The translations under genes and the position numbers were made by a program. DNA of 46,484 nt from Priapulus caudatus. Taxonomy: Eukaryota; Priapulida; Priapulimorpha; Priapulimorphida; Priapulidae. Shown here piece after piece: positions 1 to 46,484 of the stretch. Position 1 is the stretch's first letter. Each line of letters begins with the position of its first letter. The notes beneath the pieces were generated by a model. It worked only from the letters and a program-made list of their open reading frames with translations, ran no database searches and was not told the DNA's origin. The DNA lies in NCBI RefSeq assembly GCF_000485595.1, contig NW_014577305.1, positions 225,671-272,154 on the forward strand, given 5' to 3'.

Positions 1-53
1 ATACCCAGCCATATATCCCATATGCGCTACATACCCAGAGAGAAAGAGAGAGA

Positions 54-132
<79 letters not shown>

Positions 133-2560
133 GTGGGTCGGAGGAGAAAAGATGGGTGCTAGAGGGAGAGATAGTATTTTCCATAGAAATATAATATAGT
201 CTCTCTATATATTTCAAGGGTATTTTCAAGGGTATTTTCACGACTATGTTATTGCGAACGTCAATAGCAGGCACCACAAGATGTACAAATGAATATGACA
301 ACCGCAAATTATACAGTTTAATATATAAGTTACATTTCGGATTACAACACGAGATATGTCACATGTGAACATTAAATGCATGAAAAGAGCGTCAGGCTTG
401 TGACCCTACCTTTATATTTATTTTAAAAAGGTATAGACCACCTGTACATGTTTCAACATTATACATTCCCAGTAGACATGTATATGCAAACAAAACGTCT
501 AATTTCGAACATGTCGAGCCCACCACGTAACAAATGCAGATTACGACAAAATGCACCAAAAATGCTGTTTATGGTTCTTGCTGTTACACTGCGAAGAAAA
601 CGTGCAAGTAACAGAAATGAATAGCGTTAGCATAATTGAAAGTCCCGTGCCACAAACCTACAGACATAGACACGTAATACCATAGATATATATAGAAGAA
701 TATCTATATCTTCTTCTATATCTATGGTAATGGTAATACCAGTTGTTGACTATGTAATGTTGACTATGCAATTGTTGACAATGTAACACGCGGGTTAGAA
801 ACTTACACAATGTATCTAACAAGCGTGGACTTTCTGGAGTTTTCCAATTATTTCATATTTGATATTAATTGTAGTTATATGCATGCAAATTATTTGCTTA
901 TCAACGTGATTTTTCATCTACTGTGCTTCACATTAACAAATGTAAATTAACTTACTTGAACTACCCCTCCAATATACACATAAGACGACTGCAATGATGC
1001 AGTATGAATGTAATGGGCTTACACTTTTTACAGGCATTTAATAATGCTGAGATATAGGCTAACTTACAGATTGAAAACTAAATTAAGTAAAATATATCAA
1101 TTCACAGATTTCTCTATCTGTTATGGCAAATTATGGCTATAACCTTTTACTTAACTCGTTGTGTTTTCATGGTTTCAAAACTATAAGCAACATTAGTTCG
1201 TCTATATATTGATAGCAATATTTAAGAGACCATACATGTATACTATGATAAAATCACTTCTTGCTTAAATACTACTTAAATAGTTACGTACTTCACATAC
1301 CAAACGTCTACATTATCGATAACAGTGAGTTAGACCATGAACATATGTATATCTCATATCACGAGACATATGTTCATGGTTAGATGCTACTACAATAAAA
1401 CCATGAGTGGTACTTTATCAAATTTAATTTGACTAGGTACGATGTAGCATTACTTTCTGGCATTGCTCATTTCTATACGTGTACATTGAAGACAACCTAC
1501 TTTTATCAGGTACTATTACAGGACATTCTTGAATTTCATATACACGGGCATAGGCCTATATATGGTCAGATAAAAATACATTTTTTACATTTAACTGCAC
1601 AGATTTACCAAGATCAATTGATAATTAATAACCATGTCCATTAATAATAAAAATGGTAATTAAATGTTATTTACCTCAATCGATACATTGCAAATACTTT
1701 CATACCTGTTGTTATTATGGCTACACAGCTTCCTACATGGTTCTGACCATTTTAGAATCTCATGAAATTCAAATAACTGTGAATCATGCCAGCAAAGGCA
1801 AGACAAGGCTCACATAGTTTAACAAGGACTTGAGAACTCTAATCGCCACTTGTATTCTTTACATATTGATAACACTAAGGCATACGTGTGAGGGTGTGTA
1901 GATACACAAAAACAAACTTCAGTTGTGTGAACGAATAATCCAAGCAGCCCCGTGAAAACTATCATAATGCTGCCAAGCATTATACATGGTAGTGGCGTAA
2001 TACCTTTGTTCCCGTAATTCATGGTCGTTTTATTTTACATTAGAATTTAAAATTGCCAGAAATGCATTAACGCATTAATGCGTAACAATTGTACCTACAA
2101 ATCTGTACATGCCAATAATTAGACCAGGTATAAAAGCACTGAAATGTTACAGAGAATGATCAATTCCAAATGCAACACAGTACATTTTAATGATATGGTT
2201 GATAAATAATAGAACTTAAGCAATAGTACATGTGTAATTTTATGTTTATAAAGACACACTCCAACCTATGTTAACTTACCTGGTCTGTTTACATTCTTAC
2301 TATCCTTTGGTTTCACACCAAACATGGCATAGTAAAAAAAAATATTTAAATGAAAATTGCAAAAAGAACATGCCAAGCCCAACTTCCATCGATCACCCCA
2401 GGTGGCACTAGAAACATTTGGCATCACTTATAATTCTAAACACAAAAAGAAATTGGTAGTGAAAGCCCAAAAAGTGTAGTCCCTCAACCTTCATGGAATC
2501 ATCTCATCAGCTTTTTAGCAAAAAACACGTGCCTTAAAACACAATCTTTTGGGTTAGCAA
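1..2560. other. No gene recognised; two hairpins
   Basis: AT-rich sequence downstream of the USP gene. Beyond the GA run, I see hairpins at 679-728 (CCATAGATATATA type) and 1334-1380 (15-bp perfect arms ACCATGAACATATGT). No exon with a recognisable protein was found. Part may be USP 3' UTR. Confidence 0.6.
36..129. repeat. GA microsatellite
   Basis: About 90 bases of (GA)n near the left edge. Confidence 0.95.
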
Positions 2561-2928
2561 TTTACAAAAATAACATGGCAAAGCAATTGTTCAACAGCAA
2601 TAAAACCAGGAGAGTGACCATACTCGCATAAAATAACTTAGCCTCATATTTGCCACAAAATAGCAGCATATCTATACCATGTGGAAAAGGAATCACTCTG
2701 GAGGGATCAACAAAAAAGGCCAACTGTAATACATTGCCTGCACGTGTAGCATCTAGGACAGCGTGGCTCGTGAGGCAACCATGAGTAACCTGAGACCATC
2801 TTTGCTCACGAAGCTTCAGCGAGACATCCGGGGCAGGGTCATCCACGAGATCTCAGTGACGCTGCAGGTGCGGCAGTGAGTCGCGTGAGACAGAGAGGTT
2901 CATGGGGGTCGCAGTGAGGCTACGGTCG

Positions 2929-5900
2929 TTACGGCGAATCATCCGAGATAGGCCCCCCTGAATGCTCCCCAGAGTGAGCAAGCTCGGTCATCGTGCTGTC
3001 ACCTAACATGACCTCTTCACTATGCGTGACCTTTGGGCAATGTGTGTGCTCCGTGCCGTGTGTGACCTCTGTGCCATGTGTGACCTCTGCATCGAGCATG
3101 ACTTCTGCATCAAGCATGAACTCTGTGCCGTGCGTGACCTCTGTGTCGTGCATGACCTCTGGACTGTGTGTGACCTCTGTGTCGTGCATGACCTCTGGAC
3201 TGTGTGTGACCTCTGTACCGTGCATGACCTCTGGACTGTGCGTGACCTCTGTACCGTGCATGACCTCTGGACTGTGCGTGACCTCTGTACCGTGCATGAT
3301 CTCTGGACTGTGCGTGACCTCTGCACCATGCGTATCATCATCATTATCCTGCTGGTCAGCTAGGTCCTGCAGCAGCCTGCTGATTGTGTGGCTGATTGGC
3401 TGCGTCGGTACAAGTGACATTGACGCGAAACTCCGCGTGTCATCTGCAAACTGCGGTAGCTGGTCGGGTAGCTTAAAACCTGCGTTCAGCCCTGTGTCAA
3501 ATAGAGAACACACTGAGCTAAATACTACACATACGGCACCATTACCGCTTCATACTCTGAAGCGAGACTGAAGAATAAGCCAATGGCAACGTGAGTATTT
3601 TAGAGTAGAGGTTTTTACCTGTATACTCTGCATATGATTATATTCACTCACATTACCACCACCATGAACCAAAACCAAGAAATCTGTATGCACCCAACTA
3701 TTACTATTACTCGGTCAGTGCTACAATATTACATCATGAAGAAAACTCACCTGTTTTCTGATAGAAAAGAATGTAAGCATTATTATGGTCTTCGTATTGT
3801 GGCTCCCTCTTGGTAAGGGTGTCATCATTACAGAAAAACCACTCATCAGATAGTAGGTGCTTGGTATAAGATGTATAATGACCAGCGTTTGGCCCTACAA
3901 TCGAGGAGATACGGTACGATGTAAATTAAACCCACAAACCTCAGGTTCAATCGTAAAATTGAATTGTGAAATGGTTATGCTATACACATGCTAATTATGT
4001 CTATTATAACACACTCAAGGATTTTTAAACTTTAAATGTATGTTGCTAACAACTACGAATAAACTATGCTTTACAGAGTAATGGTTCCACTTAACGCTGT
4101 TTTCATATGTTGGAAAACGTGCCTGAACAGGAAACATACCTCCAAAATGGCAGACACAGCTGTGCAGATCATAGACAAAGTCGTTTTCTTTGTGCGTTGC
4201 TGAAATGAACTGTGAGAGGTCTAGCTGCTCCAGAGGGAAAAGGACCGTGTCTTCCAACTTCAGACTAGTCAGGTCATAAAACACAAACCTGACAGCAAAT
4301 ATACAGAGAGCATTATTTAGAATAACAAGCAATGTACTAAATATCTTCCAAACCAAATCTCTTCCCTTTCTCTTAGAGGTATTGTCAATATTACAAGTTA
4401 CTGAGTGATGCTTGTGACGTATACAGTCACAACATACATTAAACTGACTAATATAGAGCAAGATTAAACACAACTATATGTGACAGCAGGAATAAGATAA
4501 TAACAGCCTGTTATCTTATTACTGGTTATATCCATAACGAAATTCAATTTACAGTACTTGTCAACCAACACCTATTATTGCATGTAATAACAATAATTAT
4601 ATGTAAAGAAAGCATTATATATTAAACAACACTACACAGCCCTGTTTGACATCACCTTCTTTAAAAATCTGTTTTTAAGCAGGTTAGTTCTTTGCAAGTT
4701 TAGATTGTGGTTAGGTCATTCTAAATGAATGAATAAATAAATAAAAATATATATTAATCCACCACATATACATTAGGTAGAAATGATCTCAAAGCGTTCA
4801 TTTACACCTGATATACACTACATTTGCACCTATTTGTGAAACTGTTGTGCTGTGCATTATGTCAAACACCTTTTTAAATAGATGATAAGTGTAGGAGGAT
4901 AACGCCAAATGGTCATCGTCTTCTCTGCTCTTTGGTTTTGCTGACACTGAGGGCAGTACCAAGGGTTATGCTCATCCAGACTCTCACTGTAATTAGTAAA
5001 ACATCCAATATAGAATTCAAATGACAATAACTATTACATCACCCTGAAAGTTGAGAAGGTAATGCACATGTAATTGCCTTCATCTCTAACGTGATGGTAT
5101 AGTTTAGAGGCCACACACTTTTAGTCCCTACAATCAAGCGTTCGTAAGATATATCTGATTGAAAATGATGATCGTTTAGCCTAGTCTTATCTCGTCCAAT
5201 TGCAGAGATTATTGCTTGTGCACGAACTATAAAATGGCCACATATAGACTAACACAAATGTGCACACATATACACATTCACAAGAGACAGATAAATGATT
5301 CTGATTAGTTTCCATATTGGTTGTCATAATGCTAATGATATTAATAAATATCAATAATAAAAAAATAAAAAAACAAGATTACCACAAGCCAGAGAGCAGA
5401 ATGTTACTACTATCTACACGGATTTACAAATATTATTAATGAAGGCAGAGTTATAAGCAATGACAATAACCCTCCCCCAACCACTGAGAAATGTACTGCT
5501 CCTCACTGAATAGGAAACAAAAACAAAACAAAAGAAAACTGAAAAGGAACTGATAGAGGGACGCGTAGAAACGCAGCGACACCTTTCGGAAAAAGCCTCA
5601 AAGCAATCCTGAAGGTCTACGGGTTTCTCGCCCCTCCGGTCGACGACAGACTTGTGATCGGCGCAACTCGACAGCAGCTCGGCGATGCTGGCGACGGGGT
5701 CGATGAACGTGACGGTCAGGTGGTCACCGGGCATGAAGATCACCTCCGCGTCTCTGGACAACGGGCAGCCGGGGCAGCGGCGAGTGAACATGCAGCGTGA
5801 GCAGTTCTGACCCTGTCGTGAAAACTGCGCGTCAGAGGCAAGTGCGAGACACGACCGGACACGGGTTATCACCTCGATTATCATCTATTATCACATTATA

Positions 5901-8900
5901 TTATATATTTACCTTTATTTATTACCTCTGCCAGGGGCGTGGCGGAAGTTATGTTTTCACCGGCGAATGTTTGAGTGTTGGTTTGTGTGTTTGTGAACAT
6001 GCACGTTTCAGTTCACTTCCGCTAGGTGTGCTGGCTATAGACTTACAAACACGCAAACACAGGCTAAGAGGCAACCACAGTCCTCCTCCACCTACACGCT
6101 CACACTAATCCGAATCCAATTAATTATTTAATTAATTAATTAATTAATTAATTTTTCCACTTGATTAATTAATTAATAAAAAATTCCACATTGAGAGAAT
6201 TCAGCTGCCATGGCGGAGGTCTGTGCTCTCCGAGTGCTCTAGTTAGTTTTTGTTATTGTTGTTGTTGTAACAGAAGTTGGATTATTATAGGTGTCTGTGA
6301 TTGATCCTGTACAGACAGCCCAAGCCTGCACTACACGTGTGTTTCTACATGTATTAGGTACCTGTGCGTCAGTAAGACTAATGGTAAAGTCCTCTAGATG
6401 AGGCATCAGGCTGTTCACGTAGTCATAGAGCTTCTGTGGAGTGAGCCTGCCGGGCAGGTATGCAACCCTTGGATTGCCAAACCGCGTGAATTTCTTACTG
6501 CCGGCGGACTGTCTTCGGAAAACTATACACATTGGTATAGTCCTGAAATCACAATGTGCAATGCTAATCAAGACTGTAGTAGCAATGTTAGCATGACATG
6601 CATACACAGTTAGAAAAAGGAAATTATATTCCATTCAATACGTATTGACATACAAGGTACAGTGATTAAAGTCTGTCAATGATAGGAAATAAATGAAACA
6701 CATCCCATAGCAAGTCTTCACGATGTACATGAGCCATCACCTTATCTTTGGCTTGTAATCAGCTAATTTGTGCAGAGGTACATATGCCTCGGGCCCAATC
6801 AATTCGCTGCAGACTGGGCAGGGCAAATTCGTATCTCCATAATGCTTGCACGACATCTAAAAAGATTCAATATGTAATCAGTTATTTAATAAAAAACCTA
6901 TCCTTTTCCGTTAGGCTTGATAACCATTGTGCTAAAACATTTTTTCAAGCTTTGAGATAGACAAAACATCAAAATCCTACGATAGTAGAGACAAACGTTA
7001 CAGCGATAAGTGACAAACGGTTACGTTGGTATCGGTTTTGAATCATCCGAAACGTCACGCGCTCACGAACCGCACGTCCTACACGATTCGCTGCGGTTTA
7101 CCTCGATGCAGATCTGGCACAGCGTACAGCCACACTCCGCGTGTATGAACAGCTCAACGTCCGGCTTTTCCTCGAGGCATATTGCACAGGACCGCCACTG
7201 CTCGATGTGGCGCCCGCTCCGAGACGCCGCACTCGTGTCAAGCACTGCCGTGCCGCCGCATCCCTTGCTGCCGCCGCTGCCACCGCCAACGTCCCTGCTG
7301 CCGCCGGCATCGTCGGGGTTGTCGCTAGACCCGCCCGGTTCGCCATCGCAGCCCGCCTCGGACGACCGACGCTCGCGCGAACTGCCGACGGGGTCGGGGT
7401 CGGGGATCGAGTCGACGCGTGGTGGGGACGGGAGCGTCGGACTGCCGGCGACTGGCTGCAGCCTCATCTCGAACGCGTGGATCGCGCGCGATGCGTCGTT
7501 GACGAGCCACAGCAGCGTGCCGTCGTCCTGGAAATGCCGCCAGCCGACCGCCATTAGCTCCGACCGCGAAACACCCGACTCCTTGCATTGCAAACCCGAA
7601 AATCTAACACGCTGGGAAATCGGGGAGGAATTCTAATGCTACGCTTACCACACGATACAATACTTACCCATAGTGTAATAAGTTAATTATCAAGAAGTGC
7701 TGTCATTCTAAAACTGACACTGGCCCTCCGACTGTGAGCCCCACTTATATTGCAAACCCAAAAACTAACACGCTGAGAAATCGGAGAGAATTCCAATGCT
7801 ATACTTTCGATAAAATACAATAATTACTCAAGGTATCTTACTGCTTTAAGATAAACTGTCATGTACAGCAAAATTCCCAGGACACAGGTCAAACTGATTT
7901 AAAATGGGAAAGCAGATAATGCAGTTACATGCGCGATGTGGTAGTGACTTACCAGAAATCTTGAGACGTGGTTTTCAACCACCTCAGCAAGTATGATCTC
8001 AAGCGAACCATGGTCCTGTTCTAGCACCTCCAGCAGAGAAATTTTAAGGTCCCTTACGTTGTCCATCTTTTTTAGTGTTAGCAAATATCTCATTGGTTGT
8101 TGTCCATCACAAGGTTGGAATATCACAGCTAGAAAATCAGTACACTCAAATTACATCGAGTAAATATGCCATTTTCAGTGAATGAAAATCTCATCACAAA
8201 AACACATTTCAAGGGGCTTTGATACATGCATATGCAACTCCCAGTGTTTCAACTAGTATGTATGTTGAACAATGTTGTACGATGTAATGAGTAGAGCACT
8301 ACTGATTGCTAAAACCACTTAATATTTAAATGAAACTTGTTATAATAAATGTATATCCAGGTTTGACATGTCACAAGTTTTGCCACGAAACAAATAATGA
8401 AACATGCATATACACATTTAATAAATATTGTATAAATACTGTAACACCTTATGGCAGTCAAGCACGTGTTAATAGACATGTTTATAGAATGAACCCGTAT
8501 ATATAGGACACCTTTTTCATTTCCCTCTTCGTCATACAGTGAAACCTCTTCTATGAAACGGACACCTGTCTATACAGGACAGACACTTTTACAGTTTTCC
8601 TCGAGTGACCCTTATATACAGGTTCGACCATACACAAAAAACGTGTGAATCGAAGATCGAAGAAGAACAGAAAATCGTAAACAACCAACTGCGACAAAAC
8701 GCGTCAAGCAGACTCTTCACTTTGCGAGCGACGACGCACCATGCTTTTGAACTGTCCCTGAAACGTGTCGACGACGACGGACTTGTGCTTCGAGTGGTGC
8801 TTCCACCACGCCGCGTCGGCCTCCTCCGCGTCGAGGTCGGTCGTGGACGGCTGCGTGGTCCCGCCGCCGCCGCTGCTGCATCCCACGTCCTCGCTGTTCT

Positions 8901-10688
8901 CGCACGAGACGTCCGACGTCGCCACGGCGACGCGGTCCGGCGACGACTGCGGCGGCGCGCGCACGGCGTTCTTGAAGCGCTTCTGCAGCGCTGCCGGCAC
9001 CCTCTCTTCGCCGTTGCTGTCGCCGTCGTCGTCATCGTCGAAGCAACGGTTGCGCTTGCAGTTGTTCGCGGTGAATGCGTTGCCGAGTTCAGCCGCCGTC
9101 GTCGTCATCATTGTCGCCGGCTTGCCGCGCGGGTCGGCCACCACGTCGGACCGCCGCGCGTGCAGGTTGACGTCCTTCACCCGCGGGCAGGGCATCATCT
9201 TGCAGATCGTGCACGGGTACGTGCCGCCGTGCAGGTTGTCGAAGGTGAGCGGCGGCGTCGGCGCGGGGCGGCCGGGCGAGCGCGCAAACTTGTCGCTGTG
9301 CGTGACGCCGCGCGCGTCCTCGGTGACGAGCACGTTCGTGTTCGCGACCTTCACGTCCTTCCGGTAGAACTCCTCGATGCCCGCCGGCAGGATCCCCTCG
9401 GCGTTGTTCGCCGCGAGCTCGTTCTTCTCGCGACCGCCCGGTGGCGGGGGCGGCACATCGAAGAGCTTCTTCGCGTCCGTCAACGTCGCCACGCCGGCGC
9501 GCTCGTTTCTGTCGACTTCCGGCACCGCGGGGATTGCTCCCGGGAAGGTTCCAGAGAGTTTATCCTCGGTGGCATCAGGAGGATCGATCCCGCCGCTGCG
9601 GTCCGTCGAGTCGAGCGCGACTGCGGACAGCAGGTTGGATTTTATGTCGATCATCGTGACGCCGAGGGACAGCTGAGCGTCGGAGCTCTGCACGGAGACG
9701 GACGACTCGTTGCTGTCTTCCTCCATGTCCTGCCGCTGTGCCGAGCACGTCGCCGGCGAACGCTCGACGGCACAGTTGTTGTACGTGCATGCGTCCTGCG
9801 GCACTGCGGCGGCGGCGTCGCAGCACGCATTGCCGTCGTCCGGCGGCGTGTCCGGCTGGCTCGATGGGTGATTAGACATGAAGCTCTTCGCAGACGCAAG
9901 ATTGAGATCTTCGTGCAGCGAATCCAGCATGAGAGCGAGAAACTCCTGAGAGTCGTGCTGCAAGCAGGCCAAGAAGAAACGTCAGCGCAGGTAGGCCAGC
10001 GATGACTGCCAGAAAAGTGGGAAGTCATATACCGATACTAGCGTTTTACCACCAATATAGATCCTAGCTTGTATGCAGAGAAATCAAAGTATGGATAGTA
10101 CTCGAGTTGCGAATGTATCGGATACCAGATTGTCATTCTTAAGTTGAATGCTGAGAACTTGAAACACTATTAGGAGAGCAGTGGTTTGGTTGGTACATGC
10201 AGCTCTCTAGTTGAATAGTGGAATATATTGAAATAAGTTCGGATAGCATCATTCGTAGGCACAGATGTGCGTAACTCGTTAACAGACTCTGGAAGCATGA
10301 GGATTAAACCACCCTCACCTGTCGACAGCCGCTGAACTGAGGAAACGTGTTTCCGAGGCAATTCTTGAATTCGGTCGGCGTGATCGTGTACTTATCCCCC
10401 TTCCACACGCTGACGACGAGCCGCGCCAAGTGGCCCGTCAGGGAATCCTTTGTGTTTGCGTCCATCTCAAAGTCTTCAAGAAAGTACTTCACCAACGCAC
10501 TGCAGTTCAGCAAGCACTGTAGAGCAGAGTTCATGTAGCAAGTGTTCCCAAGGTTGCGCAGTCCACACATGCCTGGCACTATGGCACGATCTTCTGCGTA
10601 AGAAATATTCATGAGTTAAATGGACGCCCTGAACCTACCTCTCAAGATATATTTTGTTAGCTTCAATAATATATATATATATATAGAA

Positions 10689-10721
<33 letters not shown>

Positions 10722-11842
10722 AAATAGACACACGGAGAAAGAGAGTTATACAAAAAGAGTTAGAAAGGCAGAGAGTGGGTGCATTATAGAGAGAGACATG
10801 GTGATTTAGAGAATTTAAAGGTTACATCAAATTATACAAAGTCAAATGCACACTGCTACATGTCGAGTTTTATTTCTGAGCTGAACAATTTACCAGAATC
10901 GTAGAAGTGAAGCATGCTACTGTCATCAGCAAAGATGGCATCTTGAGTAGGACTGCTGTACGGTGCTGCAATAACGAAGACGTCGCTCATTATTACTACG
11001 ACACATTCTTACTCGAAAAACATCAAAATTATAAAAACGTTTCATAACATATCATCAATAGTCATCATGAGACTACAAGATGAGCTTGAAAAATCAATGT
11101 TACCTGAAACACCAAGGTCCAAATTAGGCATGTCAAGGTCAGGCATGGTTTCCATGTCATCGCGATCAGATTCAAACATGCTACCCATCCACATCACATT
11201 GGACGATTGCCCATTAAAGTCTTCGGGAAACATGTCTTCGGTTGGAGCATCCACAGTGCTGGCCTAATAATGAATAAGATGTTACCACGTACATAACATA
11301 TTAAGCTAGAACAGGATGGAACATTTTTCGTCATGTCATCAGAATACATAAAAATACAACACCAACCTCTTATTTTAGCACTACATTTATGGTCAACAGG
11401 GCAAAATTAGTGAGTTCAATAATATTAGCTATCACTATACGCAATATAGTGATCAAAGAAAAATAATTCTACACATGTATACAGCAGTGTTTTTTTTTTA
11501 GTTTCCTGATACAACCATAAATCTACTAGCACAGACACAGAGATCAATTCAAGCACATTTGTCCTGCAGGTGTCAGGGAAGCCATCAGATCTTATCAGCT
11601 TACTAATAGTCATTGCGAACCTCAACTGCAGATATCAGCAGGAGTTTCTTCCTAGTATAATATTCAATCTACATCATCTGGCAGTCTGACAAGCAGCAAC
11701 AATAATACATATATCTACACGTCATTTGCGATGCTAATATGTAAGCACAACAACCAACCTCTTTTAGTGCTTCTGAATCAATATCACATTCAGAAGCATA
11801 ATCATCAACATTGAAGTGTGTCTGATGGGATGAATAATCCAT
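2929..11842 (-). CDS. Ubiquitin-specific protease (USP, C19 family) with RING-like insert; 14 coding exons found, one missing
   Basis: Deubiquitinating cysteine protease. Exons, 5' to 3' on the minus strand: 11842-11759, 11263-11104, 10965-10894, 10593-10319, 9957-8740, 8128-7953, 7581-7102, 6856-6741, 6542-6362, 5812-5583, 4986-4870, 4288-4140, 3894-3751, 3491-2929 (TAA). All have GT-AG sites, and phases agree at every junction except 8740/8128, which needs one unfound exon. The Met at 11842 is chosen for its context (A at -3, G at +4) and sits in an exon with a good acceptor; an upstream exon cannot be excluded. The Cys box reads GLRNLGNTCYMNSALQCL (Cys about residue 124), then SGCRQHDSQEFLALMLDSLHE. 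A ubiquitin-like segment is in 8128-7953. Zinc-ribbon pairs are CSRC/CPGC and WYCPQC. LKRFVFYDLTS, GHYTSYTKH and WFFCNDDT supply the catalytic His and Asp/Asn. The core resembles USP4/15/32. About 1320 residues without the missing exon. I cannot assign a vertebrate orthologue. Confidence 0.88.
3135..3314 (-). repeat. 36-bp tandem repeat, five copies, inside the last USP exon
   Basis: Five full 36-bp units (starts 3135, 3171, 3207, 3243, 3279), with decayed half units on both sides (about 3020-3340). Each unit encodes GTEVTHSPEVMH or a close variant on the minus strand, itself made of two six-residue halves (EVTH / EVMH). Because 36 is a multiple of three, copy number can change without a frameshift. 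The repeat lies after the catalytic domain, in the C-terminal tail. Confidence 0.85.
5925..6244 (+). mobile_element. Interspersed repeat starting CTGCCAGGGGCG, copy 1
   Basis: Partner of 27512-27827, same orientation. It fills most of the USP intron between exons 6542-6362 and 5812-5583. Non-coding. Confidence 0.75.
6741..7581 (-). other. RING-like C8 zinc finger inserted in the USP catalytic domain
   Basis: Two exons (7581-7102 and 6856-6741) join at phase 0. The first ends with WRSCAICLEEKPDVEL, then HAECGCTLCQICIE; the second begins MSCKHYG and reaches LPCPVC. The cysteine spacing is C-x2-C-x14-C-x1-C-x2-C-x2-C-x14-C-x2-C, which is RING-like with Cys in place of the usual His at position four. 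It follows the ubiquitin-like segment and a low-complexity Gly/Ser/Pro linker, and precedes the zinc ribbon and the His box. In USP19 a MYND finger occupies a comparable place. RING fingers usually recruit E2 enzymes, but this one could be purely structural. The spacing and splice phase are seen; ligase activity is not shown. Confidence 0.75.
8740..9957 (-). other. Large GC-rich exon of the USP gene, mostly disordered insert
   Basis: A single exon of 406 codons, phase 0 at both ends. It starts with the conserved HDSQEFLALMLDSLHEDLN and ends with VVVDTFQGQFKSM, two motifs that lie close together in other USPs. Between them are about 340 residues rich in Asp, Ser, Pro and Ala with short acidic runs, plus one possible zinc knuckle (CTICKMMPC). 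The exon is far richer in G and C than the AT-rich introns around it. That composition creates long spurious open frames on the other strand and in other frames. Confidence 0.75.
10668..10735. repeat. TA and GA microsatellite
   Basis: A short (TA)n followed by interrupted (GA)n, in the USP intron between exons 10965-10894 and 10593-10319. Confidence 0.9.
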
Positions 11843-12716
11843 ACTAAGGTGACTGCTGAAACAAAATTCTACTGTTAGTTACATGTAACATTTATATTCA
11901 ATGCTTTCATAACTTCAGCTCTATCAAATGGCTAATGAGAATCACATACATTCCAGATTAAAAATGGTTTTTACTGTTAAATGATGAAGCCAGATGTTGC
12001 TAGATTGGAGAAATCAAGCGAAAGAAATTTCAAAAATTACGAAACTCAGAACTGAGACAAGAATAGGTCTAATCTGACTCGACTCGAGTATCAGTCTCAT
12101 CTAGTCTCGAGTGACAGAGTCATCTAGTCTGAGATATACTAATATTGAGCTGCTCTGACCATAAAGGGGAATCTAGCACATAGAGGTCTATGCCAACAAA
12201 CATCCTAATCATTTTCAGTGGGGTAACATACCAAACTGCAGTGTCAACTGTTGATTATACAGCTCTAGTCCCACTTCTTTCCCAGTAACATGCTTATCAG
12301 TGATGGTATCATTGTGGGAACTTCACTGAATGAGACTTGGACCTTCAAGACAAAAAATAATAACACCGAAGTATTTAAAAGTCAAATATCCAATTTTAAT
12401 ATTTTATAACAGTAATATTGATATGAAATATTGTGTAAGTACCCTCATACTCCCTCTAGTCTATAGCCTAACTCAATCTCTAAGTAAGAATTTTATATAC
12501 ATTTTGCCCCTGTATCTAGGGAAAAAGAGCAATTAAATAAATAGCCCATTATTTCAGAAGTTTCTCGCATAAGTCAAAGATATCTTAGTTTAAGCATTTG
12601 CCACCAGAGTACTACACAGAAGTTCTACACCTAGCCCTAGGTGGAAATTTTTGCTGTTTGACAAAAATCTTTGTTTTACTACGATGCTCACGTCCAGTTC
12701 AATGCTCCATGCTTTC

Positions 12717-13337
12717 TAGCTCTAGTACTATAGCCCACGTACATTGACTGCCGCAGGGCTATAGCACATTGTCAGCTGGAAATAGCATCAACACCGGTTC
12801 CTAAAGTTCCCACGAAAAATCGCTTTACAAAACGCAAAATGAGCGGGCTTTTTAACACTTATCTATCTACGTGGACATCTCACCTATCTTTTTGAACACT
12901 TTACACAACTTTACACCATGTATTTATCCTTTTATTCCACAAAGTAAGCACTACTGACAATTCATTTTCAAACGATATGGTGTGCGCACGCGTGACGTCA
13001 CCGGATATGTACGCAAAACACATGGCAGCTATGGGGCATGTATATACAATACCGGTGACGTCACGCGTGCGCACGCCATATCGTTTGAAAATGAATTGTC
13101 AGTAGTGCTTACTTTGTGGAATAAAAGGATAAATACATGGTGTAGTTGTGTAAAGTGTTCAAAAAGATAGGTGAGATGTCCACGTAGATAGATAAGTGTT
13201 AAAAAACCCGATCATTGTGCGTTTTGTAAAGCGATTTTTCGTGGGAACTTTGGGAACCGGTGTTGATGCTATTTCCAGCTGACAATGTGCTATAGCCCTG
13301 CGGCAGTCAATGTACGCCGGATATAGTACTAGAGCTA
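12717..13337. mobile_element. Foldback element with about 290-bp inverted arms, 9-bp TSD, paired CRE motifs
   Basis: Arms of about 290 bp (about 12717-13004 and 13052-13337), close to perfect inverted copies, separated by a loop of about 47 bp. The termini read TAGCTCTAGTACTAT and its complement. An exact 9-bp direct repeat CATGCTTTC flanks it (12708-12716 and 13338-13346), indicating transposition with a 9-bp duplication, as in Mutator-like elements. Each arm has a TGACGTCA palindrome next to the loop. No transposase frame was seen, so it is non-autonomous. Confidence 0.85.
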
Positions 13338-14329
13338 CATGCTTTCATGATGACAAAGCGAACAAGGGAAATTGCAGAGCTTTGTAGTATAAATTCTCAC
13401 TGGACTTTAGCTCCAAGAAACGGTATTGCTAGGGTTAGAATACCGTTTCAAACCTTGGCTGCAGCTAAACACGTAGTTGCCTTATTTGCCAAGTATCGCC
13501 AAAGAACACTACACATGTGATATACCAAATGAATCAGTATACGTCCAACTTCTTGTAACCATCAGTGCGCTACGATGCGCTGGGTACTTACGGGGTTACA
13601 GCGACTTTTTGAGACGAATGCAACAAAATTTATTAATTTGCCGCCATGTTTGCTATCATTCCGACTGTGACTAAAATCCGTAATGGATCGAACAAAAGAA
13701 ATTAAACGATCTGCGGTCCTCATGTAAACCACCCCTACATCCGAGAACATGTCATCTAAGGTTTTTACAAATGGCCCAGACATTTGTGAACATCGTTTCA
13801 CTTGCTTTGGTGTGTAATTGCCGTGAGAGCCATCGTGCAGCTATTGTACTATTTCTGTAGTATTTTCTAGCGAGACTTTTCCGTTTCGGGTTTTCCGTGC
13901 CTCGCTAAACATGGCGGGTAAAGCTGATTGAAAAGTTGATATGCTGTGAGAATTAGCAGATTATACCGTGAATTAAGAGATACATTCTAGTTTAGAAGCA
14001 GGACAACTGTGAGTTAACGTTCATATTTCAAACAAGGCAAGTCAAAGGTGGTAATAGAATAGTTTTATTTGAGATATACAGAGTTATTCATCTAGATATG
14101 AAGAGGTAATAGGTTTTTTATATAGAAATATAGACAATCTGTCGCACAGCCTGGTCGGGCTAACTGGACTTGTGTTATTTAACGTTATATCCTTATACTT
14201 GTCGGTGTCCCATACACCGGAGATTATTAGTAGATTATTTTATTAATATTACTTATTACTATTAGGGGCAAGGCAGTGCATCTCAGCCATCTGCACCCAC
14301 TTAACCAACTGTAGTTCTGCCAGTAACAG

Positions 14330-14469
14330 CACAGGCACTTGAAGCGTTATATTTAACTATATATTTAACGGCTATAGCTATATTGGCGGTAGCTATATAT
14401 TTAACTGTCGCCGTGCACAGCACACGACCCCTGCGTATATATTTTATTGAAATGCTTCAAGTGCCTGTG
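14330..14469. mobile_element. Short inverted-repeat element with ACAGGCACTTG ends
   Basis: The ends ACAGGCACTTGAAGC and GCTTCAAGTGCCTGT are inverted copies about 140 bp apart. The same end sequence bounds the larger element at 32691-34000, so this looks like a deletion derivative of that family. No clear target duplication was found. Confidence 0.55.
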
Positions 14470-15091
14470 GCTGTGAGTAACACTAAGTAACAGTACTCAG
14501 TAAGACCCTACGTCAGTAGTGCATAGTACTAGTAGTAGTACTAGTAGTTATAGCCCAAGCAATCCACACCAGGTCGACATCTCGCACCCTGAATTACCTG
14601 CCCTCCGCAACACTGCAACTTCTGAATAGAAATAGGTATAGGCCTACTGCAGTGTAGCAGAAAAGAGTAAGAAGACTAATGCCAGTGGCAGTGTGTAGCA
14701 AGCAGTGTACTGTGTAGGCCTACATTACATTAGCGATCCTGAACTTATCTAAGCCGTCTACTCGTACTCCACTACTTTCCTAGTCACTAGTGCACTTCTC
14801 TGTCTAGTTTTCTATCCTTAATTCCACATGGACTTATGTCATTTACGTGCGACTAGTTCACTATTGGTACCTTCAATATGTTGAAATTTGCCAGAGAAAA
14901 GGATGAAAAGAAGCACCAATAAATCCTCATAGCATTTCCTTCCATTTCTACACAAAAACGTATACAGGCTATGTGGATTTCGCGCTATCTCACGAGACGC
15001 ACCCCCCTCCAGCCCTCCATGACCGATGATAAATTAGACTGGTTCTCTTTCTCGTCAATATTTAGTGTATTGTTTAGTTAAAGTGACAGGG

Positions 15092-15290
15092 TGGTTATCT
15101 AACAAACATCAGAACAGGCAGTGTTCGTGGGATGTAGCGCGCATGGCGTAAAATGTTGTTGTGTATCTTCAAGCTAAAGTAGGCGTCAATCTAATTATTA
15201 ATAGCTTCAAGTAAAAAGGTAAAGTAGAGACGGAAGAGACAGTGCGTGTGAAATATCAGTCTCCGATCGCTAATAGTTTGTTGGTACGGT
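15092..15290 (+). repeat. 199-bp direct repeat, copy 1
   Basis: Nearly identical, with about one mismatch, to 16225-16423 and in the same orientation. The pair flanks the retrotransposon pieces and the N gap, so it may be a real segmental duplication or an assembly artefact of the gap. Confidence 0.85.
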
Positions 15291-15375
15291 GCATGACTGC
15301 GAGTGGGTCCTCGAAAAACTGAGCTCGAAAACAGGCCCGTTGACAACGGCGTTGTAACTTGTTTACATGATGTGA

Positions 15376-15463
15376 CAATTCAATTTTTTTTTTTTTTTCA
15401 AATCATTTATTTTGCTCATCAGCAATTTACATATACATTCAATCAATCAAGTTGTAAATAATA
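15376..15463 (-). mobile_element. Non-LTR retrotransposon 3' end, minus-strand copy cut by the gap
   Basis: Read on the minus strand, this segment matches the 3' end of the plus-strand copy at about 16050-16140 and ends in a T-rich (A-rich on its own strand) tail. It runs into the N gap at 15464. Two copies therefore lie head to head around the gap. Confidence 0.65.
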
Positions 15464-15473
15464 NNNNNNNNNN
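15464..15473. other. Assembly gap (10 N)
   Basis: A run of ten N bases, probably a placeholder of unknown true length. It sits between opposed copies of a retrotransposon 3' end, a structure that commonly breaks assemblies. Confidence 0.99.
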
Positions 15474-16150
15474 AGCCAGTCAACTCAATATTATAGAGGC
15501 GTGCATATATGGAATGATGCTACCGCGCGACAAATTAAAGAAAATTCATTTTTCAACATTCTAAATTAGAATAGCTAAAAAATTGCTTCTCTAAAATATC
15601 AGAACGGTGGTGATCGCAGCAGGTAACTCAATTGCTGACATGTATACTATCGTAATCCCATACCCATAAATAGAGATTTCGATTTACACGGTCAACGAAT
15701 GCTTAAATCAAATCTATACTCGCAATATCAAGCCGTGTACGAGAATATACAGACTAATTTTGCCATTTGTCGTATCACTGATTTGTCATTATCTATTGGC
15801 ATTGTATTTTGATTTTGTATTGTATCTCCGTGTATTCTTGTATTTAGTGTATTATTGTACTTTGTATTGTAAATGGTATTGTATTATTACACTCACTGCT
15901 ATTGTTATTTCGAATTAATTCGAAATCTTTACTGTAGAACGTTATACATGTAATGCAGCTAGGCTATCAGTCTTTATACATATTTTTGCTAGTTTTAGGG
16001 GAGTGGCAGTCTCAGAGAATGAATCTCTCGAGACTATTCACGCACTCCCGGCTGCTCTCGAATTATTATTTCTACAACTTGATTGATTGAATGTATAAAT
16101 GTAAATTGCTGATGAACAGGCCAAATAAAATAATTCTTAAAAAAACAAAA
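15474..16150 (+). mobile_element. Non-LTR retrotransposon remnant: reverse transcriptase C terminus and 3' UTR
   Basis: An open frame of 31 codons runs from the gap to TAG at 15567 and contains YRGVHIWNDATARQIKE. This fits the RYxGxxxWNxLP-like segment at the C-terminal end of many LINE (CR1/jockey-type) reverse transcriptase proteins. About 570 bases of AT-rich 3' UTR follow, ending in AATAAAATAA and an A-rich tail. The 5' part is missing, either truncated or lost in the gap. Confidence 0.6.
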
Positions 16151-16224
16151 AACAAGTTGAACTTGTCACATCAATGGTCTTTGGAAGCTGAGCGAGTATA
16201 GTATTCATACACTGCAGTTTTCTA

Positions 16225-16423
16225 TGGTTATCTAACAAACATCAGAACAGGCAGTGTTCGTGGGATGTAGCGCGCATGGCGTAAAATGTTGTTGTGTATC
16301 TTCAAGCTAAAGTAGGCGTCAATCTAATTATTAATAGCTTCAAGTAAAAAGGTAAAGTAGAGACGGAAGAGACAGTGCGTGTGAAATATCAGTCTCCGAT
16401 CGCTAATAGTTTGTTGCTACGGT
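16225..16423 (+). repeat. 199-bp direct repeat, copy 2
   Basis: Partner of 15092-15290, same orientation and near identical. It lies just after the tail of the non-LTR remnant. Confidence 0.85.
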
Positions 16424-16567
16424 AACCACTACACTGACAGTGAGTCATTGTGTCACTGTTAGTGAATAGTGTGTCACTCAGCGTGAGAATTTGTTAATTC
16501 TGTAAGCGCTGTTATTTCTCATGGCGGTGGCTATCTAATAAGCTCAAAATCCCTATTTATCTACTAT

Positions 16568-16685
16568 CTGGCTATCCCTACTCACTAGTAGTAGTAGTAG
16601 TAGTAGTACTAGTACTTAGTACTACTACTAGTACTAGTACTACTACTAGTACTAGTACTACTACTAGTACTACTACTACTAGTAC
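16568..16685. repeat. ACT/AGT trinucleotide array, left of the foldback
   Basis: Irregular (AGT)n and (ACT)n units with repeated palindromic ACTAGT. A matching array lies on the other side of the foldback (17356-17535). Confidence 0.85.
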
Positions 16686-17358
16686 TAGACCAATAAATTG
16701 TGCCCTAAAAAAGTTTATATTCTAATGTTATTTTAGGGCCCAATACCCTTCCATAGACAAAACCTGTGAATTCTGTCGTGCAAAATGCACGACAACCTTT
16801 TCACTATTTACAGCTGTGTTCCATAGAAAATCAAAGAAATACCTAAAGCCGTCGCTTTATTAACATCTTACCTACATTACAATACACTTGTCATGCAGTA
16901 TTCTCCTCTTTAATCACGTTTATTTTATTAAAACATCACGACATAAAAATCACGCAAACTTAGCTACACACAAAACTGCCAATCTTGCATTTGAATTTTG
17001 AACCGCACCGGACAGCGTCACAGCGATGATTTCATTGGCCGGTGAGAAATGTCGTTGTGCGGTTCAATGCAAGATTGGCAGTTTTGTGTGTAGCGAAGTT
17101 TGCATGATTTTTATGTCGTGATGTTTTAATAAAATAAACGTGATTAAAGAGGAGAATACTGCATGACAAGTGTTTTGTAATGTAGGTAAGATGTTAATAA
17201 AGCGACGGCTTTAGGTATTTCTTTGATTTTCTATGTAACACGGCCGTAAATAGGGAAAAGGTTGTCGTGCATTTTGCACGACAGAATTCACAGGTTTTGT
17301 CTATGGAAGGGTATTGGGCCCTAAAATAACATCAGAATATAAACAATTTATTGGTCTA
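16686..17358. mobile_element. Foldback element with about 310-bp inverted arms
   Basis: Left arm about 16686-17008 and right arm about 17057-17358 are inverted copies with few differences, around a loop of about 48 bp. The termini read TAGACCAATAAATTG and its complement. Both ends merge into ACT/AGT trinucleotide arrays, so the target duplication cannot be read. No coding frame was seen. Confidence 0.8.
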
Positions 17359-17535
17359 TACTACTACTAGTACTACTAGTACTACTGCTACTAGTACTAG
17401 TAGTAAGTAGTACTAGTAGTAGTACTACTACTAGTACTAGTAGTAAGTAGTACTACTAGTACTACTGCTACTAGTACTAGTAGTAAGTAGTACTAGTAGT
17501 AGTACTACTACTAGTACTAGTAGTACCGGTACAGT
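17359..17535. repeat. ACT/AGT trinucleotide array, right of the foldback
   Basis: Same palindromic trinucleotide composition as the array on the left of the foldback, with a higher-order unit of about 75 bases repeated within it. Confidence 0.85.
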
Positions 17536-17806
17536 ACTACTGCTGCCAGGGTCTATGTCTCCCTGGGTACTGCCGGACCAGGGTTAGAGCTTTAAAAAAA
17601 ACACTCGCCAAACTGGGCGAGTGAGTCAATAAGTTATCTCGCCCGAATAGAATCGATCTGTACTCGCCCAAATTTTAAAATAAAAAATTATTGTCAAACA
17701 ATAGTGGAAAAACACAAAAAACACCATTGATTTAAACTACACATTTAATTCATTGATCACATTATAAGTAGGGTACCTCGGTACCCGTCACAACAAAGTT
17801 ACAAAT

Positions 17807-18202
17807 TTACAAAAATACAAAAGGGCCAATCGAGAGGCCCTTTTTTTCATCCAAGTCGCACAACCACTGAAAGTCCCTAAATGGTCTCCCGTTCTTGGCC
17901 AATGCATGGGCATTCCTGAACAAAATTTTGAGCTCAGAATGCTGCGTGTGAAGAAGATCGACCGCGACATTAGCAGGGGCTTTTTCCAGATTCTGTACAG
18001 CCTTTACAGGATCAGAAGCACATGCGTGTGCCTCAGACAGCTCATGGTATAGGCTATAGGATATTGATTCTCGCTTATAATTGTTACAGCCGTCAATAAA
18101 GGTGCTGCTTCGCTTAATCAGTCCTCGACTTTTTAGGGTGCCGATGTGCTCCACACACCAAGCACACTTCATCCCCTCTGTTGTGTTTTGTTCCTCGTAC
18201 AC
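17807..18202 (-). pseudogene. hAT/ZNF862-like transposase fragment (TTF-type zinc finger region)
   Basis: A 131-residue open frame. It has a CAWC pair near residue 15, then FIDGCNNYKRESISYSLYHE and a His-rich continuation (ELSEAHACAS), as in TTF-type fingers of hAT-derived proteins. A later segment, AHALAKNGRPFRDFQWLCDL, fits the helix that follows the finger in ZNF862-like proteins (pattern A-x3-AKxxxPFxDF). It ends shortly after that, with no RNase-H-like catalytic core, so it is a truncated remnant. Confidence 0.6.
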
Positions 18203-18240
18203 TGTCCACAGAAGGCTGTGAGTTCAAACCCCGGCCGGGG

Positions 18241-18548
18241 CAGTGAATTTTCTCAAGGTGTAAAAACCTGGCTCTCAACATTGGAGACTGTGAATCTCCC
18301 GTGGCTCGGATGACCACGTAAAATGGCGGTCCCGTCTCCAGTAATACTAAGGCCAATGGGGATGTAAAAGAACCACTGAGGGCGCAAAAAAACTCTGGCT
18401 GTGAGCCTGTGACCACCCTCAGTGCCTTTCGGCTAAAAGGCTAAACTACCTGGCTTTACCCAAGCTAGGTCACACCCCATGGCTAGCTATAGCCCATTGC
18501 CTCGATGCCAAATTTGGATACTGCAACGTACTACAACAGAAACAGAAA
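18241..18548 (+). mobile_element. SINE-like repeat, copy A
   Basis: About 305 bases, roughly 95 % identical to 33293-33597 in the same orientation, ending in a CAGAAACAGAAA tail. Just upstream, GTGAGTTCAAACCCC (18219-18233) resembles a tRNA-type Pol III B box, suggesting a tRNA-derived SINE whose head lies before the shared part. No clear A box was found. Confidence 0.55.
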
Positions 18549-18849
18549 CCACGGTCTCCCAACTGTCCATTTTTCATGTAAACTACTAATGACATCTACC
18601 ACGGCATGTACACAATGGATGTGGCGTGATAACATCGCTAGAACTGTTTTTCACCAATCCAATGTTTGGATAAAAAAATGTAAGGATCCATTATTTGATT
18701 AAAGCTTTAGGCAATTATTTTTACTCGCCAACACGGGCGAGTCAGTTTTAGCTTTGACTCGCCCGATATTATTTTCACTGGTATGTACCGGCAGTACCCA
18801 GGGAGACATAGACCCTATCAGCACTACTACTAGGCCTACTAGTTCAGTA

Positions 18850-19150
18850 ACATGCTTCTAAACAGAGGAATTGCTCCGACCTGTGATTGGAGGATAAAAA
18901 TAGATCCCACCCACTAATTAATTAGGCTAATCGCGCTTCAATAGACCCAAAATTCACAGAGATTAAGGCTAAGACATGTGTCTATAACAGCTAGAATTTA
19001 TAGAAATGTAACTCAAATCGTTCGCTCGATATGATAGTTAGTACACGTTCCTACCGGTCATAGCATAATAGCGTATGCGGCGGGAGTGGGCGGGGTCTAT
19101 TTTTATCCTCCAATCACAGGTCGGAGCAATTCCTCTGTTTAGACGCATGT
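18850..19150. mobile_element. hAT-like MITE with 8-bp TSD
   Basis: Termini ACATGCTTCTAAACAGAGG and ACATGCGTCTAAACAGAGG are inverted copies, and the inverted repeat continues for about 60 bp. An exact 8-bp direct repeat GTTCAGTA flanks it (18842-18849 and 19151-19158), the duplication length of hAT elements. Non-coding, 301 bp. It lies about 340 bases before the NELFCD start codon and may overlap the promoter region. Confidence 0.85.
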
Positions 19151-19486
19151 GTTCAGTATGACAGTAGCTGCTCGACTTCAACTTGTAAGTTGTAACTCAC
19201 TAACTGTAAGTTGTATGACTATGACTGAGATAATCTCAGGTTGTTCACAGTTCAGATTCTGCTAAGCAAAGGTTACTGCGAGTGTGATCTACAATACTGA
19301 CACTGTGGCTGTAGGTCGTATATATGAATTATATCATGGCGTAGTGAACCTGCAAGTGAGAGAGTTATGTTTCCGATATGATCCGATATCCTATTCAGAT
19401 GATCTTTGCTGTCACTTTTGCAGAAGATGTTCAGGAGTTGTTTGTGCCTAAATAACGTTGCAATATGTGTTGCAGAGTAAATTGTG

Positions 19487-19576
19487 ATGGATTATGATGA
19501 TGATGAGGAAGCACCCAGCTATTGGGAACAGGATGATGCCGATGATGCAGAAGCAACGTTGCCTGAACCAGAGGAG
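19487..19576 (+). other. NELFCD: NELFCD first coding exon and start codon
   Basis: ATG at 19487-19489 with G at +4. An in-frame stop nine bases upstream (TAA at 19478) shows that coding cannot extend further 5'. An acceptor-like TTGCAG ending at 19475 suggests an intron in the 5' UTR, so the promoter may lie further upstream. The exon encodes 30 mostly acidic residues. Confidence 0.85.
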
Positions 19577-20812
19577 GTAGGTAATCATTAAACGTAATGG
19601 TGGTGTGACCTCGATTGCCACACTCAACAGGTTTGGACTTTTTATCCTACACCTTCACCACTTCAGTTTTAAAGATTATCGCTAGGGTTAGGGTGAGGGT
19701 TAAGGTTAGGGTTAGGGGTTAGGGTTAGGGTTTGATCGGCAATTTTTACGAAGTATTTTGAGTGGTGGTCCCTAGCGGTAATTTTTGAAACTAAAGTGGT
19801 GAAGGTGTAGGATAAAAAGTCCTTACCCACTCAACAACACCTGCATGGGTACATAAACCCTTGAGCCGTCTGTATATAAGTTCGAACATTCAGAGCATGC
19901 TCTTTTCCAGCAGGCATACTTATTTGGCTTATTCCTCGTCGTTCGATAAACGACCAAGAACCCCATTAACTAGCAAGTGGCAAAGAATTCTAGGCTGTAT
20001 TTCTCAATGGCACTGGCGACACTTTACCACTAATATGAAAATTCCTGACAGGGGTAGAAATTAACTTTTGAACACGGGAGTCCAACGGACTCTCTACCCT
20101 CAAAAAGAGGTAGTCTGCAGCAAAATGACGGAGTCCGCAGTCTGAAGTTCAAAATTAAAGATATTAACAATAACGTATGTGCTTATTTTGAAGATTCATG
20201 CGGTGGCATGTCTGCCCAATTGCCTTTGGACAGCTGAAAAAATACGGTACTTCGGCGAGGCCGTGCTCTGTTCAGAACAAACTAGTTATAGTAAGGCAGA
20301 ATTTTCAGGGAGTCACACTGACTCCTGCGTATGTCAAATCAGGGAGTCCGATAGTAAATCAGGGAGTATTTGACTCCGGACTCGCATTAATTTCACACCC
20401 TGCCTGATTTAGGTGTCTTACCTATGGGCATATGGTTGTAGTATTAGAGATGGCATGTCTTAGATTGTTCCACACAAAATATTATTATATGCATGTGTTC
20501 TATGAATATTTTTGTTATACATATAGCATACTTGATAACTATATCGACACTCTAAATTCACTTTTCTTTGCAGTCACCTGTTGAGTCGGACCACGAACCG
20601 GAAGAGGTTGATAATCAGTCTATTCAGGCAGAATGTTTGGAATTGTTTGGAAGCAAAGATTTTATCATGGAACCGGGTATATCACCATTTTTACAAAGGT
20701 ACAAACACACACAACACATATCAGCACTGATCATCACCCATCATACAGACACGTGCGCACAGGCACGCACTCTCTCTTTCTCTCTCGCTATCTCTCTCTC
20801 TCTTTCTCTCTC

Positions 20813-20860
<48 letters not shown>

Positions 20861-20941
20861 GCACGCACGCACGCACTCTCTCTATCTCTTGCACACACAG
20901 ACACGCACACATGCACGTACGCATGCACGTACGCATGCACG

Positions 20942-20998
<57 letters not shown>

Positions 20999-23900
20999 AT
21001 GTGGACAAATGGATGGATGATCACACATACACCATTTTGTATCATCAAACTCGTCATTATTGGTATCAATGTCGTCGTCATCGATAAATGTTCATAACAA
21101 TCTATCATAAAGCCTAAAAAAATACGTTTGTTTTCGCTAACCAGACTGAGTCCATTTTAAACCGCCGAATCGAAACATTTTATTGTAATCGGCTGCAAAA
21201 AAAAAAATTTTAATTAAAAAAATCCCAGCGTGATATCGATCGGTGAATTCATTGATTTGACTTTGAAGTCATTATATGGGCTGTTATAAGTATGAAACAA
21301 GTATTTGTATACAAGTATAAGTTAGAATACCAAAAAAAAAAGATAAAAAAACAGTTTTGCTTGCCTACCGTGTCCAATTTTTTTCAGCTTGTTAGCGGAA
21401 ACAAACATCTTTTATTTTTTTGCCTAATCAGTTTTGGGTCTAGTTAACAATTTACTGCTTAGTGTTATGTAAGCATGCACTGTGTGCGCATTTTGCCATT
21501 ATTACACACCTTGCCATAAATACACATTCTGTACATATTCATGAGCGTCACTGATTTATATTTTGATGGACTATAAAATCATATAGCACAGAGACACAGA
21601 TTTACCAAAAGCGATATTCTGATCCCGTGATGAGAAGTATTTATACTGAAAGTAATTCCCTGCTTAGTTTGTAACATTTTTCATGTGATTGAAAAAAAAA
21701 TTCAGGTACGTTTACCCTTGCCTCTCTGGAACATGCCTACCAAAAACTATCAGGCTAAGACCTCTATTCTGCTGCTTACCTGTTGGGTTGTCCTGGAGGC
21801 TGGTATGATTTTTTTGTCAAGCAACACGGAGCTTCTGACTGTTGATAGCATTGGTGTGTTGCTGTTGCAGGTACTTTCAGGCTGGAGGCGGGCCAGAGCC
21901 TGTCGTACAACTGCTGTCGGACAACTACAGCGCCATTGCACAGCTTGCAAATTTGTTGGCGGAGTGGCTTATCATGATAGGTACCTTAGCTGTTGCTGTT
22001 CTCTCTTGTTTCAAGTCCAGTCAGGTGCCAGGTCTCTAGATGAAAATAAACGAGCAGTTAAATTCAGTGTGTAGGCAATATAAATGTGTCTGCATTCACT
22101 ACATATACATGCGTTTTATAAAATGAAGACATGTCTAGTTGAGACCACTGACACATACTATTGCACAGGTGTGAATATTTCGGAGGTGCAGAAAATTGTT
22201 GAGGATCACATGAAGAAAATGATCATACGGAACTTTGACCAAAAGAAAGCCGATTCTATTTTCACGGAGGAGGGACAGGTATGTCATTTGTTTCATGACT
22301 GTTCTGACCTACTGTCTACAATTATTTAAACGTTTTTCAGTTGCAAAGGTGAATGTATTTCTAGAGCATACATGATGAGTTTTTTTTTTTATAGACACCA
22401 ACGTGGCTAACTGAAATGATTGAATATCCCGAATGGAGATCTCTGTTCTATCAATTAGCTGAAGTTTACCCTGACTGCCTGATGTTAAACTTCACTGTCA
22501 AGGTAAGATGTGGTATCTATTGTAAAAGTTATTTTATTAAATTAATTTATTTATATGCAAAAGTACCCCATAGCAGAGCATTTTCATTAGTAATGTTACT
22601 TGTTTTGCTTCCTGGTCACTAGTATATTTTATTGCTTCTAAACCCTTGGCCATATTCCAATTCTGTAATCTGTGGTAGCCTAAACCATCGGGTTGATAAC
22701 CATAGGGTTATGGTTAAAGTTAGTAGAAAAGTTAGGTAACCATAGCGCTAACCCACATATGCTAGATCTCTTGGGCCACCATGATAAACTATATCTGCTC
22801 ATATCCTATACAATTCAGTATTAAGTCATGTACCAAATCTGTGTGATGTTGTATACTGACATTTATTAGTGCTTGCCTCGTTTCTTTTACACAGCTGATC
22901 TCAGATGCAGGCTTTCAGGATGAGATCAAGAGTGTATCGACTGTTTGCCAGCAGATTGAAGTCTTTTCTAGAGTGCTGAAGACATCTGTCTGTAGCTTTC
23001 TGGAGAAGGGCGAGGAACACATGAAGGAACATCTCCCAGAGTTCACGGTGTGAATAGAATAAGAGCATAATGCTAAACAGATGTGCGGCTCACGAAAAAC
23101 TCCTAATATAGTTTATATACTAAAGCAAAAATTGTATGTATAGTATTTGCTGCTGAAGGACACAAAAGAAGCGAGTGTTTCTAATCAAAGTGTTGAGGAA
23201 AGTTACAGTTGTAGAACCTTAGCCAACAATGCATTTCCCCAAGTTAAATTGTGTATATATTATAGAACCGTAATTAGTGAATGTACCAGTTGACCATGGA
23301 GTTTAGCAAAATTGTGAGGAGAAAATATCTATGACTCAAATTATTATTTAAATTTTACAATTACATAAAACATGACTAGTATGTTTTACATGCAGTGGTC
23401 AAACCAAGTTTTCCCATCGTAATGCGATCACTTTTCTCTCACAGAACATGGTTTGCCACGGGGAGCATACATACCTTTACACGCAGGCTCTGCTTAGTAT
23501 TCTTGCACAGGAGAGTAAAGGTGGATCTCACTTGAAACGTCTCTGCCAGGAAATCAACAAGTGTGCTACTGAGAAGTATGTAAACAATAACACCGATTAT
23601 AAAATCTTGTCTTTTTCTTTACCTCAGAAGAAGCATTTATGGAGCATGTATTAAGATGACGAAATTATAATTTCGTTCATTCAGCTATAACATATAACTT
23701 TACTATTTCATGCTGTACAATCCGTTGAGAATGTGATAGAGTAAGCAATATGTGTGGTGTTCACTGTGTGACTTGCCTGCAGGGGCCATGACGTTACGCC
23801 GGTCACTCTCGCTCTCAGTGGCTCGGCATCCTATCCTCGGGCATGTGGGGCCCTGTCTGCGATGCTGTCTAAAAATGCTCTCAATCCCGCTGATGTCACA

Positions 23901-26900
23901 GTGGTGAGTAACGATCTTATTTGTTATTGCTAATTTATTGATTAAAACTTTTGGCTATCGAGCAGAATCACAGGTAGTTGTTCAGGTAGTGTGAATGACT
24001 GTGAAAATGCAAAGAGCTTGTGTTATGTTAACTGATATTCACTGCCGGTGTATGTTCAGGCACTTCAGATTGAAGCTTACATTAACTTATATAAATTTAT
24101 TTACATGCAAATAGAGTTCTGACAGATGTAGTCATCAGTTTATGTCAATTCTAGTTTATGAGGTTATGGGGCAATTACTGTAACCATGCCAGTGTATCAA
24201 ATAATGGCACGAAATTAGCACCGGCCCACCGGCATATGCCGGCAAATTATTTGGAGGGCCAGTAATTTTGGCAAAACACCGGCCCCCACACAGGTGGTTT
24301 CAGCCATGTTAGCGAGTACCTACATTTTTAGCTCACATTGACATCGTGAAGATGAGCTATTGCCATGGGGTGTCCTCCATCGTACGTCCGTCCGTCCGTC
24401 AACATTTGGTTACGGTCAACGATAACTTGAGAACCGTTTGACCCACATGGTTAAAATTGCATACAGTTGTTACTCCTATGGGAGAGATGTGAACGTCCTA
24501 TTTTGGAGCACGCCAGTTGACCTACTTTCGAGCCACGCCCACTTTTTGGCAAAAATGGAAATGGCCATAAGTCAGTCCACGTTCAACGGATTTTGCTCAT
24601 TTTTGGTATGTGAATGAATAAGGACTGGCCCCAAAACATATCACAGGGGTTTTGATATTTCTTAAAAATTATGCAAATTAGGTAGATTTTGGCAGTTTCA
24701 CAATGCATTTCACTGTCTGCCTACGGTCACCGATAACTCAAGAACCGTTTGACCCACATGTTTCAAATTGCATACAGTTGTTACTCATATGGGAAGGATT
24801 TGAACATCCTATTTTGGAGCACGCCAGTGGACCTACTTTCGAGCCACGCCGACTTTTGGCAAAAATGAAAATGGCCAGCTAGATTCATTCGATTTTGTTA
24901 AATTTACCTACCTACCTACCTAATCATACCTACGTATAATATTGTGTTTTAGATTCTTTGTTACAATAATTTGACTGGAATAGTTTATTGAGCACTTTTA
25001 TTTGCGCGATAATCGAAAACCAAAATGGCGATCATTTAGGCGTAGCGCTATCTCATGCCCAGATTTCAGACTTTCAGATCTGAAACATATATTTTCGCAT
25101 CAGAACTAACCTTGAAACAAAACAGTGAAATTTCTATTAGTATAAAACGGGGAGTAAGGACATTTGATTACATTTTGGTCTGTCATAAATGAAACACTTA
25201 CCAAATTTTAAATATCATCTCCCTCTTCTATCACACCTAAGGTGAGCTATAGTGTCATTAACACTTTCATTAGTTATAGCATTAACGAGCAAATAGCCTA
25301 CAATGCTGTTTTACCTGAAGGATATCACGCCATAATTTATCAACATCTTACACATTTGGAATCGAGAATGCAAGCGTAAAACATGACGATGGCATAAACA
25401 CTTCGGACATCATTCACGATCTGTATTATAGTCTGTTCAACAGCTACTACGCGATGCTGCACACTACAACATTTTCCGGACAAGCAAGAGTCAGTGAAAC
25501 AGACTACAGTCGTATCTTTGTGAATTTGTGAGGGCTGGTCAAAAACTGCTGTTACTAGCCCTCTGGGCCAGTGCAAAAAATCTTAATTTCATGGCCTGCA
25601 AATACTTGTAAAAATAGTTTACAATTAATTTTATAGTTCTGTTGCTGAGCTAGTGGTTCCAATGTATTTTATTATTGACCAAGTATGGTAATGATGATTT
25701 GCCTATATATCTTTTAGCTGTTCAAGATGTACAGTAGCAATGACCCACCACCTGTAGATCTTATCCGCACCCCTCAGCTTATTGGTAAGTTTCTCAATTA
25801 TTTTGCAATTGGTGCTGCTTCGCTTTATTTGATTGCAAGGTCACCTTGAACTCTGCTATCCTGAGGGCACTTTGCATTCTGTTTATAAAGCAAGGTGTAA
25901 TTGTGTTTGTTTTCTGTAAGTGCCAGACACCATGTTACACACTGTGTCATTTTTTAATTAATGGATTATTTACTATCTAGAAAGATATCACAAAGTTAAA
26001 ATTTCCATGGGCAAATGAGTGAGGAATCTTCTATGGCGATTGAAATGGTGAGCTATGTTGATCCTTGGTTGTTATGTTATTGCAGAGTTGCTGACTGAGG
26101 CCTTATTCTGTCCAAACTCACGTGTTAATCCAGACCACAAATCCAAGTACATCTACTTGTTAGCATATAGTGCCAGCGTACATGAAACTCACAAAAAGGT
26201 CTGTCTCCTTATTTCGTTTCTGCATTTCTCAAAATATACATTGCTGGGCACCGATTCACACAATCTTCACGTAAATGTAAATATATATACATGCACACGT
26301 TGGTCGCATGAACAACATCTGAAGGAGAAGCAGTTAATAGTGTTCTCAGGAGAATCTTGATGAGGTTATTTAAATTGAGATTCTTAGGAGTCGGCACTGT
26401 TATATTATAAGATCTCTTGTAACCTTTTATCAGTCAGTGCAGTAAGGCTTCCCTACCGATGTAGACAGTAAGAAGGTTTTTCATCATCAAGTTTTTGCCT
26501 TCTAATGTAGGGAGTGCGAAAGTCGATCAACAGGGACGAGCTAAAGCAAACTTCGCAGGCGATAGAGAAAGTCAGTGGGATTATATTCGAGAACAAGAGT
26601 TGCAGCGACCTGATATGCGAAGTTGCAACACTGTACCAATGTATCAGGTTAGTACTAGCACTAGCTCAAGTCTTATTAATTTTACAGCACACATCTGTTT
26701 AATATGCCTTCATTATCAACCAGGTTCCTATTTATTAGTTACTTTGTGTACTAAAACGAGTGGTTATGCCCTGTTTCACCAGAGCATGTATTCCAAAGAT
26801 TTCACATGGTTCCACTGGGTTCTTCTTGCAGCATTGCTAAGAATTACATACTTTCATGATGATCACTGTTATTGCCAGTTAAGTCTTCTCAGCCAGTGAA

Positions 26901-29900
26901 TGTTACTCTGTATTTACGCAGGTTTCCTGTGGTAGGAATGGGAGTCATCCGGTGGGTGGAGCATGCGGTAAACGACCCTAGCTATTTCCAACACAACATT
27001 GACCACACGCCTTTACATATTGCCCTGCTGGATGAGGTAAATTTTGTATGAAGACCAGCTGCTATAATTATTAAGTCGGCTGCGAGAGTAGAGAGCGTTA
27101 GACCATTTTGTGTTTAATGTATTAGACTATTTTATTATTTATAGCTATTATTATGTAAGATTTTTAATATAACCGTAAATTGTATATATGTGTTTTATAA
27201 ATGTATTTTATGTTTATTATATTAGAATAGCTTGTTATGTATGGCTGTTTATGAAACAACATAACACTGTCATGCTACAAACCTATTACAGGTGAGTACC
27301 TGCCATCCGATGTTGCATCCAAGAATTCTAGAGCTTCTAATATCCCTCTTTGAATCAGAATTCAAGGAACTAGATGTACTTGTACAGGTTAGTGCCTCTG
27401 CTAAACAGCATATGTAACCTCACTTGTTTTCTAGTCTGATTACATAGTATAACCTTTGTTATTGCTTATGATTAGTATTAAAGAATTGCTAATGTCATAA
27501 CATACTATTATTACCCCCGCCAGGGGCGTGGCGGAGGTTATGTTTTCACCGGCGAATGTTTTAGTGTTGGTTTGTGTGTTTGTGAACATGCACGTTTCAG
27601 TTCACTTCCGCTAGGTGCGCTGGCTGTAGACTTACAAACACGCAAACACAGGCTAAGGGGCAACCACAGTCCTCCTCCACCTGCACGCTCGCACTAATCC
27701 GGATCCAATTAATTATTAAATTAATTAATTTTCCCACTTAATTAATTAATTAATTAATAAAAAAATCCACATTGAGAGAATTCAGCTGCCTTGGCGGAGG
27801 TCTGTGCTCTCCCCGAGTGCTCTAGTTGCTATTGTTATTGTAATTATTATATTTAAGTTTTCATTCTTTAGTGGTTGTTGAATATGATTCTTTATATTTA
27901 CTTCTCTATGTGTGTGGATTAATTAAAATAAAAACAATGTATAATATTGCTTGCATGTGTGCGTGCGTGCATGCATGCCTGTGTGCAAATATCTGCAATG
28001 TCCATTAATTGAAAATTCCATTCTTGTAGTTGGAGCTGAAAAAGGTCATTCTAGACCGCACGGTGCACCTTTTGAGTCGTGGCTTTGTCATACCTGTAAT
28101 CAACTATCTGAAGCAGTGTTGGGAGGTGAAAGACACTGACGTCTCTCTCATTCGTCACTTTGTGTCTGAGGTGAGTGCAGCTCTGGGCAAATTGCTTTTC
28201 TTGGAAATGGAGATAATACTTACAGGCACCTTCACTGAAGCATATGTATCGACTAATTTATCCTAGTGTGAACATATCATAAGTCATAGATTAACTTATT
28301 TAAAAAAATTCAATTTCACCTACGTTCTGTAGTAATAGCAGTATGCATCTAGTGCAGGGGTAGAAATTAACTTTTGAACCTGGGAGTCCAGCGGACTCCG
28401 TCCGCAGCAAAATGAGGGAGTCCGCAGTCTGAGGTTTAAAATTAAAGATATTAACAATAACGCATGTGCTTATTTTTAAGATTCATGCAGTTGCACGTCT
28501 GCCAAATTTTCTTTGGACATTAGCTGAAAAAATACGGTAATTCCGCGAGGCCGTGCTCCGGAACGAACTAGTTTGTATGGCAGAATTTTCAGGGAGCCGC
28601 ACGGACTCCTGCATATGTCAAATCAGGGAGTCTGACAGTAAATCAGGGAGTATTTGACTCCGGACTCCTGTTAATTTCGCACCCTGTAGTGTATTGTCAG
28701 GATGTATGTGCATGATGCTCAGGTAATCTTAATAATAGGTTACCAATTAACAATTATGTTCTATTGTAATTCTACTTCAGTGTTTTCAGTACAGAAATAT
28801 AAGGCGCATTCAGACGGCCGTTTTTGGCCTGAGCCTAATGAGGCTCACGCCAAATTTGGCTCGAGCTGAGCGTTCACACGGACGGTTTTTCGGGGCCGTG
28901 CCGAGTTAGCACGAGCCAATTTGGTCTCATCGAAAACGTCTGACCAGGCCCGAGCCAAATTTTAGCACCAGCTAAATTGGTAGAGCGGTAGAGCGGTAGA
29001 TGCCGCGAGTGTCGAACGTGTACTTCAACGAAATAAAGTCCAAAACAGTATAAAAAATTCGAAAAATTTGATCAGGATGCATGTTTTCAAGATTGATAAT
29101 TGAACTCGGAACAGATGTAAACACTGAATCGTACATAACGCCATCTCGCGACATACTGCCAAAGTATGAACTGCCAAGTATTTGAATTTGACAGACAGTA
29201 TATTCACTTGCGTACGTGTGAACGCTCCGACTCAAACCGGCCCGAGCCAAATTTTGTCCATTTAGCTCGAGCCAAACCATTACCGTGTGAATGCGGTAAT
29301 AGAAACTGGAGTCGGTTGGAGTCTGTGCACAATGTGATAGCATACATTGTATGACTATCAGAAGTTGTAAGTCATAATGTATGATTAACTTCCCTATTAA
29401 TCTAGTCACCTGTGGTATTGTGCTTTTGCAGGTGCTCGATGTAATAGCCCCGCCCTTCACCTTGGAGTTTGTTCAGCTTTTCCTTCCTCTCATCGAGAAT
29501 GAAAACATCACCGGCTCTATACGTACAGAAAATGAGCATGATCCTGTATCAGAGTTTATTGGTGAGTGTCGGCGAATGTGATGCTGTAACTATGGGGATG
29601 AGAGAGCTACGAAATCCTGTATTATGTGCTTATGTTGTGACTTTCCGGTTGTATTTAAATTGAGTGTAAAGTATACACACAAAATACTCTATAATCTATT
29701 CTCTTTCTATGCTATACTATATTATACTATATACTCTACTCTCTATATATATTATACTATACTGTATACTCTATTGTATATATGCATAATACTATATGCC
29801 ATACTCTACCCTCTATGCTAAACTCTTAGTGAAAAGCAGTTTATATAAGATATTTTTCAATAGATTTGCTGCTTCACATCTAGAATGTGTACATCTGTAA

Positions 29901-30039
29901 ATCATTCGATTTCATTTCAAACCTTCGTAATGGAGTTATTTTTGATAAATTGTTCTCTATATGGATGTTAAATTTATGTTCACCGGGATGTAATATTTCT
30001 ATTGCAGCTCATTGTCGGCAGACCTTCGATGACCTCTGA
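19487..30039 (+). CDS. NELFCD: Negative elongation factor complex subunit C/D (TH1-like)
   Basis: NELF-C/D is a core subunit of the NELF complex, which holds RNA polymerase II at promoter-proximal pauses. Exons: 19487-19576, 20574-20698, 21871-21980, 22169-22278, 22395-22502, 22895-23047, 23445-23575, 23783-23903, 25718-25784, 26086-26198, 26511-26647, 26922-27036, 27292-27387, 28030-28170, 29432-29561, 30008-30039 (TGA). All have GT-AG sites and matching phases, giving 592 residues against about 590 in human. Start: the ATG follows an in-frame TAA at 19478-19480 and opens an acidic N terminus typical of the family. Conserved stretches include [87 protein letters not shown] and [17 protein letters not shown]. 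The gene is divergent from the USP gene. Confidence 0.97.
19630..19827. mobile_element. MULE-like MITE carrying TTAGGG repeats, 9-bp TSD
   Basis: 198 bp in NELFCD intron 1. The ends GGTTTGGACTTTTTATCC and GGTAAGGACTTTTTATCC are inverted, and the match runs on for about 35 bp. The direct repeat CACTCAACA flanks it on both sides (19621-19629 and 19828-19836). Near the centre, 19684-19732 is an imperfect TTAGGG array on the plus strand. No coding frame. Confidence 0.88.
20049..20402 (+). mobile_element. CAGGG-ended DNA element with 5-bp TSD, copy 1
   Basis: The ends CAGGGGTAGAAATTAA and, inverted, CAGGGTGTGAAATTAA. The direct repeat CCTGA flanks it (20044-20048 and 20403-20407). A homologous copy with its own 5-bp duplication is at 28355-28686. 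It contains repeated GGGAGTCCG motifs and lies in NELFCD intron 1. Non-coding. Confidence 0.8.
20774..20995. repeat. TC and CA microsatellites
   Basis: (TC)n about 20774-20858, then ACGC/ACTC units and a CA run to about 20995, in NELFCD intron 2 just after the exon 2 donor. The arrays create low-complexity Ser/Leu and Thr/His open frames that are not genes. Confidence 0.95.
24206..25596. mobile_element. Large inverted-repeat element in NELFCD intron 8, with a nested element
   Basis: GGCACGAAATTAGCACCGGC at the left and a diverged inverted copy (GCAAAAAATCTTAATTTCAT then GGCC) at the right suggest a 1.4-kb element. Inside, TAGCTCACATTG (about 24331) and TAAGGTGAGCTA (about 25238) bound a second nested element. 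The interior holds a GTCCGTCCGTCC run and two direct copies of about 160 bp (24411-24580 and 24722-24880). No transposase frame was seen. Confidence 0.45.
27512..27827 (+). mobile_element. Interspersed repeat starting CCGCCAGGGGCG, copy 2
   Basis: About 316 bases, about 93 % identical to 5925-6244 in the same orientation. It opens with CCGCCAGGGGCGTGGCGGAG, has an AATT/TTAA-rich middle and ends TTGGCGGAGGTCTGTGCTCT then CCGAGTGCTCTAGTT. From memory, this GGCGGAGGTCTG...GAGTGCTCTAGTT end is a widespread repeat in marine animals; I cannot search to confirm. In NELFCD intron 13. Confidence 0.75.
28355..28686 (+). mobile_element. CAGGG-ended DNA element with 5-bp TSD, copy 2
   Basis: Homologous to 20049-20402. 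The direct repeat TAGTG flanks it (28350-28354 and 28687-28691), independent of the CCTGA of the other copy, which fixes the element ends. In NELFCD intron 14. Confidence 0.82.
28803..29296. mobile_element. PIF/Harbinger-like MITE
   Basis: The ends GGCGCATTCAGACGG and, inverted, CCGCATTCACACGG lie inside TAA direct repeats (28800-28802 and 29297-29299), as in PIF/Harbinger elements with TWA targets. The interior repeats a GAGCCAAATT motif in both directions. In NELFCD intron 14, about 110 bases after the 28355-28686 element. Confidence 0.6.
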
Positions 30040-30594
30040 CACTACCATGAGGAACTCTAAGAAAATGGTAGTTTGGCCACAGCTCACATACGTGGTTCTA
30101 CGTCTATCAATACTCCTATATTTGATATCTCATTAGTTATGTTGGAGAATTTATGCTAAACCATACTATTTAACAAGGCAACTGTCTTGCTTTGGATATT
30201 CAGCCAGTTTAAGTGTCATGTTTTGAGTAACGATTTGTGTGCTGTTTAAAGCAATGTAATAACGGTTTTGTGAACATGCCAAAAACTTCAATACAATGAT
30301 CACCGTACTTCACTCTCTGGAAATATGAGAGAATAATTGTCATTTAATAGCAGGATCATTCTAATGTAATGTCAGAAACCATGTATTGTCTAGCGTGTTG
30401 TCATAATATTTTCATGTTATATTTTGTGTTTAGAGAAATACCAGAATGGAATTCTTGTAATCATTGATTTAAATGCCCAATCATTTGTATATATATTGTC
30501 ATTAAATATGCATATATCGATTAAAATGAACAAATCATTATGTAAATTCTAATGAAATATTGGGGTTTTTTATTACGTTTTTGTTCTGCATTGG

Positions 30595-30600
30595 AATAAA
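30595..30600 (+). terminator. Candidate polyadenylation signal of NELFCD
   Basis: AATAAA about 555 bases after the NELFCD stop, in an AT-rich stretch with no competing gene. An ATTAAA lies about 90 bases earlier. Position and motif only; cDNA ends are needed to confirm it. Confidence 0.45.
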
Positions 30601-31358
30601 TGACATAATTAAGACAACATTATAATGGAGTTTGTGTTACCCAGCAATATTGTGTGATATTAGAAACGTTACTCCTATATTATTATAGAGCAAGTTTGTT
30701 ACACCCAGATGCACTGCCTTGTCACTACAACATCCTTTGTAAGGGACACTGGCAAGTATAAGAACCATACATAAAATTGCATGGTGGTGGCATCCATAGA
30801 ACTAAAAATAGATTTCTAGTTCTATGGTGGCACCCCATGAACAGTGAACCATTGAACCTGTGTGAACCAAGGTGAGTTTACGCAGAGAACAGAACATATC
30901 TTGCTCTCAGAGTTTACTGATTTTACTTGTGGCATACTGCTGAACTATTGTTATATTACTTGGTATTTCCCAACAAACCTTATTTGTACATATTCCCTGT
31001 TCCTATTAAATCATAAATTCTCCGATAGGTGGCGTTGTTGCACAACAAACTGCGGCAAGGTTCGAGTTGTTTCATTTCGCTGCAAATCACGGAATGTAAT
31101 TTAATTTAAGTAAAAAAGTTATACTTGTCGTAATATCACATATGTCTCTGTGGTTTTGAGTACCTTTTGTTAGCGTTTGAAGGTTTGTAAGATTTAGCGT
31201 TTATTGAGTCGTGCACCCGCGTCGGCAAACACTGAAACTGAAGTAAACCTGCACGACTCCCTATGAATATGATATCAGGGCCCAAGGATATCACTAATAC
31301 TAATAGTAATAGTAATACACTATCACTCAGTATCACTCAGTATCAGTATCGCTCATAG

Positions 31359-31461
31359 CACAGGCCCTTGGAGGCTCAAGTTTCAAGAAGAGTATAAGAG
31401 CGAAGCCGCTTCGCTCTTATAAGTTATACTCTTCTTGAAACTTGAGTCTCCAAGGGCCTGT
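31359..31461. mobile_element. 103-bp near-perfect hairpin element with 8-bp TSD
   Basis: ACAGGCCCTTGGAG and its complement close a hairpin that is almost fully paired, with AAGAGCGAAGC/GCTTCGCTCTT at the tip. The direct repeat GCTCATAG flanks it (31351-31358 and 31462-31469). The 8-bp duplication fits a hAT-mobilised MITE. It lies directly next to the left end of 31468-32645. Confidence 0.82.
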
Positions 31462-31467
31462 GCTCAT

Positions 31468-32645
31468 AGGGTCTATCATCTATGTCCTCCAGGCAGGCCT
31501 CGAATTAAATTAATAAGCGACGAGAGGGGCAGGGCAATTTTTTGGGGGCATGTGAGAAATTGCCTTGAATTTTCTCTAAAGTGGATGGCAGGATGAGCAC
31601 CGAGGCAATTTTAAAAGGCAGTGGCTGGAGGTACGCCAGGCGTATCTTAATGTCTCGAGGCTACGGGTACGCCAGTCCATTCGCTTTCATACTTAACGAG
31701 ACAAAGATGGCGGCGGTCGCGCCAGATTTCGAAATAACGCCTTGGGAAATAAATTCACGATTTGAGAGTTTAGATGAGCAAGAACCCTAACCCTAACCCT
31801 AAACCTAACCCTAACCATAACCCTAAACCTAACCCTAACCCTAATCCTAAAAAAGGGGCTTGAACGACCGACGGCTGGCGTACCTCCAGCCACTGCGATT
31901 TTAAAAGGCATCAAGGCAACTCACAATTTGAGAAGGGCACCAAGGCACTTTTGTAAAATAAAGGAAAACTCATAGTCATAACAAATTAATACATCAACAT
32001 CGTCTTGCTTTTAATGTACAAAATAGTAGGCCCAGTTTAACATAATTTACTGCACTTAGCAAGCTACACACCGTACAGATCACAGCTGGCCATTCTTGTG
32101 CGAGCGTCGTTTCCCGCGCTTTAAATCGCGCGCGGGCCGAGTCCACGTGTAATATTTAAATATTCGTGTTTTACCACGGGCATACACAGGCGCACGTTTT
32201 ATCGATCGTCCACTGGCAGCGGTTGGCAGCAAGCCACGTTATTGTTTTTGCCAAAGGGTAGACTGGTATCCGGCCTCACGCTCTGCTAGATAATGTACAC
32301 GCTCTGCGACAAACAGTGCGGCCGCGAACCAGTCTAGCCAGAGGCACCGACGGCAATTACAGAAAAGGGCAAGGCAGGTCACTGCCGTCGGTCGGGTTGG
32401 ATTTTCAGGGGCAGTACGGCGATTGATATAGGGTTAATTCGAGCCCTGCCCCCAGGGTACTGCCGGAACGTATGCTGGGTACGGTCCGGTATACCGGAGC
32501 GTACCCTGGTAACTAATCTGATAGGGTTAGGGAGTAGGCGTAGGCGACTCCCTAGACTCGTTAGTGGAGTAGGCGCGGGGTACGGTCCGGCATATTAGAT
32601 AGTACCAGGGTACATTCTGGCAGTACCCTGGGGGACATAGACCCT
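31468..32645. mobile_element. DNA transposon remnant with AGGGTCTAT ends (host of other insertions)
   Basis: The left end AGGGTCTAT...GTCCTCCAGG and the right end, inverted AGGGTCTATGTCCCCCAGGG, match the end family of 17547-18816, with a small insertion on the left. The interior contains the telomeric-repeat element 31617-31897, GGCAATTTT-rich sequence and several GGTACTGCCGG motifs. No intact transposase was recognised. Confidence 0.5.
31617..31897. mobile_element. MULE-like element carrying CCCTAA repeats, 9-bp TSD
   Basis: Inverted ends of about 23 bp (GGCAGTGGCTGGAGGTACGC and CGCAGTGGCTGGAGGTACGC). The exact direct repeat ATTTTAAAA flanks it (31608-31616 and 31898-31906). 31785-31850 is a CCCTAA-type array. 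Between the left end and the array, 31709-31786 reads ATGGCGGCGGTCGCG... in a good start context and encodes about 27 residues (MAAVAPDFEITPWEI...), which may be a captured exon. Confidence 0.87.
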
Positions 32646-32760
32646 CTCAGCATCAGTATCAGTATCAGACTCGGTCGACGGTCACAGCCACACAGGCATT
32701 TGGAACTTTCAATAATAAAATGGTGGTAAATAAACACGAAATGTATTTACTAATAAAGTC

Positions 32761-33227
32761 TTAAAGCCGCAATATGCGCATCCAAACGCTAATTTCTCCA
32801 TAACTAGACTAGCAAATACTTTGTGTCATGCATAATCATACTACCATATGACAAAATAAACTCTAGTTCTTCCCATTTCACTGCACGTTGTCTTATAAAA
32901 GGTATTTTAAAATACCTCCAATGTTGTTCAAATTCTTCGATGTTGTTGACACGTTTGCGTTGCTCTGCCAAGCAACCGTACAGCGGGTGCAACCTGTAGC
33001 AACATGTGACGTCACCTAACCGATTCGGGGCTAAATTGTTTGGCAAACAATTCGGCGTTGGCGCCAGATTGCCAGATTTTGCACCTCTTTCTTGTGGGTT
33101 TTAAGCAAACGCGCAGTGAAATGGGAGGAACTAAAGTTTATTTTGTCATAAGGTATGCATGACACAAAGTATTTGCTAGTCTAGTACTGGAGAAATTAGC
33201 GTTTGGATGCGCATATTGCAGCTTTAA
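32761..33227. mobile_element. Foldback element at TTAA sites
   Basis: TTAAAGCCGCAATATGCGC at the left and GCGCATATTGCAGCTTTAA at the right. The arms are about 120 bp, with a unique interior of about 225 bp. Both ends carry TTAA, which fits piggyBac- or Kolobok-type integration. It is nested inside 32691-34000. Confidence 0.65.
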
Positions 33228-33292
33228 TGGTTCTCTACTCCATTTCGCCTATTATTACCGATAATTTCCTGTAAAAACCACCCCGGCCAGAT

Positions 33293-33597
33293 CAGTGAAT
33301 TTTCTCAAGGTGTAAAAACCTGGCTCTCAACATTGGAGACTGTGAATCTCCCGTGGCTCGGATGACCACGTAAAATGGCGGTCCCGTCTCCAGTAATACT
33401 GAGGTCAATGGGGACGTAAAAGAACCGCTGAGGGCGCAAAAAAAAACTCTGGCTGTGACCACCCTCAGGGTCTTTCGGCTAAAAGGCTAAACTACCTGGC
33501 TTTACCCAAGCTAGGTCACACACCGCATGGCTAGCTATAGCCCGTTGCCTCGATGCCAAATTTGGATACTACAACGTACTGAAACAGAAACAGAAAA
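33293..33597 (+). mobile_element. SINE-like repeat, copy B
   Basis: Partner of copy A (18241-18548), same orientation, with a few substitutions and a short deletion near the GGCTGTGA segment. It ends with CAGAAACAGAAA. Confidence 0.6.
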
Positions 33598-33603
33598 TGC
33601 AGT

Positions 33604-33863
33604 TCAAATGCTCTTCTGCAACACACTAGTAGGTACTGACACTACTGAAGTGAAGTAGTGAAGTACACCACACGGACTCCGCTGTGCGCATCCATTGAAA
33701 CAACCCAAACAACAAACTTATTATTATTATCAGGAGTGAATAATAATATATTATTATTATTCACTCCTGATATTATTAAAATATTAACTCTATAATTTCG
33801 TTGTTTGTGCACAGCGGCGCACGCGTGCGGTGTACCTGTGTGTTGTAGAGGAGCATTTGAATG
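33604..33863. repeat. Inverted repeat with a central palindrome
   Basis: Outer arms CAAATGCTCTTCTGCAACAC and GTGTTGTAGAGGAGCATTTG. At the centre, 33731-33775 is a strong palindrome (ATCAGGAGTGAATAATAAT and its complement). Nested in 32691-34000. Confidence 0.7.
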
Positions 33864-34238
33864 GCAATCTAAGGAAATTATCGCTAATAATACTGCGAAA
33901 GATAGTACAGTCAGAGAAACAAGACGTTGGAGTTTGGTAGTAAATACATTTCGTGTTTGTTTACCACCATTTTATTATTGAAACGTTCCAAGTGCCTGTG
34001 CAGTGTGCACCCAATATCCAGGTTTACATACTTCACATTTATTATTTTATCTGCCATAGAAATAATTCATACTAGGCAATTCTAGTCGTTATATCCTCTC
34101 TGGTCTCTCTATGTATTTCCTACAGTTCACCATGCTCATCAGTGAGTGTACTATAATTCCAATAACGCAATCCAGGCGGTAGCAGGTTAACAAGCTAAGT
34201 TTGGTGTAGTACCGTAGTAAGGCTGAAGAACTTTATTA

Positions 34239-34587
34239 GGCCATGAGAATGGAAGTTTTAGATTTGCGTCCACCGCCTGCATGCTCCAAAACCTCCAGCC
34301 GAAAAAGTTCATTATTGAAAAAAAAAAATCATTATTTACATAAAAAAAAGCTCTCCATCACAAAAATTCAAGTTCCAAATCATCAAACAGCGATAAAAGG
34401 CTAGAATTATGCATAATACATACTAGTATGCGCATGCAGTTACCGTCAACAAGCTTCAATCTTGGAGTGATCAAAATCTCTCTCGTTCGTTCAGCTCACT
34501 AGAAGTAAATAATGAATAATGAAAAAAAATCCTCATGCCATTTGAAAAATGTTCGGACGCAAATCTAAAACTTTTATTCTCATGGCC
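34239..34587. mobile_element. PIF/Harbinger-like MITE before RSRC1
   Basis: The ends GGCCATGAGAAT and its complement, with about 30 bp of inverted match including TTTTAGATTTGCGTCC, lie inside TTA direct repeats (34236-34238 and 34588-34590). 349 bp, non-coding, about 400 bases upstream of the RSRC1 start codon. Confidence 0.7.
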
Positions 34588-34992
34588 TTAGTCTAATTAT
34601 AAGTGGTCATTAGTCACATCTAACATCACTGATAGTGAGAGAGCATGATAATGCAAATGGTAGCGCAAATTTGCCACTGGTGTAAAAGTAGCCACATGTA
34701 CTGTTGTTACACACAATTTTAACATTTTACTTTTAGAATTGGCTGTCGTACTTTTAGAAACCGTTGCAGGGCGAAGCTTGGTTTTACCAATTTACCCCAC
34801 TGCTCTGCCACAGGCAAACGTGAGGCCTATGCTGAGGCTAGTAGCAGACACAAGTTGTCGCAATTAAAGCATTTCTCTGTCCACCACTCGCGTCTCTATA
34901 CTCGAAACGAATTCCCACACGGTATTGAAGTCGTGATCTGGACATCCGAATGAAACGACCTTATTTCCTCTTTCGTCCGCGCTCAGACGACG

Positions 34993-37900
34993 ATGGGCAA
35001 GCACTCCGACTCGGACGTCGAGTATCGCAGGCGAAAAAGCCGCAAGAGCACGAAGAAGCGCAGGAGCCGATCGCGGTCGGCGAGCTCGAACGGCGACGAC
35101 GCGGCGGCGCGCGGCAAGTCGAGCCGCGGCAAGCGCAGGTCGCGCCGGCGGTCGCGCAGCCGCAGCGCCGAGCGCTCGAGCAAGTCCAAGCGCAGGTCAA
35201 GCTCGAGCTCGCGAAGGTCGCGCGACCAACGGTCGAGGTCGTCGGAGCGGCGGTCAAGGTCGCACGACCGGCGGTCGAGGATGCGAGAGAGGAGGTCAAG
35301 GTCACGAGATCGACGATCGAGGTCGCGCGACCGGAGGTCACGGTCCCGAGAGCAGAGATCGAGGTCGTATGACAGGAGGTCGAGGTCTCGTGACCAGAGG
35401 TCGAGGTCCCGAGATCGAAGGTGGTTATCACAATGCTGAAGGAATAGGTGGATCAAAATGTTGTAGACTGCATGTGCACATTCACTGTTTCTACAACATA
35501 TTGCTGGAAATTTCCTGACAAATATCAGATAGTGCCACAAAATCACGTTCGGTATATTTGAGATTAATGATTGTGTTGGCTGATCGGTGTAATTTTAAAC
35601 TACCGTTGATTGTTATATGTAGAATACTGTAATATTTAATTATACTACATATTTATAGATCTCGAAGCAAAGAGAGACAGCGAAAAAATGTAGAAACAAA
35701 AAGTTCACATCGCGATGCCAGGAGTAGAAGCAGTAGTCCTGAGGATAAGGATTTGAATGAGGATAACGTAACAATGTCCAGGTTGGTACAAGCTATTGAT
35801 TCCATATACTTAAACTGCTAGAACTAGTGATGCAACTTTTGCTAGTACAATACTATTGACTGGATCTATTATTATTGTTGATATTACAGAATTATTTTCT
35901 TGCATTATTTTGCAATTCGATAAAATTGATTGTTGAAAATTCAAGAATACTCATATAAATTTAGTATTTTTTCACTCTGTTTAGTTTAGTAATAGTGAAT
36001 TTTGTTATTTAAATTTTATCTAGAGATCCTGCCTCAGAAATCTCAGGATTTGATGAGATGGTATGTATTTTAAACATGCAAGATTTCAGTAAATTTATCT
36101 CGTTCTATCAAACATGTAACAATGATGGCTTTGCAAGCATGTTGATTGATGAGTCAATGATGACTAGCAAACACTTCATTTACAAAAGATGAGTCTCTAC
36201 TATGGTAATGTTTTTCAACATTTATATATTTTAATGAGTGAAACTTGTCATTCTCTTTACTGTCTCTATATTGTCTTTCATGATGATTGACTCATGGCTG
36301 TATATATCATTTCCTTTTAATTTAGACACGTGCTGAACAGAATAAAGTAAGAATGAAGCTGGCACTGCAGGCTGCAGGTAAGTGTAATATATATAAATAT
36401 ATATATAATTTATGGTAATGTCCATTCAGCCTCTTTTAAACCTGAATACAAGGACCTACAACAATTCAAGAATTTCCCCACTATTTTAGGCAATAAATTC
36501 AAACCTTGGTATTTTTACCACATGCATTGCACTGTACTATCATTATCTAGTCTTGTTCTAAAATTTTACTGTGATGGTGTGCTTTTGCAGTTGCCGCTGA
36601 TGAAGCATTGAAAGGACGAATAGGGCCGCAGCCTTTGTCAGCAGAAGAGCAAATGAAGAGGCAAATGTCTATAGACGATATAAACAAATCTGATTTCACT
36701 CCTTCCACTTTTAAGTCGACTCGCTCTGACCAGGTGGGTTTACCTCATAGGATATGAGGAAGGTAGACACGATTCAAAGTGTGTGTGGTTGTGTGATTAT
36801 CCTGCGTGCATGCATGTGGACGCGCATGGGCGTGTACGTAAATGCGTGCGTGCGTGCGTGCGTCACGCATGTGTGCGTGCGATTTAGTATGGGTAACTTA
36901 ACATTGTGATGATGACCTTCCTCTATAAGCTAAGAGGGACGCATAAAATGCAGGGCTATGAGGTCGATATGGACAGGAAAATGAATATTTTATGTGTTAA
37001 TTTAGGTTGTAAACTGAATAACATTAAATTGACTACGTCACGAATTTTCCATGGTAAAATTTGTAAAAAAAAAGGTCATTTTTTTACATTAAAAGTAAGA
37101 ACTAACGATACTAAATATATCCTCAAACTCTCACCTGATAAAAATGTTTTTACGTTGGTTAAATTTGCAAAAATCTAGACGATTTGGTAATTTCTGTACC
37201 CCCCACTATTCCCCCAGTACTGTTCAGATACTGGCGTCTCTCTGTTTTTTACCGGCAAATTATGGCATATAAAGAAGGTATATAAGCATGAAAAGTAAAC
37301 AGAAACACTAATTATATTTTCATACATTTTATTTTGTACAAATAACTCACAAATATACTACTTCATGGTGCTAGAAATTCGTGACGTAATCACTTTAAGC
37401 AGTTATTTTAAAGGTGAAAATGTGGCTTCGTAATGGTTGCTGTTACCTCATGTTCAAGCTGCTTTGCTCCTAGCCCCTAAACTCTTTATTACAAGTGACA
37501 ATTTGTTATGGAATCTGAAGAACCACCAAGCAAAGCATCATTTTCTGAAAGAACACCCTGTGACTGCTTGACTCCTACACCTCACATTGATGATAATTTA
37601 TAATACTTGATTTCAGAAGGTACAACCGACATCAATGGCTGGGCTTACAGGATCTAACAGTATGTCATCAGAGCATAGCCATGACAAGGCCATGTATGGA
37701 TTAGGCTCATCCCAGTCTGTCATACAACCTCTGGCATCCACTTTGAGTAGTAACAAGATTGTTTACCAGGACACTGATAACATAGCCCATGAAAGCGTAA
37801 GTAATACATGAGTCTTTGAGCGTGATCGATCATAAGGGTTGCATATATTATTAGAATAATATAAAGAATCTACTTGGTCTATTCAGTTCAGTCAAGAACA

Positions 37901-38139
37901 CTGTTATCTGTGTATAATTTTATGTTTTGTTTACATGTGTGTTCAGCTACATTGTCCACTAATTTTTAATATAATGCATGCATACGTTTATATATGTGTA
38001 CTATCACTTGAAAATAAACTGAAAGAGGTTTGTTGTGGTATTTTAGTTGTATTCTAATATGGAGGAGAGAGAAGCTAGATGGCGCCAGCGATTGCTCCAG
38101 CTACGGCAACTGAAATTGAACGGGGTCATGCTGACTTGA
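34993..38139 (+). CDS. RSRC1: Arginine/serine-rich coiled-coil protein 1 (SRrp53) homologue
   Basis: RSRC1/SRrp53 is a nuclear SR-related protein that acts in constitutive and alternative splicing. Exons: 34993-35420, 35659-35781, 36024-36060, 36326-36377, 36591-36733, 37617-37796, 38047-38139 (TGA), all GT-AG and in phase, 351 residues against 334 in human. Residues 1 to about 180 form the RS domain (RSRSRDRRSRSRD repeats). Then comes a helical segment (TRAEQNKVRMKLALQAA, ADEALKGR), DINKSDFTPSTFKSTRS, and the family's C-terminal block KIVYQDTDNIAHESLYSN, followed by EEREARWRQRLLQLRQ. The last blocks match the human protein in order (ADEALK, SDSFVQQTF, KYQDDNSLAHPNLF, KWFKRLIALRQ), which decides the name. 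The ATG is the first in the exon to open the RS frame. Confidence 0.9.
37000..37410. repeat. Possible MITE in RSRC1 intron 5
   Basis: TACGTCACGAATTT (from about 37034) and AAATTCGTGACGTA (from about 37375) are inverted copies about 350 bases apart, with weaker matching outside. No target duplication was read. Confidence 0.35.
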
Positions 38140-40200
38140 ATGCTACATGCAAACCTGTGGTATTGTTACGTGTGAATTTCTTGTTACTATAATTAATGAT
38201 GTAAAACTGCATTAGAGAGAGCACTGTATATCTTCATTGACGTGATATTTATTTGAGATGAACGTTTGCTCTGCAATGCTTGTGTTTAGAGTGGCAAGGC
38301 GGGATTTGTAAAGAATATATACGTACTTACAAAGATTTCCAATCAGGAACGACCATAGGTAGAAGAGCTGGTACTGAAACAAAGCAAACTACAGTTATTT
38401 TATTTGAAAATCTCTTTCTTTCTGTTTGTCGCGTATTTGCTCTGTTTCACGAGGAAACTGATGGCCTTGGGAATCTTGTAATCTATATTGTGTAATGTGT
38501 AGTATAAGTGTTGTAGGTGGTGTTACGAGTATATGTTTTGATGATATAACAACAGAAGAAATTTGATAATGAAAGCATTTTAGGATCGTGTGATTGAAGT
38601 TCTGTTATGTTGTTATCATCATGGAATATATTTGGAGAATTCTCACATATAAACTTGTGGTTCATCTTTATCTTCCATCGGATCATTCATTGTCTGAGCT
38701 CTTGTGCATGAATAGGCTCACTTTTCCCATCCACACACTACAAACATGCCAGAAATATTCCTAATTCGATTTGAGTCAGATAATTTGCTAACTTCTCACT
38801 TCTGCACTCCTTTTGGCAAGAATTCTGTAACAGTGTTGATCAGAAAACTAGTAAACTGGTAACAGTTATGGCCAGGAATTTGACATATTAATTTGTTATT
38901 TGATTAGCACGTTAAGAACAGAGAAACGGGCGACATACAACATTAATTGTAAAATGAGAAACACCAAATTGGCAATTTCTCACCTGTGCCCTCAAATAAC
39001 ATACAATTTCTGTAGTATAATGTGTCACTTGTAACCTTGGTAATTTGACTACGTGATAATGCAATCTGGTAATGCATGCCGAGAAATTGGGTTTAGTGTT
39101 ACAACTAGTTTATGAGGTTGCTGGCAAAGCAAAAACAATGACGTGAATCACCCAGCTTTTCCAAACATTGTATTTTCACTTGGCATTTTTACTATGTGTG
39201 TGTGTGCGCGCGCGTGTGTGCGTGCGTGCGTGCGTGTGTGCGTGTGTGTGTGCGTGCGTGCGTGCGCGTGTGTGTGTGTAGATGTTTTGTGCCCCTCTTA
39301 TAATTTTTAACACGAGAAAGTAATCGTTTTGAACAGATACCAGACTTCGTCCACGTAGATAGGTGCACCTTGTTGTTGGAATGTTTCTGCTCCTGTACGT
39401 CTCGTACACAATTTATTACCACTTTCATTTGCACAAAAAAACGCTCTTTTTGCTCTCTTTACTTTTTTGAAGCACACGAAATGAGGATCACGATGGTAAA
39501 TTGCCTCTCGTTCTGCCGCTGCAATTCCATGTAGGTTATCTCTGTGACCTTATCTATTAACACTATGTCTCACACTTACAACCTTGCTTGAGCGATTCTG
39601 TCAAAGAAGTGATCACAGTTGGGTGCATTAGAGAGCGCAGACTCACGTGTAGGCGTTCAATCTAGCCTCTGTTCGGTGTCCGACACGCTGAAGATTATTG
39701 TATAGATGATGTCATTGTCAACCGCATTTGACGAAAGTCTATACATCCATGTGTAATCATGTCTATTTTTGTCGTCGGCGTCGTCTTCGCTGCAGCAACA
39801 TCATTATCAACATCATAATCACCAGCTATCACCAACAGCAGCAGAAGTAGCAGCAACAGCAGCAGCACCAGCACCAGCACCAGCAGCACCACCACCAGCA
39901 GCAGCAGCAGCAGCAGCAGCAGAATCAGTAGGCGTAATCTGTGGCAGCAATAGGGCCTACTGTAGCAGAGTAGGTGCAGAGCTGCAGTCGCAGTAAGATG
40001 CATGAGTGCTGTACGTCGCTCTGAATTTGCTCACGCTCAGAATATATTACAATGCTCTAAAAGCATCTTGAGTTATGAAAACACCTCGGTTGTCATCCAT
40101 GGATCATGTAAAATCCAATCATCTGGCATCACGTGGGTGGGTGTAGTTGGCGTAATGTGATATCAGGCTATAAAACCAATCCATGCTAAAGTATTCGGAT
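38140..40200. other. RSRC1 3' flank, no gene recognised
   Basis: AT-rich flank after the RSRC1 stop, probably including its 3' UTR. It holds a TG/CG run (39193-39280) and a CAG/CAC array (39832-39923). No splice-supported coding sequence was seen. Confidence 0.5.
39832..39923. repeat. CAG/ACCAGC trinucleotide array
   Basis: About 90 bases of CAGCAG and ACCAGC units. Open in several frames, but without flanking protein homology. Confidence 0.9.
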
Positions 40201-40210
40201 GTTCAGTAGC

Positions 40211-40452
40211 GCTGAAGGGGTCGTTGTCGTATCAGGTACTACAGATATGTACCCGAGGTACATATATGTATACACAAAGTGTACCAGACTTGTACTACAG
40301 AAGTGTAACCTAACCCTAACCCTAACACTAGCCCTAACCCTAACCCTAACCCTAAACATACCTTATATAAAAATATAAACATAATACTAAACAACCTAAA
40401 ACTACCTCGGGTACATATCTGTAGTACCTGATACGACAACGACCCCATCTGC
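40211..40452. mobile_element. MULE-like MITE carrying CCCTAA repeats, 9-bp TSD
   Basis: 242 bp. The ends GCTGAAGGGGTCGTTGTCG and GCAGATGGGGTCGTTGTCG are inverted, and the match continues for about 50 bp. The exact direct repeat TTCAGTAGC flanks it (40202-40210 and 40453-40461). 40308-40360 is a CCCTAA-type array. Non-coding. Confidence 0.88.
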
Positions 40453-41703
40453 TTCAGTAGCTCAGTAGTGGTTTCAACAGATGTACCTGCGATGCGTCTG
40501 CTTGTACATTTGAAGGACGTGACTCGAAAGCCCCACACCTACAGATGCGGTCATTGTGCTTGATGACTGGTATAAGACGTCCCTGGATGCAGTAAAGTGA
40601 TCTGAATTCGTACGTTACTGTCACCGATCTAAATTCATTTCCCTCGCTGTTCTCGGTTTATAAACACCCAAAAACAACCTCGAAGTTCGAGTTAGATCTC
40701 GACACGTGCTGGATACCACGTGATCACGCGAACTCAATTCGCTGACTGGCTATATTTCGTGTCAACAATGTCAACTCGTCGCTCAACTCCCGGATCCACT
40801 GGCTATGTGAGAATACGCTCAGAGTTCGAACACGTGTTCACTACCCGGCTGACACGTCTGCACGCACACTCAACGATAGCTCCAAGTAACAATCCAACAC
40901 CTGGTGGTCAGCTGACCGGAAAATGGCTTCTTTGACGCTGCACTGCCGATAGAGCGCCAGTGTGCATTGTACTGCGGAACATCGGACCCCTTGAGAACAA
41001 GAAGACCTAATTTGACCAATACGTGATTTAAAATAATTTCAATACTCAATTTAGAGCGTTTAGGCACCCGTGACTCATGTAGCATCTCTTCCTGTATTCC
41101 GCATTCCGCTCACGTGTAACGAATGTTCGCTGCATGGTATATACTGGCCGCCTGTCATTGCAATGCCAACGCCGACGCTAGACGATATGCTTGAGCCTGT
41201 ATACATCATATCCAATAGAAATAAACAGGACATTTTCGTTAGGACGTTAACGTCAAATTTTACTTATTTCATACCTTCTGATTCTGACCTTATCTTTAGG
41301 TTCAACCTCTTAGTTTATGATCCATGCGCCCTGGTCATCAAGGGGTGAGCTATCGTTTCTTGCAGTGCGCCTATTGGATGATTTATTGCAGTGCTTTCAT
41401 TGGCTGATAAAAAAAAGTATTAATTAATGAGAAAACAAAATTAGCTTGATTGTTTCATGGAAATCTAAATCCACGTTGAGCTGGTGCGGCCCCTGAGAAC
41501 TCGAATACCTAATTTTCTGGCAGTCGGGTAAAGGCAATTTCGTTGATAAGCAGTAAACCCGAATATTAAATTTTTAGGAGCCATGTCAACATAGATGTGT
41601 AAACTAGGCCCACATTGTGCCTTTTGCCGTTGTTTAGCTAGTTTAATAGTGGGAACTGGTGGATAATGATCAAATTATAGTACTTAATGTTCTCACATGC
41701 CAT

Positions 41704-41932
41704 GTAATACTGTATAATCTGTATATTTTGCGGTGGTTTAATTTTCGCGAATTTCGCGAACGCGTCCCCGACCGCGAAAATAACAACACGCGAATAACTC
41801 ATACCGATTAATTTCCGAATAATTCATAATTCACCGACCGCGAAATTAACCACTCGCGAAATGGTCCGTCAAGTCTAAATTCGCGAAAATATCTGTACGC
41901 GAAAAATATGGCGTATACAGTAAACGCGGTTC
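41704..41932. repeat. TTCGCGAA-rich inverted-repeat element
   Basis: TACTGTATA near the left and TATACAGTA near the right suggest a short inverted-repeat element. The interior repeats CGCGAA/TTCGCG at least ten times in both directions with GCGAAATTAACC spacers, in an otherwise AT-rich region. No coding frame. Confidence 0.5.
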
Positions 41933-44710
41933 CTCGTACCACGCAACGCAATAAGTAGGAAATCAGCAGTTTGCTAGAATACTTGTACTTTTTTATTTTC
42001 ACTAAAACATTTCATACAGTTTCATGTTTACATTATCATGATTTGTGCATTTTAAACAAAATCCTATACGTGAGCCTTTCAGTTCTTGTGTGTGTGTATG
42101 CGTATGTTTACAAATAGTCAACAGTGGTATTTACAGCAATTGACTAGCTGACGCCGTGTGAGCAGGCCAACATCTGAGCTGCCGTCTCTATACGTACCAC
42201 TAATATAACCAGATGAGCTTCTTGTGCCCAGCGGGGACAGCGCTTAACACGAACAATCTTGGTTCGGATTCATTTCATTCGATTAAAAACTGGAATTCGA
42301 AATAATTACTAATGTTAATATAGGTATCCTAATAAACTATATAGACAGACCAATTCCCCATCCCACCCTTGAAGAGGAAAGACAACACTGGTCGTATTTC
42401 CTAGAGCCTTTTCATACATAACAATTTAACAAACAGCTCTCATGCTACCGTCGCTATCACGGCGGCAGTTACAACTGCGACATAGAAACCTCTTATGTTA
42501 GCCCGCTACACCGTGCGAGAAATGAGCTTGCGTGGCGGTGGACACTTGCCAGTAAATTCTCTTCGTGGCTTCCAAGAGCCAGTGGCAGTCGTTAACGTTA
42601 TATTAAACAATAATAACGATAATAATATTAACTACTACCTGAACAGTATTAAATCTACACCAGCTAAAGCTGCTCGTTACAGATGACACGTCATCATATA
42701 ATATATTAATAACAACTAATTAACATTAAAAATTAAAATTTACAAATAACAACAGTAATGTCTAGGACATCGATTTATCTGCTACATTGCGCTGCCAATA
42801 AGCTGGCACAAATTAAAGACACAACGATCACAAGATCATTTCATATCTGTTTGGCCACGTTCATCTACCATACATGTTAACATCTCAGAAACGGCGCATT
42901 TGTTCCAGTCTTTGATACTAAACAATTACTATACGTGTCATAATATAACGTTATTCCCCTATTCTGCAATAACACGTGTTTCACGGTAGCGGCATCGTGT
43001 TCCTAACATGCCTAATACCTAAGAGATATATAGCGATTCTCTGTGAGAATATCCTATAGATGCGGCCTCACGCTTAGACTGGCCCGAACGCATTCAATTC
43101 ACGCCATGAAAACGTATTGCTCGTACTTGTTGGCACGAGGCGAAAACGATGAACAAGTCTACCGTTTGCTGCCCTTACCCTTGCGCACGCTATGCTAGAC
43201 GGAGAGACAAGTGATTTTCAAGGGTAAATCTAGGATACACATATCGCACATAATGTACTCGAACCCTATTCGTAATAGTTATACAAATAGTTACAACCCT
43301 ACCCAACCTAATTTGTTAGAGCCTTGACGTTAACTGTCTCGTGTTGCTCACTTGATTAACATAATGGTTAGAATAATAATAATGACAATAATAATAATAA
43401 TAACAATAACAATAATTTGCTCCAATTTTGAGAATCGCGATACATTCGGTGTACGGGCAGCCATGACAGTTCGCTATCGCGGTGGCTCGTCCGTCAAATC
43501 AGTGCGTTCTTGACTGCTGTAGCCGCGCAGGCTACGGTCCCACATATCTGACGGATCATGAATAGTTATATGCCTATCATAAGTCTATGACTTTTGCACG
43601 ACACTTCACTTTAGCGTTTATGACATTTCATTTTCACGCTATGCCATTTTAAACTTACGATGTCATAACTATTCAGTGATGTTTCTGACGACGGCCCGGG
43701 CCCTTCTCATCGTCATATCACCACCGGATCAATGGGATACGTATAGCTGGCTGGTCACAAACACATCACACTCTTCCCATCGCTGGTGAGCGACGCCAGC
43801 GCACGCGAATGATATAGACCAGGTGTGAATTGACTAGAACTAGTCCTACGTTTATCATAATTCCTACGCGAAAATAGTTGTGTATGAAAACTAGTGATTT
43901 TATTCCTCTATTCGTCTCGCACCCGCGCACGATTAGCACCTTCTACAAGCTTGTTACGAGTGAATGAATGTAAAATCGCGTGTATAGAACCGGTATGAAA
44001 TTTTCTATTTACAATACTGCCCCTTCGCGGAGCAGGGCACACGCTCGCTACGCGTGTACACGAGTCTACTTACATTCCCGCAAGGTGTGTAGAAAAAGAC
44101 CAACCAAAAAATAAGCATCTCGTTGAGTAAACACTACCAGTATAAAGCGTATTTAACTGTATATTTACACGACCGTTTCTTCGCACCTTTCCAACCTACT
44201 ATATTATTGTGCTGTTTTACATTTTAGCGGCATATACAATTTCACAAAGTGTGCCCCCGCCTTGTTATAGACGTGAGCCATTCTAGATCATACATTTGGG
44301 GTAACATTTCACACGGCGTCGAGTTCTGCAATTTTGCCTGCCTGTATGAGTAAATGCTTCACGGTTAGGTAGCAAGGAGGGTAATTTTGCTAGAGGCAGA
44401 GTTTGTAGAAAGTAAGAGAGAGAGAGAGGGGGGTTGAGAGACAAGGTGAAGCTGGAGGAGACCGGAGGAAAATTGGAGAAGGGGTAATATATTTATTGGC
44501 AGGCGATAGGAGAATGCCCAGGCTAGAGAGAAGGTCGTTATTGCGTGCTATGCATTATATTACTGAGGTGACGGAAGTGAGAGCGTGGGCGTGAAATGGT
44601 GATAGAGCGCCGTGAAACGCGTAGGAGATGGCTGGTAGAGAAGGTAGTAACAATCTTCCCTCTAGTGACGCACTGTTCCCTCTAACTTCCAAGTTGATTC
44701 GGTATCACCA

Positions 44711-44796
<86 letters not shown>
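44711..44796. repeat. TC microsatellite
   Basis: About 85 bases of (TC)n. It makes a Ser/Leu-only open frame that is not a gene. Confidence 0.95.
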
Positions 44797-44799
<3 letters not shown>

Positions 44800-46034
44800 C
44801 TCTTCCTTTCTTTCTCTCTATCGCTTTCTCGCGTTCGCTCTTATTCTCTCGCTTTCTGCCAACCTCTTCTTGCATAAACAAGAGAACTTGCAAGTTACAG
44901 CAAAGAAACCGCGCTTCTTGTCGCTCACTGCAACCTGTCATCACAATTGTTATGTGCGATCATTTTATATTGCAAATCAGCAAAGTCGCTCCACAATGTA
45001 ACATCATGAATATATGTATAAAACTGGATCTATCACCAGAGGGATATGTGCGCAATATGCATATTAGGCGTTCGAACTACGTGTCTCATTCTGACTCATA
45101 ATTATTCACTCTCATCAGGTCATCCATAACATCTCGAAGCAACAGAGCCATTGAAAGTTTCTCGTAAAATATTTAGTGTGAATAGCAGTCGCTGTATCGC
45201 TGCATCTGGTGATGTGCACAATAAGCCAGTCTGTATTCGCGGCTATAAAGGCAGAAAACGTATGTGAAACGACACCTCACAAAACTGCAAACAATATCAT
45301 GAGTAGATACCATTTACCACGGTTCACCTATAGTTGACCATGTGATTCCAATCAATTCGAGTTCGTCTTTTTTTTACTAATTGCTTTCGAAGGAATTCGA
45401 TTCAACATTCCTGGATCTATTTTTCCTAAACGCCTACATGATCTACACATTGCGCTGCATGCACTGTACAACCTTTCCGGCAGTGTTTGGTGGTTACAGT
45501 TTAATAAAGGTGACGTTGTAACACTGCTACGCAGCTACCTGTGTATCGAGTCTCTCAAACTGCTAACTCGATACAATCACGCCCACCCATCGGTGTATAG
45601 TAAGTGGCCACAGGTAAAAAGGGAAAGCCGACAACACATTATTTACAGGTACACCCGCCGAAGAGTCTGTCCGTCCACCCGGCCCTCCATCCAGTCCATT
45701 CACACGCTTTCCCTCCCAGATTGCTTTGGCAACACGTTTACAATGTTTACATCCAACAAGTAAACATCCCTTCAGAACTGCATTCGGGGTCTGGAGTGGG
45801 CGCCTGGTCTCCAGCCACGAGAAGGTGCGGGAAGGAGGGTGTAGCACAGTACACACCACTCTATGGCAAAGACCCCCCTTCTCTACAGTACGCATACGCA
45901 TGTCTGACAAAACGCATTGCGCATGGACACGGAAATCTAACATTTATTGCTCATGCGCAGTGTAGAGGGGGATGTTTGCCACAAGGGGGATGCATACCAT
46001 GCGACAGGGAGGCGGGTTAGTGAAGGGGCTGGTC

Positions 46035-46241
46035 TCAGCACGAGCCCTTGCAGTGCAGCTCCTGTATTAGTGCGTACGACGTGAAGACGAGGTACAGGCC
46101 GACGAAAGAGAGACTGGTAAACTTCGTCAGCCTGTACTTCATCAGCATAAAGACCGCCTGCACGATGAAGAGAATCAGCAGCAGAATAAAGCCGAACTTG
46201 ACGTGCGGCGGGATGAGCATCTGGCCCGTCGCCAACTTCTC
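46035..46241 (-). CDS. Last coding exon of a membrane protein, cation/Ca2+ exchanger-like (partial)
   Basis: Minus-strand exon of 69 codons including TGA. It follows a good acceptor (CTCTTGTTTTGCAG) and starts in phase 0 with EKLATGQMLIPPHVKFG. There are two likely membrane helices: FILLLILFIVQAVFMLM, then after a short basic loop (KYRLTKFTS) LSFVGLYLVFTSYALIQ, with the tail ELHCKGSC. The order helix, K-x-R/K-L-x-K loop, helix with LYxVF, then Glu resembles the C terminus of Na+/Ca2+(K+) exchangers (SLC24 and SLC8B1). The upstream exons lie outside the window. The exon is well supported; the family call is tentative. Confidence 0.55.
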   Translation of the reverse strand, partial: EKLATGQMLIPPHVKFGFILLLILFIVQAVFMLMKYRLTKFTSLSFVGLYLVFTSYALIQELHCKGSC

Positions 46242-46369
46242 CTGCAAAACAAGAGAACAACCAACGGTGAGCGATTTTTTTTTGGGGGGGGGGATATATC
46301 TCCTCGATTTTTCCATCGAAATTGCAGCTGCTGCTGACAGCCAATGTGCTATATATAGTAATAACTTCA

Positions 46370-46374
46370 CACAC

Positions 46375-46405
<31 letters not shown>

Positions 46406-46466
46406 TACGTACGCACGCACACACGCACGCACGCACGCACGTACGTACGCACGCACACACGCACGT
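46370..46466. repeat. ACGC tetranucleotide array
   Basis: (ACGC)n with CGTACGTACG interruptions, ending near a C run at the window edge. In the intron upstream of the exchanger-like last exon. Confidence 0.9.
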
Positions 46467-46484
46467 CCCCCCCCCACACACACC

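What the first reader, a model, noticed from the sequence alone, without database searches (positions are those of the whole stretch)
6741..7581. A RING-like finger spliced into the catalytic core of a deubiquitinase
Eight cysteines with RING-like spacing (C-x2-C-x14-C-x-C-x2-C-x2-C-x14-C-x2-C) lie between the ubiquitin-like segment and the His box of a USP. The two exons that build it join in phase, and every later exon to the stop is also in phase, so it is part of the enzyme. No human USP I know has this: USP19 carries a MYND finger in a comparable place and CYLD a B-box. If the finger binds an E2, one protein could both attach and remove ubiquitin. The fold and any activity are inference.
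Basis: partly seen in the sequence, partly recalled or inferred. Interest (0 to 1): 0.82.

Follow-up and report, generated by a model that had tools for sequence, protein, structure and literature searches.

The report
Deubiquitinase with a built-in RING finger
An animal enzyme that strips ubiquitin from proteins carries, inside its catalytic domain, a module of the type that ubiquitin-attaching enzymes use; related genes in many invertebrates have it in the same place, but what it does there is untested.

Summary
On the minus strand a USP-type deubiquitinase gene (exons within 11855-2929) carries eight cysteines, C-x2-C-x14-C-x-C-x2-C-x2-C-x14-C-x2-C (7188-7102 joined to 6856-6809), between a ubiquitin-like segment and the His box, in phase to the stop. 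It is not a one-off: 142 of the 145 related proteins listed in three searches carry the module, from molluscs, a brachiopod, nemerteans, echinoderms, hemichordates, amphioxus, insects, crustaceans and arachnids. The RING fold is supported by profile matches to RNF4 and TRIM RINGs and by a model of the nemertean finger (pLDDT 85.9) that matches RING and U-box structures. Corrections: the exon most likely starts at 7527, not 7581; the fourth cysteine is not the family's ligand (other residues in 71 of 112), while a histidine before the third cysteine is kept; and the window lacks an exon (about 94 bases) for the first half of the USP finger, which 141 of 145 relatives have. I found no paper on this family. 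Most likely mechanism, inferred: the RING docks an E2, making a single-chain ubiquitin editor. A non-catalytic docking RING is nearly as likely.

The parts
10894..11855 (-). exons a (11855-11759), b (11263-11104), c (10965-10894): N-terminal part, start codon not settled
   Evidence: splice sites and open frame
10319..10593 (-). exon d: catalytic Cys box GLRNLGNTCYMNSALQC
   Evidence: UCH positions 1-109, E 6.3e-29, for exons a-e
8740..9957 (-). exon e: HDSQEFL box, long variable linker, ends FQGQFKSM
8129..8739 (-). intron in which the exon for the first half of the USP finger (CxxC ... EPFMYL) is expected and not found
7953..8128 (-). exon f: start of the ubiquitin-like segment
   Evidence: beta-grasp order of strands and helix in the relative's model, residues 589-671 of P0003
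7102..7527 (-). exon g (corrected start): end of the ubiquitin-like segment, linker, RING ligands C1-C6
7102..7188 (-). RING, first part (C1 7188-7186, C2 7179-7177, His 7143-7141, C3 7134-7132, C4 7128-7126, C5 7119-7117, C6 7110-7108)
6809..6856 (-). RING, second part in exon h (C7 6820-6818, C8 6811-6809)
6741..6856 (-). exon h
6362..6542 (-). exon i: beta-rich segment after the RING
5583..5812 (-). exon j: CSRC-x5-CPGC and GDHLTV segment
4870..4986 (-). exon k: second half of the USP finger (NPWYCPQC) and YLKR
4140..4288 (-). exon l: catalytic domain
3751..3894 (-). exon m: His box GHYTSYTKH and NDD
2929..3491 (-). exon n: C-terminal tail with repeats, stop TAA

Best explanation
The gene belongs to a conserved bilaterian subfamily of ubiquitin-specific proteases in which a true RING domain sits in the catalytic domain, between the inserted ubiquitin-like domain and the second half of the catalytic fold (this structural part about 0.93, by homology and prediction). 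Its likely zinc ligands are C-x2-C / H-x2-C / C-x2-C / C-x2-C: the histidine precedes C3 instead of following it. Most likely mechanism (inferred): the RING surface docks an E2~ubiquitin, so one chain can promote ubiquitin transfer onto its bound substrate or itself while the USP site removes or trims chains, a single-chain ubiquitin editor. Shown: module, position, conservation, predicted fold, kept E2-groove residues. Inferred: zinc geometry, E2 binding, ligase activity, editing. The number below is for the whole statement, mechanism included.
For: In-phase exons. 142 of 145 listed relatives carry the module; in 78 chosen relatives seven RING cysteines are invariant. Profile of the RING against the PDB: RNF4 3.6e-6, TRIM5 9.3e-6, TRIM32 2.9e-5. 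30 of 30 members match zf-RING_2 at E <= 0.1; P0003 passes the zf-RING_UBOX cut-off; 14 of 115 rows bear a precomputed RING Pfam. AlphaFold2: RING region pLDDT 76-93 per ten residues in the whole protein, 85.9 alone; Foldseek rows are RING, RBR or U-box entries as far as titles tell. Ile or Val before C2 in 142 of 142 and Pro after C7 in 139 of 142; that these contact the E2 is recalled.
Confidence: 0.5

Rival explanations
1. The RING is real but not a ligase: a docking, dimerisation or regulatory module of the DUB, comparable to the MYND finger of USP19 or the B-box of CYLD (comparison recalled).
For: Linchpin Arg missing in 116 of 142; a ligand of the classical RING is replaced; other USPs carry zinc modules without known ligase activity (recalled; MYND and B-box named in the passage).
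Against: The E2-groove residues are kept in nearly all members (142 of 142 and 139 of 142), which a mere docking module would not need.
Confidence: 0.42
2. The window's copy is a broken or altered gene: it has truly lost the exon of the first finger half and no longer cleaves ubiquitin normally.
For: The exon is absent and the flanking phases do not fit.
Against: All other exons are open with good splice sites; a collapsed or dropped stretch in the assembly would look the same. I could not search the whole genome.
Confidence: 0.15
3. The eight cysteines are a chance or non-RING zinc fold, or exons of two genes joined by mistake.
For: The window segment alone scores weakly against Pfam.
Against: Same module at the same place in 142 of 145 listed relatives; predicted RING fold; in-phase junctions.
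Confidence: 0.03

Closest known systems
USP4 / USP15 / USP11 deubiquitinases
   Same: Best sequence matches among solved structures (USP11 6e-33, USP4 6.3e-33, USP15 1.5e-30); catalytic domain split by an inserted ubiquitin-like domain.
   Different: They carry an N-terminal DUSP and UBL (PMC4624187 section 3); no DUSP match in 6 RING-USP members. No RING is named in their architecture there.
USP19 (MYND) and CYLD (B-box)
   Same: A zinc module inside a USP catalytic domain (recalled; the modules are named in the list).
   Different: MYND and B-box are other zinc folds; no zf-MYND or zf-B_box match was listed for the window RING segment at E <= 1.
A20 (TNFAIP3)
   Same: Protease and a proposed ligase finger in one chain (PMC8066222 passage).
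   Different: OTU protease with A20-type zinc fingers outside the catalytic domain (partly recalled); the editing model is disputed in that passage. Here the protease is UCH/USP and the finger is a RING.
RNF4, TRIM5, TRIM32 RING domains
   Same: Best single-RING sequence-profile matches.
   Different: They have the C-x-H pair (RNF4 alignment); here the His stands before C3.
RING-C2 class (defined in plants)
   Same: The window spacing fits C-x2-C-x10-16-C-x1,2-C-x2-6-C-x2-C-x10-36-C-x2-C (PMC5240574 table passage).
   Different: The fourth Cys is not conserved in the family (41 of 112).

Membership tests
[quoted passage not shown]
   UCH 6.3e-29 (positions 1-109) and 3.6e-27 (133-254); GNTCYMN, GHYT and NDD present
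RING-USP subfamily (named here) | RING ligands between the ubiquitin-like segment and the His box | tested here: met
   window; 142 of 145 listed relatives
RING-USP subfamily (named here) | first half of the USP finger (CxxC ... PF) | tested here: inconclusive
   in 141 of 145 relatives; absent from the window as assembled, with a phase gap where an exon should be
RING domain | eight Cys/His ligands with RING spacing | tested here: met
RING domain | curated Pfam RING score | tested here: inconclusive
   window segment below cut-off; relative P0003 above zf-RING_UBOX cut-off, 26.1 against 25.2, 1 of 6 scanned
RING domain | RING fold | tested here: met
   predicted for relative P0003 only, not for the window's own finger:
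RING domain | two zinc ions in a cross-brace | not testable with these tools
   no coordinates or metal data
RING E3 ligase | E2 binding and ubiquitin transfer | not testable with these tools
   only groove residues counted
USP4/15/11 | N-terminal DUSP domain | tested here: not met
   no DUSP match in 6 relatives nor in the window's exons a-e
A20-type editor | OTU protease domain | tested here: not met
   protease domain is UCH

The most novel reading that the evidence does not exclude
An ancient bilaterian, single-chain ubiquitin editor: a USP whose catalytic domain holds an active RING with a relocated histidine ligand, able to attach ubiquitin through an E2 and to remove it, kept in spiralians, arthropods and invertebrate deuterostomes and missing from vertebrates.
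Probability: 0.35. Interest if true: 0.85.

Novelty: new variant of a known kind. Interest (0 to 1): 0.62.

Why it matters
If true, a writer and an eraser of ubiquitin are fixed in one catalytic domain and have been conserved since early bilaterians. It makes coupled ubiquitination and deubiquitination testable in one chain, offers a natural case of RING ligand rearrangement (His moved from after C3 to before it), and names a gene family that databases file under 'uncharacterized protein' or under differing USP numbers.

Tried and rejected
Rejected: chance cysteines or a non-RING zinc fold. Rejected: exon start 7581. Not adopted: the all-cysteine RING-C2 reading as the family's ligand set, because the C4 place is Gly in 42, Cys in 41, Phe in 21, Leu in 4, Val in 2 and Ala in 2 of 112. 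The His in the C6-C7 loop (KHYG) as eighth ligand is less likely: a His is found there in 110 of 142 and is missing from the wasp and ant rows. Note that the pattern demands a His before C3, so its presence in the matches is by construction; of the three misses, P0111 has the other cysteines without that His, P0032 is a gene model that ends the finger early, and P0115 is another USP. No candidate for the lost finger exon was found.

Led nowhere: a protein search restricted to 177 residues of P0006 gave 13 hits; fold searches with the whole model filled with USPs. Seven paper searches aimed at a USP with a RING listed nothing on this family by title or start of abstract; two searches found no paper; one search listed 20 of 626 and one search listed 15 of 17. 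It is weak. No annelid is named either.

Full report
What is in the sequence. The minus strand of 11855-2929 encodes a USP. With GT-AG exons a-n the first part (exons a-e) matches UCH positions 1-109 (E 6.3e-29) and the second (f-m) positions 133-254 (E 3.6e-27). The catalytic Cys box (exon d), the His box and NDD (exon m) are present. Between the ubiquitin-like exon f and the His box, exons g and h join in phase to give CAICLEEKPDVELFIHAECGCTLCQICIE|MSCKHYGDTNLPCPVC.

Corrections to the gene model. tblastn of the chiton and Lingula proteins starts the exon g match at 7527, where a good acceptor (ggcatttccag) lies in the same frame. More important, exon e ends in phase 0 and exon f needs one base before it. 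There, 141 of 145 relatives have the first CxxC of the USP finger followed by a PF motif. The matching exon, about 94 bases by the relatives' length, is not in the intron 8739-8129 nor in the window (best hits outside exon e are 12-23 residues long at E 0.024 to 0.11). Since everything else is open and spliced, I favour an assembly gap; loss in this copy is possible. One relative's gene model, P0061, also breaks off at this point.

It is a family. A search with the residues of exons f-m found 115 proteins; the best is 52% identical (chiton, 65% of the query). A pattern for C-x2-C, His, C-x4-C-x2-C, C-x2-C hits 112 of them. Over all 145 proteins listed in the three searches the count is 136, or 142 if one extra residue between C3 and C5 is allowed, as in five named decapod crustaceans and one unnamed protein. 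Named sources include chiton, abalone, oyster, octopus, Lingula, nemerteans, sea urchins, starfish, a brittle star, crinoids, acorn worms, amphioxus, cockroaches, crickets, ants, bees, aphids, thrips, damselflies, spiders, ticks, a sea spider, shrimps and crabs. Many are called uncharacterized; others bear differing USP numbers. Among 78 chosen relatives the RING cysteines C816, C819, C834, C839, C842, C857 and C860 (P0003 numbering) are invariant. No named vertebrate, cnidarian, fly, beetle, moth or nematode appears among the listed rows, but one search listed only 120 of its 254 hits.

Ligands. The place of the classical His after C3 holds Gly in 42, Cys in 41, Phe in 21, Leu in 4, Val in 2 and Ala in 2 of 112. 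A His stands before C3 in the matches (demanded by the pattern), as H-x2-C in 77 of 112, and one search lists it as at least 90% conserved. So the family-wide set is most simply C-C-H-C-C-C-C-C. The window has both the His and the extra Cys and formally fits RING-C2 (PMC5240574, table passage). The zinc geometry was not measured.

Mechanism. E2-groove positions are kept: Ile or Val before C2 in 142 of 142, Pro after C7 in 139 of 142. The linchpin place after C8 is Arg in 26 and Ser in 51 of 142. That these positions matter for E2 in known RINGs is recalled. I hold E2 docking and editing as slightly more likely than a docking-only RING, with no experiment behind either.

Known relatives. Nearest solved enzymes by sequence are USP11, USP4, USP15, then USP8 and USP2. 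USP4/15/11 carry DUSP and two UBLs (PMC4624187, section 3 read; other passages); 6 RING-USP members show no DUSP. A20 is the known case of a protease and a proposed ligase finger in one chain, with the model disputed (PMC8066222, passages). Seven searches of open-licence PMC papers showed no description of a RING inside a USP.

Verdict. Real, conserved, RING-type; the family appears undescribed in the papers searched; dual activity is an inference worth a simple assay.

Noticed in passing
8739-8129 (-): The exon for the first half of the USP finger, present in 141 of 145 relatives, is missing, and the neighbouring exons do not fit in phase: assembly gap or lost exon.
   Followed up: partly
3058-3331: 36-base tandem repeat, 7.6 copies, inside the last coding exon, in frame: the C-terminal tail carries a 12-residue repeat (VTHSPEVMHGTE type).
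   Followed up: no
7582-7627 and 7744-7788: Two direct-repeat pairs (35 and 21 bases, 86% identical, spacing 161-162) in the intron before exon g.
   Followed up: partly
34954-35436 (+): Open frame rich in RS/SR dipeptides, like an SR-type splicing protein; no Pfam match at E <= 0.01.
   Followed up: no
17810-18223 (-): Weak match to zf-C17orf113 (9.6e-5, below cut-off), perhaps a remnant of a mobile element.
   Followed up: no
5812-5583 (-): Conserved CSRC-x5-CPGC (four cysteines invariant in 78 relatives), possibly one more zinc site between the RING and the second finger half.
   Followed up: no
15464-15473: A run of ten N, the only N in the window.
   Followed up: no
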